Shown: positions 1-64,000 of the stretch, one piece after another
How the letters are laid out: each line of letters starts with the position of its first letter
Position numbering within the stretch: position 1 is the first letter of the stretch
From: Planctomycetota bacterium
GTDB lineage: Bacteria > Planctomycetota > Planctomycetia > Gemmatales > Gemmataceae
Length of the DNA: 64,000 bases
Assembly: GCA_029777335.1 (NCBI GenBank)
Contig: JAKOSN010000121.1
Span: 1 to 64,000, forward strand
Direction: 5' to 3'
Translations under genes and position numbers: made by a program
Notes under the pieces: generated by a model
The model's database searches: none
What the model was told of the DNA's origin: nothing
The model's input: only the letters and a program-made list of their open reading frames with translations

Positions 1-1163
1 ACGCGCGTGTTCACCGTGCGCGGGGAGAGAAACTCGCCACGTTCCACCTTGGCGAGTAACGCGCCCACATGGTTTTCGACAAAGGGAGCCAGCCCGGTCA
101 GGAGTGTGTACAGCGTTGCTCCCAGGCTGTAGACATCGCTCCAGGGGCCGATCGCGTCCAGCTTGCCCGCGGCCTGCTCCGGGCTCATGTAGGCCGGCGT
201 TCCCAGGGTTTTCCCGGTCTGGGTTAGCGATGATTCGCCGGAAGGGCGCACCACGCTCTCGGTCCGCTCCACCTCGGCCTGCCCGACCACCTTGGCCAGG
301 CCCCAATCGACGACCAACGTTTCGCCGTACTTGCCCAGCATGATATTGCCCGGCTTGAGATCGCGATGGAGAACCCCTCGGCTGTGCGCATAGGCGATTG
401 CCTCGCAGACATCGACAAATCGGCCGAGCAACTGGCGCAGGGCGTAGGTGCGCTCGGAATCCGTGCGGCCCTTGAATTCTTGCGCGTGGAAGGCGGCGAT
501 CGCTCCCTTCAAACTGTCTCCCTTGATGAAGCGCATTACATAGAAAGGGCGGCCATCGGCATAGGTGCCCAGCCCGTAGACCGGGACAATCCCCGGATGC
601 TCAAGCGCGCCGGTGACCTCGGCTTCGAGCAAAAAACGCGCGCGGCTTTCCGGCTGGTGGGCATGACACTCCTGGATTTCCTTGAGGGCCACTTCACGTT
701 TGAGTTCGGTATCCCGAGCGACAAACACCTCGCCCAACCCTCCCTTGGCGTGAGGCCGCAGGATCCGGTAGCGCGTTTCCGGGTTGGCTCCAGGGTGCAG
801 ATCCTCCGGGATTGTGGTGTGGAAGGCTGCCCCGGAGGAGACGTGGACCAGGCTCGCCTGCACGTCGCTATCGTCGAGTTGCTCCAGTTCGACGCGCACT
901 GACGAACGCACCGAACTGAGCGCGAGCAGGCTTTCCTGGGGATCGTTGTGGTGCTGTTTCAGGTGCTCCGCCACCAGCGCCTCGAGCAACTCCAACCGTT
1001 CCGGGCTCAGATGCCCCTGTTGCTGCAGGATCTGTCCGAGGGGAGTGGTTTTCGCGAGAACCCAGGCGTGCATGGCGCCGACCAGCGCCTCACGCGAGAC
1101 GAAATCCATTTGCAGGGCGAGAATCCCGAAGAGTAAATTGCGATCGCAACTGGGCTGAGACAT
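1..1163 (-). CDS. Serine/threonine protein kinase, PknB type (C-terminus beyond left edge)
   Basis: Cytoplasmic Hanks-type kinase read on the minus strand from ATG at 1163 to the window edge, about 387 residues, with no stop. The first about 110 residues (starting MSQPSCDRNLLFGILALQ) are an all-helical region of the type placed before the kinase domain in Gemmata-like planctomycetes. The kinase domain follows: a nucleotide loop around AKGGLGEVFVA, VALKEI with the ATP-binding Lys, HRDLKPGNIM as catalytic loop, and VVDWGLAK where DWG replaces DFG, then GTPAYMSPEQA. The DWG variant is common in this lineage. The C-terminal half, often membrane anchor plus WD40 or TPR repeats in this group, is not visible, so substrate and location are unknown. 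Not in an evident operon; rnc starts divergently 265 bases away. Confidence 0.9.
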   Translation of the reverse strand, partial: MSQPSCDRNLLFGILALQMDFVSREALVGAMHAWVLAKTTPLGQILQQQGHLSPERLELLEALVAEHLKQHHNDPQESLLALSSVRSSVRVELEQLDDSDVQASLVHVSSGAAFHTTIPEDLHPGANPETRYRILRPHAKGGLGEVFVARDTELKREVALKEIQECHAHQPESRARFLLEAEVTGALEHPGIVPVYGLGTYADGRPFYVMRFIKGDSLKGAIAAFHAQEFKGRTDSERTYALRQLLGRFVDVCEAIAYAHSRGVLHRDLKPGNIMLGKYGETLVVDWGLAKVVGQAEVERTESVVRPSGESSLTQTGKTLGTPAYMSPEQAAGKLDAIGPWSDVYSLGATLYTLLTGLAPFVENHVGALLAKVERGEFLSPRTVNTR

Positions 1164-1363
1164 GGCGAATACTCGTAAAGGCAAACGCGAGTCGTGCGCC
1201 GTCGGCGGTTCTGGATTGTCATGCGACTGGCAGTCTACCCGACGCCGAGAGACAATGCCAGTCTCTGCGTACGGCGATTCTACCCAACCAACGGATAAGG
1301 CAGGTATCGCAGGGCGTGATGGATGGCGTCTGGCGCAACCTCCCCGCGCGCTCGGCTGTGCGG

Positions 1364-1392
1364 TTGACAAGCCTTCGGAGCGGTGATAACTT
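1364..1392 (+). promoter_or_regulatory. Sigma-70-like promoter upstream of rnc
   Basis: TTGACA at 1364-1369, a 17-base spacer, then TAACTT at 1387-1392. This predicts a transcript start near 1399, about 30 bases before the rnc ATG at 1429. The -35 is a perfect consensus and the spacing is optimal; the -10 matches 4 of 6. Whether planctomycete sigma factors use it was not tested. Confidence 0.45.
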
Positions 1393-1428
1393 CAAACGAG
1401 GGTTTTTCATCTGATTGTGATAGGCATC

Positions 1429-2157
1429 ATGGCTGACGAATTGACGTCGGAACGCGAGGCCGAGATTCTCGAAGAGTGCCAGCGCGCCATCGGTTATCGC
1501 TTCCGTCAACCAGAATTGTTGCGAGCCTCGTTGACCCATGCCTCGGGGGCAAACACCCGTCTTGCCTCCAATGAACGTATGGAGTTCCTGGGAGATTCCA
1601 TCCTGGGGTTGATTTGCTGCGAACAACTCTATTTGCGCTTCCCCGACTATCAAGAAGGCGATTTGACCAAGATCAAATCCGACGTGGTGAGTCGGCGCAG
1701 TTGCGCACGCTTCAGTGAACAACTCCATCTCGGGGAGTTTGTTTTTCTGGGGCGGGGGATGAGTGTGGATGGAGTTGTCCCCCCGAGCATCCTGGCAGAT
1801 GTCTTTGAATCGCTGGTAGCCGCGGTCTATCTGGATGGCGGACTCGAACCGGCGCGCACCTTTGTGCTGCGTTACCTCGGGCCAGAGATCGAGGAGGTCG
1901 CCGAGAGCGCCAGTGGACGCAACTTCAAATCGCTGCTGCAACAGGTGGCGCAGCGTGAGTATAATGCCACTCCGCAATATCTGCTGCTCGACGAGAAAGG
2001 CCCCGACCACAGCAAGTGCTTCAAGATTGCGGCGGTGATCGGTCGGCATCGCTACGCGGGCGCCTGGGGTCGGAACAAAAAGGAAGCCGAACAGCGCGCT
2101 GCGATGAACGCTCTGGCGCAGGTCAACGGCGATCCCATCCCCTTCGAGCACGACTGA
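1429..2157 (+). CDS. rnc: Ribonuclease III
   Basis: Double-strand-specific endoribonuclease for rRNA and mRNA processing, 242 residues, normal length. The RNase III domain carries the signature NERMEFLGDSILGL (residues 48-61) and ADVFESLVAAVYLDGG. Metal-binding acidic residues are E49, E52, D56, D124 and E127, aligned with the E. coli enzyme. The C-terminal dsRNA-binding domain (about 165-235) shows FKSLLQQVAQ and the basic NKKEAEQRAA helix. An in-frame GTG at 1417 would add four residues; ATG 1429 is preferred because it follows the promoter at normal distance. The stop codon overlaps the next start as TGATG, so the two genes are translationally coupled. Confidence 0.95.
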   Translation: MADELTSEREAEILEECQRAIGYRFRQPELLRASLTHASGANTRLASNERMEFLGDSILGLICCEQLYLRFPDYQEGDLTKIKSDVVSRRSCARFSEQLHLGEFVFLGRGMSVDGVVPPSILADVFESLVAAVYLDGGLEPARTFVLRYLGPEIEEVAESASGRNFKSLLQQVAQREYNATPQYLLLDEKGPDHSKCFKIAAVIGRHRYAGAWGRNKKEAEQRAAMNALAQVNGDPIPFEHD

Positions 2158-2462
2158 TGGCCGCGATGCCTCCCTATCCCGTGTATTGCTCGTGGTCGGG
2201 ATGCCATGAGCTGGCGGTCTACAAGATTGCCGCCGCCTGGAGCGATGGGGTAACCGCCGAGTTGAAGACCTACGCGCTTGTCTGTCCCACCTGCCTTGCC
2301 GCTGCCTACGCCGCCAGCAAAACACGCCAGGCCGCGTGCCGTCTGGCCGCCAGCGAAAAACTGGAGGTTCCGGGCATCTATCTCCTGGCGCGAGGCGAAC
2401 GCGATCAGAAGTTGCAGCGCTGCCCGGAGCTTGAACAGCAATTGAACAATCCGCCGACCTGA
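2157..2462 (+). CDS. Small Cys-containing protein of unknown function coupled to rnc
   Basis: 101 residues. The start is ATG 2157, which shares one base with the rnc stop; a longer upstream extension in the same frame would lie inside rnc and is not credible. Four cysteines sit as CSWSGC near residue 10 and CPTC near residue 44, which could bind a metal such as zinc (inference). The rest is alpha-helical and Ala-rich. No signal peptide or membrane segment. I do not recognise a named family. The coupling suggests co-expression with RNase III, but nothing in the sequence proves a role in RNA metabolism. Its stop lies 7 bases from the end of the convergent mechanosensitive channel gene. Confidence 0.75.
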   Translation: MAAMPPYPVYCSWSGCHELAVYKIAAAWSDGVTAELKTYALVCPTCLAAAYAASKTRQAACRLAASEKLEVPGIYLLARGERDQKLQRCPELEQQLNNPPT

Positions 2463-2469
2463 CAGCCGC

Positions 2470-3906
2470 TCAGCCCGTGGGGGATCTGTTGCTGGACTCC
2501 GTCAGCAGGTTGTCATCTTCGTTCAGACCGCGCGCCTGTTTGGCCTGTTCCTCGATCTGATGTGCTTCGGTGTGCAGCCCGCCTTCGGCCTGGGTTGAGA
2601 TCGAGCGGGATTCCTGCGGCCGTACGGGAGACGCCGCATGGTCTGTGTTCCTGTTCTGTTGCCGCGCCTCCACCAGCTGCACCGGGACTGCCGACGGGAA
2701 GATCACCTCGCGCGCCGTATCAGGGATGGGGATCGCATGCTGCTGAAAAGCCCGCTTGACCAGCCGTAGCACTGAGGATTTCACGCGCCCGGGGCTGTGT
2801 TTGCTCCCATCCAACCAGAAATAGCTGCGCAGGAGGATGGTGTTATCCAGACTCTCCACGAGCACCGAGGGCTCGGGCTCGAGGAGAACGGCGGGGTGCT
2901 CCATCAGCACGCGCAGGGTGATCTCCTGCGCCTGCGTGATGTCTGCCTCGTAGCCAATGCCGAGGGCGAAATCTTCTCGCCGGTTGGGGTTGCTGGTGTA
3001 GTTGCGAATAACACTTTTGTAGATCGTGGAATTGGGAATTTGCACCTGTTCGCCGGCCAGGGTCATCAGCATGGTGGTGCGCACATTCAATTGTTGCACA
3101 AACCCCATGATACCATTGACATCCACCAGATCCCCCACCTGAAACGGGCGCTGCACGCTGAGCAGAATGCTGGCGAGGAAGTTCTCGGTGATGTCGCGAA
3201 AGGCGATACCGATGATCAACCCGAGCAAGCCAGTGCCGCCCAGGACCGTCAGGGCCAGTCGGGTCAGCCCTGAAATCTTGAGCACCACATACAACCCCAG
3301 CAGAAACACCAGCAGCCCCACACAGCGCGAGATCACATCGCGTAACAGTGATACGGTGATCCGGTTGCGCAGCAGAAAATAACTCGCTCGGGTCGCCAGC
3401 ACGGCCAGGATGCTGAAGAGGAACAGGATCAGCAGGGCGAAGAGGATCATGGGGAGAGCAGTCAGGGTATCGCGCCACAGATCGCCCAACCCCGCCAACG
3501 CGAGCGAAAAATCCCACGGCGAGGGTTGGGTCACCTCGATGCGGTTGACCACGGCGGCGACATCCTGGGTGTTGCGCGCCAGATCGCCAGCCCATTTCCG
3601 ATACTCCTCCTGGGTGGTATGCCCTTCGAGGAAGACCACTCCTTCCTGCACCTTCACTCGGGGCGCCTGGAACCACTCGGTCGAGCGCAGAATGCTCTCC
3701 AACCGCTCTCGAATCTGGTCGTCGCGCGCCTCGGGTTTAACCTCCACCCGCGTGGGGGCCTTCACCGGCGGTTCCTTGCCAGGCACGACCGGGCGAGTGG
3801 GCTCCCCGGAGTCGGACTTCGTCGGTTCATCGGCCGGGAGCGTTCGGGGAAGGACGAGCAAGACGAGCAGAGCGAGGGTGCGGACGGGTGGGTAGGGAAA
3901 GGGCAT
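2470..3906 (-). CDS. Mechanosensitive ion channel (MscS family) with N-terminal BON domain
   Basis: Inner-membrane channel expected to open on membrane tension and protect against hypo-osmotic shock. 478 residues from ATG 3906, chosen because it opens a signal peptide (MPFPYPPVRTLALLVLLVLP); the frame continues 23 codons upstream without a signal. After a Pro-rich stretch there is a BON domain (about residues 65-125, DQIRERLESIL through VVNRIEV), then hydrophobic helices (about 140-235) and the MscS core: Gly/Ala-rich pore helix TVLGGTGLLGLIIGIAF, FLASILLSVQRPFQVGDLVDV, the beta domain with VQIPNSTIY, and the alpha-beta C-terminus. The tail is Gln/Glu/Arg-rich. The BON-MscS fusion may anchor the channel to the envelope (inference). 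Confidence 0.9.
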   Translation of the reverse strand: MPFPYPPVRTLALLVLLVLPRTLPADEPTKSDSGEPTRPVVPGKEPPVKAPTRVEVKPEARDDQIRERLESILRSTEWFQAPRVKVQEGVVFLEGHTTQEEYRKWAGDLARNTQDVAAVVNRIEVTQPSPWDFSLALAGLGDLWRDTLTALPMILFALLILFLFSILAVLATRASYFLLRNRITVSLLRDVISRCVGLLVFLLGLYVVLKISGLTRLALTVLGGTGLLGLIIGIAFRDITENFLASILLSVQRPFQVGDLVDVNGIMGFVQQLNVRTTMLMTLAGEQVQIPNSTIYKSVIRNYTSNPNRREDFALGIGYEADITQAQEITLRVLMEHPAVLLEPEPSVLVESLDNTILLRSYFWLDGSKHSPGRVKSSVLRLVKRAFQQHAIPIPDTAREVIFPSAVPVQLVEARQQNRNTDHAASPVRPQESRSISTQAEGGLHTEAHQIEEQAKQARGLNEDDNLLTESSNRSPTG

Positions 3907-3976
3907 GAGGCAGGTTCCTCCAGTGGCTGGGGCGAATCTCCTGGGCAGGGGCTCGCCGTCCTGAGCGAACTCCATG

Positions 3977-4017
3977 AAAAAACGCCAGGAGAGCGACTGG
4001 AGCCTCTCTCCTGGCGT
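3977..4017 (-). terminator. Intrinsic terminator of the acyl-CoA dehydrogenase gene
   Basis: Perfect 12-bp stem ACGCCAGGAGAG (3982-3993) with CTCTCCTGGCGT (4006-4017) around a 12-base loop. On the minus strand the stem is followed by six T (plus-strand A at 3977-3982). It lies 10 bases past the stop of the acyl-CoA dehydrogenase gene and before the MscS gene, so the two are probably separate transcripts. Confidence 0.85.
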
Positions 4018-4027
4018 GGCTGTGTGC

Positions 4028-5944
4028 TCAGCGATTTTCGTAGGGCATCAGGATGTCACCGACGGGGATTCCGGTGAGTTCATCAAACCCACCCGAAAGG
4101 ATCACCTCGGCCAGTTTGCCTGCGTCGCGGAAGTGGCGATCTTCCGGGCGCTGGCCGGTCAGTTTACGACGCAGATCCTGACACAACATGTCGGCAGAGA
4201 GGGTGGCCACTTCATTCTTCTTGCCATGTGCCCACAGGGCGGTCACCAGGATGACCACAGCATCCTGCACGCGCTGGGAGAGTTCGGCCATGCGGCACTG
4301 CCGATCGGGGAGTTTGAGCTGATGCTTGCGCATCGTGCTGCTCAGTTCGACCGGGAACCGGTCGAACTGACTCTGGGCGAAGGCGACGTGCTCCGCCAGT
4401 CGGGGATCGAGCCCGGCCAGATCCACCCGGGGCCGCCGACCGAGTTTCTGCCCCATCATCCAGCGCGAGTAGGCCATTAACTCTCTGCGCAACTTCCACG
4501 CATGAGAGGGATTGAGCGGATTGAATGTACGAATGCCCTGTTGCTGCAGCGCCTTGCCAATCGGCTCGAAGAACGCCTTGCCATGTTCTTTCACCAGCGA
4601 CTTGAAGAAGGCCAGGCCCAGGATCTCGCCTTCACCTTCATAAATGCAGGGCGCCAGGAAGTCGTACACATTATCGCCAAAGAGATGGCCCTTGAGGAAC
4701 GAGCGTCCGCCATGGGTCTTCATGAACAGCTCGATGGCGGCTTCCTTCATCGCCTCGCTGCCAAAGATCTTGGCGATGATGCATTCCAGCTCGCCGCGAT
4801 AATGCTGATCGATCAGCCACGATCCCCAGGCAACCAGCGCATCGGACCCTGCGATCAACCCTGCCAGGCGCGCGATCCGGCGTTTCACCAGTTCACGTGT
4901 ATTGATGGCCTGGCCATAGGTGCGGCGGAAGGCGGCCCAGGGCAGCAAGTTGGCGAGCATCACGCGCATGGTCCCTGCGGCGCCGGCGCACAACGCCAAC
5001 CGGCCGAGGTTCAACCCGTGATAGGCGATTGTCAAGCCATCGCCCAGCGGTGGGGTAAGCAGATTCTCGCGCGGCACCCGGAAACGGTTGAAGAGCAACC
5101 CGTTGTTGTGCGCATGACGCAGAGCGTACAGACCATACGATTTGATGCGGAACTGCTCGTTCTCTTCCGGGGGAAGATCAGCGATCAGTACCGCCGGTTT
5201 GCCCTCGAGGAGTACCACGAGGCCAATGGTGCGCCCCGGGATCACATTGGTGATAAAGAGCTTTTCGCCCGTGACTTCATAATGATCGCCAACAAGGGTA
5301 GCGGTGGTGCGCAGGGCGGTCAGGTCGGAGCCAGCACACGGTTCGGTGAGAGCAAAGCCGGAGAGAGCTTCTCCGCTGGCGAGGCGGGGGAGGAAACGGG
5401 CCTGTTGTTCGGGAGTGCCAAAAGCGCGCACGGGATCGACAGCGCCAATGCAGCCATGGACCGAGGCCAGCCCGGCCACCATGGGATCGATCGTCGCCAT
5501 GCGCGTGAGGAAGTTGGTGAAGCGCGCGAACGAGGCGCCCTGTCCGCCAAACTTCGGATCGATGAGCATCCCCCAGTAGCCAGCTTGACCCAGTTCGGCG
5601 AGCAGGCCAGGGTCGAGTTTGCCATTTTCGCCGTACACGGTGCCTGCGTCGCGGCGCCGGCGAACGACTTCCAGCGAGCGTTGCATGGCGGCATCGCAGG
5701 GTTCGCCGGCGGAGAGGGGCGGCGCAGCAAATTGATCGAGCGGTAATGAGGCGTCCCAGACAGCGCGATGCACCGGGCTGTGCGCCGTGCGATAGCGTTG
5801 TTCAAAGAGCGATTCCACCTGCTCGTCGGCCTTGTCTACCGCGCCCAGGCGGCGCGCTTCCTCCTCGCTCTTGCCGCCGAGGCGCATCGCCGTTTCGGCA
5901 AAACTCTGCTGATTGTCCGCGTCGAGGATTGGGGCCGTGCCCAT
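4028..5944 (-). CDS. Acyl-CoA dehydrogenase family protein (long form)
   Basis: FAD-dependent alpha,beta-dehydrogenation of acyl-CoA esters in the cytoplasm, probably fatty-acid degradation. 638 residues, much longer than the usual about 380. Start ATG 5944 is set by a GAAGGAGAAG ribosome site; 21 upstream in-frame codons are rejected. Seen: an N-terminal helical domain, the FAD/substrate motif LTEPCAGSDLTALRTTA, a beta domain, and a helical domain with CIYEGEGEILGL supplying the likely catalytic Glu. The usual flavin motif around YGG is MKTHGGRSF here. About 150 extra C-terminal residues follow, a feature of very-long-chain or unclassified members. No beta-oxidation partner lies alongside, so the substrate is unknown. 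Confidence 0.85.
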   Translation of the reverse strand: MGTAPILDADNQQSFAETAMRLGGKSEEEARRLGAVDKADEQVESLFEQRYRTAHSPVHRAVWDASLPLDQFAAPPLSAGEPCDAAMQRSLEVVRRRRDAGTVYGENGKLDPGLLAELGQAGYWGMLIDPKFGGQGASFARFTNFLTRMATIDPMVAGLASVHGCIGAVDPVRAFGTPEQQARFLPRLASGEALSGFALTEPCAGSDLTALRTTATLVGDHYEVTGEKLFITNVIPGRTIGLVVLLEGKPAVLIADLPPEENEQFRIKSYGLYALRHAHNNGLLFNRFRVPRENLLTPPLGDGLTIAYHGLNLGRLALCAGAAGTMRVMLANLLPWAAFRRTYGQAINTRELVKRRIARLAGLIAGSDALVAWGSWLIDQHYRGELECIIAKIFGSEAMKEAAIELFMKTHGGRSFLKGHLFGDNVYDFLAPCIYEGEGEILGLAFFKSLVKEHGKAFFEPIGKALQQQGIRTFNPLNPSHAWKLRRELMAYSRWMMGQKLGRRPRVDLAGLDPRLAEHVAFAQSQFDRFPVELSSTMRKHQLKLPDRQCRMAELSQRVQDAVVILVTALWAHGKKNEVATLSADMLCQDLRRKLTGQRPEDRHFRDAGKLAEVILSGGFDELTGIPVGDILMPYENR

Positions 5945-6307
5945 GCTTCTTCTCCTTCGGAAGGGTGTCAGGACGTGAAAACAGGAGACGACCAGACAGG
6001 CCATCAACAGGGGTATCCGCCGAGCACGATCCTGCCGGGAGGAAAGGGACCGCTTCCGAGCGGTGGGGCTCGGCGACTATGCTCCTTGTTTATTCTATGC
6101 AGAAGTCCTCCCCGGAGAGGGGCGGCAGCAGACGTCTTTCTATTCTGCCCTCTGGTGTGGCAAGAGAGGAAGATTGCGCAAGTTCTTCATGCTTCTCGCG
6201 TTTGACTCGGGATGATACAATAGGATTAAAGGTGGTTTCTGCTCTCTTCCGCACGATGGGCAGAACACCTGCACCCAGCGCCAATGGCTGTCTCCCAGGA
6301 GCGACCC
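5945..6307. other. Divergent intergenic region, 363 bases
   Basis: Lies between the acyl-CoA dehydrogenase (minus) and the secreted Pro-rich protein (plus), so it must hold both promoters. A 15-base sequence GTGGCAAGAGAGGAA at 6157-6171 recurs at 7877-7891 upstream of another small gene. TTGACT (6204) and TACAAT lie close together but with spacing too short for one promoter. No gene seen. Confidence 0.5.
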
Positions 6308-6904
6308 ATGCGACGTACCCTTGCCACTGGAATTCTGACGCTCGCGATCCTTGGGCTCACGGCGGACGTGAGTCGGGCCGACGTCGTTCTGCAGATTGGC
6401 GGCTTCGGTCTGCGCATCGGCTGCAATACGCCGAACTGCATTCAGATCGCCATTCCAACCAGGACCCGCAAGGTGATGACCACGCCGGTCCCCGCCCCAG
6501 CGCCCGGTCTGCCGGTCGCACCTCCGCCTGGCTTGCCGCTGGAGATTGCACCGCCCGCGTCCGGCGTGCCTCAGGTGGTGCCGCAAGCGTTGCCTGGGCC
6601 AGCGCTCACCCCCTCAGTCTCGCCCGCCCCGTCGGCCACCATTGTCACCCCCGCGCCGCTTGCTCGGCCGCTGAGCGTGCGCGAATTTGCCTCGGTCTTC
6701 AAGCCGGTTTGTGGTTCCCATCAGGTGATGCTCGTTCATCCCTTCACGGGCTGCCCGGTGCAGGTGTGCTTCAACCTTCCCAACGGGTGCCCCAAGGTCA
6801 AGGTACATTTCCGCCGCGAGCTGGAGTTCAACTACGGTCGGCAGGGCAATGTGGAGATTCACTTCGATCGTAGCGGGCGCACCTGGGTTGAATATCATAA
6901 GTGA
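6308..6904 (+). CDS. Secreted proline-rich protein of unknown function
   Basis: 198 residues from ATG 6308, preceded by CCAGGAG; this start places a signal peptide (MRRTLATGILTLAILGLTA) at the N-terminus. The mature part has a short segment with paired Cys (IGCNTPNCIQ), a long Pro/Ala/Val linker of about 85 residues (roughly 60-130) typical of extended cell-surface spacers, and a compact C-terminal domain with four Cys (PVCGSH, TGCPVQVCFNLPNGC) and basic strands ending near VEYHK. I recognise no enzyme motif. The Cys arrangement suggests a disulfide-stabilised extracytoplasmic domain. A terminator follows at 6941-6989. Confidence 0.75.
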   Translation: MRRTLATGILTLAILGLTADVSRADVVLQIGGFGLRIGCNTPNCIQIAIPTRTRKVMTTPVPAPAPGLPVAPPPGLPLEIAPPASGVPQVVPQALPGPALTPSVSPAPSATIVTPAPLARPLSVREFASVFKPVCGSHQVMLVHPFTGCPVQVCFNLPNGCPKVKVHFRRELEFNYGRQGNVEIHFDRSGRTWVEYHK

Positions 6905-6940
6905 GGATCATGCCGCAGCAGGGAGGATCGGTTAAGCGGA

Positions 6941-6989
6941 GAGCCGCGGGCCGCTGCTTCTCAATCGGCGCCTGCGGCTCCTCGTTTTT
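6941..6989 (+). terminator. Intrinsic terminator after the Pro-rich protein gene
   Basis: GAGCCGC at 6941-6947 pairs with GCGGCTC at 6974-6980, followed by CTCGTTTTT. The upstream arm belongs to a longer AAGCGGAGAGCCGC sequence that is repeated, inverted, at about 48748-48761. It lies just before the next gene. Confidence 0.6.
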
Positions 6990-7004
6990 CAGGATGTGGG
7001 TGCG

Positions 7005-7802
7005 ATGACTGACACGCAGTTGACCGAATGGTTGGAAGCCGCCTGTGAAGCGGCTCGTCGAGCGGCCGCCGTGATGGAAGAATGGCGTGGCACGTTTCAG
7101 GTGCGCGAGAAGGGGCGCTTTGATCTTGTCACCGATGCTGATGTCGCCTCGCAAAAGGCGATCTGCTCTTATCTGCACGAGCGCTTTCCCGACCACCAGT
7201 TTCTGGGCGAAGAAGAGCCGTCGGGGCACAATCGGCCCGGCGTCGATGCTCCGCCCACCTGGATCATCGATCCGATCGATGGCACCACCAATTTTGTTCA
7301 TGATGTGCCAATGTACTGCGTCTCGATCGGCCTGCAGGTGGCCGGGGAGCTGGTTGTTGGGGTGGTGCTGGAGCCGTCGCGCGGCGAATTGTATCGTGCT
7401 GCTCGGGGCCAGGGCGCCTGGCTGGGTTCGCGGCGCCTGCAAGTGAGCCAGGCCGCACGACTCGAAGAAGCCTTGCTGGCGACGGGATTTCCGCCCGATA
7501 TGCGCGGCCAGGAACGCTCGCTCGCGTGGTGGCGCTACTTCTCTTTGCGAACGCGTTCGTTGCGGCGAACCGGCTCGACGGCGCTCAACCTGGCCTATGT
7601 GGCGGCGGGACGCTTCGATGGTTTCTATGCCTTCGACAACCATGTGTGGGACGTCGCAGGGGGAGTGGTGCTGGTGCGCGAGGCCGGCGGAACGATCACC
7701 AACACCGACGGCTCGCCCTATGACCCCTATGCAACCGATGCGGTCGCCAGCAACGGCCTGATTCACCCCGTGATGCTGCAATGTTTGCGCGAGGGACCGT
7801 GA
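7005..7802 (+). CDS. Inositol monophosphatase family protein
   Basis: Mg-dependent phosphomonoesterase, cytoplasmic, 265 residues. Substrate could be inositol phosphate, another sugar phosphate or a PAP-like nucleotide; the sequence alone does not decide. Family motifs are complete: the metal-binding EE pair at 69-70 (LGEEEP), WIIDPIDGTTNF at 86-97 with D89 and D92, and the C-terminal VWDVAGGVVLVREAGG. GTG 6996 would add three residues; ATG 7005 is chosen. The gene follows the 6941-6989 terminator, so it has its own promoter. Confidence 0.92.
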   Translation: MTDTQLTEWLEAACEAARRAAAVMEEWRGTFQVREKGRFDLVTDADVASQKAICSYLHERFPDHQFLGEEEPSGHNRPGVDAPPTWIIDPIDGTTNFVHDVPMYCVSIGLQVAGELVVGVVLEPSRGELYRAARGQGAWLGSRRLQVSQAARLEEALLATGFPPDMRGQERSLAWWRYFSLRTRSLRRTGSTALNLAYVAAGRFDGFYAFDNHVWDVAGGVVLVREAGGTITNTDGSPYDPYATDAVASNGLIHPVMLQCLREGP

Positions 7803-7924
7803 CTGGTCGCGCCGGGCGCGCGTCGCTAGTTTTTTGAGTGGATCTCTTGCCGCGCGCTTCTGCCGTTGGTGGGGGCGTGGCAAGAGAGGAACGATTCGAC
7901 TTGGCGAGATCCCAGGAAACACCG

Positions 7925-8194
7925 ATGTCCACCACTCCCCCCACCACCCCCTTCTGGTTCAAACAGCGTCAGGGGAAACTCGAAGCGGTTGGCGATCACG
8001 TCATCAAGGTGACCGCTCCCAATCAGAACGAGGCGTTTCTGCTGATTCGCGAGGTGCCGGGCAAGGGGTGGACGCCCGCCGTGCGGCTGACCGCCGAGGG
8101 TGAAGAGGTCGCGTCCTCGGCGGAGGTCTTCAGCCATCCGTGGACGGCCTGGGAGATCGCGTTTGAACTGTACCGCCAGAAGGTGATTGTCTGA
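7925..8194 (+). CDS. Small conserved-looking protein of unknown function
   Basis: 89 residues. The frame is open from 7838, but the upstream part is unlike a protein N-terminus; ATG 7925 (MSTTPPTTPFWFKQRQGK) is the credible start, with CCAGGAAAC upstream. The sequence reads as a small alpha/beta domain (HVIKVTAPNQNEAFLLIREVPGKGW... WTAWEIAFELYRQKVIV) with no signal peptide or membrane segment. I do not recognise a family. Coding pattern and composition match neighbours. A GTGGCAAGAGAGGAA repeat copy lies 34 bases upstream. Confidence 0.6.
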   Translation: MSTTPPTTPFWFKQRQGKLEAVGDHVIKVTAPNQNEAFLLIREVPGKGWTPAVRLTAEGEEVASSAEVFSHPWTAWEIAFELYRQKVIV

Positions 8195-8436
8195 GCGAGA
8201 CGGCGCCCCGCTCACCCGCTCGCCCTCTCCTTCCCCCCTGAAAACTGAAAACTGAACACTGAAAACTCCCTATTCCCCAAATCTTCTTGGCTCCCGTTCC
8301 GCGCTGAGGATACAATCTTCCTGGCACTCTTCGCGCGCTGGGTCGCCGCGGACAACCTGCACTCGCGAAGCGTGTCTCCTCGATTGAGCTTGCCAACCAC
8401 CCTGCCGCATGAGTTTGCCGCGCGAAGGATCTCCTC
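8195..8436. other. Intergenic region with short CTGAAAA tandem repeat
   Basis: 242 bases before the PQQ-propeller gene. At 8238-8268 there are imperfect tandem copies of the 7-base unit CTGAAAA (one copy reads CTGAACA). The rest is unremarkable; no gene seen. The promoter of the long downstream gene must lie here. Confidence 0.5.
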
Positions 8437-11400
8437 ATGCCTTGCCGTCCTCGCCATCTCCTGGTAGCAATCCTGTCTGCGCTTCTGTTCACTGGCTCTG
8501 GGCAGGCTGCCGACTGGCCCCAGTGGCGCCACGATGCTGGACGGACGGCCTGCAGCGCACAACAACTCCCGGCGAAGTTGCATCTGCAATGGCAACGGCA
8601 ACTTCCGGCTCTGAAGCCTGCCTGGCCCGATCAACCTCGGATGCAACTCGATACCGTCTACGAGCCAGTTGTACTCGGAAGCCGGCTCTTTCTTGGGTCT
8701 TCCTGGGATGATAGTGTGCGCGCCTACGATACCCGCACGGGCGCTGAGCTGTGGTGCTTCCTGGCAGAAGGGCCAGTGCGCTATGCCCCGGTGGCCTGGG
8801 AAAACCGGGTCGCGTTTGTCAGTGATGATGGCTATCTGTATTGTCTGGATTCTGCCAACGGCACGCTTCTCTGGAAGGTGCGAGGTGGCCCGTCGGATCG
8901 GAAGATCCTCGGTAACGAGCGTCTGATCTCAACCTGGCCGGCGCGGGGGGCGCCGGTGTTGGCGGACAACACTCTCTATTTTGCCGCCGGCATCTGGCCG
9001 TTCATGGGCATCTTTCTGCATGCTGTCGATGCACGCACCGGCAAGATTCTCTGGACCAACGACGGCGATGGCTCGCTCTTCATCAAGCAACCGCACAATG
9101 CCGAGGCGTTCGCAGGCGTGGCGCCGCAGGGGCCGCTGGTGGTGGCGGGCGATCGGCTGTTGGTCCCGGGCGGACGGTCCGTTCCGGCCTGTTACGATCG
9201 ACGCACCGGGCAGTTGCTCTACTATTTGCTCGCGGAGAATGGCAAGCGAGGCGGCGGATCGCTGGTTTGTGCCGCGGGCGAACTCGTCTTCAATGGGGGG
9301 GACCTCTTTCACCTCGCGACGGGGAAATACCTGGCACCCTCCGGCGAACGGGTCGTGTTTGGCGACGAGGTCTTGCACGTGGCCCGCAACCACGACTGCC
9401 GCGCGTATGATCTGAAAGCGAGCGCCATTGAATTAATCGAGAAAGCGGATCGCAAAGGGGTGAAAAGTATCACCGCGCAGTGGAAGGTGCGCGAAACCGG
9501 CTCGGCCGACATCCCGGGCAACACCACGCTGATCCGCGCAGGGAACCGCCTGTTCGTGGGTGGGGACGGCAAGGTGCAGGCGTTCCACCTTCCCTTGACC
9601 AGGGAACCCGCCGAACCCTCCTGGCAGGCCGAGGTGGACGGCGAGGTAGGGACGTTGATCGCTGCCGATGAGCGCCTCTTCGCGGTCACACGCGTCGGCA
9701 CGATCTATTGCTTCGGCGCCCGGGAAATGCTCGTGCGGAAACACCCTCTGGCGTCGATTCGTCCGGCAGAAGCAGATCGCTGGACCGACAGAGCCAGCGC
9801 CCTCCTGAAGAAAACCGGGGTGCGCGAGGGGTATGCCGTGGTATGGGGAGTGGGGAGCGGGCGTCTCATCGAGGAACTGGTGCAGCAGAGCACGCTGCGT
9901 CTCGTGGTGATCGAGCCAGACACCAGGCGGGCGCACGCCTTTCGCACACGCCTGAGTGGGCTCAACCTCGCCGCGGAGCGGGTCACGGTGGTGTCCGCGG
10001 GGCCACTGGAGGCGTCGTTGCCCCCTTATCTGGCGAGCCAGATGGTGATGGAGGACAGGCCAGCTGAGGGCTGGCGCAAACCGCTCCTGGCGAAGATGTT
10101 TCATGCGCTGCGGCCCTACGGCGGGGTGGCGTGTTTGCCCGTCAAGGCCGAGGAGCGAGCTGCCTTTGCGCGCACCTTGCTGGAATGTGGACTGGAAGGC
10201 GCCCGGGTGCGCACCGAGGGCGAGCACCTTTTGCTCAGCCGCGAGGGGGCCTTGCCAGGGTCCGCCAACTGGACCCACGAGCATGCCGATGCCTCCAACA
10301 CCCGCGTTTCGCGTGATCGCATTGTCAAGGCGCCTCTGGGATTGCTCTGGTTTGGCGGATCGTCCAATGAAGGGATTTTGCCGCGCCACGGCCATGGCCC
10401 GCAGCCTCAGGTGGTCGATGGGCGGTTGATCATCGAAGGCGTCGATTTGCTACGTGCCCAGGACATTTACACCGGGCGCGTGCTCTGGCAGGTTTCGCTG
10501 CCGGGGCTGGGCGTTCTCTACAACAATCTGTCCCATCAGCCTGGTGCCAATGCCGCCGGGAGTAACCTGGTTTCGCTCAGCGACGGTATCTATGTCGTTC
10601 ACGGCAAACATTGCCTGCGGCTCGATCCGGCCACCGGGGCACGGCTGAATACCTTTTCCTTGCCCGGCAACGAGGGGCCCAATCCTTCGTTGTGGGGGTA
10701 TCTCAATGTGCACGATCGCTATCTGATCGGCGGGGGCGATCCGCTCTTCGATCCCAAGAAGGCGAAGGAGTTGCTGGAGAAACAGAAGGACAACGGCGAC
10801 GACAAGGATCCTGCCGATACCAAGACAGGGGCGGTCGAGAAATTGCTCAGCAAGAAGTCTGCCCTGGAGAACGATAACTTCTCGTCGAGCAAGAAACTGG
10901 TGGCGATGGATCGCCACACGGGGAAGGTCCTGTGGTCGGTGGAGGCACGCTGTGGCTTTCGGCACAATGCGATCTGCATCGGCGGGGGACGGATCTACTG
11001 CATTGATCGCCTCTCGGGGCTGCAATTGAGCCGACTGAAACGGCGCGGCGAGGAACCCCCGTTCAAGCCGCGTCTGGTCGCCTATGAGCTGCGCTCGGGG
11101 AAGGAAGTCTGGAGCACCGAACACGAGGTCTTTGGCACCTGGCTGAGCTATTCGCAGGAGCGGGATCTGCTCGTCGAATCGGGGCGGGTGGCCCGGGATA
11201 CCCTGACCGATGAACCCAAGGGGATGCGCACCTATCGAGGGAGCAACGGGGCGGTCCTCTGGTTCGAGAGCAAGCACGCGGGGCCCGCGATGATTCACGG
11301 CGATACCATTCTCATGGCCGGGAGCGCCTGTGATTTGCTCACGGGCAAGATCAGAACCAGGCAGGATCCGTTGAGTGGCGAAGAGGTGAACTGGACCTGG

Positions 11401-12207
11401 ACGCGCGGCTATGGCTGTAACACCCCGGCCGCGTCCGAACATTTGCTCACCTTCCGCTCGGGGGCGGCGGGGTTCTTCGACCTGTGCAACGATGGCGGAA
11501 CGGCGAATCTGGGAGGATTCCGCTCCAGCTGCACCAACAACCTGATCGTTGCGGGCGGGGTGCTCACCGCGCCGGATTATACACGCACCTGCACCTGCAA
11601 CTATCAGAATCAAACCTCGGTCGGGCTGATTCACATGCCCGAGGCCGAGTTGTGGACCTATTTCGGCACCAGCGACCGCAAGCGACCGATTCGTCATCTG
11701 GGGATCAACCTGGGAGCACCTGGCGATCGCAAGGACGAGCGCGGGACCCTGTGGCTGGAGTTTCCGAGTACGGGAGGCTCTTCGCCGCGGGTCACCATCA
11801 AAACCACACCCGACAAACCCACCGTGGTGCGCCATCATCAGACCCAGGTCCAGGCGGGGGAGCGGTCCTGGGTAGCGTCGTCGGCAGCGACCGGCCTCAC
11901 CACATTGACCGTCGCTTTGGCCGATCGGAACGCTGCGCCACGCACCTACACGATTCGATTGCACTTTGCCGAACTGGAAGAGGTGGCGCGCGGGGAGCGA
12001 ATCTTCAGTGTGATGGTGCAGGGGAAGACGGTGCTTGACCGGATTGATGTGGTCAAGGAAGCAGGCGGCCGGAACCGCGGGCTGGTTCGTGAGTTTAAAG
12101 GTGTGACAGTGAGCGACGAATTGACCGTGAAACTGACGCCCTGTGCCGATGCTCGTTTGAAGAAGAGTATTCTGAGCGGAATCGAGATTCTCGCCGAAGG
12201 GTGGTAA
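8437..12207 (+). CDS. Secreted PQQ-like beta-propeller protein with methyltransferase-like insert and malectin-like C-terminus
   Basis: 1256 residues with signal peptide (ending about GSGQAADWPQWRHD). PQQ-like propeller blades are visible as TGAELWCF, NGTLLWKV, TGKILWTN, TGQLLYYL in the first about 420 residues, then TGRVLWQV, TGKVLWSV and SGKEVWST after about residue 680. Between the propeller halves, about 455-620, is a Rossmann-like block (VVWGVGSGRLIEELVQQ... LVVIEPD) resembling a SAM-dependent methyltransferase. A Lys/Asp-rich insert occupies about 773-815. The last about 100 residues (YTIRLHFAELEEV... FSVMVQGKTVLD) match malectin-like carbohydrate-binding domains. Likely periplasmic or surface. 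Whether it binds a quinone cofactor cannot be read from sequence; many such propellers are structural. Confidence 0.8.
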   Translation: MPCRPRHLLVAILSALLFTGSGQAADWPQWRHDAGRTACSAQQLPAKLHLQWQRQLPALKPAWPDQPRMQLDTVYEPVVLGSRLFLGSSWDDSVRAYDTRTGAELWCFLAEGPVRYAPVAWENRVAFVSDDGYLYCLDSANGTLLWKVRGGPSDRKILGNERLISTWPARGAPVLADNTLYFAAGIWPFMGIFLHAVDARTGKILWTNDGDGSLFIKQPHNAEAFAGVAPQGPLVVAGDRLLVPGGRSVPACYDRRTGQLLYYLLAENGKRGGGSLVCAAGELVFNGGDLFHLATGKYLAPSGERVVFGDEVLHVARNHDCRAYDLKASAIELIEKADRKGVKSITAQWKVRETGSADIPGNTTLIRAGNRLFVGGDGKVQAFHLPLTREPAEPSWQAEVDGEVGTLIAADERLFAVTRVGTIYCFGAREMLVRKHPLASIRPAEADRWTDRASALLKKTGVREGYAVVWGVGSGRLIEELVQQSTLRLVVIEPDTRRAHAFRTRLSGLNLAAERVTVVSAGPLEASLPPYLASQMVMEDRPAEGWRKPLLAKMFHALRPYGGVACLPVKAEERAAFARTLLECGLEGARVRTEGEHLLLSREGALPGSANWTHEHADASNTRVSRDRIVKAPLGLLWFGGSSNEGILPRHGHGPQPQVVDGRLIIEGVDLLRAQDIYTGRVLWQVSLPGLGVLYNNLSHQPGANAAGSNLVSLSDGIYVVHGKHCLRLDPATGARLNTFSLPGNEGPNPSLWGYLNVHDRYLIGGGDPLFDPKKAKELLEKQKDNGDDKDPADTKTGAVEKLLSKKSALENDNFSSSKKLVAMDRHTGKVLWSVEARCGFRHNAICIGGGRIYCIDRLSGLQLSRLKRRGEEPPFKPRLVAYELRSGKEVWSTEHEVFGTWLSYSQERDLLVESGRVARDTLTDEPKGMRTYRGSNGAVLWFESKHAGPAMIHGDTILMAGSACDLLTGKIRTRQDPLSGEEVNWTWTRGYGCNTPAASEHLLTFRSGAAGFFDLCNDGGTANLGGFRSSCTNNLIVAGGVLTAPDYTRTCTCNYQNQTSVGLIHMPEAELWTYFGTSDRKRPIRHLGINLGAPGDRKDERGTLWLEFPSTGGSSPRVTIKTTPDKPTVVRHHQTQVQAGERSWVASSAATGLTTLTVALADRNAAPRTYTIRLHFAELEEVARGERIFSVMVQGKTVLDRIDVVKEAGGRNRGLVREFKGVTVSDELTVKLTPCADARLKKSILSGIEILAEGW

Positions 12208-12212
12208 GCGTG

Positions 12213-13298
12213 ATGCGGTGGCGCGGGATGGTTCTTCTTGCGGTGGCGCTTCTGGGGATGCCTCCGCATGCGCCGGCGTGTAATGTCCCGGTCTTCCGCT
12301 ACGCGCTGGAACGCTGGGCTCCCGATCCCTTTGAAGTCCTCGTGGTCCACCGCGGACCGCTCGATGCCAGTCAGCGCGCCCTGGTGACTCGCTTGCAGGA
12401 GGCACGTGAGGATCTGACCGCGCCGGTGAATCTCGTGCTGGAGCGCGTGGACCTGGCCGCGGAACCAGATCCCCAGCGGGTGGCGCTCTACGAGGCGGAG
12501 GGGGCGCCGCCCTTGCCCTGTGTGCTGGTGCGCTACCCGCGCGCCTCTCGGATCGAGACCACGCTCTGGTCCGGCGCGCTAACGGCGACCAATCTCGATC
12601 GGCTACTCGATTCCCCCGTTCGCCGCGAACTGGTGCGCCGGCTGTTGAACGGAGACACCGCTGTCTGGCTCCTGGTCGAAAGCGGCGACCCCATGCAGGA
12701 CGAACCGGCCGCCGCACTGCTGCACACCGAGCTGGAGCGCTTGCCGACCCGCCTCAAACTCCCTCAACTGACCGACGATGCCGACGATGAGCTGCGCCGC
12801 AGCGATATCCCCTATCGCCTTGGCTTTTCCCTGATCCGCGTGGCGCGGAACGATCCCGCCGAAACCCTCCTGGTGGCGTCGCTGGTGCACAGTGAAGAGG
12901 ATTTACCGGATCTGAAAAAGCCGATGGTGTTTCCCGTCTTTGGCCGGGGGCGTGTCCTGAATGGGCTGATCGGGGCGGGGATCACCGCGAACAACATTGA
13001 GAAGACGGCGGGGACGCTGATCGCGGCCTGTTCGTGCGATCTGAAGGCCCTTCACCCCGGCTTTGAGCTGTTGCTGGTGGCCGACTGGCAGGGCCCACAG
13101 CAGGTCAGCAGCGAGGGGGAGAGCATTCCCATCCCGCAGCGTAAACCGGAGGCGGTCGCGCTGGTCCGTGGCGCTCAGCCGGAAGAACCGAGTCCCCGGT
13201 CCTTCTCGCCGATGGTGCTGATCCTTGCGGGGGGGCTGGTGCTTGTGACGGGGGGATGGACCTGGCATCTCTCGCGACGTTCGCGCCGCTCCCCATAA
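12213..13298 (+). CDS. Exported protein with C-terminal membrane anchor, unknown function
   Basis: 361 residues. ATG 12213 lies 5 bases after the propeller gene's stop; GTG 12201 would overlap that gene and is less likely. A signal peptide (MRWRGMVLLAVALLGMPPHAPAC) is followed by a mixed alpha/beta region starting NVPVFRYALERW, and one transmembrane helix near the C-terminus (MVLILAGGLVLVTGGWTW) with a short basic tail. The topology is therefore a large extracytoplasmic domain anchored in the membrane. Tight spacing to the propeller gene and to the binding-protein gene downstream (39 bases) suggests one operon. No catalytic motif recognised. Confidence 0.75.
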   Translation: MRWRGMVLLAVALLGMPPHAPACNVPVFRYALERWAPDPFEVLVVHRGPLDASQRALVTRLQEAREDLTAPVNLVLERVDLAAEPDPQRVALYEAEGAPPLPCVLVRYPRASRIETTLWSGALTATNLDRLLDSPVRRELVRRLLNGDTAVWLLVESGDPMQDEPAAALLHTELERLPTRLKLPQLTDDADDELRRSDIPYRLGFSLIRVARNDPAETLLVASLVHSEEDLPDLKKPMVFPVFGRGRVLNGLIGAGITANNIEKTAGTLIAACSCDLKALHPGFELLLVADWQGPQQVSSEGESIPIPQRKPEAVALVRGAQPEEPSPRSFSPMVLILAGGLVLVTGGWTWHLSRRSRRSP

Positions 13299-13337
13299 GC
13301 CATTGCGCTCGCCTGCGCCTTGCTGGAGGTCCCTGGC

Positions 13338-14855
13338 ATGCACCGTTCGCCGCGCCGCGCTGGCCAGACCAATGCCGCCTGGCTTGCCTTTCTGGGCTCG
13401 ATTGTCCTTTTCGTGCTCCTTGGCGCCTATCTGCTCTGGGATCCCTCGCGCAGCGACCTGGATAGTAAGGGAGGCTCGCTCCTCGTCTACTGTGCCGCCG
13501 GTCTCAAGGTGCCGGTGGAAAAGACCGCCCAGGACTATGAGAAGGAATACGGCGTTCGGGTGCAATTGCAATATGGCGGATCGGAAACGTTGTTGACCAA
13601 TCTCGCCCTGAGCCGTCGTGGCGACCTGTACATCCCTGCCGATACCAGCTATCTGGAACAGGCACGGGGCAAGAGCCTGATCGACGAGACTCTGGAGATT
13701 GGCCAGATGTCGCCGGTGATCGCGGTGCAGAAGGGGAACCCCAGGAAGATTGCCACGCTGGACGACCTGCTGCGCCCCGAGGTGCGTCTGGCCCAGGCCA
13801 ACCCCGACGCTGCTGCCATCGGCAAACTCACCCGTGCGACGCTGGAGAAGAGCAAGCAGTGGGAGGCGGTCAAGCAGCACACCCATGTTTTCAAGGGCAC
13901 GGTGACGGATGTCGCCAACGACGTCAAGGTGGGCACCGTCGATGCCGGGATTGTCTGGGATGTCACGGTGCGCCAGTATCCTGAACTGGAGGCGGTCGTG
14001 ATTCCGCAGTTACGGGGAGTGCGCAGCCAGATTGCCTTGGGAGTGCTGCGCAGCACGGCGCAACCGTCCGCCGCCCTGCGTTTTGCCCGTTATCTGACGG
14101 CGCGCGATCGCGGGTTGAAGCAGTTTACTCAGGCGGGCTTCCCGGTGATCGAGGGCGATGCCTGGGCGGAGAAGCCACAGTTGCATCTGCTGGCCGGCTC
14201 AATGCTGCGCCCCGCGCTTCAGGACACCCTGCGGGCCTTCGAGGCGCGCGAAGGCATTCCCCCGATCAAAACGATTTACAATGGCTGCGGGATTCTGGTG
14301 GCGCAGATGAAAGCTGGCGAGCATCCGGACGCCTATTTTGCCTGCGACCGCTCCTTCATGACCCAGGTTCACGATCTCTTTCTGGATGAAAACGTTATCT
14401 CGAGCAATCAGCTGGTGATACTTGTGCTCAAGGGCAATCCGCACAAGATTCGTTCACTGCAAGATCTGGCCAAACCGGGGCTGCGTGTTGGCGTGGGGCA
14501 TGAACAGCAGTGTGCCATGGGGGCGCTCACTCAGGAAACGTTGAAGCAGAGCGGCTTGCAGGACCGGGTGATGGACAATGTCAAGGTGCGCGTTCCCACC
14601 GGCGATATGCTCGTCAACCAGTTGCGCGTCCGATCGCTCGACGCGGTGATTGCCTACATCAGCAACGGGACGGTCGCCGCCGACGAACTGGAAGCGATCC
14701 GTATCGACATCCCGTGTGCTGTCGCGCAGCAGCCCTTCGCCATCGGCAAGGAGTCGCAGCACAGGCATTTAACCGAGCGCTTGCTGACGGCCATTCGCTC
14801 GCGGGAGTCACGCGAACGGTTTGAATCTGCCGGCTTCAAGTGGAAAGCGCAATGA
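13338..14855 (+). CDS. Substrate-binding protein of an oxyanion (molybdate/tungstate-type) ABC transporter, tandem duplicated
   Basis: 505 residues, about twice the family norm of about 250. ATG 13338 follows a GGAGG site. An N-terminal hydrophobic segment (LAFLGSIVLFVLLGAYLLW) serves as anchor. Two ModA-like domains follow: about 45-275 (LLVYCAAGLKVPVEK, QYGGSETLLTNL) and about 285-505 (LHLLAGSMLRPALQD, IYNGCGILVAQM). Both begin with the same strand-helix-strand pattern and contain the D-x-Y-x-x-x-D strand (GDLYIPADTS; DAYFACDRS). Fusion rather than misannotation is certain because the frame is uninterrupted. It delivers anion to the permease and ATPase encoded next. Molybdate or tungstate is inferred from the family and from the MoaD/E1-like genes downstream. 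Confidence 0.85.
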   Translation: MHRSPRRAGQTNAAWLAFLGSIVLFVLLGAYLLWDPSRSDLDSKGGSLLVYCAAGLKVPVEKTAQDYEKEYGVRVQLQYGGSETLLTNLALSRRGDLYIPADTSYLEQARGKSLIDETLEIGQMSPVIAVQKGNPRKIATLDDLLRPEVRLAQANPDAAAIGKLTRATLEKSKQWEAVKQHTHVFKGTVTDVANDVKVGTVDAGIVWDVTVRQYPELEAVVIPQLRGVRSQIALGVLRSTAQPSAALRFARYLTARDRGLKQFTQAGFPVIEGDAWAEKPQLHLLAGSMLRPALQDTLRAFEAREGIPPIKTIYNGCGILVAQMKAGEHPDAYFACDRSFMTQVHDLFLDENVISSNQLVILVLKGNPHKIRSLQDLAKPGLRVGVGHEQQCAMGALTQETLKQSGLQDRVMDNVKVRVPTGDMLVNQLRVRSLDAVIAYISNGTVAADELEAIRIDIPCAVAQQPFAIGKESQHRHLTERLLTAIRSRESRERFESAGFKWKAQ

Positions 14856-15685
14856 ACCAGGAACCTGGAAGTGCGCTCGCCCCCCCGCGCGCTCGATCCG
14901 ATGTCCCCTTCTATCTGGCGCTCGGAGTGCTGAGTGGCCTGTACCTTGTACTCATTCTGGCGATGCTGGTGGCGGACGCCTGTTTCACCACTCCGGATCA
15001 CCTTCTGCAGGCGTTGCGCAGTCGCGAGATTCAGTACGCCATCCGTCTTAGCCTGATTTCGTGTACACTGACAACGATTCTGTCACTGTGGGTGGCAGTT
15101 CCGCTGGGCTATCTCCTCTCGCGGTTCCCCTTTCGCGGGCGAAGTCTGATCGACGCCATCCTCGATATTCCCATTGTGCTCCCTCCGCTGGTAATTGGCC
15201 TCAGTCTGCTGATCCTGTTCCAAACGCCGCCCGGGCGATGGGTGCAACAGTTTGTGCCGATCACCTATGCGGTGCCCAGCGTCATCCTGGCGCAATTCTC
15301 GGTATCGGCGGCGTTCGCGGTGCGCACCATGCGCGCGGCCTTTGATGAGATCTCGTTGCGGCATGAACAGGTCGCCCTGACACTCGGGTGCAGCCGCAGT
15401 CAGGCGTTCTGGCTCGTGGTGTTGCCCCAGGCGCGGCGCGGGTTGATCACGGCGGCCACCCTGGCCTGGGCGCGGGCGCTCGGAGAATTTGGGCCCATTC
15501 TGATCTTCGCCGGCGCCACGCGCATGTATACCGAGGTGCTGCCGACGTCGGTCTTTCTCGAACTGAGCATCGGCAACATTGAGGGAGCGGTCGCCGTTTC
15601 CCTGCTGATGGTGGCGGCTGCGCTGGTTGTGCTGCTTATCGTGCGAGTGTATGGTAATGACACGGCCTCGTTGCGGCGGCTCTGA
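14852..15685 (+). CDS. ABC transporter permease, ModB/TupB type
   Basis: 277 residues, multi-pass inner-membrane protein. ATG 14852 overlaps the previous stop as ATGA. The N-terminal helix FYLALGVLSGLYLVLILAML is followed by the binding-protein-dependent permease domain (about residues 60-265) with about five further helices. The EAA-type coupling loop is seen as VALTLGCSRSQAFWLVVLPQARRGL, with the conserved Gly. The downstream stretch ALGEFGPILIFAG is characteristic of sulfate/molybdate/tungstate permeases. It forms the pore for the preceding binding protein and the following ATPase. Confidence 0.9.
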   Translation: MNQEPGSALAPPRARSDVPFYLALGVLSGLYLVLILAMLVADACFTTPDHLLQALRSREIQYAIRLSLISCTLTTILSLWVAVPLGYLLSRFPFRGRSLIDAILDIPIVLPPLVIGLSLLILFQTPPGRWVQQFVPITYAVPSVILAQFSVSAAFAVRTMRAAFDEISLRHEQVALTLGCSRSQAFWLVVLPQARRGLITAATLAWARALGEFGPILIFAGATRMYTEVLPTSVFLELSIGNIEGAVAVSLLMVAAALVVLLIVRVYGNDTASLRRL

Positions 15686-15707
15686 AAGCAAGGTGCAGTG
15701 AGCACGC

Positions 15708-16463
15708 ATGATTACTGTCGAGCAGCTCTGTGTGCAAAGTGGTTTATTTCGCCTCGACAATGTCTCTTTTGAGATTGGCACGGCTCAGTATGCGGTGTTA
15801 ATGGGTAAGACTGGCAGCGGCAAGACCACGTTGCTGGAGGCGCTGTGCGGCTTGAAGGCGATCGTCGCCGGGCGCATCACCCTGCTGGGGCGGGAGGTCA
15901 CCCGCCTGAAAACCCCCGAACGCGATATCGGCTATGTGCCCCAGGATCTGGCGCTCTTTCCGACGATGACGGTGCGCGAACAACTGGGCTTCGCCCTGAT
16001 GATTCGCCGCTGGACGCGAGCCGCCATCGAACGGCGCGTTGGGGAACTGGCCGATTTGCTGGAGCTACGGCCGTTGCTGCCCCGTCGTCCGCAGGGATTG
16101 AGCGGTGGCGAGGCACAACGGGTGGCGCTGGGGCGGGCGCTGGCTTATCAACCGCGCATTCTGCTTCTCGATGAGCCGCTGAGTGCGCTCGATGAATCCA
16201 CGCGTGCGGGGATGTATGAACTGTTGCGTCGGGTGCAGCACGAAACCGGGGTGACCACCCTGCACGTGACGCACAGCCTGACCGAGGCGCGGGTGCTCGC
16301 CGATGTCTTGCTGGTGCTCGAGCAGGGGACGGTACGGAGGCAGGCCTTGCCGAGCGATCTCGACCAGGCCGAGCGTCCCCAGTCGGGCTCGGCTGCCTTC
16401 GTTGGCGCCCCGACGGATGCGCGGTCTGCCCCGGGGCGATCGGTGCCGAGGAATGCGTTATGA
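15708..16463 (+). CDS. ABC transporter ATP-binding protein, ModC type
   Basis: 251 residues. Walker A is GKTGSGKT (about 33-40), Q-loop VPQDLALFPTMTV, signature LSGGEAQR, Walker B ILLLDEPLSALD, and H-loop THSLTEA; all catalytic elements are present. The C-terminal TOBE domain found in many ModC proteins is missing: after the ATPase domain only about 40 Ser/Ala/Arg-rich residues remain. The start ATG lies 22 bases after the permease stop and the stop overlaps the next gene as ATGATG. It energises the transporter encoded upstream. Confidence 0.92.
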   Translation: MITVEQLCVQSGLFRLDNVSFEIGTAQYAVLMGKTGSGKTTLLEALCGLKAIVAGRITLLGREVTRLKTPERDIGYVPQDLALFPTMTVREQLGFALMIRRWTRAAIERRVGELADLLELRPLLPRRPQGLSGGEAQRVALGRALAYQPRILLLDEPLSALDESTRAGMYELLRRVQHETGVTTLHVTHSLTEARVLADVLLVLEQGTVRRQALPSDLDQAERPQSGSAAFVGAPTDARSAPGRSVPRNAL

Positions 16464-16765
16464 TGGTTGTGGTTCGTTACATGGCCCAGTTGCGGTTGGC
16501 GGTTGGGACAGGGAGTGAATCGGTCACGCTTCCGGAAGGGGCCGTTCTGCCTGACTTATTGCGTCAACTGGGGCGGGCGCATCCCGGGTTGTTGCCGCGC
16601 CTCCTGTTCGATGCTCGCGGGGAGTTACAACCTTCCCTGCTGGTGTTCGTCGGTGACAGTCAGGTGTCACCAAGTGAGCCACGTCCGCTGCGTGAGGGCG
16701 AGGTTATCACCCTGCTGACTCCCATTGCAGGAGGGGGCCATGGAGCCGTTACCCCCGCTCACTGA
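16460..16765 (+). CDS. MoaD/ThiS-family small sulfur-carrier-like protein with C-terminal extension
   Basis: 101 residues with ubiquitin-like fold signature: an initial beta strand (VVVRYMAQLRLAV), LPEGAVLPDLLRQLG helix, and a C-terminal PLREGEVITLLTPIAGG. In working MoaD or ThiS carriers the di-Gly is the last thing in the protein; here GGG is followed by eight to nine more residues ending AVTPAH. The extension overlaps the start of the E1-like gene, whose ribosome site (AGGAGGGG) is encoded within the IAGGG codons. Either the tail is removed by a protease before adenylation or this protein does not act as a classical carrier. The gene starts at ATG 16460, overlapping the ATPase stop. Confidence 0.75.
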   Translation: MMVVVRYMAQLRLAVGTGSESVTLPEGAVLPDLLRQLGRAHPGLLPRLLFDARGELQPSLLVFVGDSQVSPSEPRPLREGEVITLLTPIAGGGHGAVTPAH

Positions 16766-17519
16766 GGAGGAGCGTGAGCGCTCGCGCTGGCAACTGTCGG
16801 TGGAGGGGTTTGGCGAGGAGGGGCAACGGCGGCTCCGGGGCGCCTCGGTGCTGATCTCGCGCTGTGGCGGCGTCGGGAGCCTGGTGGCCTATGAACTGGC
16901 CGCCGCCGGCATTGGTCGCCTGGTGCTGGCGCATGGCGGGAATTTGCGCTTGAACGATCTGAACCGTCAGCTTTTGATGAGTCATGATGGGATTGGTCGC
17001 TCGCGCGTGCAGCAGGCGGCCGAGCGCTTGCGCGCCTTCAATCCCACGCTGACCCTGGAAACGATCGACAGCAACATCACCGAGGAGAATGTCGCCGACC
17101 TGGTTGGCCGCGTCGATCTGGTGGTGGATTGCGCGCCGTTGTTCAAGGAACGGCTCCTGATGAATCGCGAGGCGGTCCAGCAGCGCAAACCACTCGTCGA
17201 TTGTGCCATGTTTGAACTGGAGGCGCAACTGACCACGATTCTCCCGGGGCGGACGCCCTGTCTGGCCTGTCTCTATCCACTGCCGCCGGTCGTGTGGCAA
17301 CGCGAATTCCCTGTCTTTGGGGCCGTCGCGGGGATGATCGGGTGCATGGCGGCGATGGAGGCGATCAAACTCCTGAGCGGACTGGGCAATCCGCTCCTGG
17401 GGAGCTTGCTGCTCTGTGATCTGCGCATCATGACCTTTCAGCGGGTGACTGTTCATCGTCGCCGCGACTGCCCGGTCTGTCAAACGCTGTGGCAGAAGGA
17501 GGCGGGCACCTCCTCGTAA
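16740..17519 (+). CDS. E1-like adenylyltransferase of the ThiF/MoeB/HesA family
   Basis: 259 residues from ATG 16740, which follows AGGAGGGG. Rossmann fold with SRCGGVGSLVAYELAAAGIG binding ATP, and LNDLNRQLL keeping the conserved Arg of the adenylation site. The acidic residues usually found just before that motif are replaced (LAHGGN), and the DCTDN-type motif reads VDCAPLFKE, so one expected Mg-binding Asp is absent. Two CxxC pairs (PCLACLYP, DCPVCQ) form the zinc site. By family role it should activate the C-terminus of the adjacent MoaD-like protein. Its last 40 bases overlap the convergent P450 gene. Confidence 0.82.
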   Translation: MEPLPPLTEEERERSRWQLSVEGFGEEGQRRLRGASVLISRCGGVGSLVAYELAAAGIGRLVLAHGGNLRLNDLNRQLLMSHDGIGRSRVQQAAERLRAFNPTLTLETIDSNITEENVADLVGRVDLVVDCAPLFKERLLMNREAVQQRKPLVDCAMFELEAQLTTILPGRTPCLACLYPLPPVVWQREFPVFGAVAGMIGCMAAMEAIKLLSGLGNPLLGSLLLCDLRIMTFQRVTVHRRRDCPVCQTLWQKEAGTSS

Positions 17520-18865
17520 GGGCGTGCTCCGGCCCGCCGTTCGAGGTGCACGGGAATCCCATACATCGGCACCAGGGTGACCAGCGGCCAGAGGATCACC
17601 GGGGGATCGGGGAGGAGTTGGAAGCGATACTGCTGGCCGATGGTGGCCAGGAGCAGGACCGCCTCCATCATGGCGAAGTGATTGCCGATGCAGATGCGCG
17701 GTCCGCCGCCAAAGGGGAAATAGGCATACTTCGGAATCAGCCGGGCGCGCTCGGGCTCCCAGCGCTCGGGTTTGAAGGTGAGCGGATCCTCGAAGTAGCG
17801 CGGATCGCGATGCGTGACCCACTGACTGAGAAAGATGGTGGTACCGCGTTTCACTCGATAGCCCCCGAGATCGGTCTCCTCCAGCGCCTCGCGGCCGATG
17901 AGATAAACCGGCGGATAAAGGCGCATTGCCTCCATCACCACCTGCTCGGTATAGCGCAACCGGGGCAGATCCTCGATCGTGGGCGGGCGGCCATCGAGCA
18001 CCTGACGCCATTCTGCCACCAGGCGCTCCTCGATGTGAGGATGCTGGGCGAGCACATACCAGGTCCAGCCCAGGGTGAGCGCGGTCGTTTCATGGCCGGC
18101 GAGATAGAGGGTCATTGCCTCGTCGCGCAGCTGGGCGTTGGTCATCCGGCTGCCGTCCTCGTCCTGAGCATGCAGGAGGGTGGAGAGGAGATCGGTGCCC
18201 GGTTCGGCGCGGCGTCGGCCCTGGTCGATAAAGCCGAGCACCAGTTCATCCAGGCGGCGAATGGCCTGGTTCAAACGCCGATTGTGCGGAGTGGGGACCC
18301 AGCGCGGCCAACGCAACACGCGCCGGAGCGGGGCGGAGAGCAGGGAGAACGCCTCCCGCAGCGCATCGGTATACGCTTCGCGTTCGGCGGTCGCTTCCAG
18401 CCCAAAGAGGGTCTTCAGCGCGATGGCGCTGGTGAGGGTGCTCATCTCCGCCATCACATTGCGCTGCTGGCCGGGCTGCCACTGGCGCAGATGGCGCACC
18501 GTTAACTCCACCATCTGCCCCCCGTACGTGTTGAGCCGAGCACGGGCAAACGCGGGTTGAGCCAGCCGCCGTTGGCGAAGCCAGAAATCGCCTTCGCTGG
18601 TCACCAGACCATTGCCCAGGACCGGCTTGTACATGCGCGCCCCGAAATGTTTGATGTAGCGCCGCGCATCGGTGACCAGCACGCGCTCAATCAGATCGGG
18701 GTGATTGACCAGAAAGATACGGATCGTGGCGATGCGAAATGTGGAAATATCGCCATGGGTGCGCGCGCAGTCGGTCATGAACTCCAGGCGGGTATCGGCA
18801 AACTCACGCAGATGACCGGTGAGGAAACGTCCTCGCGGTCCGGGGGGCAACTCGGTTTTGCTCAT
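17480..18865 (-). CDS. Cytochrome P450
   Basis: 461 residues. ATG 18865 follows GAGGAGGACC; the frame continues 129 codons upstream but reads as non-coding and lacks a start context. Signatures: I-helix AGHETTALTL (256-265), ExxR as EAMRLYPP (312-315), PERW (367-370) and heme loop FPFGGGPRICIGNHFAM with axial Cys 392. No N-terminal membrane helix, so a soluble bacterial class enzyme of the CYP102/CYP4-like (TTALTL, long-chain) group; the substrate cannot be read. A redox partner is not encoded nearby. It is divergent to an aldehyde dehydrogenase, which could oxidise its product further (inference). Confidence 0.95.
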   Translation of the reverse strand: MSKTELPPGPRGRFLTGHLREFADTRLEFMTDCARTHGDISTFRIATIRIFLVNHPDLIERVLVTDARRYIKHFGARMYKPVLGNGLVTSEGDFWLRQRRLAQPAFARARLNTYGGQMVELTVRHLRQWQPGQQRNVMAEMSTLTSAIALKTLFGLEATAEREAYTDALREAFSLLSAPLRRVLRWPRWVPTPHNRRLNQAIRRLDELVLGFIDQGRRRAEPGTDLLSTLLHAQDEDGSRMTNAQLRDEAMTLYLAGHETTALTLGWTWYVLAQHPHIEERLVAEWRQVLDGRPPTIEDLPRLRYTEQVVMEAMRLYPPVYLIGREALEETDLGGYRVKRGTTIFLSQWVTHRDPRYFEDPLTFKPERWEPERARLIPKYAYFPFGGGPRICIGNHFAMMEAVLLLATIGQQYRFQLLPDPPVILWPLVTLVPMYGIPVHLERRAGARPYEEVPASFCHSV

Positions 18866-19239
18866 GCGGGTCCTCCTCGATCCGGGGTCCTCCTGCTGCG
18901 CCTGGAAGGGCGCCGACGGGTGTTCTTCATCAAAGCAGCGCACCTGGAACTCGTCCAGCACAAAGGGGGAGCGGAGGAGGTGTTCGCCGGGAGTTGGTCG
19001 GCGTTCACTCGGATCAGGGATGCTGAGCAATCCAGGGGGAAGGGCGCTCCGCGGGGGCAGGGGAGAAGGCGCGAAGCGAGTCGAACCGTGCCGATCGTGC
19101 GGGGGATCTGCCCGGGGTGGTGAGGCGGGAAACCGCTTCCGGTCATGGACGGGCGCGCATTGGCTCTCTAGGATCACAGAGCACTGATTGAAAACCAGTT
19201 CCGCTCTCTCCACGGTGTTCCCTTGTAAGGAAGGATGAC
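18866..19239. other. Divergent intergenic region between P450 and aldehyde dehydrogenase genes
   Basis: 374 bases that must contain both promoters. No gene is visible on either strand. A segment around 19165-19195 looks slightly like an anticodon arm but lacks the other tRNA parts. No clear operator palindrome seen. Confidence 0.5.
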
Positions 19240-20721
19240 ATGGCGACCACAACCAGCAGCAAGGCTCGTACGGTCAAGGCTCCGCAGGTCAAGGATCAGC
19301 CGCTGTTCATCAACGGCAGGTTTGTTGACAGCGTGTCCGGCAAAACCTTCCCAGCAATCAACCCCGCCAATGGGGAGGTGCTGTGTCAGGTGGCCGAGGG
19401 CGACGCTGCCGACATCGATCTCGCCGTCAAGGCGGCCCGCGCCGCCCTGGAGACGGGGCCGTGGAATCGCATGGATGCCGCCGATCGCGGCCGGCTGCTC
19501 TACAAGCTCGCCGACCTGGTCGAGAAGAACAGCGAGGAACTCGCCGCCCTGGAATCGCTCAACTGCGGCAAGACGATCAACGATTCACGCGGTGATCTGC
19601 AGGGCGTGGTCAACACCCTGCGTTACTACGCCGGCTGGGCCGACAAGATTGAAGGCCGCACCGTTCCGGTTCGTGGCAATTTCCTCTCCTACACGCTGCG
19701 CCAGCCGATCGGCGTGGTCGGCCAGATTATCCCCTGGAACTTCCCCCTGCTGATGCTCGCCTGGAAATGGGGTCCGGCCCTGGCCTGTGGCAACACCGTC
19801 GTCATGAAGCCGGCCGAGCAGACGCCGTTGACGGCGATGCGCATGGCCGAGCTCGTGATGGAAGCCGGCTTCCCCAATGGCGTGATCAACCTGGTCCCGG
19901 GCTATGGCGAGACCGCCGGAGCGGCCCTGGTCCGGCACCCCGATGTGGACAAGATCGCCTTCACCGGACATGTTGACACTGCCAAGCTCATCCAGAAGAG
20001 CGCCGCCGACACCCTCAAGCGCTGCACCTTCGAACTGGGGGGCAAGTCGCCCAACGTCATCTTTGCCGACTGTGACATGGAACAGGCGGTCGCCGGCGCG
20101 TTCCACGCCATCTACTTCCATGGCGGGCAGTGCTGCACCGCGGGCAGCCGACTCTTCGTCGAGGAGAAGATTCGCCAGGAGTTCGTCGAACGGCTGGCAG
20201 AGAGGTCCAAGCAGCGCAAGCTGGGTGATCCGCTCAGCACCGAGACCGAGCAGGGACCGCAGGTTTCCCAGGAGCAACTCGACAAGATTCTCGGCTACGT
20301 CAAGCTCGGTGAGAAGGAAGGCGCGCGCCTGATCACCGGCGGACAGCGCTGGGGCAACAAGGGCTACTATGTCGAGCCAACCATCTTCGATAACGTCAAG
20401 GACGAGATGGCCATTGCTCGGGATGAGATCTTTGGGCCGGTGGTGAGCGTGCTTCCTTTCAAGACGATGGAAGAAGTGGTCGATCGGGCCAATCGCACCT
20501 ACTACGGCCTGGCGGCGGCCATCTGGACCAAGGACATCGACAAGGCTCACAACTACGCGCGCCAGGTGAAGGCGGGAACGGTGTGGGTCAACTGCTACCA
20601 CGTGGTCGATACGACGACTCCCTTCGGGGGCTTCAAGATGTCGGGCCAGGGACGCGAGAATGGCGAGGCGGCCCTGGAACACTACACCGAAATGAAGACC
20701 GTGACCATCAAGCTCAATTGA
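19240..20721 (+). CDS. NAD(P)-dependent aldehyde dehydrogenase
   Basis: 493 residues, standard length, cytoplasmic. Oxidises an aldehyde to the acid with NAD(P). Active-site features: [14 protein letters not shown] (NAD loop, 163-176), general base E265 in [11 protein letters not shown], nucleophile C299 in [10 protein letters not shown], and EIFGPVVSV in the C-terminal part. The overall sequence is of the ALDH1/2 betaine/retinal/acetaldehyde type, not methylmalonate-semialdehyde. ATG 19240 follows AAGGAAGGATGAC. A clear terminator (20746-20781) ends the unit. Divergent P450 neighbour suggests a shared aldehyde or alcohol substrate (inference). Confidence 0.95.
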
Positions 20722-20745
20722 GGTCGGTTTTCTCTCTGAAAGCGC

Positions 20746-20781
20746 AAAACGCCAGGGTGCCCACCTGCGCCCTGGCGTTTT
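20746..20781 (+). terminator. Intrinsic terminator after aldehyde dehydrogenase gene
   Basis: Perfect 12-bp stem AAAACGCCAGGG (20746-20757) and CCCTGGCGTTTT (20770-20781) with a 12-base loop; A and T runs on both sides make it usable in both directions. The ACGCCAG core recurs in two other terminators of this window. Confidence 0.85.
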
Positions 20782-20823
20782 GGGTTTGATCCCTCTCCCT
20801 CTGTCAGCGAAGAGTAAGCGCTC

Positions 20824-21078
20824 GTGAGCACCGAGGATGCTCCCAAAGTTGGGGTGGAACGCCGCCAGTGGCCGTTTCTGGTGCGGTTCATCCTCTGGGG
20901 GCTGGGCTCCCGCCGGTCGGCACTGGCCTGTTTCTGGCTTACCGTGGTGGTGACGGGGAGCAGCGCGGTGGCGAGCTTTCGCTATCCCCTGGCGCTGGTG
21001 GGGGTGGCGTGGATCGTTGGGGTGATCGGGTACGGGTGGGCCATTCGCTGGGTGGACCGCCACAGCCGCTGGAATTGA
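20824..21078 (+). CDS. Small membrane protein, unknown function
   Basis: 84 residues with GTG start at 20824. After a polar N-terminus (STEDAPKVGVERRQ) there are two predicted membrane helices: about 38-54 (ACFWLTVVVTGSSAVAS) and about 57-75 (PLALVGVAWIVGVIGYGWAI), with Arg/Lys-containing ends consistent with an N-in hairpin. No recognised family. It stands alone between the aldehyde dehydrogenase terminator and the structured RNA candidate. Confidence 0.6.
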   Translation: MSTEDAPKVGVERRQWPFLVRFILWGLGSRRSALACFWLTVVVTGSSAVASFRYPLALVGVAWIVGVIGYGWAIRWVDRHSRWN

Positions 21079-21116
21079 CCGGGAGCACCTGTCGAACTTG
21101 GTCACCGGGTGAGCAC

Positions 21117-21246
21117 AAAAAAAGCCATCCGGCCCGCTGTACCACCTCTCCCATGGCCAGCGCGAACCGGATGGCTCTCACTCGCTTGCTCCGTGGAGCA
21201 AGTTCAACCCGTCCCCGACCCTCAGGCCGGAGGAACGGTTTTTATT
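21117..21246. ncRNA. Candidate structured non-coding RNA with a terminator at each end
   Basis: Three stable hairpins occur within 130 bases and no gene overlaps. First, AGCCATCCGG (21123-21132) pairs with CCGGATGGCT (21167-21176), with inner CGCTG/CAGCG and CCA/TGG helices; on the minus strand it is followed by seven T. Second, CTTGCTC-CGTG-GAGCAAG (21185-21202), a 7-bp stem with a tetraloop. Third, CCGTCCCC... with GGAGGAACGG (21209-21238), followed on the plus strand by TTTTTATT. Both orientations therefore end in a terminator, and strand is undecided. It matches no RNA family I know (not SRP, 6S or tmRNA by eye). It could also be two bare terminators of opposite strands with a hairpin between. 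Confidence 0.45.
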
Positions 21247-21689
21247 AAGGCAATTTGTGGGCCAATCGCTGCGGTTCAACCGGCAGGAATGATTTTTTAG
21301 TCTCAAGTATTAGCTATTATTGAATTTGCATCTCTTCATTTCTTCTCGTTTTCCTGGTTCTCTTCACAAGGACTGTTTTGGTTTGCCTGGTTGTAAGGCA
21401 AAAATGCTTGCAAAGTAAGCAAGTCTGGTTGCTGGAAACAGCCCTTTGCGCCATCAACATGATCATGATTCATGGTGCGCAGGAAGCGCGCTGCGCCTCG
21501 ACCGCAGCAAGTTCGATTGTGCGACCCAGGGAACCAGCGCAGCGCGGATTGCGCCCTTCTTTGAGTGGAAAACGACAAGGGGCCGAACCGAAGAGGGAGA
21601 ATGGGGTGGTTTGCCCCGCTGGACACAGGGTCGTAGAATAACTACGGTCCTGGGTTCTCCAGGATGGACGCAAGCGCGAGAGGCATGGT
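21247..21689. other. A+T-rich leader region upstream of cysE
   Basis: 443 bases without a credible gene. 21285-21420 is distinctly A+T-rich compared with the window, a likely promoter zone, and contains GCTTGC/GCAAG (near 21410-21422). Close to the gene, CGTAG-AATAA-CTACG (about 21632-21646) forms a short hairpin. Short frames here show no protein-like composition. Together with the structured RNA this makes a 611-base gene-free gap. Confidence 0.5.
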
Positions 21690-22649
21690 ATGGCCACCGA
21701 TTTTCGTCTCAAGGAGACTTTGCCGGAGGTCACGGAGGCGATCGTCGCCACCTACACCGAGTGCAGCCGAACCAGTCATCTCGGTCACAAGCCGTTACCC
21801 AGCCGTGAGATTATCGGCGAGGTTCTCTGTGACTTCATGGATATCCTGTATCCGGGATACTGGCGTCGGCAGAACCTTCATATCGGCAATGTCGAATATC
21901 ACGTCGGGGATCTGATTGATCGCCTGCACGATACCCTGACCCAGCAGATTGGGCGGGCTCTGCGCCATGAATATCACTGCAGCGCGGGGGAAGAAGGGCC
22001 CGTGCTCGATCTGGAGGGACTGGCACAGCAGAAGACGGTGGAACTGCTGCGCAAACTCCCCGACATTCGCATGATCCTGGAGCAGGACGTGCAGGCGGCC
22101 TACGAGGGCGATCCCGCCGCCAAAAGCTACCACGAGATCATCTTCTGCTATCCGGGGGTGGAAGCGGTCTCGATCTATCGTCTGGCCCACGAGATGCTTC
22201 TGCTCGGCATCCCTCTGATCCCGCGCATGATGACCGAACACGCGCACGCCAAAACGGGGATCGATATCCATCCCGGCGCTCGCATCGGTCCGGGGTTCTT
22301 CATCGACCACGGGACGGGGGTGGTGATTGGCGAAACCTGTGACATCGGCTGCAACGTCAAACTCTACCAGGGGGTTACGCTGGGTGCATTGTCGTTCCCA
22401 CGGGATGCGGAAGGAAACATCATTCGTGGGATGAAGCGCCATCCCACCCTGGAAGACGATGTGGTGGTCTACGCCAATGCGACCATCCTGGGAGGGGACA
22501 CCGTCATCGGGCATCATGCCGTGGTGGGGTCCAGTGTGTGGTTGACCAAGAGTGTTGCACCTTACACGGTGGTGTCGATGGACAAGCCGTCGCTGCGCAT
22601 GCGCGGCCCCGAGACTCGTACCGAGTCGCCCGTCGATTTTCAGATCTGA
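21690..22649 (+). CDS. cysE: Serine O-acetyltransferase
   Basis: First step of cysteine synthesis: acetyl-CoA plus L-serine gives O-acetylserine, cytoplasmic. 319 residues, the long form. The N-terminal half is helical; the C-terminal left-handed beta helix shows hexapeptide repeats [44 protein letters not shown] and [24 protein letters not shown]. The His/Asp pair of the active site is in IDHGTG. No cysK is adjacent, and the gene is isolated. A stem-loop at 22662-22725 follows the stop. Confidence 0.92.
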
Positions 22650-22661
22650 ACTATCCTTAAG

Positions 22662-22725
22662 CACTCGGGTGGGGGCCCTTGTACCCTTCTCCTCAAGAAA
22701 CGTTACAGGTGACCACCCCCGAGTG
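22662..22725 (+). terminator. Possible terminator after cysE
   Basis: CACTCGGG (22662-22669) pairs with CCCGAGTG (22718-22725), extended by GTGG/CCAC pairing with bulges. There is no clear T-run on the plus strand, so it may be factor-dependent or simply a palindrome between genes. Confidence 0.4.
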
Positions 22726-22815
22726 TTCAGTGAGCGTCGCCCGAGACGCGGTCGGATGGACTAAAAGTCACGGAAAATCGGAGAGCGAACATCCCCCACG
22801 TTGAGGCTAACTAGT

Positions 22816-24156
22816 ATGGCGCCCAATCCACCCATCCCGAACCTGACACCCGTTTACGTTACCCCAACGCCAGACGCCCCGATCCCCCTCGCGACCGGGC
22901 GATTCGCGATCCAACAGGGATCGTACACCGGCGAAGGGGACGGGACTTTGACGCTCGTCTGGGCGTCACAACCCCGGTTGCGTTTCTACATCCCGTCACT
23001 GGATCCGGTCGGCCTTCTTTCGGCCGGAAAGGCTGTCCTCCGGCACCTGGCCTCAAATGCCGAGGGAGTCGCTCAAGTGACTACCACGCAGCACAGCCAA
23101 GGACAGCCGGACTCAGATCTAGGTGCCCAAGGCCACTTGACCAGGAACATGATCATGGGGGCGGACCAGCCCGCCGATCACGTCATCTTCCACCTGGTCA
23201 ACTTCTGGAACTACGTGAACCCGTGCCCTAATCCGACCCCGCCAGAGTACTACGTTCATCGTCTTGTGTTTGAGGGGGCTGGCTGGCGTGTGACCCTGCA
23301 AGCGGTGGAGAAGGTGAGGGATCTCGTCCGCGATCTGGACGCCGATTCTGGCTATGCAATCACACACGCCGGAAAGGTGGAGAGGGTCGACGGATCATCT
23401 TTCCCGCGGTCGCAAGCTCAAGAATTGTTCTCGGCCCTGTATTACTTTTTCTCGTTCGTGAGGGGGTTTTGGTGCCCCTCGATTCTCTACGTGGCCCGCG
23501 ACGCTGTAGGGACCGAACTGTGGCAGGATTGGACGGTCCTCCCGGTTACTCCATGGACGAAGGTCCTGAGTTGGTTCCCCTCGGACCCCGGCTGTTTGGC
23601 GACCGTCTTCCCAGGCTTCTTGCGCCTCTGGCAGAATCCTGACTGGCAGGATATCCTCCGGGTCGTGATTCATTGGTATGTCGAGACCAACCTTCAAGCC
23701 GGTGCCATCGAAGGGGCCATCATCCTCTGTCAGAACGCGCTGGAACGTCTCGCCTACTACGTATTGGTCCACGACCGTCACGTGCTTCCTGAAACGGCAT
23801 TCCAGCAGGGGGGTGGTATGACGGCTGCCCACAGGCTGCGCCTTCTCTTTACGGAATTCGGCCTGCCTCTGGATGTCGGCCCGAACACGGTCCGCATTAC
23901 CAATCTCCCGGCGCTCGCCGCTTCGCGCAAATGGGATGCGCCTCAAGCCCTCGTTAACCTTCGGAACTGCATCATACACCCAGACCAGCATAACAACCAG
24001 CGCCTGCAGAACTACCCGATCCCGGCCCGGACCGACGCTTGGATCATCGGCTTGTGGTATCTCGACGTGATCCTACTGAAGCTATTCGGCCACACTGGCT
24101 GCTACGTCAACCGCCGCAGCTGCAGGTTTGAGGGTGAAGTGGAGAGTGTTCCGTGA
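22816..24156 (+). CDS. Orphan protein with HEPN-like C-terminal motif (ApeA-like), unknown function
   Basis: 446 residues from ATG 22816, with GAGG nine bases upstream; TTG 22801 would add five. No signal peptide. The N-terminal about 200 residues are beta-rich and carry a Phe/Trp-rich stretch; the C-terminal about 180 are helical (IEGAIILCQNALERLAYYVLV) and end in NLRNCIIHP at about 381-389, an RX4H motif as in HEPN ribonuclease or toxin domains. The two-part layout resembles ApeA-type abortive-infection proteins, but I cannot confirm homology. Neither neighbour is functionally related, and both flanking gaps are gene-free. Codon use looks somewhat less biased than in neighbouring housekeeping genes. 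An antiviral role is inference. Confidence 0.6.
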   Translation: MAPNPPIPNLTPVYVTPTPDAPIPLATGRFAIQQGSYTGEGDGTLTLVWASQPRLRFYIPSLDPVGLLSAGKAVLRHLASNAEGVAQVTTTQHSQGQPDSDLGAQGHLTRNMIMGADQPADHVIFHLVNFWNYVNPCPNPTPPEYYVHRLVFEGAGWRVTLQAVEKVRDLVRDLDADSGYAITHAGKVERVDGSSFPRSQAQELFSALYYFFSFVRGFWCPSILYVARDAVGTELWQDWTVLPVTPWTKVLSWFPSDPGCLATVFPGFLRLWQNPDWQDILRVVIHWYVETNLQAGAIEGAIILCQNALERLAYYVLVHDRHVLPETAFQQGGGMTAAHRLRLLFTEFGLPLDVGPNTVRITNLPALAASRKWDAPQALVNLRNCIIHPDQHNNQRLQNYPIPARTDAWIIGLWYLDVILLKLFGHTGCYVNRRSCRFEGEVESVP

Positions 24157-24498
24157 CGACCGGTCTCAATGGACAGGAGCATCGGCGACGCTCTCATTCA
24201 GGGGCATCCGCCAGTGTTATCTACTCTATGTCGTTGATCACAACAAGCCGTGCACCCACGGACTGAACGACGGTAAGATGTTTGGCTACCGGCGCACGAC
24301 GAGCCGTGCTTGTGTCAATAGTCTCTACGGCAAGAAGCACGAGAAGGACACCTATCCGGCGCCGTCCAGGTCGAGCGAGCGTCTGTCCTGGACCGAGCGC
24401 CCCTGCCTAATTACTTCTAACCTTTGCTTGGAGAAGGTTCCAAGCACCTCTGGCCCAATCCCAACACGATTGAGTTCCTCGCATCGCGAGGAACTCAA
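24157..24498. other. Gene-free region between the HEPN-like gene and the DUF2809 remnant
   Basis: 342 bases. The plus-strand frame that spans it does not resemble a protein and runs antisense through the DUF2809 remnant. A small CTTGG/CCAAG hairpin is at about 24427-24444 and a strong palindrome begins at 24468. Nothing else seen. Confidence 0.5.
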
Positions 24499-24500
24499 TC
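24468..24500. repeat. Perfect 15-bp palindrome behind the DUF2809 remnant
   Basis: GATTGAGTTCCTCGC (24468-24482) and GCGAGGAACTCAATC (24486-24500) separated by ATC. The right arm overlaps the last codon of the DUF2809 remnant at 24499-24501. No T-run on either side. It could act as a factor-dependent terminator or mRNA 3' end. Confidence 0.7.
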
Positions 24501-24940
24501 AGCGTGTTCCTTTGTCGCTGGTTGGTAGGATTATTTCTCGCTTTTTTCGAAGCACGCTCCACTCAATCCCGGCTCCCAGGGCAATCCCAACCGCATACGC
24601 CACCAGATCGGCCCAGGCGAAGGTGTTCCCCAAGGTGAGCGCCGAGCTGTGTCTCGCGAAATGCATCCAACCACGGGGCTTGATAGAGCTCGCTGAACTC
24701 CACCGTAAGCAGACCCTCAGAGCCAGGCTCGCCAGCGAAACGGTGCCCCCGCTGGTGAAGAGACAACACCACCCAAGGAAGATTATGACCGCCCAGAGCG
24801 CATCGCCTGCGGACTTTGCCACGAAGGACGGGAGACCCACGGCTCCCCCGCGAAGTCAGACCGAGGCCGATGACCACAACCACCCAGAGCGCATACCACC
24901 AACGCTGTCTTCAATAACCGCGAGGATGCCTGAGATCCAT
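24499..24940 (-). pseudogene. Frameshifted DUF2809 membrane protein remnant
   Basis: Reading the minus strand, DUF2809-like segments appear in alternating frames: WWYALWVVVVIGLGLTSRG, then GLPSFVAKSAGDALWAVIIF in another frame, then VEFSELYQAPWLDAFRETQLGAHL back in the first, then NTFAWADLVAYAVGIALGAGIEW in the second. An in-frame TGA also interrupts the first segment after MDLRHPRGY. At least three frame changes are needed, so the gene is dead unless the sequence has errors. Intact DUF2809 proteins are about 130-residue membrane proteins of unknown role. The remnant starts 2 bases behind the kinase-glycosylase gene, which suggests it was once co-transcribed. Confidence 0.7.
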
Positions 24941-24942
24941 GC

Positions 24943-27642
24943 TCACGACTGCAGCCGTCCCATGCGGCGGAGCAGGAGTTTCAGATCGCTGATCACGTCT
25001 TTCTTGCGTTCCGGGCTGCGCGTCGGCAGCAAGAACGCGGGGTGATAGGTGCACAACACGGGGATGCCCTTGTAGTCATGCAGCCGTCCACGCAGGCGGC
25101 CAATGAATTCTGTTGTGCCCAGCAGGTTCTGCGAGGCACATCCCCCCAGCGCCACCAGGTAGCGCGGGCGGACCAGTTCGAGTTGTCGCTCCAGGAACTC
25201 GCGGCAGTTGGTCACCTCGTTGGTCTGGGGGGTGCGATTGCCCGGGGGACGGCACTTGATCAGATTGCAGATGTAAACCTCTTCGCGACTGATCCCAAGA
25301 GAGTGCATGATGCTGTCCAGCATCTGCCCGGCCGCCCCCACAAAGGGAGTCCCCAGGCGATCCTCGTCCGCACCGGGAGCCTCGCCGATGAAACAGATCT
25401 CGGGATCGAGCGGACCAGTGCCAAAGACCGTCTGAGTGCGCGAACGAACCAGCCACGAACACCGGGTGCATCCGCTCACCTGGGCGGCCAACTCGTCCAG
25501 GGCCTGCTGGCGTTCTTCCAGGGTCATCTCGCTGACGGACTTTTGAAGAGGAGTCCCCACGCTCAGGGTGGGCAACGGGACTTTGGGGGCCGCGGGAGGA
25601 GGGGAGGCCGGCACCGTGGCGCGCGGGGCAGCCCCCGGAGTCAACCGATCAAGGTGGCTGAGCACCGTGGCAAAGTCCTGCGGTCGCTGGGCGGGGTTGT
25701 CTTCCAGGCACGCTTCCAGAAGCTCAGCGAGTCCGCCTGGGATGCTGCGCCAGTGACGCAGCAGCGGTTGCGGAGTCTGAAAGAGGGCGTAGCAACAGGT
25801 GCGGGCAAACCCGTAGATGTCCGAACAGGGACGGACGGGAGTCCCGGGGAGTTTGCCCATTTGCTCCGGAGCGGCGTAGTCGAGCGTCCCAGCGATGCTG
25901 CTCCCCACCAGGGTCGCCGAGGTGGCGCGCAGGGTCTCCACTCCGCTGCGGCGCAGAGCCAGACCAAAGTCGATCAACTTCGCCTGCCAGCGCCCACCTT
26001 CCTGACGCACCAGCAGGTTCGCCGGTTTCACATCGCGATGGAGAATGCCGCGCGCGTGAGCCGCCTGTAACCCCTCAACCATCTGCCGCGCCACCTGGAA
26101 GAGATCGTCCACCGGAAGCGGTTTCTCCCGCGCATGATCCTCCAGGGTCATGCCATCGAAGAAATCCATCACCAGGTAGGGGCGTGCATCTTCGGTGGGG
26201 CTGGCAAAGCCGCAATCCTGCAGGCGGATGATGGAGGGATGATCGATCTGACGCAGCAGCTGCGCCTCGCCAAAGACCTGATCGACGTCGCGTTCGAGAT
26301 CATCGCCGGTGAGGGTTTTCACCACCACCTCGGCGTTCATGTACTTGTGCCGACAGAGAAAGGCCACCCCAAAGCCGCCTGCGCCCAGGATGCGCTGGGG
26401 CTGGAATTTATTCATGGGGAAGGGGGAGAAGCGTGCGGGATCGAGCCGAGCCGCCTCGCGGATCTCCTGCAGGGCGGTGGTCCAGTCACGCCGTTCCAGG
26501 GCAGCGCGGAAGGCATTCATGTGCGCCTCGGCCTGCGCCCTGGGATCGCCGACCATCCCCGCCACCATGGCAAAATCAAGCTGGGCGGCCTGAAAATCGC
26601 CGGCGGCCACTTCCAGCTTGCCGATCGCATGAAGCAGAGCCGGGAGTTGCTGGCGTTTCTCCTCGGGGAGATTGCGATAGCGGCCGACCAACTCCTTCAC
26701 CAGCTGGCGCTCGGTGTCATTGCGAATCGACAAACTATCACGCGGCCGCAACTCGGTGTGCATCAGATCGAGGCGTCGTTGCATCTCGACGACGGCAGTG
26801 TAGATGTCGCGCGTCTGTTCGCTTTGACGTTGTTGCTCAGCCTGGATGTCGAGCACCGTGTCGTGCGTGGCGGTCACTGTCACCTGAACGTCCGCGAGCA
26901 TCCGTTCGAGTTGATGTGCTTGCTCGCGGAAGAGCTGATGCAGCCCGGCAAACGCTTGATCCTGCGCCTGGCGGAGCGAGTCGAGCTGAGCAAACGACAG
27001 TCCGCGAAAGAGCTTTTCATCTTCCTCCACAGAGCGACGGAAGAAGTAGCGGGCGGCGATCACCAGGAGCGAGGAGCCGCGTTGGGGCCGAATGGCGACA
27101 AAGGCGGCCAGGTTGACGTGGCCGGCGGTGCGCAGGTCCTCCGCGACCTGGTCGAGCGCGGCTCCCTCGGCTTCCAGAACACTTTGCGGATCGCCAAAGC
27201 GGGCAAAGGCCCCGGCCTGGCGGGCCAGCGCCTCGGGATCCAGACTGCCACCCGTCAACAGGTCGGCCTTGGCGGCGGCGCGCAGTTCCCGCAAACAATC
27301 ATGGCGAAACTGAGTCTTGCCCGAGATCTCCGCCAGCGAGCAACCGTCGAGGAAGGGACGCACCAGTTCGCGAAACGCGCGGTCCTCGCCGGAACTGAGC
27401 ATCACCTTGCAGCGATCCCAGAGCGAATCTCCGGCCAGGGCGACTTCAAGCGTTTTCCATGCCTGCGCATTGGCACGCAGCAGGGCGTCGTTGAGCCGCT
27501 GACTGTTATCCATGAAGCGCTGCGTGAGGAACGTGGCGACCCCCTCGATGGCGCTCGCTCCGGGGGTGCACCCCAGCGCCGAGCAGGCTCCGCCAATCAT
27601 CTGTTGCAGAGCCAGCGCACACATGTTCTGGGAAATACGCAT
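24943..27642 (-). CDS. Ser/Thr protein kinase fused to family-4 uracil-DNA glycosylase
   Basis: 899 residues in one uninterrupted frame; ATG 27642 follows GGGAGGGGGAG. Residues 1-410 are helical with coiled-coil segments (about 230-330) and no membrane helix. Kinase domain about 415-665: GAGGFGVAFL (420-429), ATP-binding Lys 442, HRDVKPAN (535-542), DFG (558-560), GTLDYAAPEQ. After a Pro/Ala linker (about 670-715) comes a complete family-4 uracil-DNA glycosylase (about 716-899): Fe-S cysteines C725, C728, C797 and C813, motif A GEAPGADEDRLGTPFVG from 753, and YHPAFLL from 866. The glycosylase should excise uracil from DNA; the kinase partner or trigger is unknown. In relatives, family-4 glycosylases are normally separate proteins (known to me, not searched). 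Confidence 0.9.
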   Translation of the reverse strand: MRISQNMCALALQQMIGGACSALGCTPGASAIEGVATFLTQRFMDNSQRLNDALLRANAQAWKTLEVALAGDSLWDRCKVMLSSGEDRAFRELVRPFLDGCSLAEISGKTQFRHDCLRELRAAAKADLLTGGSLDPEALARQAGAFARFGDPQSVLEAEGAALDQVAEDLRTAGHVNLAAFVAIRPQRGSSLLVIAARYFFRRSVEEDEKLFRGLSFAQLDSLRQAQDQAFAGLHQLFREQAHQLERMLADVQVTVTATHDTVLDIQAEQQRQSEQTRDIYTAVVEMQRRLDLMHTELRPRDSLSIRNDTERQLVKELVGRYRNLPEEKRQQLPALLHAIGKLEVAAGDFQAAQLDFAMVAGMVGDPRAQAEAHMNAFRAALERRDWTTALQEIREAARLDPARFSPFPMNKFQPQRILGAGGFGVAFLCRHKYMNAEVVVKTLTGDDLERDVDQVFGEAQLLRQIDHPSIIRLQDCGFASPTEDARPYLVMDFFDGMTLEDHAREKPLPVDDLFQVARQMVEGLQAAHARGILHRDVKPANLLVRQEGGRWQAKLIDFGLALRRSGVETLRATSATLVGSSIAGTLDYAAPEQMGKLPGTPVRPCSDIYGFARTCCYALFQTPQPLLRHWRSIPGGLAELLEACLEDNPAQRPQDFATVLSHLDRLTPGAAPRATVPASPPPAAPKVPLPTLSVGTPLQKSVSEMTLEERQQALDELAAQVSGCTRCSWLVRSRTQTVFGTGPLDPEICFIGEAPGADEDRLGTPFVGAAGQMLDSIMHSLGISREEVYICNLIKCRPPGNRTPQTNEVTNCREFLERQLELVRPRYLVALGGCASQNLLGTTEFIGRLRGRLHDYKGIPVLCTYHPAFLLPTRSPERKKDVISDLKLLLRRMGRLQS

Positions 27643-27811
27643 GATTCTCCCCCTCCCGCGTCTCTCCATTCGCGGACGATCCTGTCCGGCGATCCAGCTT
27701 GATGGAGTTGATATTACCACCAGAATGCGCGGCTGCAATGATGGTAGCGAGAATCGCGGAGTGGGGCTTTTCTGAGCACTGCCGAGAAAGAGAAGTCAGG
27801 ACCAACGAGAC

Positions 27812-27851
27812 AGACGCCAGACACTCCCTTGGTTCCGAGTGGCTGGCGTCT
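27812..27851 (-). terminator. Hairpin terminator after the lipoprotein gene
   Basis: AGACGCCAG-A-CACTC (27812-27826) pairs with GAGTG-G-CTGGCGTCT (27837-27851), a 14-bp stem with one mismatch and a 10-base loop, 25 bases beyond the stop of the lipoprotein gene. There is no T-run. The core matches the terminators at 3982 and 20746. Confidence 0.6.
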
Positions 27852-27875
27852 ATCCTGAGATCGTGGGGAGAGCGG

Positions 27876-28574
27876 TTATTCGCAGAGATAGTCCTGGCTG
27901 GTCGGATGGGCAGTGAAATGCCACGCCAGCTTGCGACTTAACACGCCCAGGAACTCTTCCTTGAATTGCTGCGGAGTGGTGTCCATATCGGCCAGCACAT
28001 AACCGCCCTTGCGCTCGCTGGGGTAGTTCATCACGAACTCGCGCGGCGGCAGTGCGCCCAGGCCGTCGGAATCCTTCAAGCGCACCAGCGTGATCGAGAT
28101 CTCGGCGCGGCCGCGAAACATCTGCATGTTGTTCTTGTCGTACATATCCAGCTGGCGGATCTCGAAGACGATCACGGCATCGGCCTTGAGGGCCTTGCCA
28201 ATCTCCGACGGATCCAGCTGGCGCCACTGCGGATGGCTGTTCTTGAACTCCTCGACCTTGCGCGGATCGATCAGCTTGACCAGTTCCTTGTTGTAATCGC
28301 ACATCTCCTGCAACTGGCGGGCAGTCAGGATGCTGATCTCGCGATCGGCATGCAGGAACTCGGGGCGCGTATCGAGTGCGCCGTAGGTCAGAATGGCGAC
28401 CTTGAGTTCCTTCTCTTTTTCCTTGTCTTTTTCGGTGACCAGCGGTTCGTAGAGCGCGGGCAACTTCGGTTCGGGGCCAAAGAGGAAGGCGGCCATGGTG
28501 AGCGGATTCCCACATCCCGAAACCAGGCTCAGCAGGAACACGAACAGTACGCCGCGCAGCCAGATTGCTCTCAT
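27876..28574 (-). CDS. Predicted lipoprotein, unknown function
   Basis: 232 residues from ATG 28574, preceded by GGAGAAGAGG. The N-terminus MRAIWLRGVLFVFLLSLVSGCGNP is a lipoprotein signal with lipobox LVSGC (Cys 21), so the protein should be lipid-anchored. A charged Lys/Glu stretch (EKDKEKEKELKVAILTYG) follows, then an alpha/beta domain (VAILTYGAL... ADAVIVFEIRQLDMY) resembling the nucleotide-free folds of outer-membrane assembly lipoproteins; no family named. Similar lipoproteins of this length are frequent in planctomycetes. The gene follows the DUF2752 gene by 80 bases and is probably co-transcribed. Confidence 0.75.
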   Translation of the reverse strand: MRAIWLRGVLFVFLLSLVSGCGNPLTMAAFLFGPEPKLPALYEPLVTEKDKEKEKELKVAILTYGALDTRPEFLHADREISILTARQLQEMCDYNKELVKLIDPRKVEEFKNSHPQWRQLDPSEIGKALKADAVIVFEIRQLDMYDKNNMQMFRGRAEISITLVRLKDSDGLGALPPREFVMNYPSERKGGYVLADMDTTPQQFKEEFLGVLSRKLAWHFTAHPTSQDYLCE

Positions 28575-28654
28575 GGCCTCTTCTCCGATTTGGGTCCGCC
28601 GTCCGGGCCTCCGGCGCCGGTGCTCCCTGGCGGCATCGGACCTCAGGCCACGAA

Positions 28655-29161
28655 CTACGGGCTGCTCCATTCGCGAAATGCCAGCACCACCACCCAGCGC
28701 AGCATCATCAGACCCAGGAAAAGCAGGACAACCCAGGTCAGCACACGTTCCAGGGACAAACCAAGGAGGGGCCGTTTGCGGATCACGAAGTGAAGGACGT
28801 AGGGAATCAGCCCCGCACAAACCACGGCCAGCAGAGTGCCCACGGCATTGGCGCGCAGCGAATTCTTGACATCGCCGCGAACCAGGAGGGCAAAGCTGGT
28901 GGTCATGCCACACGAGGGACAGGGGTAGCCTGTTTTCTCGTGAAAGGTGCACGGAGGCAAGCCCAGGGGCGCTTGCTGATGAGTGCCTTGCCGCCGTGGC
29001 GTTCCATCGGCCTCGTACGGATTGAGCAGCCTGGCGATCACAAAGACCCCCCCCAGAGCTGCCACCATCAGTACGAGGACGCCACGAACCCACCGGGGCG
29101 GTTCGGGCACCGGGCGTGGGTCCGGCACCTCGTCGTTCTCTGTCAAAAGAGGGCGCACCAT
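28655..29161 (-). CDS. DUF2752 domain membrane protein
   Basis: 168 residues from ATG 29161 (AAGGTG site); a TTG at 29191 would add ten. The motif C-x(8)-PCPSCGMTTSF at about 70-84 (CTFHEKTGYPCPSCGMT) is the DUF2752 hallmark. Hydrophobic helices: one before it (about 25-45) and two after it (about 98-118 and 125-150). Function unknown; the conserved Cys may bind metal or form disulfides. It precedes the lipoprotein gene in the same orientation and follows dapF by 68 bases, so the three may share a transcript. Confidence 0.85.
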   Translation of the reverse strand: MVRPLLTENDEVPDPRPVPEPPRWVRGVLVLMVAALGGVFVIARLLNPYEADGTPRRQGTHQQAPLGLPPCTFHEKTGYPCPSCGMTTSFALLVRGDVKNSLRANAVGTLLAVVCAGLIPYVLHFVIRKRPLLGLSLERVLTWVVLLFLGLMMLRWVVVLAFREWSSP

Positions 29162-29229
29162 AGCGAGCACCTTGCGCCGATGCAAGACCAAGATGCAATC
29201 TTCTTCCCACTACCTGGCAGCGATCGCAC

Positions 29230-30069
29230 TCAGTCGGTTGGCCAGTCGCCGCTGAAGACCTCGACGGCTGGTCCCGTCATGTAGACATGATTGTCTTTTT
29301 CGGACCATTCCAGGAGGAGTTCGCCTCCCGTGAGATGGGCGGTGATGCGCCGTTGCGTGTTCCCCGTGAGCACCCCCGCGACACAGACTCCGCACGCTCC
29401 CGTCCCGCAGGCCAGCGTTTCACCCGACCCGCGCTCCCAGACGCGCATGGTAATGTCGTCTGGCCGGTTGACGCGAACAAACTCCACATTCACACGGCGT
29501 GGAAAGGCCGGGTGGTTCTCGATCTGCGGGCCAATCCCCAGCACCAGCCCATCGGTAATTTCCTCGACATAAGTAACACAGTGCGGATTGCCCATCGAGA
29601 CTGCGGTCACGGCAAAGGAACGATCGCCCACGGGGAGGGTGACATTGACAGGTGGGTCGCCGGGCAACGTGGTGGGGATGTGCGCGGCGGTCAGGATCGG
29701 TTCGCCCATGTCCACCCGTGCGCTGGTCATCACGCCGCCCTGGATGGTCAACTCCAGGGTGAGGATGCCGCGCCCCGTTTCGATCGTCATCGGGGTCTTG
29801 CGCGCCAGGCCATGATCATAGGCGTACTTGGCGACACAGCGAACGCCGTTGCCGCACATTTCCGCCTCGCTGCCGTCGGCATTGAACATGCGCATCCGCA
29901 CATCGGCACGCTCCGACGGGCAGATGAGAATGAGCCCATCGCTCCCCACGCCAAAGTGCCGATCACTGATCGCCTTGCTCAGAGCAATGGGGTTACGCGG
30001 GGGAGGGTTGGTGATGCAATCGATGTAGATGTAATCGTTGCCCAGCCCCTGCATTTTGGTGAAACGCAT
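29230..30069 (-). CDS. dapF: Diaminopimelate epimerase
   Basis: Converts LL- to meso-diaminopimelate for lysine and peptidoglycan synthesis, cytoplasmic, 279 residues. The two catalytic cysteines are C72 in MCGNGVRC and C221 in ACGTGACG; substrate-binding [13 protein letters not shown] and [15 protein letters not shown] are intact. ATG 30069 follows AAGGTGCCGCG; the frame extends 26 codons upstream into the guaA tail but with no ribosome site. The start is 69 bases downstream of the guaA stop, so co-transcription with guaA is likely. Confidence 0.95.
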
Positions 30070-30137
30070 CGCGGCACCTTGGGGAAAGGAGCGGCGCAGT
30101 CTGCGTTGCCATTCACAGACCCACGCGCGATTGGTGG

Positions 30138-31712
30138 TTATTCCCACTCGATCGTGGCAGGCGGCTTGCTGCTGATGTCGTACACCACCCGGTTAATCCC
30201 TGCCACCGAGTTGATAATACGCGTGGAGATCTTCGCCAGCAACTCATAAGGAAGATGGGCCCAGTCGGCGGTCATGAAGTCGTCGGTTTGCACCGCCCGA
30301 ATGGCGATCACGCGCTCGTAGGTGCGGCCATCACCCATCACCCCGACCGACTGGACGGGCAGAAGGACCGCGAACGCCTGGCCGGTACGTCGATACCAGC
30401 CACTCTGCTTCAATTCTTCGAGCAAGATGGCATCGGCCTGGCGCAGGATGCGCAACGCATCGGCGGACACGGGACCCAGACAGCGGACGGCCAACCCCGG
30501 GCCGGGGAAGGGGTGACGCCAGACGGTCGCCTCGGGTAACCCCAACTCCAGGCCGAGCACGCGCACCTCGTCCTTGAAGAGATCCTTCAACGGTTCAAGG
30601 AGTTCAAAGCCGAGTTCCTTGGGCAGACCGCCCACATTGTGATGCGTCTTGATGTTCGCGGCGGGCCCGTCGGCAGAGGCTCCGCTTTCGATCACATCGG
30701 GGTAGAGCGTTCCCTGCGCCAGGAAGTGGGCATTGTCGATGTGGCGGGCCTCGTCCTTGAACACATCGATAAACGTGTGCCCGATGATGCGGCGCTTCTC
30801 TTGCGGATCGGCCACGTTGGCCAGCGCCGCGAGGAAGCGCTCCTGGGCGTCGACCACGTGCAAATCGGCGTGAAAGTTGTCGCGGAAGGTACGCCGCACC
30901 GCCTCGGCCTCGCTCTCGCGCAGCAGGCCGTTATCCACAAAGATACAGGCCACCTGGGGCCCGACCGCCTTGATCAGCAAGGCAGCGGTCACGGACGAGT
31001 CGACCCCGCCAGACAGCCCGCAGATCACGCGTTTGTCGCCGATGCGCGTCCGCAGATCGGCAACGGTTTTGTCAATGAACGACTGGATTTTCCACAGCCC
31101 CCGACAACCGCAGATCTCGAAGAGGAAGTTGCGCAGAATGCGGCTGCCATCCGGGGTGTGGCTAACCTCGGGGTGAAACTGCAGGCCGTAGACCGGCTGC
31201 TGGCGATGACGTACTGCCGCCACCGGGCAGGTTTCCGTCGAGGCCAGCGGGATAAATTCGCCATTGATGGTGCGCACCTGGTCGCCATGGCTCATCCACA
31301 CCACGGTTTCGCTGGGAACGCCTTGAAAGAGCCCGTTGGCCTCGTCGATGTGGCAGAACGCCCGGCCGAACTCGCGATGGTTGGCCTGCTGGACCTCGCC
31401 GCCGAGCATCTGACAGGCCAGTTGCATCCCATAGCAGATCCCCAAAGTGGGAATGCCGAGTTGCAGAATGCGCGGGTCGCAGCGTGGGGCATTGGGTTCG
31501 TAGACGCTGGCGGGTCCTCCGGAAAAGATGAGGCCGCGCGGTTTTAACGCGGCGATCCGCTCCGCAGGGAGGTCGTGGCGCACAATCTGGCAAAAGACAT
31601 GCTGCTCACGCACACGGCGGGCAATCAACTGCCCATACTGGGAGCCGAAATCGAGGATGAGAATCCGCTCGCTCTCAGGCGAGAGGGAAACGTCCGCGGT
31701 TGGCGCAATCAT
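30138..31712 (-). CDS. guaA: GMP synthase (glutamine-hydrolysing)
   Basis: Last step of GMP synthesis: amination of XMP using glutamine, cytoplasmic, 524 residues as expected. Class I amidotransferase domain (about 15-200) with nucleophile C93 in GICYGMQL and FHPEVSHT. The ATP-pyrophosphatase domain carries the P-loop SGGVDSSV, and the C-terminal dimerisation domain ends KPPATIEWE, the canonical GuaA tail. ATG 31712 is the first good start. The upstream 623 bases are gene-free. Confidence 0.97.
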
Positions 31713-32335
31713 GACAGTGATGGATCTCTACTGAGGAGCGATACGGGACTGCAGCGGCGGGGCACCGACTACTTCCTGTCCAGAGACGGCATGGCTCCGC
31801 TTGGCCGCAAAAGGATATCATAGCGATCCCAGAGAAGGTGGCAAAGGGAGGATGACGAGAGGTCGCCGAAAACCGCGCCGGAACAGGGCTCCCAACCGTT
31901 ACAGTCCTCCCGCGCCTCCCCACTGAACACTTTGTTGCGGTGAGGAAGGAATGTGCCTCGGGTTCGCAGCTCTTCTCCTGCCGAGGCGGTTTGGATGGCG
32001 AGGGAGGGAGTAAACATCAGAACACGCGGGGAAAACCCGGGCTCGTGTTGCTGGTTGCGAACATCCTCTTGCATGGGGTGGTTAAAACTGGTTGAATAGG
32101 GAGGTTTGCTGGCCAAGCGTTACCCTGCCCGGAGCATTCCGCCTCTCCCTCTCCTGAACTCCTCGCCACCGGGGCTTCCTGGTGAGGAGGTTGCTGCGCC
32201 CTCGCTCCCAACGGAGTAATCCTCCCGCAGGGACAGATTTTTCGACGCCATGTGAGAAAATGATTTGTGGTTCGTCTGCTTGTAGCAGACTTACTCGTTC
32301 CCCCCTGGTTCGACGATTTCGTCAGGGAGTTTTTG
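31713..32335. other. Divergent gene-free region between guaA and the cyclase-fold gene
   Basis: 623 bases. Frames present on either strand have no protein-like pattern or ribosome site. Both promoters should lie here. I could not find a purine (guanine) riboswitch core or a convincing operator in the guaA leader. Confidence 0.5.
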
Positions 32336-33430
32336 ATGCGTTCTGCCATTCTCCTCGGTGCACTGGTGTGCGTGTGTGTCGCGCTGGGAGGCAGTTCGGC
32401 GCGGGCCGATGAGATCCCGGGCAAGTATCGGCCCACCATTCAAAAGGGGCTCGACTGGCTCGTCAAACAGCAATTCCGCGATGGCCACTGGGAAGCTCAG
32501 GGCGGGCAGTATCCCGTGAGCATGACCGGGCTGGCCGGCATTGCGCTTCTCTCTGAGGGGAGCACGATGCGCGAAGGGAAATATTCCGAGAACATCAAGA
32601 AGGCGGTCGACTGGCTGATGGCGCGGGCCATGCCCAACGGGATGATTGGCAATCCCAACATCCCCGGCGAGGCCGGGCGTTACATGTACGGCCATGGGTT
32701 CGGCACTCTGTTTCTGGCCAGCGTCTATGGCGATGAGCCGGACGGCGAACGGCGTAAGAAGCTGGAAGACATCCTCACCCGGGCCGCCAAGTTTACTCGC
32801 GACGCCCAGACGAACCGTGGCGGCTGGGGCTACGTATCAGCACGTGACGGCGGTAATTTTGACGAGGGCTCGGTGACGGTGACCCAGGTGCAGGCCCTGC
32901 GGGCCGTGCGCAATGCGGGGATCCCGGTTCCGGCCGAGGCGATCAAGGACGCGATCAAGTACCTGGAACAATCCACCAGCGCCCAGGGCGGGGTGGTCTA
33001 CAGTCTGGCTCAGGGTGGGGGGGGCAGTGGACAGCCCGCCCTCACGGCGGCCGCCATTGCCTGTGGCTTCGGTGCCGGCGAGTACAACAATCCGCTGGTC
33101 AAGAAGTGGTTCCAGTTCTGCCAGACGCGGATTCCGCTCCTGGGCGGGGCCCGCTTTGGCCACGATGAATATACCCACTTCTACTATGCCCAGGCCCTCT
33201 ATGCCCTGGGAGACAACGGCTACGACAAGATGTTCCCCGGTTCCAAGGAAGCCGACAAGCTCAGCTGGAAGAAGTATCGCCAGGTCATGTTCGAGGCGAT
33301 GATGAAAAGCCAGGGGAGCGACGGCAGCTGGAATGGCGGGATGTGGGGGATTGGCCCGGTCTATGTGACCTCAATGTACCTGACGATTTTGCAACTGGAT
33401 AATGGTGCCTTGCCAATCTATCAGCGGTAA
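32336..33430 (+). CDS. Secreted squalene-cyclase/prenyltransferase-fold repeat protein
   Basis: 364 residues with ATG 32336 behind AGGGAG. Signal peptide MRSAILLGALVCVCVALGGSSARA. The mature protein consists of alpha-alpha toroid repeats: KGLDWLVKQQFRDGHWEAQ, KKAVDWLMARAMPNGMI, TRAAKFTRDAQTNRGGWGY, DAIKYLEQSTSAQGGVVY, and MKSQGSDGSWNG. Gln-x-x-x-(D/G)-G-x-W repeats are the QW-type of terpene cyclases. The catalytic DxDD of true squalene-hopene cyclases is not seen, so a structural or carbohydrate-like binding role is more likely. Such proteins are common in planctomycete envelopes. A hairpin terminator follows. Confidence 0.8.
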   Translation: MRSAILLGALVCVCVALGGSSARADEIPGKYRPTIQKGLDWLVKQQFRDGHWEAQGGQYPVSMTGLAGIALLSEGSTMREGKYSENIKKAVDWLMARAMPNGMIGNPNIPGEAGRYMYGHGFGTLFLASVYGDEPDGERRKKLEDILTRAAKFTRDAQTNRGGWGYVSARDGGNFDEGSVTVTQVQALRAVRNAGIPVPAEAIKDAIKYLEQSTSAQGGVVYSLAQGGGGSGQPALTAAAIACGFGAGEYNNPLVKKWFQFCQTRIPLLGGARFGHDEYTHFYYAQALYALGDNGYDKMFPGSKEADKLSWKKYRQVMFEAMMKSQGSDGSWNGGMWGIGPVYVTSMYLTILQLDNGALPIYQR

Positions 33431-33454
33431 GTACCCTCCAGAATAACAGACCAT

Positions 33455-33495
33455 GGGAGGTGTCGTACCCGCTGCCGGGTGCGGGAACACCTCCC
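33455..33495 (+). terminator. Hairpin terminator after the cyclase-fold gene
   Basis: GGGAGGTGT (33455-33463) pairs with ACACCTCCC (33487-33495) and an inner CCCGC/GCGGG stem is nested. It is followed by TCTTCC with few T, so moderate strength; it separates the gene from moxR. Confidence 0.55.
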
Positions 33496-33551
33496 TCTTC
33501 CGTTCGGCGCTGGCTTCTGTGTTGTTTCCTCCTCCTTGTTTCGAGAGTAGC

Positions 33552-34664
33552 ATGAGCGAGAACATCAAGGATAAACCGACCCTGGAACTCCCGTCCTCCG
33601 AAAAGCAGAAGCAGCCAGAATCGCTGGCGCAACAGGATCTCGATGCGGTCCGCAAACTGCAAGAGGCGTTCAAGGAAATCAAGCGGCAACTGAGCCGAGT
33701 CATCGTCGGCCAGGACCAGGTGATCGAGGAACTCCTCATCGCCATGTTCAGTCGCGGTCACTGCATGCTCGAAGGTGTGCCCGGACTGGCCAAGACGTTG
33801 ATGATCAGCACCCTGTCGAAGTGTCTGTCACTGTCCTTCAGCCGGATTCAGTTTACCCCAGACCTGATGCCTTCCGACATCACCGGGACGGAAGTGATCG
33901 AGGAGAATCGCGCCACCGGGCAGCGCGAGTTCAAGTTCATTCAGGGCCCGCTGTTCGCCAACGTGATTCTCGCCGACGAAATCAACCGGACCCCACCCAA
34001 GACGCAGGCCGCGCTGCTCGAAGCCATGCAGGAACGACAGGTGACCGTCGGCCGCGTGCGTCATCGCCTCGACGATCCGTTCTTCGTGCTCGCCACCCAG
34101 AACCCGATCGAACAGGAAGGAACCTATCCCCTTCCCGAAGCGCAGCAAGACCGCTTCATGTTCAAGGTCTTTGTGAAGTATCCGAAGTTCGACGAGGAAT
34201 TCGAAATTGCCCGTCGCACCACGGCCCTGATCACCGAGGACATTTCCCCGGTCCTTTCGGGCGACCAGATCCTGGAACTGCAGCGCCTGGTGCGCAAGGT
34301 GCCCGTGACTGATCATGTCATCCGCTACACGCTGGCGCTGGTGCGGCAGACGCGAATCGGCGAGCCCGGAGTGCCGAAGTTCATTCGCGACTGGCTGTCG
34401 TGGGGGGCTGGTCCTCGTGCGGTCCAGAATCTCATCATCGGTGCCAAGGCACGCGCCCTGCTCTATGGTCGCGCCCATGTGCAGACCGACGATGTCCAGG
34501 CGCTGGCCTATCCGGTGCTGCGGCATCGTATCCTCACCAACTTCACCGCTGCGTCGGAAGGGATCACCAGCGATACGGTGGTGAAAAAGTTGCTTGAGGA
34601 AACGCCGACGAAGGAAAGCGATCTGAGCCAGGACGAACGATTCAAGAAGATCTTCGCCTCCTGA
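33552..34664 (+). CDS. MoxR-family AAA+ ATPase
   Basis: 370 residues from ATG 33552; 33 upstream in-frame codons are not coding-like. Walker [10 protein letters not shown], Walker [13 protein letters not shown], sensor [24 protein letters not shown] and arginine-finger region are intact. MoxR ATPases act as chaperones that mature or activate VWA proteins with metal-dependent adhesion sites. The gene heads the run DUF58, BatA-like, VWA, which is the standard MoxR operon layout. ATG is preceded by a weak site (GAGAGTAGC). Confidence 0.93.
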
Positions 34665-34776
34665 GCGCTCGCGCCGTCCCTGCGTTTCGCCGTCCGCTCA
34701 CCGAGGGCCACTCGCGCCTGAGTGGGCGGACCGCGAAACTCCCCGCATCCCAGCTCCCTGAGAAAAGGCACCTATT

Positions 34777-35712
34777 GTGGCAGCTGATACTAACGAGCAT
34801 CGTCGTTTTTTGCACCCCGAGACGATCGCGCGTATCTCTCGCCTCGATCTTCGCGCCCGGCATGTGGTCGAGGGCTTCATCTCGGGTATGCACCGCAGTC
34901 CCTTCTTCGGACAGTCCATCGAGTTCGTGCAGCATCGCGAATACACCTATGGCGATGACATTCGCCACCTCGACTGGAAGGTCTGGTCGAAGACCGACCG
35001 CTTCTACATCAAGCAGTACGAGGCGGAAACCAACCTGCGCGCCAACCTGGTGGTCGATGTCAGCGAATCGATGCACTATGGCCGTGGGGCGCTGAACAAG
35101 TACGAATACGGCTGCACGATCGCGGCCTGCCTGGGCTACCTGATTCTGCGCCAACAGGACTCCGCGGGGCTGTACACCTTTGACTCCGATGTGCGCCAGG
35201 TGGTGCCAACGCGAAGTCAGCAGACGCACATCGACGCCATCTGCAAGGCGATGGATGTCAGTCGGCCGCTCGAAAAGACCGACATGGAGAAGATCCTGCG
35301 TCGCGTGGCGGAAACGTTGCACGGCCGGAGCATGGTGATCCTGATCTCGGATCTCCTCATCGATCGCGAGTCGCTCTTCGCTGGGCTGCAGATGCTTTGC
35401 CATCGCAAGCACGACATCCTTCTCTTCCATGTGCTGGACGAGGATGAGGTCAACTTCCCCTTCAGCGGAACCACGCGTTTCGAGGGGATGGAAGAATTGC
35501 CGCACCTGGTGTGTGATCCGCGGGCGCTGCGCGATGGCTACCTGGAAGCACTGGAAGAATACCTCACCGAGGTGCGTCGGGGCTGCACCAAGATGGGGGT
35601 CGATTATCAGCTGGTCAAGACGAACGATTACCTCGACGCGGTGTTGACCAAGTTCCTGCATCACCGCATGGCGATGCGGTCGTCGCCGTCGCGGAACAAT
35701 GCGCCGGTGTAA
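34777..35712 (+). CDS. DUF58 domain protein
   Basis: 311 residues, GTG start. DUF58 signature motifs HREYTYGDDIRHLDWKVW (about 52-69) and an integrated VWA-like fold with the adhesion motif DVSESM (about 93-98). No membrane helix and no signal, so cytoplasmic. It sits directly after the MoxR ATPase, its expected partner, and before two membrane VWA proteins; the set is thought to assemble a membrane-bound complex. 112 bases separate it from moxR, with an imperfect hairpin at about 34684-34740. Confidence 0.92.
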   Translation: MAADTNEHRRFLHPETIARISRLDLRARHVVEGFISGMHRSPFFGQSIEFVQHREYTYGDDIRHLDWKVWSKTDRFYIKQYEAETNLRANLVVDVSESMHYGRGALNKYEYGCTIAACLGYLILRQQDSAGLYTFDSDVRQVVPTRSQQTHIDAICKAMDVSRPLEKTDMEKILRRVAETLHGRSMVILISDLLIDRESLFAGLQMLCHRKHDILLFHVLDEDEVNFPFSGTTRFEGMEELPHLVCDPRALRDGYLEALEEYLTEVRRGCTKMGVDYQLVKTNDYLDAVLTKFLHHRMAMRSSPSRNNAPV

Positions 35713-35837
35713 CGTCGGGAGCCGCTCCGGGAGGGCTCGCCTGGCGGTGGGCGCTCTCGGTTGGCCCAGGAACTCCTCCCCCACGAACTGAACGAATCGC
35801 CGCTCGGCGTTCATCCTGCTCAGAGGCAAGCAAGGCG

Positions 35838-38639
35838 ATGGAATTCTTCCTCAACCCCTGGTACATGGTCGCCGGTGGCGCCATGATCAGTTCGCCCATC
35901 ATCATCCACCTGATCAACCGACTGCGCTACAAGCGCATTCGCTGGGCGGCCATGGAGTTTCTGCTCAAATCGCAGAAGCGCAATCGGCGCCGTATCATCA
36001 TCGAGCAGTTGATCCTCCTGCTGTTGCGCATCCTGCTGGTTCTGCTGGCGGCCTTTCTGGTGGCCCGCTTTGTCGGCGATGCCCTGGGATTGACTCCCTC
36101 GGCCAGCACTGCCCACGTGGTGGTCCTGGACGATACCGTGAGCATGGCGGACCACTGGTCCGAGAATCGCATTACCAAGAATAGCCTGACGCTGGGCAAG
36201 GCCCAGATTGTGGAGCTGGCCAAGAAGGCGGCCCAGGCCAACTCGGCCCAGTATTTCAAGGTGATCCGGCTGTCCAATCTGGAGCCGGTCTTCGAGGATC
36301 GGCTGAACGAGGAATCGATCCGCCGGCTGGGCGTCACTCTGGAAGGGCTGAAACCGACCGCCCGTCACGTTGACCCGGCCGTCGGGGTGGAGGAAGCACG
36401 TCGGCAGTTGACCGAGGGAACGCGGAGCGACAGCCGCAAGTGGCTGCACTTTGTCAGCGATTTCCGGGAACGTGACTGGGGCACCGGGCCGAACACGGAC
36501 ACCCTCAACAAGAGCATCGACAACCTGACCAAGATGGGGGTCAATGTCGCCTACCACGACGCCGCCAACCCCGACCGTGCGGAAACCCGTGGCGTGGTCG
36601 TCAACCACGATAACTACGCCATCGTGGATCTACGCCCCGAGAGCCGCGTGGCTCCCACGGGGTTGCCCATGCTCTTCACCGTCGAACTGGAGAACCTGGG
36701 CAACGATGCCCGCGACAACCTCTTCCTGGAAGTGTACATCGACGGCACCCTCGACTTTGGGAGTTCCCGCCCCATCGATGCTCCCAAGCCGGGCAAGCGG
36801 TTGCGGCACAACTTCCAGATTCTCTTCCGCGACCCTGGCTTTGCCACCATCACCTGTCGGCTGAAGGATCTCGATACGCAGAACGGCCTCCTCGAGGACA
36901 ACACCCGGAGCACGGTGATCGAGATTCGCGACAAGGTGCCGACCCTGGTGATCGACGGCGCGGGCGCGGATGGCCTCCGCCCCGGGGGCGATACCCTGAT
37001 GATCGAGACGGCCTTGACCGCCGCCAAGGGGTATCGCGTGATTCAGAAGCCCGTCGAGGAGTTGAAGAAACCAGACCTCGCCAAGCTGTATGCAACCATC
37101 TATCTGGTGAATCTCGGCGAAATCCGCGAGGAAGAGGCCCGCAAGAACCTCAAGAAGTATGTCGAGGACGGTGGCAATATCGTCTGGTTCCTTGGCGACA
37201 ACGTGCGCGTGAGCCATTACAACACCACACTCTACAAGGAACTCAAGGGACTCTTCCCCGTGTTGCTCGCCGATCGTCCCACTGACCCGATCAAGGACGA
37301 CGAGAAGGTGCGTCGCCTGGGCAGCCCGCAGCCGAAGATCTATATTCGCGATGGCAAACATCCGGCGATGAAGGGAATCTTTGGCGAGCAGGACCAGATG
37401 TCCTCGCTGATCATCAGCCGTTATCACCCCGCGCCGCGCGGCGCAGGGGAAAAGGATCTCAATGGCCCGGAATTGCTGCAGGAACTGATCACCCTTCCGA
37501 ACCTGAATTCGCTCGAAATTTACAAGGACGGCGCCAAGGAGATTCGCGAGGATCTGGCCAAGGTGGTTGCCGACAACCCTGAGGCACTCGGCGCGTACAA
37601 GGATCGGGTGGAATATTGGAGGAAAGAGATCTTCAGTGTGCTTGAATCGGCCAAGGCCGATGAACTGTACAGGCTCGCCGGGGTTCTCGATCAATTGCTG
37701 AACGATAAGGGCGACCGCGTGGTTCCCAAGCCGGGCGAAAAGGGGGAACCGAAGGGTGTCGATTTCACCCTGTTCTGGGCTGCCCCCGAGGTGCGCGAGT
37801 TGCGGGCCAGGATCGAGCAGTTCCGTCAGCAAGTGCAGTACGGCGATCCGCTCGCGGTGACGCGCAAGTATGGCAAGGGGCGCATCCTGGCCTTCATGAC
37901 CACGGCGGGCCGCGGCTGGAACGACTGGTCGGGTGGGTGCCCAGCGTCGTACACCTTCCCCATGTTGATGCTCGATCTGCAGCGGTATCTCACCAGCGGG
38001 GGCGATGACGGCAGTCGCCTGGTTGGCGACGAGATTCGCTTCACGCTGCCCAGCGACGAGTACGAACCCGAAGTGGCGATGTTCATTCAGCAGACGATTC
38101 AGGATCAGGAGAAACAGGGAGGTGCACCGGCTCCCGAGCCGGCTCCGGGGACGCCCAAGGCGCGGGCGGGCTTCCAGTATCTGGGCAAGAAGGTGATGAA
38201 CGTCAACGAGGGCAAGTATCAGTTTGAGTTCAAGGATGGCATCGAGCCAAAGGTGTACTATTTCGAGTTCACCCCCCGGGCCAAGGACGGAGCGGCACGC
38301 GGCCCCATCGAGGAGCGTTGTTTCGCCTTCAACGTGGACACCGAGGCGGAAAGCAACCTGCGTCGTGCTGCCAAGGAGCAGCTGGAACGCAACCCGGCGG
38401 GGTCGGCCGTCGACAAGGGGAAGATGCTGTTGTTCACGCCGAGCGACAGCCTGGACATCCTGCGTGAGAAGAAGGCCGATTGGTCGGAATCGCCGTGGCT
38501 TTACCTGATCTTCCTGCTCATTCTGGTGATCGAGCAGGCGATGGCGGTTCACCTGAGCTTCCATCTCCGCGGTAGTGAGCAACCCTCGGGCACAGCAGCT
38601 CCCACGGCCCCGGCAGCCCAGCCTGCGGTCGCGGCCTGA
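35838..38639 (+). CDS. BatA-like membrane protein with VWA domain
   Basis: 933 residues. The N-terminal aerotolerance (BatA) domain has two membrane helices (about 8-22 and 55-75) and the QKRNRRRIIIEQLILLLLRILLVLL stretch typical of the family. A large extracytoplasmic part follows with a VWA-type strand VVVLDDTVSM (about 95), beta-rich Ig-like domains, a glutamine-amidotransferase-like region (about 360-480), and a C-terminal helix (LYLIFLLILVIEQAMAVHLSF). It tails in an Ala/Pro-rich stretch. Partner of MoxR/DUF58 by operon position. Substrate unknown. Confidence 0.85.
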   Translation: MEFFLNPWYMVAGGAMISSPIIIHLINRLRYKRIRWAAMEFLLKSQKRNRRRIIIEQLILLLLRILLVLLAAFLVARFVGDALGLTPSASTAHVVVLDDTVSMADHWSENRITKNSLTLGKAQIVELAKKAAQANSAQYFKVIRLSNLEPVFEDRLNEESIRRLGVTLEGLKPTARHVDPAVGVEEARRQLTEGTRSDSRKWLHFVSDFRERDWGTGPNTDTLNKSIDNLTKMGVNVAYHDAANPDRAETRGVVVNHDNYAIVDLRPESRVAPTGLPMLFTVELENLGNDARDNLFLEVYIDGTLDFGSSRPIDAPKPGKRLRHNFQILFRDPGFATITCRLKDLDTQNGLLEDNTRSTVIEIRDKVPTLVIDGAGADGLRPGGDTLMIETALTAAKGYRVIQKPVEELKKPDLAKLYATIYLVNLGEIREEEARKNLKKYVEDGGNIVWFLGDNVRVSHYNTTLYKELKGLFPVLLADRPTDPIKDDEKVRRLGSPQPKIYIRDGKHPAMKGIFGEQDQMSSLIISRYHPAPRGAGEKDLNGPELLQELITLPNLNSLEIYKDGAKEIREDLAKVVADNPEALGAYKDRVEYWRKEIFSVLESAKADELYRLAGVLDQLLNDKGDRVVPKPGEKGEPKGVDFTLFWAAPEVRELRARIEQFRQQVQYGDPLAVTRKYGKGRILAFMTTAGRGWNDWSGGCPASYTFPMLMLDLQRYLTSGGDDGSRLVGDEIRFTLPSDEYEPEVAMFIQQTIQDQEKQGGAPAPEPAPGTPKARAGFQYLGKKVMNVNEGKYQFEFKDGIEPKVYYFEFTPRAKDGAARGPIEERCFAFNVDTEAESNLRRAAKEQLERNPAGSAVDKGKMLLFTPSDSLDILREKKADWSESPWLYLIFLLILVIEQAMAVHLSFHLRGSEQPSGTAAPTAPAAQPAVAA

Positions 38640-38652
38640 GAAACCTTCTGAA

Positions 38653-38682
38653 GCAAGGCTGTTCTCGACGGGGAGCAGCCTT
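38653..38682 (+). terminator. Weak stem-loop between BatA-like and VWA genes
   Basis: AAGGCTGTTCTC and GGGAGCAGCCTT pair with two G-U wobbles around a 4-base loop. It is followed by GACCTGATT, not a T-run, so it may be an attenuator or processing site rather than a full terminator. Confidence 0.35.
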
Positions 38683-38757
38683 GACCTGATTCCGACCATG
38701 CACCCGAGCCCCCGCCACTGGAAGGGGGTTCGTTGAAGAGGACTCCCAAGGCGAACC

Positions 38758-41700
38758 ATGAACGATACCACAACCACGCGCGAAGAGTTCGTCCTGCGGC
38801 GACTGGAAGAGCCCTTGCGGCTTTTCGGCCAGGATCTGAACCCCAATCTCTGGTGGGGCATCCTGTTGCTCCTTCTCCTTGTCGGCTTTGTGTACATCGC
38901 CCTGATGTACCTGCGCGACAGCCGGGGGGTTGGGCTGGGGTGGGCGACCCTGCTCGGTGCCCTGCGTGCCTCGGTCTACCTCCTGATCGCCGCGATCTTC
39001 TTGCTGCCGGCTCTGCAAACGCGCGAGGATACGCGCAAGGAATCCAAGGTGGTGGTGGTGTTCGACGTCTCCGGGAGCATCGCCGCCACCATTGATGATC
39101 TCCCCGACGAGAATACGCCCTTCGAGAAGTTGCTCACCCGCCAGGACAAGGTCCTGAGCTTTCTGACCAACTCCAAGGTGCGCTTCTTCCAGCGGTTGGA
39201 GGAGAAGAATCCAGTCACCGCCTATCGCTTCGGTCGCGCCCTGGACCCAGAGTTCCGCCTCTTCACTGAGGGGCGTTTCTGGCCGCGTCAGGAGTGGGAG
39301 ACGCGTCTGGAACAGATGCGCAAGAACGAGCCCGGACCGGAGGGCTATCCACTACACGGTGAACACCTTGCCAGCTGGCTGAAGCCTGAAAAGCCTGGCG
39401 AAATGCCTGTTTCCTGGAAGGGCGACGCATTCAAGGCCGATGCGGCCGAGTGGGATCGCCAGGTCAGCGAAAACAAGAAACAGACGCAGGCCGGGAACTT
39501 CGCGGGAACCGCCGTGGGCGATTCTGTGCTGAGCGTGATGAAACGCGAGATCAACAACATGGTGCAGGGGATCGTCATCTTCAGCGACGGCCGCAGCACC
39601 GAGGGGTCGGCCCAGGCCTACAAGGATCTCGCCGAGATGGCGACGCGCTCCAAGATCCCGCTCTTTGTGGTGGCGGTTGGCAATGATCGTCAGCAGGTGA
39701 ATATCGACATCGCTGATCTCCGTGTGCCTCCCCAGATTCGCCCCGAGGATCGTTTCCGCAGCGTGGTGGTGGTGACCGGCTCCGGGATGGACAACGAACC
39801 GTTGCCACGCTTCGACGCCGACCCCGAGGAGAAGAAGGGATTAAAAGGTCCGCGCGGCTACCAGATTGCCCTCGATGTCAGCCGGGTGTCACGCGACAAG
39901 GACAACAAGGAGAAGGAAGAGGACATCCTGATTGTCACCCTGGACAAGAACGGCGAACCGACCAAGGAAGCGCCGATCAACCTGGGGAAGTCGGTCACGC
40001 TGACCCAGGACCAGGCGAAGGAAACGGAGTTTGTCAAGACGCTCCGCACCATCGACGCCGAACGTGGGCTGAAGGAAGCCGAGGTGCGCTTCAAGCCCAG
40101 CACCACTGGGGCGCCGGCGAGTGCCCAGGTGGAGTGGGATATCGACGCGGCGATGCTGGTGCGGGCCACCAAGCGTGAAGTCCAGCCGGGCGTGCGCCTG
40201 GGTTTCTTGCCCGACCCGAACAGCGAAATTCGCTTCAAGGCACGGGTGCCCAAGGACCATCGCGAGATCCTGCTGGCGCGCGAACATGTCAGCGATCCGG
40301 CCGATATGCGTGTGCTCAAGCGCCCGCTGCGCGTATTGCTCTTCACCGCAGCCGCCAGCAAGGAATATCAGTTCATTCGCAGTTTGTATGTGCGCGAAAT
40401 GGACAAGAACCGGGCCGAGGTTTGCATCTATCTGCAACCGTTGCCCGAGAGCGAGCGCCGCACCGGACGGGTCCAGGACGTGCCGCCCGAGCGCTTGCTG
40501 GGCGCGTTCCCGAGCAAGCTGAAGGCCGAGAAGGACGCCAAACCGGAAGATCGTTTCGACGCCCTGTCGTCCTACGACGTGATCATCTCCCTGGACGCCG
40601 ACTGGAGCCGAATCCCACGCGAACAGCTGGAGAACGTTCGCAAGTGGGTCGATCAGGACGGCGGTGGATTGATCGTTCTTGGGGGAGCGATCAACACAGT
40701 CACGATGACCCGCCCGACCTACAAGGAACTGCTGGAGCCGATTCTCACCCTCCTCCCCGTGGTGCTCGATGATGAGCGCGTGCGCGACCTCGAACGGCGC
40801 ACCGACCGTCCCTGGCGGTTGAACTTCACCGGGGCCACGCCGGACATGGAGTTCTTGCGTCTGTGGGAACCGGGCGATGACGATGACCGGGTGGTGGAAG
40901 CCGAGAAGAAGGGCGATGTGCTCGCTTCCTGGGCACGCTTCTTCAACACCCAGGAAGACGAGAACGGCAATGTGCAACGGCGCGATAACCCCGAAACGGT
41001 GCCCTTCCGCGGCTTCTACAGCGTTTATCCTTCCAAGAGCGTGAAGGATGGCTCGCAGGTGATCGCCACCTTCGCTGATCCGGGAGTCAAGATGCCCAGC
41101 GGCAAGGAGCAACCGTTCCTGGCGATGGGGAACTACGGCAAGGGGAAGGTGGTCTGGCTGGCCTCCGCCGAGATGTGGCGCTTGCGTGCCTATCGGGAAG
41201 CGTGGAACGAACGGTTCTGGACCAAATTGGTCCGCTATGTTGGCGGGGGGAGTTTGAACACCCTCAACAAGCGCATCACCCCCGTGATGAGTCGCACCGG
41301 GGTAACCAACAAGATTCAGACCTTCGAGGCCAAGTTCGAGGGCCGCGATGGCAATCCGGTGCCGCGCGATGTGCGCCCCGAGGATCGCCCGGTGATGACC
41401 GTGACCTTGCCGGCCGGCGTGACCGCGCAACGAGGCGACCGGGTCCGCATCGTCAAGACCGGTGAGAACTCGGGCAAGGAAGGAAAGGTCCTCAACACCA
41501 GCACTCGCGAAGGCAAAACCTCGCTGACCGTGGAGATCGGCGGGGGCGACCAGGTCAAGCGTCAGGTGGCGGTGGACAGCACCGAGGTCGAGATCATTGT
41601 CCCGCCGCTGGTGATGAAACCCAAGCTGGGTACGGAGAACGACGGCTGGTTCGAGGTGGAATATCAGCCGAAGGCAGCCGGCGAGTACAAGCTGCAGTTG

Positions 41701-42180
41701 AAGCTCGAAGAAACGGGCGACACCTATCTGCACAAGTACATCGTCAAGGAATCCAACCCCGAATTGGACAATGTTCGGCCGGACTTCGAGGCGCTCTACG
41801 CGATCGCCACCGAGGCCGACCCGGTTCTGCTGCGGGTCAACGAGGAGACGCGCAATCAGTTGAAGAAACGTTTACAGCGGCCGCGGATCACCTCTCCGGG
41901 GGCGAAGAAGGATGCGCCCAAACCCGAGGGGGAAAAAGAAGAGGCGCTGAAACTCTATTTCGATCTGAACAATGCGGACCTGATCCCGGCCTGCATGGAC
42001 AAGGATCAAAAAACGTTGAGCAACCGCGGGCCGGTGCGTGACCTGTGGGACGAGGGGTTGACCCTCTGGACCCCGACGTCGCCGGACAAACAGCCGGTGA
42101 AGCTTTCTTACATGCTGTGTGCGATTGTCGGGTTGCTCTCGCTGGAATGGCTCATTCGCAAGTTGCTGCGGTTGGCCTGA
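38758..42180 (+). CDS. Large membrane VWA/glutamine-amidotransferase-like protein with KOW-like insert
   Basis: 1140 residues. Two N-terminal membrane helices (about 32-52 and 68-85), then a VWA domain with adhesion motif VVVFDVSGSI (about 97-106). A glutamine-amidotransferase-like region follows (about 500-800, with DVIISLDADWSRIPREQL and WVDQDGGGLIVLGG). Near about 890-945 a KOW-like beta unit appears (GDRVRIVKTGENSGKEGKVL), a motif mainly known from ribosomal L24 and NusG. The C-terminus has one more membrane helix (LSYMLCAIVGLLSLEWLI). It follows the BatA-like gene and belongs to the MoxR train. No enzyme chemistry evident. Confidence 0.85.
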   Translation: MNDTTTTREEFVLRRLEEPLRLFGQDLNPNLWWGILLLLLLVGFVYIALMYLRDSRGVGLGWATLLGALRASVYLLIAAIFLLPALQTREDTRKESKVVVVFDVSGSIAATIDDLPDENTPFEKLLTRQDKVLSFLTNSKVRFFQRLEEKNPVTAYRFGRALDPEFRLFTEGRFWPRQEWETRLEQMRKNEPGPEGYPLHGEHLASWLKPEKPGEMPVSWKGDAFKADAAEWDRQVSENKKQTQAGNFAGTAVGDSVLSVMKREINNMVQGIVIFSDGRSTEGSAQAYKDLAEMATRSKIPLFVVAVGNDRQQVNIDIADLRVPPQIRPEDRFRSVVVVTGSGMDNEPLPRFDADPEEKKGLKGPRGYQIALDVSRVSRDKDNKEKEEDILIVTLDKNGEPTKEAPINLGKSVTLTQDQAKETEFVKTLRTIDAERGLKEAEVRFKPSTTGAPASAQVEWDIDAAMLVRATKREVQPGVRLGFLPDPNSEIRFKARVPKDHREILLAREHVSDPADMRVLKRPLRVLLFTAAASKEYQFIRSLYVREMDKNRAEVCIYLQPLPESERRTGRVQDVPPERLLGAFPSKLKAEKDAKPEDRFDALSSYDVIISLDADWSRIPREQLENVRKWVDQDGGGLIVLGGAINTVTMTRPTYKELLEPILTLLPVVLDDERVRDLERRTDRPWRLNFTGATPDMEFLRLWEPGDDDDRVVEAEKKGDVLASWARFFNTQEDENGNVQRRDNPETVPFRGFYSVYPSKSVKDGSQVIATFADPGVKMPSGKEQPFLAMGNYGKGKVVWLASAEMWRLRAYREAWNERFWTKLVRYVGGGSLNTLNKRITPVMSRTGVTNKIQTFEAKFEGRDGNPVPRDVRPEDRPVMTVTLPAGVTAQRGDRVRIVKTGENSGKEGKVLNTSTREGKTSLTVEIGGGDQVKRQVAVDSTEVEIIVPPLVMKPKLGTENDGWFEVEYQPKAAGEYKLQLKLEETGDTYLHKYIVKESNPELDNVRPDFEALYAIATEADPVLLRVNEETRNQLKKRLQRPRITSPGAKKDAPKPEGEKEEALKLYFDLNNADLIPACMDKDQKTLSNRGPVRDLWDEGLTLWTPTSPDKQPVKLSYMLCAIVGLLSLEWLIRKLLRLA

Positions 42181-42195
42181 GAATAACCACCCCAG

Positions 42196-42234
42196 AGGTG
42201 CGAGAGGCACCCCACAAGGCGGCCTCTCGCACCT
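42196..42234 (+). terminator. Stem-loop after the large VWA gene
   Basis: Perfect 13-bp stem AGGTGCGAGAGGC (42196-42208) with GCCTCTCGCACCT (42222-42234), 13-base loop. The downstream sequence TCCTGG lacks a T-run, so partial read-through into the next gene is likely. Confidence 0.55.
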
Positions 42235-42303
42235 TCCTGGACGGACGCTATCAACCTCCCTGGTTCCACCCCGAGAGATTCTTCTGCCCGTGGAGGGCTG
42301 TTC

Positions 42304-45300
42304 ATGGCTACTGTGACGCGACCATCGCAGGCGCGCCCGAATCTGGCTGAGGCTCACCAGAAGGTCCGCAGTCCGTTGCATCGGCTGCGTGGCTACATCC
42401 GCCGCTATGTGCTCACCGAGGCGATCGCCGCCCTGGTGATCTGTCTGGCGGTCTGGTTCTGGGTTGGGTTGCTTCTGGACTACGGCTCGTTCCAGGGGTT
42501 CTGGATCGAGCAGCTGTACAAGATGGACTCGACCGCCAAGCTCTTCACCTTCGACTGGGTCCAGGATTTGCCGCGCTGGTTCCGAGCCATCCTGACTGGG
42601 ACCGCAATCGCCCTGGTGTGTTTCTTTGTCGAACTCCGCAAGGTGCTGGCAACCAAGCGCGATAAAGAAGCGGCCCCCAAGACCGGCTTTGCCCGTGTCT
42701 TTGTCGAGGTGCTCACCAGTCCGGTCCTGCTTGCCTCCGTGTTGATCCCCTCGGCGATCCTGTATCTGATCTTCTGGATCTGGGTGGGGGCAAGTATCAC
42801 CAGTCCGTGGGCGATCGGGCTGCTGGTGACGGCCATTCTGATCTCCTTCACCGGCCTGATCGTGATCAAGCGCTTGCTCTACGAATTCCGCGATGCGGCG
42901 CTGGCGCTGGTGCTGGAGAAGCGATTTCCGAACGAACTGGGCGATCGACTCATCACCGCGGTCGAACTCTCCGATCCACGCGAGGCGGAGCAGTTCGGTT
43001 ACTCGGCCGCCATGGTGGAAGAGACGATTCAGGAGGCGGCCCGACGCGTCGAGCATCTGCCCGTGACGGCGGTCTTTGACCTCAAGCGACTCATCCGCAA
43101 GGGAGTGCTTGCCTGTTTGATCACCCTGGGCCTGTATCTGGTCGCCGGCGTGACGATGGGAGTGATCAATTTCACCAAGCCGCATGAAGCGGTCGTCGCC
43201 GAGAATGGCGAGGCCGAGGCGCCCCGGCGCGGCGTTGGGGAGTTTGTCAGCGCCACCGTGGGGGGATTTTCCCACTTCAACGATCTGGCAACGATCTGGT
43301 TTGAACGCACGGTCCTTCTCCAGAATGTGATCTGGCCGCGCCGGGCTCAGCTGGAACTCGTCGATTTCCCGGATAGTGGCGAGTTGAAGATCGGGCGCGG
43401 CGATCCCGCACCCAGCATCCGTGCCCGTGCCCTGAAGTGGGTGATTGCCGACCATGGCTCCGCCGAGGGGTGGCGGGCCTTGACCTGGAAGGATCTCACC
43501 CCCGCCCTCCTGGGGATGCCTGTGCCGACGATCGCGCTCCCTCCCTGGCCCGCGCGCGATGCCGAGCGTGGGCTGACGATGGACGAGATTGAACTGAACC
43601 TGGACAAGCCCGAAACGCACAAGACGTTGTCACCCGAGCAGCACAAGGCGTTGCGCGATGTGCTCGATCAACTCGGGCGCCAGGCAGCTCTGCCCCAGAT
43701 GAGCCGGACGATGCGCATGCTGGTCATCCCCGAAAGCATCATCCTCAATTACAAGGGGAAGGACGGCGATGGCAACTTCAAGCTCACCCGGCAGCAGGAT
43801 TACGATTACATGGGGCAGTTCCCTGATCTCAAGGAGAACGTAACCTTTGTGATTCGCGCCGAGGACTACACCAGCGCCACTCAGCGGGTGACCGTGGTGC
43901 CACCTCCCAGTTTCGAGGAGGTCACCCGCGAGGAGTTCCAGCCCGCGTATCTGTACTATTACGGGCCGCCTGAGGTGTTGCGTGGCAAGAAGCAAACGAT
44001 CGCTCCGGTCACCTTCAACGCGCGCAATGTACCGTCGTTGACGATGAATGTCCCGAGCGGAACCAAGATTGTTCTGACGGCGAAGACCAACAAGGAACTG
44101 CTCAAGGATGGCGTGAAGGCGGAACAGCGCAAGGATGCAGCACCTCTGAAGGCCGGGGTCGATTACACCCTGGAACAACTGGATGGCAATACCATCCGGC
44201 TGACGTTCCTCGACGTGCGCACCAAGAAGGAACTGACCCTGCGAATGACCGACACCGATCATGTCCAGGGCACCAAGGACGTGATCGTCGACCCCAACGA
44301 GGACGCCACCCCGGAGATCGAGGCCAAGCCCGAGATCATCCGTACCGTGAACAACATGTACATGGTAACTCCTCAGGCGATCATTCCCTTCCTGGGGACG
44401 GTCAACGACGTCAATGGCGGGCTGGACGATCTGAGCGAAACGATCAAGGATCCGAAGAAGCCTCGCTCGCTCGAATATGTCTACACCATCGAGCCGATCG
44501 AATCGCCGCGAGACACCGCGATGCGGGCGGTCCGGGCGGCTGGCGTCGTCGCGTTGCCCCTGGCTGGCCCCGGGATCGGCGTGACCGAGGCCGTGTATCA
44601 GCAGTTGTTGCCGCCCATGCTGGTTCGGAAGACCAAGCCGATCGAGGGACGCATGGTCGTCGATAACTTCAAGAGGATGATCGAGGCGCGCAAGCGCGAG
44701 ATCAAGCCGGAAGACCTCGACGAGTTGCTCAAGAAGGCTCCCGGGGAACAGCGTCAGGTGATCAGCAGCTATGCCCTCGAACTCGATCCCTTTGTGAAGG
44801 GACGGGGGCTTGACAACGATGTCCCACGCATTTCAACCACCTTCCGCGGGGGGATTCGCAGTTTCGATCTGCTGAACATCGAGGACGAGGGCGGCGAGGG
44901 CCGACCGCGCGTCAAGCTGAAGGCCGACGAGAACGAGGTGCAACAGCGCTACCGGATGCAGCTGTGGCTGGAAGCGATCGATACCAACATCGAAACCGGC
45001 CGCGACAAGATCAGTGGGCGCAATCGGGGCGCCACCAAGCAGAAGTACATCTTTCAGGTCGTCTCCGAGGCGGAACTCCTGGTCGAGATCGGCCGGGAGG
45101 AACAACGCCTGTTTGACGAGTTCAAACGGATGATGGACGAACTGCTAAAGGTCCGTGCCAGCCTCCAGCAAATGAATTCCGACTTGACGGTGATCAAGGA
45201 TCCCAACGAGAACTTCTTCAGCAGCCTGGGCCTGGCGATGCAGGAGAACGAGGAACTGTTCGACAAACAGTTCGGCGTGAACAACAAGGTTCATGACGAC

Positions 45301-45702
45301 TACGAACGGATCCTGAACGAGATGCGCATCAACCGGATCGAGACGCCTGGCATTCAGGACAAGGTCGACAAGCAGATCGTGGGCAAACTCGACTCGGCCA
45401 AGCTCCTGTGGGATCTGGCCAAACTGGGTTTGAACGATTACCACAAGACCCTGGAGAATCCGGAGTTGCGTGATACCAAGTTGCGCCTGACCGCCAGCCG
45501 CGAGAAGTGCCAGACGGCCCAGGCACAGGTACAGCAACTGATCGAGGCGCTCAACGAGGTGCTCGATCAGATGCAGGGGATTCGCAACATCAACGAGCTG
45601 ATCAAGATTCTGCGGGTGATGGAGCAGAAGGAGCAGGATTCGCTGGAGCGGTTGCAGGAGCACAAGAAGAACCTGTTGAAGCTCCTGCTCGGCGAGAAGT
45701 GA
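42304..45702 (+). CDS. Large multi-pass membrane protein with coiled-coil C-terminus (DUF4175-like)
   Basis: 1132 residues. The N-terminal about 290 residues have five or so membrane helices (about 39-59, 92-108, 139-160, 164-185, 268-288). A beta-rich extracytoplasmic middle follows with Ig-like strands (ITV-type, SLTMNVPSGTKIVLTAKT), and the last about 200 residues are charged helices of coiled-coil type (EELFDKQFGVNN, EQKEQDSLERLQEHKKNLLKLLL). The layout resembles DUF4175-type proteins often found behind MoxR/BatA genes. Function unknown; probably a scaffold of the same membrane machinery. Confidence 0.75.
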   Translation: MATVTRPSQARPNLAEAHQKVRSPLHRLRGYIRRYVLTEAIAALVICLAVWFWVGLLLDYGSFQGFWIEQLYKMDSTAKLFTFDWVQDLPRWFRAILTGTAIALVCFFVELRKVLATKRDKEAAPKTGFARVFVEVLTSPVLLASVLIPSAILYLIFWIWVGASITSPWAIGLLVTAILISFTGLIVIKRLLYEFRDAALALVLEKRFPNELGDRLITAVELSDPREAEQFGYSAAMVEETIQEAARRVEHLPVTAVFDLKRLIRKGVLACLITLGLYLVAGVTMGVINFTKPHEAVVAENGEAEAPRRGVGEFVSATVGGFSHFNDLATIWFERTVLLQNVIWPRRAQLELVDFPDSGELKIGRGDPAPSIRARALKWVIADHGSAEGWRALTWKDLTPALLGMPVPTIALPPWPARDAERGLTMDEIELNLDKPETHKTLSPEQHKALRDVLDQLGRQAALPQMSRTMRMLVIPESIILNYKGKDGDGNFKLTRQQDYDYMGQFPDLKENVTFVIRAEDYTSATQRVTVVPPPSFEEVTREEFQPAYLYYYGPPEVLRGKKQTIAPVTFNARNVPSLTMNVPSGTKIVLTAKTNKELLKDGVKAEQRKDAAPLKAGVDYTLEQLDGNTIRLTFLDVRTKKELTLRMTDTDHVQGTKDVIVDPNEDATPEIEAKPEIIRTVNNMYMVTPQAIIPFLGTVNDVNGGLDDLSETIKDPKKPRSLEYVYTIEPIESPRDTAMRAVRAAGVVALPLAGPGIGVTEAVYQQLLPPMLVRKTKPIEGRMVVDNFKRMIEARKREIKPEDLDELLKKAPGEQRQVISSYALELDPFVKGRGLDNDVPRISTTFRGGIRSFDLLNIEDEGGEGRPRVKLKADENEVQQRYRMQLWLEAIDTNIETGRDKISGRNRGATKQKYIFQVVSEAELLVEIGREEQRLFDEFKRMMDELLKVRASLQQMNSDLTVIKDPNENFFSSLGLAMQENEELFDKQFGVNNKVHDDYERILNEMRINRIETPGIQDKVDKQIVGKLDSAKLLWDLAKLGLNDYHKTLENPELRDTKLRLTASREKCQTAQAQVQQLIEALNEVLDQMQGIRNINELIKILRVMEQKEQDSLERLQEHKKNLLKLLLGEK

Positions 45703-45730
45703 TCAGCAGAGCCACCGTGGGAGTGGAACG

Positions 45731-45776
45731 AGCCCGAAGCACCCGGAGGAGGGATCTTCTCGCGATGCTTCGGGCT
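45731..45776 (+). terminator. Terminator after the DUF4175-like gene
   Basis: AGCCCGAAGCA (45731-45741) pairs perfectly with TGCTTCGGGCT (45766-45776), followed by GGTTTG. The loop (24 bases) contains GGAGG. Located 29 bases after the stop. Confidence 0.65.
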
Positions 45777-45895
45777 GGTTTGTGCCCGGACTTCCCCCAG
45801 GGGTGAAAAGAGAAACGTGACAAAGTGGGGAGGCGCGGGTTTGGATGTTGGGAACAGGGATCAGACTCGTCTTCTAAGAGGCTGCAGGGGAACAA

Positions 45896-45995
45896 CGTGG
45901 GAATGAGTTCCCACGCGGTCCCAGCGCAGGGGATGTCCCCGGCCGCTGCGTCCGCAAGCGAAGACTAACAATGTGTGGGGACCTTGTTTGTCCCC
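45896..45995 (+). promoter_or_regulatory. Hairpin-rich leader of the Gly-Lys-Gln protein gene
   Basis: Three successive stem-loops lie within 100 bases upstream of the start: CGTGGGAA-TGAG-TTCCCACG (45896-45915), a CGCAG/CTGCG stem with inner GGGG/CCCC (about 45925-45950), and GGGGAC/GTCCCC (45977-45995). The ribosome site GGAGG begins 8 bases after the third. A structured 5' leader controlling translation or stability is plausible; no known riboswitch recognised. Confidence 0.4.
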
Positions 45996-46015
45996 GGGTT
46001 GCGGAGGAAATGTTC

Positions 46016-48646
<2,631 letters not shown>

Positions 48647-48702
48647 CTGGTGGGAGGGAGTGGGCCTCTCCTCACTTCCGCCACCTGAGTGACAATCGAG
48701 GT

Positions 48703-48761
48703 TTAGCGGGGAGCCGAGTCCGTTCGTGTAGCCAACACGGTCGGGAGCGGCTCTCCGCTAA
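48703..48761 (+). terminator. Stem-loop terminator after the Gly-Lys-Gln protein gene
   Basis: TTAGCGGGGAGCCG (48703-48716) pairs with CGGCTCTCCGCTAA (48748-48761), one G-U wobble, with an inner GTGT/ACAC element. CCAGCTTTTCC follows. The AGCGGAGAGCC core is shared with 6934-6947. Confidence 0.6.
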
Positions 48762-48809
48762 CCAGCTTTTCCTGGCTCTTCGCAGCGGATTCCTCGTGAG
48801 GTGCATCCC

Positions 48810-50000
48810 ATGCCTCTGTGCCGTGCCTTCCTGATGCTTGTGTTGACCGCCGCTCTGGCTCAGGCCGCGGAACTGAAAACTCTCAAGGGAGAGGTTCTCA
48901 AGGGCGACCTGGTGAGCGTGGACAAGACTGCCGTCGTTTTCAAGATCGAGGGGAAGGATGTCTCCACGCCAATCGAACAGGTGCTGGCGATCGATCTGTC
49001 CATGGCTCCGGCACTGAAGGATGTCAAGTACACCGATGTCGAACTGACCGACGGCAGCTTGCTGCACTGCAAGGAAGTGCAACTGAAAGGGAAGAAGGCG
49101 TACCTGGTGTTGCTGGGCGAGCAGAAGGTGGAGGTGCCGCTCAGTTCGGTCACTTCCGTCATGAACGAGGCCCAGGATCCTCAGAATCGCAATGAATGGA
49201 AGACCAAGGTAATCGCGAAGAAGAGCCTGGTTGATTTGCTCGTGATCAAGCGCAACGAGGTCATGAATCCCATCCCAGGCACCCTGAGCGATCCCAGCGA
49301 GGACGGCACCAAGATTAATTTCACTCCCGAGGGGAGTGACAAGATTGAATACACCATCGCCAAGGCGTTTGGTTTCTACTTTGTTCAGAAGCCAGACCCG
49401 GCGGCCCCGTCGCCCGTGTGCAAGTTGACCGATGTCAGCCGCAATCTCGTCTATGCCAGTGAGGTGACGGCGGGTGCCACGGGCATCACCGTGACCACCC
49501 CCGCCGGCGCCAAGATTGAATACAAGACTCCGCAGGTGGCCAATCTCGATTATCGCAAGGGGAAGCTCACCTATCTCTCCGAGATCGACCCCGTGCAGGT
49601 GATCGAGGACTCCACCGAGGATGTGATCTGGCACTATCGGCGCGACACCAATATCGAGGGCGGAGAGATTCGCATCGCCGGCACCCCGTACAGACGTGGA
49701 TTGGCGCTCCATTCGCACACGGAACTGGTCTACGATCTGGGGGGCCAGTATCGCGAATTCCGCGCCCTGGCAGGGATTGACGACCTGGTCAATGGCAACG
49801 ATGAGAAGATCGTCCTGCGCATTGAGGCGGATGGACAGCAGCGCTACGAACTGGTGATCACCCGCAAGGATAAACAGCGCTCGCATCCGATCACTTTGAA
49901 CGTCAAGGACGTAGACAAACTGCGTATCATCGTGACCACGGGAGATACGCTCGACTATGGTAAACACCTCGATCTGGCCGAGGCGCGCGTGAGCAAGTGA
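48810..50000 (+). CDS. Secreted protein with NPCBM-like C-terminal domain
   Basis: 396 residues from ATG 48810 (GTGAGGTG site; GTG 48801 also possible). Signal peptide (LCRAFLMLVLTAALAQA). The N-terminal part is a series of beta strands of SH3-like type (LKTLKGEVLKGDLVSVDKTAVVFKIEG). The last about 145 residues match the NPCBM/NEW2 galactose-binding-like fold, with the signature RRGLALHSHTELVYDLGGQYREFRALAGID and VLRIEADGQQ. NPCBM domains bind carbohydrate ligands. It lies between the Gly-Lys-Gln protein and the proteases; no clear operon link beyond orientation. Confidence 0.85.
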   Translation: MPLCRAFLMLVLTAALAQAAELKTLKGEVLKGDLVSVDKTAVVFKIEGKDVSTPIEQVLAIDLSMAPALKDVKYTDVELTDGSLLHCKEVQLKGKKAYLVLLGEQKVEVPLSSVTSVMNEAQDPQNRNEWKTKVIAKKSLVDLLVIKRNEVMNPIPGTLSDPSEDGTKINFTPEGSDKIEYTIAKAFGFYFVQKPDPAAPSPVCKLTDVSRNLVYASEVTAGATGITVTTPAGAKIEYKTPQVANLDYRKGKLTYLSEIDPVQVIEDSTEDVIWHYRRDTNIEGGEIRIAGTPYRRGLALHSHTELVYDLGGQYREFRALAGIDDLVNGNDEKIVLRIEADGQQRYELVITRKDKQRSHPITLNVKDVDKLRIIVTTGDTLDYGKHLDLAEARVSK

Positions 50001-50155
50001 GCAGCGCACAGGATCGGAACCGACCCCCAAGCAAAGCGGTCCGCGCGTTTATCCCTGCGGAGAATCCCCCGGTGCCTGCTCCCCACCCTGCAGTAGCCGG
50101 AGCGAACCCGCGATTTCCTCATGCTTCCTGAGAGACTTCGGAGAAAGGATCCCTC

Positions 50156-51973
50156 ATGACATCCCCCACCAGAACGCCATTTGCCTGGCCGGGGCTCCTC
50201 GCTGGGCTCTGCCTGGGATTGCTGCTGGCCCCGACCGTTCAGGCACAGGGGCTGGACAAACGCTTGCGTGAAGCGGAAGAAAAACGGATCGCCGTCATCG
50301 AGAAGGTCAAGCCTTCCGTGGTCGCGGTCCTGAACGCGCAGGGCAACAATGGCGGCTCCGGCGTGGTCATCGACGAGAACGGCTACGCGCTGACCAATTT
50401 TCACGTGGTGGCGGCCACCGGCCCCGTCATGAAATGCGGTCTGGCCGATGGGAAGCTCTACGACGGCGTGGTGGTTGGGATCGACAAGGTCGGCGACGTC
50501 GCCCTGATCAAGTTGCTCCCCAAGAAGCCCGGCAACAAGTTTGCTTTCTCCAGGATGGGCGATAGCGACAAGGTGAAGGCGGGCGACTGGTCGTTGGCGA
50601 TGGGAAATCCTTTCCTGCTGGCGACCGACTTCACCCCCACCGTCACCTTCGGGCTGATCTCCGGGGTCCATCGCTACCAGTATCCGGAAGGGGCCCTGCT
50701 GGAGTACACCGATTGCATTCAGATCGATACCTCGATCAACCCGGGGAACTCGGGCGGGCCGCTCTTCAACATGGATGGCGAGGTCATTGGCATCAATGGT
50801 CGTGGCTCGTTCGAGAAGCGGAGCCGGATCAACTCCGGGGTGGGGTACGCCATCTCGATCAACCAGATCAAGAATTTCATGGGGCATCTCCGGGCCGGGT
50901 TGGATGTCGATCATGCTTCGCTGGGAGCACGCATCGAGAGCGAAGATGAAGATGGCTCGTTGAACAAGATGGTGGTGCGGGCGTTGCTGGAGTGCGATGC
51001 CGCCCGGCGTGGCCTGGACAACGGCGATCAGCTGGTGTCATTTGCCAACCGACCCATGGGGAGCGTCAACGAGTTCAAGAACGTGCTGGGGTTGTTCCCA
51101 CGAGGCTGGCGTGTGCCTCTGGTCTATCGGCGTGACAACTCTTCCAAGGCTGAAATTCTGGTTCGCCTGATGGGGGTGCAACGGCAGGTTGTGGAAGACG
51201 ACAAGAATCCGCAACCGCAACCCGGACCGCGCCCGCGTCCCGGTCCGCAGGTGCCGAGTAACTCCCCGGCCGCCAAGCTCTACGAGCCCAAGGCCGGCTT
51301 TGCCAACTTCCACTTCAACAAACTGGAACGCGATCGTTTGCTGGCGGCCTTCCGCAAGCAGGGGGATTTCAGCGCCTTCAAGGGCGAGTGGGACTGGAAA
51401 GGCTCGGGCGAGGCGCAGGAGCAAAAGACGATCTTCGAGGTCAACGTGCGCGACGAGAAGACCGCCGATGGCAAGGGCACTCAACCAGTTGTGCGGCTGT
51501 CGATTCGCGGGCTGGATTACAAACTGGAGCCGCTGCAGAGCAAATTGCCCCCGGGCGATCTGAAAGCTCCCGCCAAGAGTGGTGGCTTTATCACGGCAAT
51601 GTATCACTACCGGCAGTTGCTTGTCATGGGTGAGAAGGGGTTTGAAGGAGACTTCAGCCACGGCGGCTACGAGCCGATGTACATGCCGACCCCGGCCGGA
51701 CAGAAGCCGGACTATACCAAGCAGCGCATCATGACCGAGGTGTTGCGGACGCGCCACGCGGGCACCAGTGTGAAATGGTTCTTCTCCCAGGCGGATGGCA
51801 CGCTGGTTGGTTTCGAGGTGACCGTGGATCGCGATGAGGATCCGTGCGAGGTCTACCTGTCGGACTACAAGGCCATCGAAGGGGGCCAGAAGTTGCCACA
51901 CCGGATTCAGGTGCACCATGGCAACGAGAATTATTGCGATCTCAAAGTGGAAGCGTGGAAGCTGGCCAAGTAA
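50156..51973 (+). CDS. Secreted trypsin-like serine protease (HtrA/S1C type), catalytically complete
   Basis: 605 residues. Signal peptide to about QA (30-31). S1C fold with full triad: H83 in LTNFHVV, D114 in GDVALIK, S199 in NPGNSGGPLF. A PDZ-like region follows (about 270-345, RGLDNGDQLVSFANRPM). A long Pro-rich linker (about 350-380) leads to a C-terminal beta-rich domain of about 220 residues with no recognised family. Expected to cleave misfolded or specific envelope proteins. It is the only one of three adjacent trypsin-fold genes that keeps the triad. Confidence 0.92.
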   Translation: MTSPTRTPFAWPGLLAGLCLGLLLAPTVQAQGLDKRLREAEEKRIAVIEKVKPSVVAVLNAQGNNGGSGVVIDENGYALTNFHVVAATGPVMKCGLADGKLYDGVVVGIDKVGDVALIKLLPKKPGNKFAFSRMGDSDKVKAGDWSLAMGNPFLLATDFTPTVTFGLISGVHRYQYPEGALLEYTDCIQIDTSINPGNSGGPLFNMDGEVIGINGRGSFEKRSRINSGVGYAISINQIKNFMGHLRAGLDVDHASLGARIESEDEDGSLNKMVVRALLECDAARRGLDNGDQLVSFANRPMGSVNEFKNVLGLFPRGWRVPLVYRRDNSSKAEILVRLMGVQRQVVEDDKNPQPQPGPRPRPGPQVPSNSPAAKLYEPKAGFANFHFNKLERDRLLAAFRKQGDFSAFKGEWDWKGSGEAQEQKTIFEVNVRDEKTADGKGTQPVVRLSIRGLDYKLEPLQSKLPPGDLKAPAKSGGFITAMYHYRQLLVMGEKGFEGDFSHGGYEPMYMPTPAGQKPDYTKQRIMTEVLRTRHAGTSVKWFFSQADGTLVGFEVTVDRDEDPCEVYLSDYKAIEGGQKLPHRIQVHHGNENYCDLKVEAWKLAK

Positions 51974-51994
51974 GTGAACGGCAGGAGACTCAAC

Positions 51995-53077
51995 ATGATA
52001 AGACAACGCTGGATGGTATGCTCCGCCGTGATGCTTCTGGCCTGCATCACGGCGTCGTCGGCGCGGGCCGATGGTTCGCTGGCCCAGGTCGCCCAGCAGG
52101 TGAATCCCAAGTTGGTGAAGGTGTTTGGTTCGGGTGGTTTTCGTGGTCTGGCCTCCTATGGCACCGGCTTGATTGTCTCTCCCGATGGCTACATCCTCAC
52201 GGTGGTGAGCCCCTTGCTGGATACGCGCGACCTGCGCGTGCATCTGTCGGACGGGCGTCGCTACCACTGCAAGATGATCTGCATGGAGCCCGAGTTGGAC
52301 ATCGCTCTGGTGAAGATCGATACCAAGGAGAAACTCGACGATTTGCCCTACTTCGATATCTCGGCGCTCGCCAAAAAACAGCCGGTCGATGCGGGGACGG
52401 GCGTGCTGGCGTTCAGCAATCAGTTCCAGATCGCCACGCGTGACGAGCCGATGTCGGTGCAACGCGGGCGTGTGGCGGCCTACGCCAAGTTGCAGGCGCG
52501 GCGTGGCATTTTCGCCGCCGCGTACAAGGGCAATGTCTACGTTGTCGATGCCATCACCAACAACCCGGGAGCAGGCGGCGGCGCGCTGACCACGCGCTCA
52601 GGGGAGTTGATCGGCATCATTGGCAAGGAGTTGCAAAACGAGGCGACCAACACCTGGATCAACTATGCGATTCCGATCAGCGCCGCCGTCGAGGTGATCG
52701 AGGCGGAGAACAAGAAGCGCATGGTGAGCATCGCCGAGGTCGTGGAGAAGAAGGAAAAGTATGCTCCCAGCCGCAAGGACGAGCTGAAGACCAAGGAAGA
52801 GAACTACCATGGCATCGTGCTGGTTCCCGATGTGGTCGAGTTCACGCCGCCCTATGTCGAGGAAGTGCGTCCTGGCTCGCCCGCCGAGAAGGCCGGACTG
52901 TTGCCCGATGATCTGATCGTCTACATCGACGGCGAGCAGATTCCAAACATCAAGGCATTCAAGGAGATCATGGGGACCATTCGTCCGGGGACCAAGATTG
53001 CTCTGGAGGTCCGGCGTGGCGACAAGCTCCAGACCCTCTCGTTGACGGTCGCCGAGCCGCGCAAGAAGCCACGCTAG
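51995..53077 (+). CDS. Trypsin-fold pseudoprotease with PDZ domain
   Basis: 360 residues from ATG 51995, behind GCAGGAG, 21 bases after the previous stop, so it is co-transcribed with the active protease. Signal peptide MIRQRWMVCSAVMLLACITASSARA. Aligned with S1C, the His motif reads GYILTVVSPLL (no His), the Asp survives as D102 in LDIALVKI, and the Ser motif reads NNPGAGGGAL with Gly 194 at the nucleophile position. A PDZ domain (about 280-350, VEEVRPGSPAEKAGLLPDDLIVYIDG) remains intact. It cannot be a protease as sequenced; regulator, adaptor or decoy role is inference. Confidence 0.9.
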   Translation: MIRQRWMVCSAVMLLACITASSARADGSLAQVAQQVNPKLVKVFGSGGFRGLASYGTGLIVSPDGYILTVVSPLLDTRDLRVHLSDGRRYHCKMICMEPELDIALVKIDTKEKLDDLPYFDISALAKKQPVDAGTGVLAFSNQFQIATRDEPMSVQRGRVAAYAKLQARRGIFAAAYKGNVYVVDAITNNPGAGGGALTTRSGELIGIIGKELQNEATNTWINYAIPISAAVEVIEAENKKRMVSIAEVVEKKEKYAPSRKDELKTKEENYHGIVLVPDVVEFTPPYVEEVRPGSPAEKAGLLPDDLIVYIDGEQIPNIKAFKEIMGTIRPGTKIALEVRRGDKLQTLSLTVAEPRKKPR

Positions 53078-53088
53078 GAACCGGTGCC

Positions 53089-53127
53089 GCAAAGGGCGAG
53101 AAGTCCGTGATGCTTCTCGCCCTTTGC
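53089..53127 (+). terminator. Perfect stem-loop between pseudoprotease genes
   Basis: 15-bp stem GCAAAGGGCGAGAAG (53089-53103) with CTTCTCGCCCTTTGC (53113-53127) around TCCGTGATG. No T-run follows. It lies 11 bases beyond the second protease gene and could stop or stabilise the transcript before the third. Confidence 0.7.
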
Positions 53128-53207
53128 AGAGGCCCTCCCGCACGGAAGCTCAAAGGAATTCCTGACGCGATTCTAAACCCTCGTTCAGAGAAGGAATACC
53201 ATCCACC

Positions 53208-55325
53208 ATGTGGCACGCACGTTCCTGGATGACGCCCCTGGTGTTGACCGCAGCGCTGCTGGCGCTGGCAACGCCGACGCGGGCTGCGGATGATCTGGAA
53301 ACGCTCCGCGAACAGGCCATCAAGACGGCCCTGAAGAAGGTCAGCCCCTCGGTTGTTACCATCGAAACCTCGGGGGGAACAGACATCATCGTCGTGGGGC
53401 CCGCCAACCCCCGCGGGGGTGGGGGCGGAGCCAAGATCCGCAAGGGCACCGGCCCGACCACCGGCCTGATCGTCAGCGCGGATGGCTATGTGATCACCTC
53501 CGCCTTTAACTTCGCCAACAACCCCTCGTCGATCTTTGTCTCGGTCGCTGGCCATACGCAGAAATACGTGGGGAAGGTGATCGCCACCGATCAGACGCGC
53601 ATGCTGACATTGCTCAAGATCGAGGTCAAGGATCTGCCCGTGCCGACGGCGGTTCCCAAGAAGGACATTCGCGTGGGGCAGACGGTTCTGGCTGTGGGGC
53701 GGACGTTGGCGCAGGCGGTCGATCATCCCCCGTCGGTGAGCGAGGGGATCATCTCGGCGGTCGGTCGCATCTGGGGGAAGGCCCTGCAGACCGATGCCAA
53801 GATTTCGCCGACGAATTATGGCGGACCGCTGACTGACCTGGAAGGGAAGGTGCTGGGGGTGCTGGTGCCGGCCTCGCCGCGCACCGAGGGCCAAACAGCC
53901 GGGTTCGAGTGGTATGACTCGGGCATCGGCTTCGCCATCCCGCTCGAAGACATCAACCAGGTCTTGCCTCGGCTCAAGCAAGGGAAGGATCTCACGCGTG
54001 GGGTTCTCGGTGTGACCATGCAGGGGGCGGATCAGTTTGGTACTGCTCCCGTGGTCGGGACGGTGGCGGCTGCCTCGGCGGCCGAACAGACCGGCTTGAA
54101 GGCGGGCGACATCATCAAGGAGATCAATGGGAAGGCGGTCCTCAACTACGCGCAGGTGCTGCATCAACTGGGCACCCACTACGAAGGCGATGCAATCACC
54201 ATCAAGATCGAGCGCGGGGGCAAGGAACAGGTCTTCAACAACGTCAAGCTCGGGGGCGCGGTTGCGGCCTTCGGTCAGATCTACCTCGGGATTCTGCCCA
54301 TGCGCGACGATCCCGAACCGGGGGTGGAGATTCGCTACGTCTACCCCAAGAGTCCGGCGGAGACCGCCAAACTCCAGATTGGCGATCGGATCACCAAGGT
54401 GGGGCCGGCGCAGGGGAACAACCTGATCGAGGTCAAATCCCGCGACGATCTGAGCCGCCTGCTCGCCACCGCTCGACCCAATGCCCAGATCAAGCTTGAG
54501 GTCATCCCCAAGGGGGAGAAAAAGGCCAAGACGGTGACAGTGGCTCTCACCGAGATGCCCGAGACCGTTCCCGCCGAGCTTCCCGAGAAATCGAGCAAGG
54601 AAAAGGCGCTGACCAGGAAGGGGACGCCCGCTCCTCCCAAGAAGGAAGACAAGAAGGACGACAAGAAAGAGGATGAGAAGAAGATCCCGACCGGGTTGAT
54701 CAATCGGATGAACGCGGCTCAGGACCACAAGTACTGGCTCTATGTCCCCGACGATTACAACCCGGAGATTTCCTACTCCCTGGTCATCTGGTTGCACCCC
54801 GTGGGGAAGAACCGGGAGAAGGATGTCAAGCAGCTGGTCTCCGACTGGGAAGATTACTGCTCGAAGAACCACATTATCCTGGTGGGTCCGAACAGCGAAA
54901 ACGACGCCGGCTGGATCGCCAGCGAGGTCGAGTTTGTGCTGGAGGCGGCCAAGTTTGCGATGGAGAACTACACCATCGACCGCCGCCGGGTGGTGGCCCA
55001 CGGCATGGGGCTGGGCGGACAACTGGCGATCTACCTTGGCTTTAGCTCACGTGATCTGGTTCGCGGGGTGGCCACGGTGGGAGCGGTTCCGAACCAGAAT
55101 CCGAAGGAACGTGTCCCCACGCAACCGCTCCGCTTCTTCATCGTCACTGGCGAAAAGGATCCGATCAAGGAAGCGGTGAATGCCGGACAGGCCAAGCTGG
55201 CCGAGTACAAGTATCCGGTGATTTATCGGGTGCTGAAGGAGAAGGGGCACCAGTATTTTGACGAGGACTCGATCGCCACGTTGAAGGAACTGGTGCGCTG
55301 GATCGATAGTCTCGATCGGATGTAA
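53208..55325 (+). CDS. Trypsin-fold pseudoprotease with two PDZ domains and an inactive alpha/beta-hydrolase domain
   Basis: 705 residues. Signal peptide (ending about TPTRAA). The trypsin fold is recognisable but all three catalytic positions are changed: His motif VITSAFNF (Phe 100), Asp motif QTRMLTLLKI (Met 132), Ser motif SPTNYGGPL (Tyr 204). Two PDZ domains follow (about 265-345 with AAEQTGLKAGDIIKEING, and 360-450 with AETAKLQIGDRITKVG). After a Lys/Glu linker (about 465-505) comes an alpha/beta-hydrolase-like domain (about 515-705). Its nucleophile elbow reads VVAHGMGLGGQLA, Gly 601 where Ser is expected. A dead protease joined to a dead hydrolase suggests binding rather than catalysis. 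Confidence 0.88.
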   Translation: MWHARSWMTPLVLTAALLALATPTRAADDLETLREQAIKTALKKVSPSVVTIETSGGTDIIVVGPANPRGGGGGAKIRKGTGPTTGLIVSADGYVITSAFNFANNPSSIFVSVAGHTQKYVGKVIATDQTRMLTLLKIEVKDLPVPTAVPKKDIRVGQTVLAVGRTLAQAVDHPPSVSEGIISAVGRIWGKALQTDAKISPTNYGGPLTDLEGKVLGVLVPASPRTEGQTAGFEWYDSGIGFAIPLEDINQVLPRLKQGKDLTRGVLGVTMQGADQFGTAPVVGTVAAASAAEQTGLKAGDIIKEINGKAVLNYAQVLHQLGTHYEGDAITIKIERGGKEQVFNNVKLGGAVAAFGQIYLGILPMRDDPEPGVEIRYVYPKSPAETAKLQIGDRITKVGPAQGNNLIEVKSRDDLSRLLATARPNAQIKLEVIPKGEKKAKTVTVALTEMPETVPAELPEKSSKEKALTRKGTPAPPKKEDKKDDKKEDEKKIPTGLINRMNAAQDHKYWLYVPDDYNPEISYSLVIWLHPVGKNREKDVKQLVSDWEDYCSKNHIILVGPNSENDAGWIASEVEFVLEAAKFAMENYTIDRRRVVAHGMGLGGQLAIYLGFSSRDLVRGVATVGAVPNQNPKERVPTQPLRFFIVTGEKDPIKEAVNAGQAKLAEYKYPVIYRVLKEKGHQYFDEDSIATLKELVRWIDSLDRM

Positions 55326-55354
55326 GCGCCTGGTCGCGAGTGGAGCGGCACGAA

Positions 55355-55400
55355 ACGGGGAGGGGAGAGCGAGGGCAATGCTTCGCTCTCCCCTCCCCGT
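55355..55400. terminator. Bidirectional stem-loop between converging genes
   Basis: 18-bp perfect stem ACGGGGAGGGGAGAGCGA (55355-55372) with TCGCTCTCCCCTCCCCGT (55383-55400), 10-base loop. It lies between the third protease-like gene and the HNH gene, which converge, and can serve both. Confidence 0.75.
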
Positions 55401-55414
55401 GTTGTTGGGAACGG

Positions 55415-56050
55415 TTACTTCAGTTCGACCGACCAGTAGGCGTTGTCGAGGAACGACTTCCACGACTGATACTTGGTGTTGGTCATCTTCTGATTGAGCA
55501 ACGGGCTACGCTTGGGCTTCTCCGGCTTGCGGATCAGCGTCATGTGCGCCTCACGCGGGGTCTGTCCCCCCTTGCGGACGTTGCAGCTAACGCAGGCACA
55601 GACGATGTTCTCCCAGGTGCTCAGTCCGCCACGCGAGCGGGGGAGCACATGGTCGAGGCTCAGCTCCGAGGTGGGGAACTTCTTGCCGCAATACTGGCAC
55701 TGGTTGCTATCCCGTGCGAAGATATTGCGGCGGTTGAACTTCACCGTTTGCTTGGGGAGCCGATCGTAGCCGACCAGGCGAATCACCCGCGGGACCTGAA
55801 TTTCGCTGTTGGTGGTCCGAACCCAGTCATCCTCTTCCTGGCGGAAATGGCGTGCGCGATACTCGCTGACCTCGCGCCAGGTGGCGAAGTCATAGGTGGC
55901 GAATTGCCCGTCTTCCAGGCTCACCACCTCGGCCAGATCCTTGCACAGCAAGCAGAAAGCTCGCCGTACCGAGATGACATGGATGGCCATGAACAACTTG
56001 TTCAGGACCAGGACACTGGCATCCAGTGCCGAGCTGGGGCTGGAATGCAT
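55415..56050 (-). CDS. HNH endonuclease family protein
   Basis: 211 residues from ATG 56050 (AAGGGAGCC). The HNH core is CQYCGKKFPTSELSLDHVLPRSRGGLSTWENIVCACVSCNVRKG (about 117-161): two zinc CxxC pairs and the H of DHVLPRS. The first about 110 residues (LVLNKLFMAIHVISVRRAFCLLCKD) are typical of a widespread bacterial HNH family also found outside mobile DNA. No partner (methylase, specificity subunit or toxin) adjoins. Nicking or cleavage activity is inferred from family. Confidence 0.9.
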   Translation of the reverse strand: MHSSPSSALDASVLVLNKLFMAIHVISVRRAFCLLCKDLAEVVSLEDGQFATYDFATWREVSEYRARHFRQEEDDWVRTTNSEIQVPRVIRLVGYDRLPKQTVKFNRRNIFARDSNQCQYCGKKFPTSELSLDHVLPRSRGGLSTWENIVCACVSCNVRKGGQTPREAHMTLIRKPEKPKRSPLLNQKMTNTKYQSWKSFLDNAYWSVELK

Positions 56051-56480
56051 AAGGCTCCCTTCTTCAAGGTGTCACGCCAGGTCGACCTCGCGACCGATCC
56101 ACCACTGGCGCCTTCATGAATATCGACGCAGCGGTGCAACTTCGGGTTCGACCTTTTTCATCCTAACAAGCGCTGGCATCTCAACGCAAGCATGTGCTCG
56201 CGGCTCCAGTAGTGGAAGTGATGAAGTTTTCTCCACGGGTGGAGGTTCGTTCCGTGAGACGGGATTGCTCCGTCGCCGAGTCGCGATCGCGGAGCGAGCG
56301 GCAGGCCGCTTGCGCACCTTTGCCTGATGCAGCTGAGCGGAAAACCGGAGGGAATTCCCTGACTGGGCAGTTGCGAGAAGAAAAACTATCGTGTATGCAA
56401 AGAGAGCCGCTGAGTCGTATCGGGCACTGAGCACTCAGGAGCGACGCTTCCGCGAAGCGTTCCATGACCGAGGACCCCTC
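56051..56480. other. Divergent gene-free region upstream of the cbb3 oxidase operon
   Basis: 430 bases. A short hairpin ACGCTTC-CGC-GAAGCGT lies at 56444-56460, just before the first operon gene. I looked for an FNR-type TTGAT-N4-ATCAA box and did not find one. No gene seen. Confidence 0.5.
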
Positions 56481-57098
56481 ATGGACCGTGCAGAGAAACT
56501 CCATCGACTGGAGGAGTTGCGTGCTGAGGCGCAGCGCCTCGAGTCTGAACTGACGGCCGAAAGTAGCGCGGCGAACTGGCCGCCTCGGTCGTACTATACC
56601 GTCTATCACGTTCTGGCCGGGTTTGTCCTGGGGATCTTCGGCGCCTGCACCAGCTTGCTGTTCAACGTGATCGGCTCGGTGCTCACGCACCAGGATCATC
56701 CGCTCCGCCTCATTCAGGTCTACTTGACGTTTCCCCTCGGCGCGGAGGCGTTGCAGATCACTGATGGGATCACCCTGACCATCGGCTGCTGCCTCTACCT
56801 GGGAACGGGGATGTTGCTGGGGATACCCTTTCAGCTGTTGCTCAGCCGGTATCTTCCCAGGGCCAACTTCGTGACTCGTCTGGCGGCTACCAGCGTACTG
56901 GCGCTGGCGATCTGGGTGATCAACTTCTACGGTATCCTCGCCTGGCTCCAACCGTTGCTCTTTGGCGGCAACTGGATCGTGAGCCAGGTGCCGTGGTGGG
57001 TAGGCGCGATGACTCATCTTGTTTTTGGCTGGACCATGCTGCTCGTTCAGCCGCTGGGTGTCTATGTTCCCTTTCAGGAACGCGGGGAGGCCGCATGA
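56481..57098 (+). CDS. Membrane protein at the head of the cbb3 oxidase operon
   Basis: 205 residues from ATG 56481; the upstream 30 codons in frame lack a start context. A charged helical N-terminus (EKLHRLEELRAEAQRLESEL) is followed by four membrane helices (about 45-70, 92-112, 124-145, 158-180). The stop overlaps the ccoN start as ATGA, so it is translationally coupled to the oxidase and may be an assembly factor or accessory subunit. No named family recognised; it is not CcoP, having no CxxCH. Confidence 0.75.
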   Translation: MDRAEKLHRLEELRAEAQRLESELTAESSAANWPPRSYYTVYHVLAGFVLGIFGACTSLLFNVIGSVLTHQDHPLRLIQVYLTFPLGAEALQITDGITLTIGCCLYLGTGMLLGIPFQLLLSRYLPRANFVTRLAATSVLALAIWVINFYGILAWLQPLLFGGNWIVSQVPWWVGAMTHLVFGWTMLLVQPLGVYVPFQERGEAA

Positions 57099-58498
57099 GC
57101 ACCGGAACAACGGATCGAGACTCGGTTGTCGCGGGGCAGCTGGTTAACGAACGCCTGGTTCTCTACTACTTCGTGGCGGCATTGTGTTACTTTGCCGTTT
57201 CCTTGACCGGCGGCCTGCTCATGGCCTTGCAGCTGGTCAAACATAATCCTCTGCAGGGGATAGAACTCTTCTCGCCGGGCCGTTGGCGCATGATTCACAC
57301 CAACGCCATCGCCTATGGCTTTATCGCCAACTCATTCCTGGGGGCATTGCACTGGTCGATTCCGCGCCTGACCCTGCGTCCGGTCTTCAGCACACCCCTG
57401 TCGTGGTTTATCTTTGTCGCCTGGCAGGTGGTGGTGCTCGCCACTGCGGGGGGCATTCTCCTCGGCTACGCTCAGGGGGTGGAGTGGGGTGAGACGCCGG
57501 TGTGGATCGATCCGCTGGCGCTGGCCGGCTTGCTCCTGGTTGCGCTCAACTTCATGGTTCCAGTCGCGCGTACCCCGGGTCCGCTTTATGTCAGTCTCTG
57601 GTACTTCATGGCCGCGTTTGTCTGGACTCCGCTGACCTACGCCATGGGGAACTTCATTCCGCAATACAACGTGGCCGGGACGGGCGGCGGGGCGCTGACC
57701 GGCCTGTTTATCCACGACCTGGTCGGGCTCTTTGTGACTCCTCTGGGTTGGGGGTTGATGTATTACTTTGTCCCCATCCTCCTCAAGAAGCCGATCTGGA
57801 GTCATGGGTTGTCTCTGGTGGGTTTCTGGGGGCTGGCTTTCTTCTATCCGCTCACGGGGATTCACCACTTCCTGTACACGCCCATTCCGATGTTTCTGCA
57901 ACAGGGCGCGGTCATCTCGACGATCGCCGTTGAGTTTGTGGTTACCACGGTGATCATCAATTTCTTCGGGACCGTCTGGGGTTCGGGCGGCGTGGTGCTG
58001 CGCAACCTCCCGCTGCGTTGGTTCTACACGGGGATGGTCTTTTACTTCATCACCTGTCTGCAATGTGCTATTCAGGTGACCTTGACCATGCAGGCGCTGA
58101 TCCACTTCACCGACTGGGTGGTCGGCCACGCCCACCTGGTGATGTTTGGCGTCTTCGGTTTCTGGTTGCTGGGGATCATGACCTATCTCTTCCCCCGCTT
58201 GCTCAAGCGACAGTGGTACAGCCGGCGCATGTTGGAATGGCATTACTGGCTCTCCACCGTGGGCATGGCGATCATGTTCTTCGATCTGATGTTGGCGGGG
58301 ATCGCTCAGGGAATCTCGTGGATGTCGTTGCAGTGGTGGGAGGATTCGATCACGATTTCGCTGCCGTTCTGGTGGGTTCGCCTGCTGGCCGGGATCACCA
58401 TCATCATCGGCCAGATTGTGTTTATCCTCAACCTGATCCAGACGTGGCGCAAGTCCCCAGTGGTGGAATCGGAAGCGTTGGTGGTGGCAGCCGAGTAG
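57095..58498 (+). CDS. ccoN: cbb3-type cytochrome c oxidase subunit I
   Basis: 467 residues, catalytic subunit of a high-affinity terminal oxidase in the inner membrane. ATG 57095 overlaps the upstream stop and has GGGGAGG before it. About twelve membrane helices. Heme and copper ligands: H in HTNAIAYGFIANSF and HW in ALHWSIPRL (helix II), and GHAHLVMFGVFGFWLLG near the C-terminal third. HHFLYTPIP is also intact. No Cu(A) domain, as expected for cbb3. Electrons are expected to arrive through CcoO. Confidence 0.95.
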   Translation: MSTGTTDRDSVVAGQLVNERLVLYYFVAALCYFAVSLTGGLLMALQLVKHNPLQGIELFSPGRWRMIHTNAIAYGFIANSFLGALHWSIPRLTLRPVFSTPLSWFIFVAWQVVVLATAGGILLGYAQGVEWGETPVWIDPLALAGLLLVALNFMVPVARTPGPLYVSLWYFMAAFVWTPLTYAMGNFIPQYNVAGTGGGALTGLFIHDLVGLFVTPLGWGLMYYFVPILLKKPIWSHGLSLVGFWGLAFFYPLTGIHHFLYTPIPMFLQQGAVISTIAVEFVVTTVIINFFGTVWGSGGVVLRNLPLRWFYTGMVFYFITCLQCAIQVTLTMQALIHFTDWVVGHAHLVMFGVFGFWLLGIMTYLFPRLLKRQWYSRRMLEWHYWLSTVGMAIMFFDLMLAGIAQGISWMSLQWWEDSITISLPFWWVRLLAGITIIIGQIVFILNLIQTWRKSPVVESEALVVAAE

Positions 58499-58516
58499 CG
58501 AAGGAGCAAGCCCTCG

Positions 58517-59215
58517 ATGTTTGAAAGTAAATCCGGTATCTTGCTGATCGCCGGGCTGGGCTTCTTCGCCCTGGCGTTTGTTTCGCAGGCCGTGGTCCCC
58601 ATGGTCATGTACGCCGACAAGAAAACCAAGATCGGCGTGGAAGAGGAAGCACGCGAAGTCCCTCTCAAGGGGCGCACCGTGGAGGAGATGCTCAACCAGA
58701 TTACGCTCGCCTCCTTTGCGGATCTTCAGGTGCGCTATCCCGACCAGTTCAAGAAATACTATGGTGAGGCCTCGCCCGAGAAGTGCGCCGAGGCGCTGCG
58801 GGTGGGGCGCGATGCCTACATCGGCGAGGCCTGCTGGCACTGCCATAGCCAGTTTGTGCGACCTGTCTCCAACGAGGAGAAGCGCTGGGGGCGGGTGTCG
58901 TTCTCCGCGGAGTACGCCAACGAACTTCAGCGCCCGGTTCTGTTCGGCACTCGTCGTGTGGGGCCGGACCTGATTCGGGAATCACGCCGTCGGGGTAACG
59001 ACTGGCAGGCCGTGCACCTGTTCAAACCCCGGCTGACCTCGCCCGAATCGGTCATGCCCGAATATCCCTGGTTTTTCGATGCCGATGAGACGGGCCAGCC
59101 CAACCCCGGCCTCCCCAACAAACGCGGCCTCGGGCTGATCACCTACATGCAGTGGCTTGGGTCCTGGGTGCTCGACGAGGAACGGTATCATGCCGTGGAA
59201 CGCCGTGCCCAGTAG
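58517..59215 (+). CDS. ccoO: cbb3-type cytochrome c oxidase subunit II (mono-heme cytochrome c)
   Basis: 232 residues. N-terminal membrane anchor (LLIAGLGFFALAFVSQAVVP). The heme site is CWHCH at 106-110 (EACWHCHSQFVRP), the canonical CcoO sequence. A Met ligand is likely in ESVMPEYPWFF. It starts 18 bases after ccoN. CcoO passes electrons to the CcoN active site. CcoP, the usual third subunit with two hemes, is not encoded in this operon. Confidence 0.95.
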   Translation: MFESKSGILLIAGLGFFALAFVSQAVVPMVMYADKKTKIGVEEEAREVPLKGRTVEEMLNQITLASFADLQVRYPDQFKKYYGEASPEKCAEALRVGRDAYIGEACWHCHSQFVRPVSNEEKRWGRVSFSAEYANELQRPVLFGTRRVGPDLIRESRRRGNDWQAVHLFKPRLTSPESVMPEYPWFFDADETGQPNPGLPNKRGLGLITYMQWLGSWVLDEERYHAVERRAQ

Positions 59216-59266
59216 CAATGCCCTTTCCAGGGACTGTCTCGTGCTCGTTCCAGTGAGGACCATGCC

Positions 59267-59641
59267 ATGAGCAAGCCTGTGAATCGCTCGCGTCGGCAAG
59301 CGTGGATTGGCCTGTTACTCTCGTCGCTCGTGCTGATCCCGGCGATGTACGGGTTTGGGACGAAGTTTCGCGAGTTCCTGGCGCTATACACCATGGAGGA
59401 TGGAGCCTTCACACTGGTTCCCATCCTGAACTATCTGCTCGCCTCTGCTGGGTTTCTGCTGTTGTTGCTGTGGGCGATCGCGCATGGCATGTTTCGCGAT
59501 GTGGAACGTCCGAAATACACCATGCTCGCCAATGAACGCTGGATCGACGAGCACACGGGCAACGCCGAGGAACCCGAGACACCCCGCCAGGAGGAAAGCT
59601 GGCGGAGCAGCCTCCCCCGGACCCCCTGGGATGAGCGTTAA
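59267..59641 (+). CDS. Small membrane protein of the cbb3 operon
   Basis: 124 residues from ATG 59267. Two membrane helices (about 10-30 and 50-70), and a hydrophilic, acidic C-terminal tail rich in Glu and Pro. Position after CcoO is where CcoQ would be, but CcoQ is shorter with a single helix. Could be a divergent accessory subunit. Starts 51 bases after the ccoO stop. Confidence 0.75.
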   Translation: MSKPVNRSRRQAWIGLLLSSLVLIPAMYGFGTKFREFLALYTMEDGAFTLVPILNYLLASAGFLLLLLWAIAHGMFRDVERPKYTMLANERWIDEHTGNAEEPETPRQEESWRSSLPRTPWDER

Positions 59642-59655
59642 GAAAGGGAGCCGAC

Positions 59656-59832
59656 ATGGCCGAACCTGAACCGCACTCGGCGCAAGGCGAACATCGCCAT
59701 CATCGCTATGTGACCAACGAGATTCCCTGGTTTGTGCATCTGATCTGGGTGGGCTTCTGGATTCTGGCCGTGTACTACACGGTTCGCTGGATTCTCCCCA
59801 TGATGCAGCTGGAAATTCGGAACCCGCCATGA
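59656..59832 (+). CDS. Very small membrane protein, cbb3 operon
   Basis: 58 residues from ATG 59656 (AAAGGGAG site). The N-terminus is polar and His-rich (HSAQGEHRHHRYVTNE), followed by a single membrane helix (IPWFVHLIWVGFWILAVYYTV). Stop overlaps the next start as ATGA. Likely a small oxidase or copper-ATPase accessory; His-rich N-terminus may bind copper (inference). Short but well supported by coupling and site. Confidence 0.7.
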   Translation: MAEPEPHSAQGEHRHHRYVTNEIPWFVHLIWVGFWILAVYYTVRWILPMMQLEIRNPP

Positions 59833-62003
59833 AAGGCGAGGACGCCGTCGCCCCCGCCTGCGACTACTGTGGCCTGCCCTTGCCCCGTTCCTGGTGGTCC
59901 CGCGCCGAGACTCCGTCGGCGAAGGACTACTGTTGCTTCGGCTGCCGATTTGCCGCTGAGGTCACGCAGGCACGGGGCGAGGAAGGCGAGGCTCGCTGGA
60001 CCCTCACGCGCCTGGGGCTCGCCGTCTTTTTCGCCATGAACGTGATGGCCTTCACCATGGCGCTGTGGACGGGCGATGTCTACCCGACGGATGGCCCCGC
60101 CACCTTTGCCACCGCCCTGCACGGCCTGTTCCGCGCGGTGTGCATGATCTTTTCGCTCCCCGTGCTGGTGCTCCTGGGCGGACCGTTGCTCGACAATGCC
60201 TGGGAGAACCTGCGCCAGGGGCGCATTGTGGCCGATCTGCTCCTCATTCTTGGGGTGCTCGCATCCTATCTCTACAGCGTGGTTTCGGTGATTCGCGGGG
60301 AGGGCCCCGTTTATTTCGAGGTCGGGTGTGCCATCCTGGTACTGGTGACTCTTGGTCGCTGGCTGGAGGCAACATGCAAACTGCGCACCGCCAACGCCAT
60401 TGAAAGCCTGCACCGTTTGCTCCCTGACCAGGTGCGTCGCCGCAGCGCGACCGGCGAGGAACTGATCCCGCTGGAGAGCATTCAACCTGGCGATACGCTG
60501 CGCATTCTGGCCGGGGAACGCATCCCCTGCGAAGGGGTTGTGCAACTGCAGCCGGCTCATATCGACGAACAGGTGCTCACCGGAGAGAGCAGTCCGGTGG
60601 TCAAGGAAGCTGGAGCAGAAGTCCATGCGGGAACCTTGAATCTCGACGGCGATCTGACTCTCGAAGTGACCGCCCTGGCGAAAAATGGGGCGCTGGGGCG
60701 CATGATCGAGATGGTCAAGCAGGCGCGAATGACGCCAGGGCGTCACGAGCGCCTGGCGGATCGGCTGGCGGCGTGGTTTCTCCCCGTCGTGCTGGTGCTC
60801 GCCGTGCTGACAACCGCCTGGCACGGCTGGGAGCGTGGACTGCATGAAGGCATCCTCGCCGGGCTGGCGGTGCTCCTGATTGCCTGTCCCTGTGCCTTGG
60901 GGATTGCCACTCCGATGGCACTGTGGGCGGCGCTGGGGCGCGCGGCCCGGGCGCAGGTGCTCTTTCGCCGAGGGGAAACGCTCGAAAAACTGGCACGGGT
61001 GACAGCCTTCTGTCTCGACAAGACGGGAACCCTCACCACGGGCTCGACTCCGCTGGCACGCGTGGTCGTCGCCCCGGGAGAAACGGAGACGCGCGTTTTG
61101 CAGCGAGCCGCCGGGCTGGCCGCTTCCTCGACCCATGGCTACTCGCGTGCACTCTGTCAGGAGGTCGAGCAGCGCGGCGAGACCCCGGAGTGTCTCGCGC
61201 GGCTGCGGGTGTTGCCCGGGCGCGGGGTGGAGGGGATCGATCCTCAGACCGGCGCGGCGCTGTTCCTGGGAAGTCTGCGCCTGATGAGCGAACAAAATCT
61301 GCATCTGCCGGCGGAACTGACCGCGTTCCTCAGCCAGGCCCGGGAACGAAGTCAACCGCTGGCCTGTGTCGGCTGGGGTGGGGAGGTGCGCGGCCTGTTT
61401 CTTTTTCGCGAGCAACTGCGTCCCGAGGCGAGCGAGTCTCTCCAGGCGCTCGCTGCCCAGGGAGTTGCCATCACGATCCTGACTGGCGATCATGCAGCCC
61501 GCGCCCGGCAGCTTCACGATCAACTGGGAGTGGAGGTGAAGGCCGAACTTCTTCCCGCCGACAAGGTGGCTGCCGTTGAGGAGCAAAAACGCTGTCATGG
61601 GGCTGTCGCCATGGTGGGGGATGGCATCAACGATGCGCCGGCGCTGGCCTGCAGCGAGGTGGGGATTGCCCTGGGGTGTGGGGCCGACATTTCGCGGGAG
61701 TCGGCGGCGGTCTGTCTGCTGGGGAACGATCTGAGCCGTCTGCCCTGGGCGCTGCGCCTGGCTCGGCGCAGCGTGCGCATCATCCGCGAAAACCTTCTGT
61801 GGGCGTTTGTCTACAATGTCGTGGGGATTGCGCTGGCCTGTGGCGGAAAACTCAATCCGGTGCTGGCCGCCGTGGCGATGGTCGTCAGCAGTCTGATGGT
61901 CGTTGCCAATTCCCTGCGGCTGGAGCGTTTTCCTGAACCCGTTCCCGCCGGTGACAGGCATTTGTCTCCCTCCTGTGCGCCAACGGAGGTATCGCTGCCG
62001 TGA
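59829..62003 (+). CDS. ccoI: Heavy-metal (copper) P1B-type ATPase, CcoI-like
   Basis: 724 residues. N-terminal Cys cluster CDYCGLPLP and CCFGC (about 11-40) replaces the usual HMA domain. Membrane copper motif CPC in ACPCALG; actuator TGES; phosphorylation site DKTGTLT; nucleotide domain with HG instead of HP (STHGYSRAL); GDGINDAPAL hinge. About eight membrane helices. In cbb3 operons CcoI supplies copper to the oxidase. GTG of the next gene overlaps its stop. Confidence 0.92.
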   Translation: MKGEDAVAPACDYCGLPLPRSWWSRAETPSAKDYCCFGCRFAAEVTQARGEEGEARWTLTRLGLAVFFAMNVMAFTMALWTGDVYPTDGPATFATALHGLFRAVCMIFSLPVLVLLGGPLLDNAWENLRQGRIVADLLLILGVLASYLYSVVSVIRGEGPVYFEVGCAILVLVTLGRWLEATCKLRTANAIESLHRLLPDQVRRRSATGEELIPLESIQPGDTLRILAGERIPCEGVVQLQPAHIDEQVLTGESSPVVKEAGAEVHAGTLNLDGDLTLEVTALAKNGALGRMIEMVKQARMTPGRHERLADRLAAWFLPVVLVLAVLTTAWHGWERGLHEGILAGLAVLLIACPCALGIATPMALWAALGRAARAQVLFRRGETLEKLARVTAFCLDKTGTLTTGSTPLARVVVAPGETETRVLQRAAGLAASSTHGYSRALCQEVEQRGETPECLARLRVLPGRGVEGIDPQTGAALFLGSLRLMSEQNLHLPAELTAFLSQARERSQPLACVGWGGEVRGLFLFREQLRPEASESLQALAAQGVAITILTGDHAARARQLHDQLGVEVKAELLPADKVAAVEEQKRCHGAVAMVGDGINDAPALACSEVGIALGCGADISRESAAVCLLGNDLSRLPWALRLARRSVRIIRENLLWAFVYNVVGIALACGGKLNPVLAAVAMVVSSLMVVANSLRLERFPEPVPAGDRHLSPSCAPTEVSLP

Positions 62004-62701
62004 TCGAGTGGGGAATGATTCTGCTCGGCGGAATGCTGGGATCGTCGCATTGCGTGGGGATGTGCGGCGGATTTGCCCTCACTCTGGGGAGTGTGCAGAA
62101 TCGTTTTCTCGCCAATCTGCGCCGCCAACTGGTCTATAGCGCGGGCCGGATCGCCACCTACACCCTCGCCGGGGCGCTCACGGGCTACGGAGCGTGGCGG
62201 ATGGTATTTGAACTGCGCACGGTGCTGAATCTCCAGGCGATGCTTGCCTTCCTCGCCGGGGTCCTTCTGATCGGGCAGGGGCTGATCAGTCTGGGAGTGG
62301 TTCGGCTGGGAGGGGCGAGGGGAGGTGAAACGTCGTGTTCCTCTGCGCGGCTCTTTGCCTCGCTTCTCACCGCACGCGATCTGCGCAGTGTTTTCGTCGC
62401 TGGTCTCCTCAATGGTCTGTTGCCATGCGGGCTGGTCTATGCCTACCTGGCGCTGGCGGCCAGCAGCGGCACGATGGGGCTGGGGGCTGCCACGATGGCG
62501 GTCTTCGGATTGGGGACGGTGCCGATCATGGTGGCGACCGGGTGTGGGGGCGCGCTCCTCAGTGTGCGCTGGCGGACCGGGGTTTTGCGCGTCGCCGCCG
62601 GGTGCATGATACTGAGCGGAGGGCTTGCTCTTTGGCGCGGGGCGCTGTTGCTCGCGCAGAGCGGACTCACCGAGGCGCCGAACTGTCCGCTCTGCCATTG
62701 A
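62000..62701 (+). CDS. Sulfite exporter/UreH-like membrane protein with C-terminal CxxCH
   Basis: 233 residues, GTG start overlapping the ATPase stop. Six or so membrane helices, with the typical motif SSHCVGMCGGFAL (about 15-28) and a second copy GLLNGLLPCGLVYAYLAL (about 136-153); this DsbD_2/SafE-type family commonly joins cbb3 operons. The last five residues are CPLCH, identical in form to a heme c attachment site. Whether it binds heme or copper is open. Role in oxidase copper delivery is inference. Confidence 0.85.
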   Translation: MIEWGMILLGGMLGSSHCVGMCGGFALTLGSVQNRFLANLRRQLVYSAGRIATYTLAGALTGYGAWRMVFELRTVLNLQAMLAFLAGVLLIGQGLISLGVVRLGGARGGETSCSSARLFASLLTARDLRSVFVAGLLNGLLPCGLVYAYLALAASSGTMGLGAATMAVFGLGTVPIMVATGCGGALLSVRWRTGVLRVAAGCMILSGGLALWRGALLLAQSGLTEAPNCPLCH

Positions 62702-62707
62702 TCAGGC

Positions 62708-64000
62708 TTACCCAGCCCATTGAGCCGTCTGTGTCGCTTCACTCAGCCCGCTGGCTTCGCCAAGGGCGCCGGGCGAAGCAAGATTGATCGTCTCTCCCGG
62801 GCGACCGCGCTTCTGATTCCAGCCGTGGTAGGTGATGGCAGCCCGAACTGGATGCGCCCCATGAGGGATAAAACGGATCCGGTCCGTCGCGCGAAGAAGG
62901 CGGGCTCGTCCGCGATAGACCGCGCCAAAGTTCTTCCAGCTTCTGCCGCCATCGAGGGAATACTGCCAGATCCCCGCGGTCGCTCCGCTCAGGGCCACCA
63001 CCGCAATGCCCGTGGCGTCCGCCTCGTCGATCTCCAGGTACGACACGCCGAGCAATCGACTGATCGGCTCTCCGCCCGGCCGATTGGAGACAAGCGGAGT
63101 AAGCAGATAGTGTACCTCCGGTTCAATCGTATCCTGGGTGACATAGACACTCGTGGTCGCGGTATTGCGACTGAAGCGGGTGCCCTCGCCAACGGAGGAG
63201 GCGCGGCAAAGGTTGGCGGTCTCACCTGCCGCGCCGCAGTATTCATCCCAGGCGCGGAAGGTGAGCGAGGCGTCGCCAAGGAAGCCGAGGTTCGCCACAA
63301 AGCGGATACGGTCACAGGCACGCAACAGCCGCGCCTTGCCATGATAAACTGGGCCGAACTCGTTCCAGGTGGATCCCTCGTCGAGCGAATATTGCCAGGT
63401 TCCGCCCAGGGTGCCCGTCAATCCCACCACCGCCAGACCGATCCGCGCCGCGGGGGCCTTCTCCTCGATGCCGGCGCCGAGGATCTCTTCCACCACGCTC
63501 CCGGCGGAAAGCTGCCCTGGCACGACCGGCGGAAGTTTGCCCACGCGCGTCGGGTCGAGGCGAGGCGCCGGGCGTGGCGGAGGTGCAGGAGCCCCCACGA
63601 CCGGAGCGGGAATCTCTTCCGCGGTCGGTTCGCGGGGCAACGCGTACTCGGCAAGGGGCTCTGTGGATGACTCGGCCTCGGCGTTGATCTCGGCAGCAAC
63701 CTCGGGAAGCACTTCCTGCGCAGGGGGCGCTTCTTCCTCGGCAAACGTCTCCCCCGTCGACGCGAGCTCGGCAAGGGGCGCGCACACGTGTGGCGCTGCA
63801 CTCGCTGCTTCGGGGAGCGCATCCGCTTCCTCGGCAATCCCCTCGGCGAACGGAATCACGGCCTCTGGGTCGAAATCCTCGTCGGGGAGTGCTTCGGGGA
63901 GAGGTTCGCCTGGGGCGTCGATCTCGGGGAGCGCGGCGGGGATCGGTTCGCGCAACGTGGTCAGGGCATCCGGTTCGGACGGCATCGATTCGCGATTGCC
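62708..64000 (-). CDS. Repeat protein with acidic Pro/Glu-rich N-terminus (start beyond right edge)
   Basis: At least 430 residues, minus strand. The frame is open to the window edge and there is no ribosome site before ATG 63985, so the start probably lies beyond 64000. Visible: an acidic Glu/Ala/Pro-rich region (first about 165 residues) with weak repeats, then two copies of a module of about 90-110 residues each, with GIAVVALSGATAGIWQYSLDGGRSWKNF and GLAVVGLTGTLGGTWQYSLDEG as matching parts followed by RLLRA(T/C)DRIRF and a W/D-rich segment. This Ig-like repeat is common in large surface proteins of planctomycetes. The stop is 7 bases from the SafE-like gene's end. Confidence 0.75.
   Translation of the reverse strand, partial: GNRESMPSEPDALTTLREPIPAALPEIDAPGEPLPEALPDEDFDPEAVIPFAEGIAEEADALPEAASAAPHVCAPLAELASTGETFAEEEAPPAQEVLPEVAAEINAEAESSTEPLAEYALPREPTAEEIPAPVVGAPAPPPRPAPRLDPTRVGKLPPVVPGQLSAGSVVEEILGAGIEEKAPAARIGLAVVGLTGTLGGTWQYSLDEGSTWNEFGPVYHGKARLLRACDRIRFVANLGFLGDASLTFRAWDEYCGAAGETANLCRASSVGEGTRFSRNTATTSVYVTQDTIEPEVHYLLTPLVSNRPGGEPISRLLGVSYLEIDEADATGIAVVALSGATAGIWQYSLDGGRSWKNFGAVYRGRARLLRATDRIRFIPHGAHPVRAAITYHGWNQKRGRPGETINLASPGALGEASGLSEATQTAQWAG

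Follow-up and report, generated by a model that had tools for sequence, protein, structure and literature searches.

A predicted small-RNA family of the Gemmataceae with a sigma-54-type promoter and an invariant terminator loop: a candidate decoy

Results and discussion

The intergenic patch at positions 21117-21246 of the window (the whole 64,000-nucleotide stretch of planctomycete DNA analysed here) is, with high confidence on sequence grounds, a minus-strand small-RNA gene with a sigma-54-type promoter. The gene, its strand, its structure, its membership of a family and its promoter box are each well supported by the comparisons described below. As to function, we propose that this is a sigma-54-controlled small-RNA gene whose product acts as a decoy, a statement that, taken as a whole, we consider about as likely to prove wrong as right.

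A predicted minus-strand small RNA

On the minus strand, 21117-21246 has a predicted fold of -70.4 kcal/mol (z -6.73), a stability reached by none of 200 shuffled sequences; the plus strand folds at -52.8 kcal/mol (z -4.50). A first-pass annotation had read three hairpins and a seven-T tail here, within a gene-free gap of 611 bases. The hairpins are present, the tail lies on the minus strand, 3' of the hairpin 21179-21120, and the gap has the length given, running from the stop of the ORF at 20824-21078 to an ATG at 21690. All three hairpins fall inside a predicted RNA of about 122 nt (Table 1), whose 5' end we infer to lie near 21238, 12 nt below the -12 C of the promoter box, and whose 3' end is placed at the T-run. 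A second, divergent copy is found in the same genome (G000:C130:4660-4738), and there too the box is present. The window holds no tRNA or tmRNA. A coding origin was considered and rejected: none of the overlapping ORFs matches Pfam, and the changes seen in the conserved part preserve pairing.

The first-pass annotation also allowed for a transcript from the plus strand and described a terminator facing each way. The plus-strand alternative fares poorly, in that the family model scores 19 bits on that strand versus 87.2 on the minus strand, and in that the closest relative (G035) retains the box, the three hairpins and the loop but is missing the plus-strand T-run TTTTTATT. The terminators likewise part company: the minus-strand T-run is found family-wide, while the plus-strand run, though it exists, is probably incidental and not a feature of the family. 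It is possibly the terminator of the ORF at 20824-21078.

Table 1. Features of the element and its surroundings (window coordinates unless a locus is named)
Feature	Position	Strand	Remarks
Predicted small RNA, about 122 nt	21117-21238	-	Fold -69.1 kcal/mol, z -5.55
Hairpin 1	21209-21238	-	Present in G035 too, sequence altered
Hairpin 2	21185-21202	-	Longer in G035
Family-defining terminator hairpin, then T-run	21120-21179	-	Covariation; R1 match 21110-21190, 87.2 bits
Apical loop GGGAGAGG of terminator hairpin	21145-21152	-	Core GGAGAG in 66/66 aligned hairpins
T-run TTTTTATT after hairpin 1 (21209-21238)	21239-21246	+	In A+T-rich stretch just downstream of the -12 box
Sigma-54-type -24/-12 box TTGGCCCACAAATTGC, GG-N10-GC	21250-21265	-	10 of 12 scored positions match consensus
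Small protein gene	20824-21078	+	Homologues in 5 other genomes among 119 searched; no Pfam match
Sigma-70-like promoter match ahead of cysE	21611-21639	+	Consensus match only
cysE, serine O-acetyltransferase	21690-22649	+	Divergent from the small RNA; PDB chains of that name, E 6e-132; synteny
Predicted opposing RNA	L163 1501-1575, L164, L165 (G015:C791:5345, G001:C1:6091264, G010:C3:985533)		Divergent from the sigma-54 RNA

Covariation and the invariant loop

Covariation among relatives, which the first-pass annotation had proposed as a check, was looked for and found, and the reading as a non-coding RNA stands. A first alignment, A1, comprised 23 terminator hairpins, in which 11 of 18 pairs show double-sided changes; the covariance model R1 was built from it. 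Aligning 66 hairpins to R1 gave the alignment A3 (its rows are thus fitted to the model), from which a second model, R2, was made. Across A3, 94.3% of the cells of the 18 pairs are paired, and 261 double-sided changes are spread over 17 pairs, so the pairs that had merely looked compensatory in a single sequence are real for the terminator hairpin. The covariation score is 0.696 versus 0.245 for shuffled alignments, none of 500 shuffles reaching the observed score, and in slid-alignment controls the paired cells drop to 30-41%. The proposal of a new minus-strand non-coding RNA is supported by this covariation, by a promoter box that lies upstream at a consistent position and outside the models, by recurrence in most Gemmataceae, and by the lack of an Rfam match (none at the gathering threshold, and only unrelated chance matches at relaxed thresholds).

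While the stem varies, the loop does not. The core GGAGAG is found in all 66 rows of A3 and the octamer GGGAGAGG in 61, an invariance that is partly circular in that the rows were found with loop-containing models and matches without the loop were removed. Those dropped as plain terminators comprise five loci entries (two in L105, one in L108, two in L117), four matches in the rest of the phylum (L098-L101) and eight of the twelve outside Gemmataceae in the class-wide search described below. Stem changes nevertheless reach the base pairs next to the loop: more than 20 versions of the closing 4-bp helix occur (e.g. ACCA/UGGU, UCCG/CGGA, GUCA/UGGC, CCAG/CUGG, ACGA/UCGU), and GGAGAG is unchanged. 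In 672 kb around the Gemmataceae matches the octamer occurs 112 times, 62 of them inside model matches. Beyond these matches, four occurrences lie in hairpins of at least 4 pairs: two are first hairpins of family RNAs, one is the complement of an opposing RNA (see below) and one is apparently due to chance. Near model matches, the loop hairpin is almost confined to RNAs of the family.

A sigma-54-type promoter

Upstream of the predicted RNA lies a box of the sigma-54 type (Table 1). It falls just outside the coordinates of the first-pass annotation, in which box, invariant apical loop and conservation were all absent. Boxes were scored on 12 positions of the -24/-12 consensus with a threshold of at least 9, and lie outside both search models. 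After eight second hairpins had been set aside, such a box was found upstream of 58 of 61 units, comprising 20/20 loci used for R1 and 38/41 that were not; downstream windows of equal size gave 0/61, and the rate in shuffled sequence is about 2.5%. A second set of units, used for no model, has the box in all 26 that could be judged, leaving out L195 (a repeat of a known unit), three L209 matches (transcript cut by the end of the locus) and the second L196 hairpin. A natural control is provided by chance carriers of the 17-mer CATGGGAGAGGTGGTAC among other bacteria and archaea, none of which (0/16) has a sigma-54 box. The box stands 50-129 nt upstream, and sigma-54 is encoded in 87 of 95 Gemmataceae genomes, that of the window (G000) among them. 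From these observations we infer that transcription of the RNA depends on sigma-54.

A search for activator sites upstream of the units returned no dominant motif, the sequence TGTCACA being present in 6 of 56 sequences versus 0.9 expected. Separately, a dyad-like GTCTCAAG...TTTGCATC at 21300-21332, upstream of the box in the window, is a candidate activator site; it was spotted by eye and resembles GTCACAA...TTGTGAC stretches in a similar place in L119, L129 and L137.

Distribution and variation in planctomycetes

When the region 20800-21720 was compared with 119 related genomes, the element was matched in 18 others at 78-91% identity, the matching stretches being much shorter than the query and their flanks often dissimilar. 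At E <= 0.001, R1 matches 59 of 95 Gemmataceae genomes; across 245 other members of the phylum it gives four weak matches, none with the loop. At E <= 0.01, R2 matches 71/77 sampled Gemmataceae genomes versus 12/220 other members of the class, the loop having been checked in the fetched units and not in each R2 match of this search. Four of the twelve have the loop, all of them Isosphaeraceae, and the other eight are plain terminators. (The genome family f3, which we call Isosphaeraceae, includes G085, which we take to be Isosphaera pallida.) In a separate sample of Isosphaeraceae, 9/41 genomes have matches and 5/41 have true loop hairpins, each with an upstream box scoring at least 10. These comparisons support a conserved RNA family that is frequent in Gemmataceae and rare in Isosphaeraceae. 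Among its hosts is the cultured Zavarzinella formosa (G010), with nine model matches.

The anatomy of the units varies. By a strict count of 88 units, a single loop hairpin is found in 53, two in 29 and three in one, and five have none; 28 units open with GGC-GARA-GCC, a possible GNRA-capped mini-hairpin. The largest array is in an Isosphaeraceae genome (G089), where five loop hairpins of 7 to 25 continuous pairs, all with the nine-base loop AGGGAGAGG, lie on one predicted transcript of about 870 nt from a single box. Elsewhere whole units are repeated, as at L107 (G008:C1:584910-586532), where four stand in tandem with a sigma-54 box each. In 4/5 cases the Isosphaeraceae loci (L226-L231) also have another conserved hairpin, whose loop is C-rich (about GGGTTGCCTCGCACGACCCCCCC) and which stands downstream of the sigma-54 box and ahead of the GGGAGAGG hairpin (e.g. 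L230 5061, L228 4944 and 5158).

What might the loop bind?

Our proposal is as follows. Once some enhancer-binding activator fires, sigma-54 RNA polymerase would start at the box 21265-21250 and make an RNA of about 122 nt ending at the terminator 21179-21120, whose hairpin would present the invariant apical loop (N)GGGAGAGG on a stem that is free to vary. The RNA would then be a decoy: its loop would capture a factor acting in trans, most probably a protein that binds RNA, and this capture would relieve or impose control on other messages while the sigma-54 signal lasts. That the loop stays fixed as its stems vary, and that some transcripts repeat it, points towards a partner acting in trans. 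As to the nature of this partner, Hfq (PF17209) was detected in none of 95 Gemmataceae genomes, the same search being positive in 5 of 14 control genomes, and CsrA was found in all 95, with up to nine matches per genome and eight in that of the window; on this account a decoy for an RNA-binding protein is our first choice. We nonetheless put the capture mechanism itself at an even chance. Counting against it are the poor fit of the obvious candidate, CsrA, to the loops (see below), the partly circular invariance of the loop noted above, the single loop of most units (53/88), which is modest for a sponge, and a predicted loop-complementary RNA in three genomes, which fits base pairing too. As a separate observation, the csrA paralogues of Gemmataceae fall into at least two clear sequence classes.

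The main rival, which we regard as possible but unlikely, is that the RNA acts by base pairing without Hfq, the loop GGGAGAGG serving as a seed for CCUCUCC(C) in target messages. A loop invariant at the level of the octamer does look like a seed. Moreover, a predicted divergent RNA in three genomes (G001, G010 and G015) has an unpaired CCACCUCUCC just 5' of its own terminator hairpin (13 to 15 pairs, loop GGYACUAAA), and could anneal to the loop region (duplex energy -21 to -26 kcal/mol); such an opposing RNA could be a target, or it could silence a decoy. However, the CCACCUCUCC pattern occurs once in each of just 3/95 Gemmataceae genomes (control matches, 0), and identical repeated loops, of which G089 has five, are more natural for titration. 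Nor was a conserved target found: csrA leaders were tried as pairing targets and rejected, CTCTCC being present in 3 of 40 csrA upstream regions, which is about chance. One of these sites is ACCTCTCCC, 43 nt before the csrA gene of Zavarzinella.

A strict CsrA sponge of the CsrB/RsmZ type, in which each loop would use its GGA to bind one of several CsrA paralogues, is in our judgement improbable. It has in its favour the presence of CsrA and absence of Hfq noted above, and a GGA in the hairpin loop in 66/66 rows. Sigma-54 promoters are also enriched at csrA in Planctomycetia, according to the accessible part of a published survey (PMC12316311). Against this, sigma-54 boxes are not clearly enriched upstream of the 40 csrA genes examined, which cover two paralogue classes: boxes of at least 9 precede four genes (2.0 expected) and boxes of at least 10 precede one (0.4 expected). 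The loops themselves fit CsrA poorly. The motif ANGGA is present in just 18/66, and the GAG that follows GGA, which CsrA is not known to demand, is as fixed as GGA itself.

Returning to the decoy, a more specific version can be put forward, tentatively, as one that we think somewhat likelier to fail than to hold. The loop GGGAGAGG may be the recognition site of a not-yet-described post-transcriptional regulator, with the RNAs of one to five loops as its decoys, and in three genera the opposing RNA (CCACCUCUCC plus terminator) may neutralise the decoy. If true, this would amount to global riboregulation in planctomycetes that lack Hfq, and it would have no relation to Hfq, ProQ or the standard kind of CsrA control. 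If the loop does bind a new protein, the hairpin offers a direct route to its identity.

Neighbouring genes

At 32 of 59 loci cysE is the divergent neighbour of the RNA (with a gap of 141-534 bp in the 30 listed); at six others, all lacking cysE, that place is taken by a formyltransferase of the tetrahydromethanopterin pathway. On the downstream side, secA follows directly on the same strand in 14/59 loci. Could the element then act in cis, as a leader or attenuator of the gene that follows, secA in some genomes? The 14 loci in which the SecA gene begins just downstream would suit this. At the remaining loci, however, that of the window among them, a different gene follows or the gene lies on the opposite strand, and two to four units can stand in tandem; since downstream genes vary between loci, the RNA is not tied to any one of them, and we consider a leader very improbable. 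Least credible of all is a mere terminator, or a bidirectional terminator pair, of neighbouring genes: a terminator does close the element and a gene on the plus strand stops at 21078, but no minus-strand gene enters the element, cysE points away from it in every syntenic locus listed, and an invariant loop with a box 50-129 nt upstream is not a terminator trait.

Two features of the surrounding window may be recorded here. A 21-base inverted repeat at 20740-20787, 3' of an aldehyde dehydrogenase gene and with outward T-runs on both strands, is a likely bidirectional terminator. On the minus strand at 24943-27738, a single ORF combines serine/threonine protein kinase and uracil-DNA glycosylase domains (Pfam Pkinase and UDG).

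Comparison with known systems

In the accessible literature on planctomycete and Gemmata small RNAs, sigma-54 and CsrA (PMC12316311, PMC9029176 and PMC2864571, in part; most subscription papers fall outside this coverage), no description of the element was found. Little was found there on planctomycete small RNAs at all, and the Gemmataceae genomes searched are without detectable Hfq. A conserved family that combines a promoter class with a fixed loop and has cultured hosts is of interest in that it gives a handle on post-transcriptional control in planctomycetes and on the role of sigma-54 in these bacteria.

Parts of the family's design have counterparts elsewhere. Qrr1-5 of Vibrio pair with mRNAs using Hfq. 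They are sigma-54-transcribed small RNAs with enhancer-binding activators and several copies per genome, as far as the accessible sources describe them, a pattern that the present RNAs may share; their loop and structure, however, are unrelated to those seen here, and the Qrr covariance model of Rfam gave no match. In RepG of Helicobacter, a bacterium without Hfq, the active site is the terminator loop, which is C/U-rich and targets G repeats. Terminator-loop RNAs of this type resemble the family, but the family loop is G-rich.

CsrB/CsrC and RsmY/RsmZ carry repeated hairpins with GGA in the loop. CsrB and CsrC titrate CsrA, as stated in the accessible text of PMC4682653. Compared with these RNAs, the present family has a longer fixed loop (GGAGAG), in which ANGGA is the exception (18/66), a sigma-54-type promoter, and usually one or two hairpins.

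A parallel in kind is with CrcZ and CrcY of Pseudomonas and Azotobacter, which the accessible part of PMC6292655 describes as RpoN-dependent non-coding decoys whose repeated motifs sequester Hfq-Crc. Sigma-54 (RpoN)-type control of a non-coding decoy with repeated motifs is what the two systems would share. The CrcZ/CrcY motif, however, is unpaired, A-rich and directed at Hfq, whereas here the candidate site is a G-rich apical loop, in genomes of which 0/95 encode a detectable Hfq. Decoy RNAs dependent on sigma-54 are thus known in kind from CrcZ/CrcY; what is new is the absence of Hfq, the host group and the loop.

What the first reader, a model, noticed from the sequence alone, without database searches (positions are those of the whole stretch)
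24943..27642. Single polypeptide joining a Ser/Thr protein kinase to a family-4 uracil-DNA glycosylase
The frame is continuous and both halves keep catalytic residues: kinase GxGxFG, Lys, HRDVKP, DFG; glycosylase four Fe-S cysteines, GEAPG motif A and YHP. In the relatives I know, family-4 glycosylases are separate enzymes. A kinase coupled to a base-excision enzyme could control repair by phosphorylation or form a damage- or phage-triggered effector; base-excision glycosylases acting in phage defence are known. The helical N-terminus with coiled coil could sense or oligomerise.
Basis: partly seen in the sequence, partly recalled or inferred. Interest (0 to 1): 0.8.

Follow-up and report, generated by a model that had tools for sequence, protein, structure and literature searches.

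The report
Kinase fused to uracil-DNA glycosylase
One bacterial protein joins a signalling enzyme (a protein kinase) to a DNA-repair enzyme that cuts out uracil; the join is real, is shared by a second genus, and belongs to a family of kinases that swap their tail domains, so it may link DNA repair to phosphorylation, though nobody has tested that.

Summary
Window 24943-27642 on the minus strand is one 899-codon gene: a helical N-terminal module of no known family, coiled coil, TPR-like stretch, intact Ser/Thr kinase, Pro/Ala linker and intact family-4 uracil-DNA glycosylase (TIGR00758, 188 bits, cut-off 125). It is not an assembly error: a genome of another genus of the same family (G028) encodes the same fusion, with all catalytic residues kept and dN well below dS in both enzymes. 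Both genomes also keep a stand-alone family-4 glycosylase. Trees of the glycosylase and of the TPR-kinase part each pair the two fusions, so the join probably arose once, by duplication inside the family. It is rare: 2 of 95 family genomes and no other clear case in a phylum sample of 392. The same chassis recurs with WD40, TPR, HEAT, NPCBM, sulfatase-like or GYF tails; here the glycosylase fills that slot. No defence gene or conserved neighbourhood accompanies it, so the phage-defence reading is unsupported. Best reading: an active uracil excision enzyme tethered to a cytosolic signalling kinase, either regulated by it or delivering it to uracil/abasic DNA; the direction of control is unknown. 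New variant of a known kind; moderate interest.

The parts
24943..27642 (-). whole fusion gene, 899 aa, ATG start at 27642
   Evidence: orthologous fusion L047:7669-10455:- in G028
26830..27642 (-). N-terminal helical module (aa 1-271), no Pfam, PADLOC or credible PDB relative; shared with paralogues in the genome and with 41 of 95 family genomes
26428..26829 (-). coiled coil and TPR-like stretch (aa 272-405) that joins the N-module to the kinase
25651..26427 (-). Ser/Thr protein kinase domain (aa 406-664) with K442, HRDVKPAN (from 535), DFG 558-560, APE
25507..25650 (-). Pro/Ala-rich linker (aa 665-712), 36% identical between the two fusions while its neighbours are 73-82% identical
24946..25506 (-). 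family-4 uracil-DNA glycosylase domain (aa 713-899) with Fe-S Cys C725/C728/C797/C813 and active-site E754, E760, F767, N793, N802, H867

Best explanation
The gene encodes a cytosolic signalling-and-repair protein. A duplicate of the family's own stand-alone family-4 uracil-DNA glycosylase was joined, once, to the tail of an N-module/coiled-coil/TPR/Ser-Thr-kinase chassis that in paralogues carries WD40, TPR, HEAT, NPCBM or other tails. The glycosylase domain most likely still excises uracil (or a related deaminated base), and the kinase tethered by a flexible linker acts in cis or on partners at the DNA, so that excision and phosphorylation are coupled: the kinase is brought to uracil/abasic DNA, or its state tunes the glycosylase. 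Shown: single reading frame, intact catalytic residues, signs of purifying selection on both enzymes, orthologous fusion in a second genus, stand-alone copy kept in both genomes, exchangeable tails in paralogues, no predicted membrane segment. Inferred: both enzymes are active, they are functionally coupled, and the N-module oligomerises or binds a partner. The direction of control cannot be read from sequence.
For: Domain and residue checks; every Tth UDGa position that mutagenesis shows to matter (E41, E47, F54, N80, N89, H155; PMC5387724) has its counterpart in both fusions, with A755 at the G42 position as in most relatives aligned. NG86 dN/dS between the two fusions 0.126/1.784 for the kinase and 0.223/1.281 for the UDG. 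Tree pairing of the two fusions for the UDG (100/99) inside the family's stand-alone UDGs and for the CC-TPR-kinase part (98). Stand-alone UDG kept in G000 (L013) and G028 (L048). Exchangeable tails in the chassis family. No hydrophobic window above threshold in P0001, unlike paralogues L009 and L010.
Against: No biochemical data. dS is near or above saturation, so the dN/dS ratios are only indicative. Only two genomes carry the fusion. Domain fusion does not by itself prove that the kinase regulates the glycosylase or the reverse. The N-module has no known relative, so the input signal is unknown.
Confidence: 0.55

Rival explanations
1. The glycosylase domain serves mainly as a lesion reader: binding of uracil or abasic DNA (or the redox state of its Fe-S cluster) switches the kinase on, so the protein is a direct DNA-damage-to-phosphorylation sensor, parallel to paralogues whose tails are likely ligand- or protein-binding domains.
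For: The tail slot in paralogues is filled mostly by interaction domains (WD40, TPR, HEAT, NPCBM, GYF). A separate stand-alone UDG-4 is present to do bulk repair.
Against: All catalytic residues including H867 are kept; a pure reader would be free to lose them, as far as two sequences can tell. No conformational coupling is visible across a poorly conserved linker.
Confidence: 0.25
2. The protein is an anti-phage effector in which the kinase is triggered by infection and the glycosylase attacks modified or uracil-rich phage DNA, in the manner of Brig1.
For: A glycosylase of the uracil-DNA glycosylase fold (Brig1) is an antiviral effector (PMC11078745); kinases occur in several defence systems (PD-T4-6, MADS, BREX PglW; domain-level matches only). 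One N-module present in several proteins of one genome recalls adaptor-type domains of proposed conflict systems (PMC8195603).
Against: No recognised defence gene among the neighbours examined in either genome and no shared neighbourhood; N-module has no PADLOC match; the UDG is an ordinary family-4 enzyme close to the housekeeping copy (about 63% identity), and its active site matches uracil-specific Tth UDGa rather than a changed one.
Confidence: 0.08
3. A neutral or near-neutral fusion: gene duplication placed a spare UDG behind a kinase, and the two halves work independently.
For: Only two genomes have it; linker poorly conserved; Gemmataceae kinases shuffle tails readily (PMC11032199).
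Against: The fusion persisted across two genera with both halves under apparent purifying selection and with 27% protein divergence in the UDG. No ribosome-binding-like site precedes the conserved internal Met 706, so a free UDG product is not obvious.
Confidence: 0.12

Closest known systems
Family-4 uracil-DNA glycosylase (TIGR00758; Thermus UDGa 1UI0, T. maritima TM0511, S. tokodaii 4ZBY)
   Same: Fe-S cysteines, motif 1 GE(A/G)PG, N80/N89/H155 counterparts, whole domain aligned
   Different: Here it is the C-terminal domain of a kinase and lacks the 'LRQHLxSLxAAGVxWL'-type N-terminal motif seen in a good part of the family's stand-alone enzymes
Multidomain Ser/Thr kinases of Gemmataceae and other Planctomycetota (WD40/TPR-tailed; PMC11032199)
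   Same: Kinase followed by a variable C-terminal domain, many paralogues per genome
   Different: Tail is a DNA-repair enzyme, not a repeat domain; no membrane segment
Phosphorylation-regulated eukaryotic UNG2 (reviewed in PMC9266487)
   Same: Principle: phosphorylation changes uracil-DNA glycosylase turnover and partners
   Different: There the kinases are separate proteins and the UDG is family 1; here kinase and family-4 UDG share one chain
Brig1 (antiviral DNA glycosylase, PMC11078745)
   Same: Uracil-DNA glycosylase fold acting on DNA
   Different: Brig1 removes alpha-glucosyl-hmC and many homologues sit in defence islands; neither feature is seen here
UdgX (uracil-DNA cross-linking glycosylase)
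   Same: Same superfamily; TIGR03914 scores 152 bits, below its cut-off of 190
   Different: No GEQPG motif and no KRRIH loop (motifs from the PMC10359453 abstract)

Membership tests
Family-4 uracil-DNA glycosylase | Score above the curated family-4 cut-off | tested here: met
   188.4 bits against 125.3
Family-4 uracil-DNA glycosylase | Four Fe-S cluster cysteines | tested here: met
   C725, C728, C797, C813
Family-4 uracil-DNA glycosylase | Motif 1 GE(G/A)PG, uracil-binding Asn (N80), motif-3 Asn (N89), motif-2 His (H155) | tested here: met
   E754/A755, N793, N802, H867 by alignment to 1ui0 and to the other UDG domains collected
Family-4 uracil-DNA glycosylase | Excises uracil from DNA | not testable with these tools
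   needs an enzyme assay
Hanks-type Ser/Thr protein kinase | P-loop, VAIK-type Lys, HRD with Asp, DFG, APE | tested here: met
   positions 420-425, 442, 535-542, 558-560, 591-593
Hanks-type Ser/Thr protein kinase | Phosphotransfer activity | not testable with these tools
   needs an assay
UdgX | GEQPG motif A and KRRIH loop | tested here: not met
   GEAPG and CRPPGNR instead
Known anti-phage systems (PADLOC models) | Match beyond the kinase domain and co-located partner genes | tested here: not met
   Only kinase-domain matches; N-module alone none; neighbours examined are not defence genes

The most novel reading that the evidence does not exclude
A one-protein bacterial DNA-damage signalling switch: the fused glycosylase recognises uracil or an abasic site and thereby turns on the tethered Ser/Thr kinase, which relays the damage by phosphorylation through a shared N-terminal adaptor present on several other proteins of the same cell.
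Probability: 0.2. Interest if true: 0.8.

Novelty: new variant of a known kind. Interest (0 to 1): 0.5.

Why it matters
In bacteria, damage signalling is usually described through RecA/LexA-type transcriptional control rather than kinases (own knowledge). A kinase and a base-excision glycosylase in one chain, kept across two genera beside a normal stand-alone glycosylase, would give a direct physical link between lesion recognition and protein phosphorylation that can be tested with one purified protein. It also exposes a Gemmataceae-type kinase chassis with an uncharacterised N-terminal module and exchangeable tails.

Tried and rejected
Assembly error or chance frame: rejected by the second fused genome and its conserved start. 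Long open frames in front of other UDGs (G074, G033, G001, and G280, G262, G301, G292, G204, G119, G242, G136): checked; only the UDG part matches, no kinase or N-module match. UdgX: rejected on motifs. A separate internal start for a free UDG (Met 706, conserved): no ribosome-binding-like site in either genome. Profile search of 28 N-modules against PDB gave only chance-level hits, Pfam nothing consistent. The one genome-contig scan with the full protein returned no useful relative. Phage records hold no place that covers most of the query; the hits listed are separate UDG or kinase matches. The AU tests are not usable: duplicate rows (L058, L059) made the first test meaningless and the second did not finish; the fork support (100/99) is what is used.

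Full report
What is there. The minus strand from 27642 to 24943 encodes one 899-residue protein, P0001. The ATG follows GGGAGGGGGAG. [quoted passage not shown] 188.4 bits, cut-off 125.3). Nearest solved relatives of the C-terminal part are Thermus UDGa (1ui0) and T. maritima TM0511. All residues that mutagenesis of Thermus UDGa found important (E41, E47, F54, N80, N89, H155; PMC5387724) are present as E754, E760, F767, N793, N802, H867, with the four Fe-S cysteines C725, C728, C797, C813. The G42 position holds Ala (A755), as in most of the relatives aligned. The kinase keeps its P-loop, K442, HRDVKPAN, DFG and APE.

It is not an artefact. Of 95 genomes of the same family searched with the UDG domain, two carry the fusion: the window's own genome G000 and G028, which is placed in a different genus (L047:7669-10455:-). 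The two proteins align from end to end with identities of 64% (N-module), 76-79% (coiled coil, TPR), 82% (kinase), 36% (linker) and 73% (UDG); NG86 dN/dS is 0.126/1.784 for the kinase and 0.223/1.281 for the UDG (synonymous sites are near or above saturation, so these are indications of purifying selection, not measurements). A peptide of about 20 residues inserted in the G028 kinase between the HRD and DFG motifs is the main length difference. Neither gene lies at a contig end.

Distribution and origin. Both genomes also carry a stand-alone family-4 UDG (L013:903-1742:+, L048:4065-4961:-). In the UDG tree the two fused domains form one group (100/99) inside the family's stand-alone enzymes; in a tree of the coiled-coil/TPR/kinase part they are again sisters (98). 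The simplest history is one duplication of the resident UDG and one fusion before the two lineages parted, or one later transfer. In the order (102 genomes) no further fusion appeared, and in a phylum sample of 392 genomes neither the UDG query nor the full-length query showed one. One search lists only its best matches and one search scored the two best candidates per genome, so a very diverged case could have been missed. Long open frames before other UDGs were checked and are not kinases. Other phyla could not be surveyed: the one genome-contig scan gave nothing useful.

The family around it. The own genome has 141 places that match P0001, nearly all through the kinase, and four further proteins with the same N-module plus kinase but other tails: two NPCBM domains (L009), a WD40-like propeller (L010), an unassigned domain (L011) and a Pro-rich tail (L012); another has the N-module with a vWA-like tail and no kinase (L015). 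In 41 of 95 family genomes the N-module region is matched, with tails that include WD40, TPR, HEAT, NPCBM, sulfatase-modifying-factor-like, GYF and TM2 domains. WD40 and TPR tails on kinases are already described for Gemmataceae and other Planctomycetota (PMC11032199). The N-module itself has no family: 28 members align well (mean column identity 47%, invariant W62, L69, G71, L178, L211) but give only chance matches in PDB and Pfam. Paralogues L009 and L010 have a membrane segment after the kinase; P0001, G028's fusion, L011 and L012 do not, so the UDG version should be cytosolic, where the DNA is.

How it probably works. The glycosylase sits in the slot that in paralogues holds interaction or ligand-binding domains. 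With all catalytic residues kept and a spare stand-alone enzyme in the same genome, the likeliest reading is an active uracil excision enzyme coupled to phosphorylation, with the kinase delivered to uracil or abasic DNA or with the kinase tuning excision (0.55). The sensor-only reading (0.25), an uncoupled fusion (0.12) and a defence effector (0.08) are the rivals. Eukaryotic UNG2 shows that phosphorylation can tune a uracil-DNA glycosylase (PMC9266487), but that is an analogy of principle only. The defence reading lacks support: kinase-only PADLOC matches, none for the N-module, neighbours that are housekeeping or unknown, and a different neighbourhood in G028. No paper found here describes a kinase-UDG fusion; the library is partial, so this is not proof of absence.

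Verdict. As a kind it is a new domain combination within two well-known enzyme families and a known tail-swapping kinase expansion, hence 'new variant of a known kind', interest 0.5.

Noticed in passing
L047 (G028:C81), fusion residues between HRDVKPANLL and KLIDFG: The G028 kinase carries an inserted peptide RMKDEGGRMKEDAPVHPSSFILHPSSG whose two halves look like the two arms of a palindromic DNA repeat; similar peptides (MNEERGTRNEKK..SSFIVHRSS) occur in other frames of the same locus, suggesting a mobile palindrome inserted in a kinase loop.
   Followed up: no
L015:9645-12146:+ (G000:C220), L099:1517-4114:-, L106:1134-3626:-: Proteins of about 830-865 aa that carry the same N-module without a kinase; L015 reads as having a vWA-like tail (TALLVDKSGSM) but L015 and L099 had no Pfam match.
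   Followed up: partly
L095:1692-5435:+ (G028:C263): An N-module protein interrupted by an intein with a LAGLIDADG-type domain (Pfam Intein_splicing and LAGLIDADG_3).
   Followed up: no
L052, L053, L054, L055: Second UDG-like genes in four family genomes (G034, G003, G051, G002) with a GEQPG motif and, in some, a KRRIH/KRRLH loop, i.e. UdgX-like, fused behind another conserved domain.
   Followed up: partly
L013, L048 and other stand-alone UDG loci: Many stand-alone family-4 UDGs of the family carry an N-terminal motif of the type LRQHLxSLxAAGVxWL followed by a Pro-rich stretch; the strict patterns found it in 15 of 35 rows (which include a few repeats). It is absent from both fusions, where the kinase takes its place.
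   Followed up: partly
window 22801-24156 +: 451-aa reading frame convergent with the fusion gene, no Pfam or PADLOC match.
   Followed up: partly
G000 whole genome: 141 places match the query at E <= 0.001, nearly all kinase domains in long open frames: a very large kinase complement.
   Followed up: no
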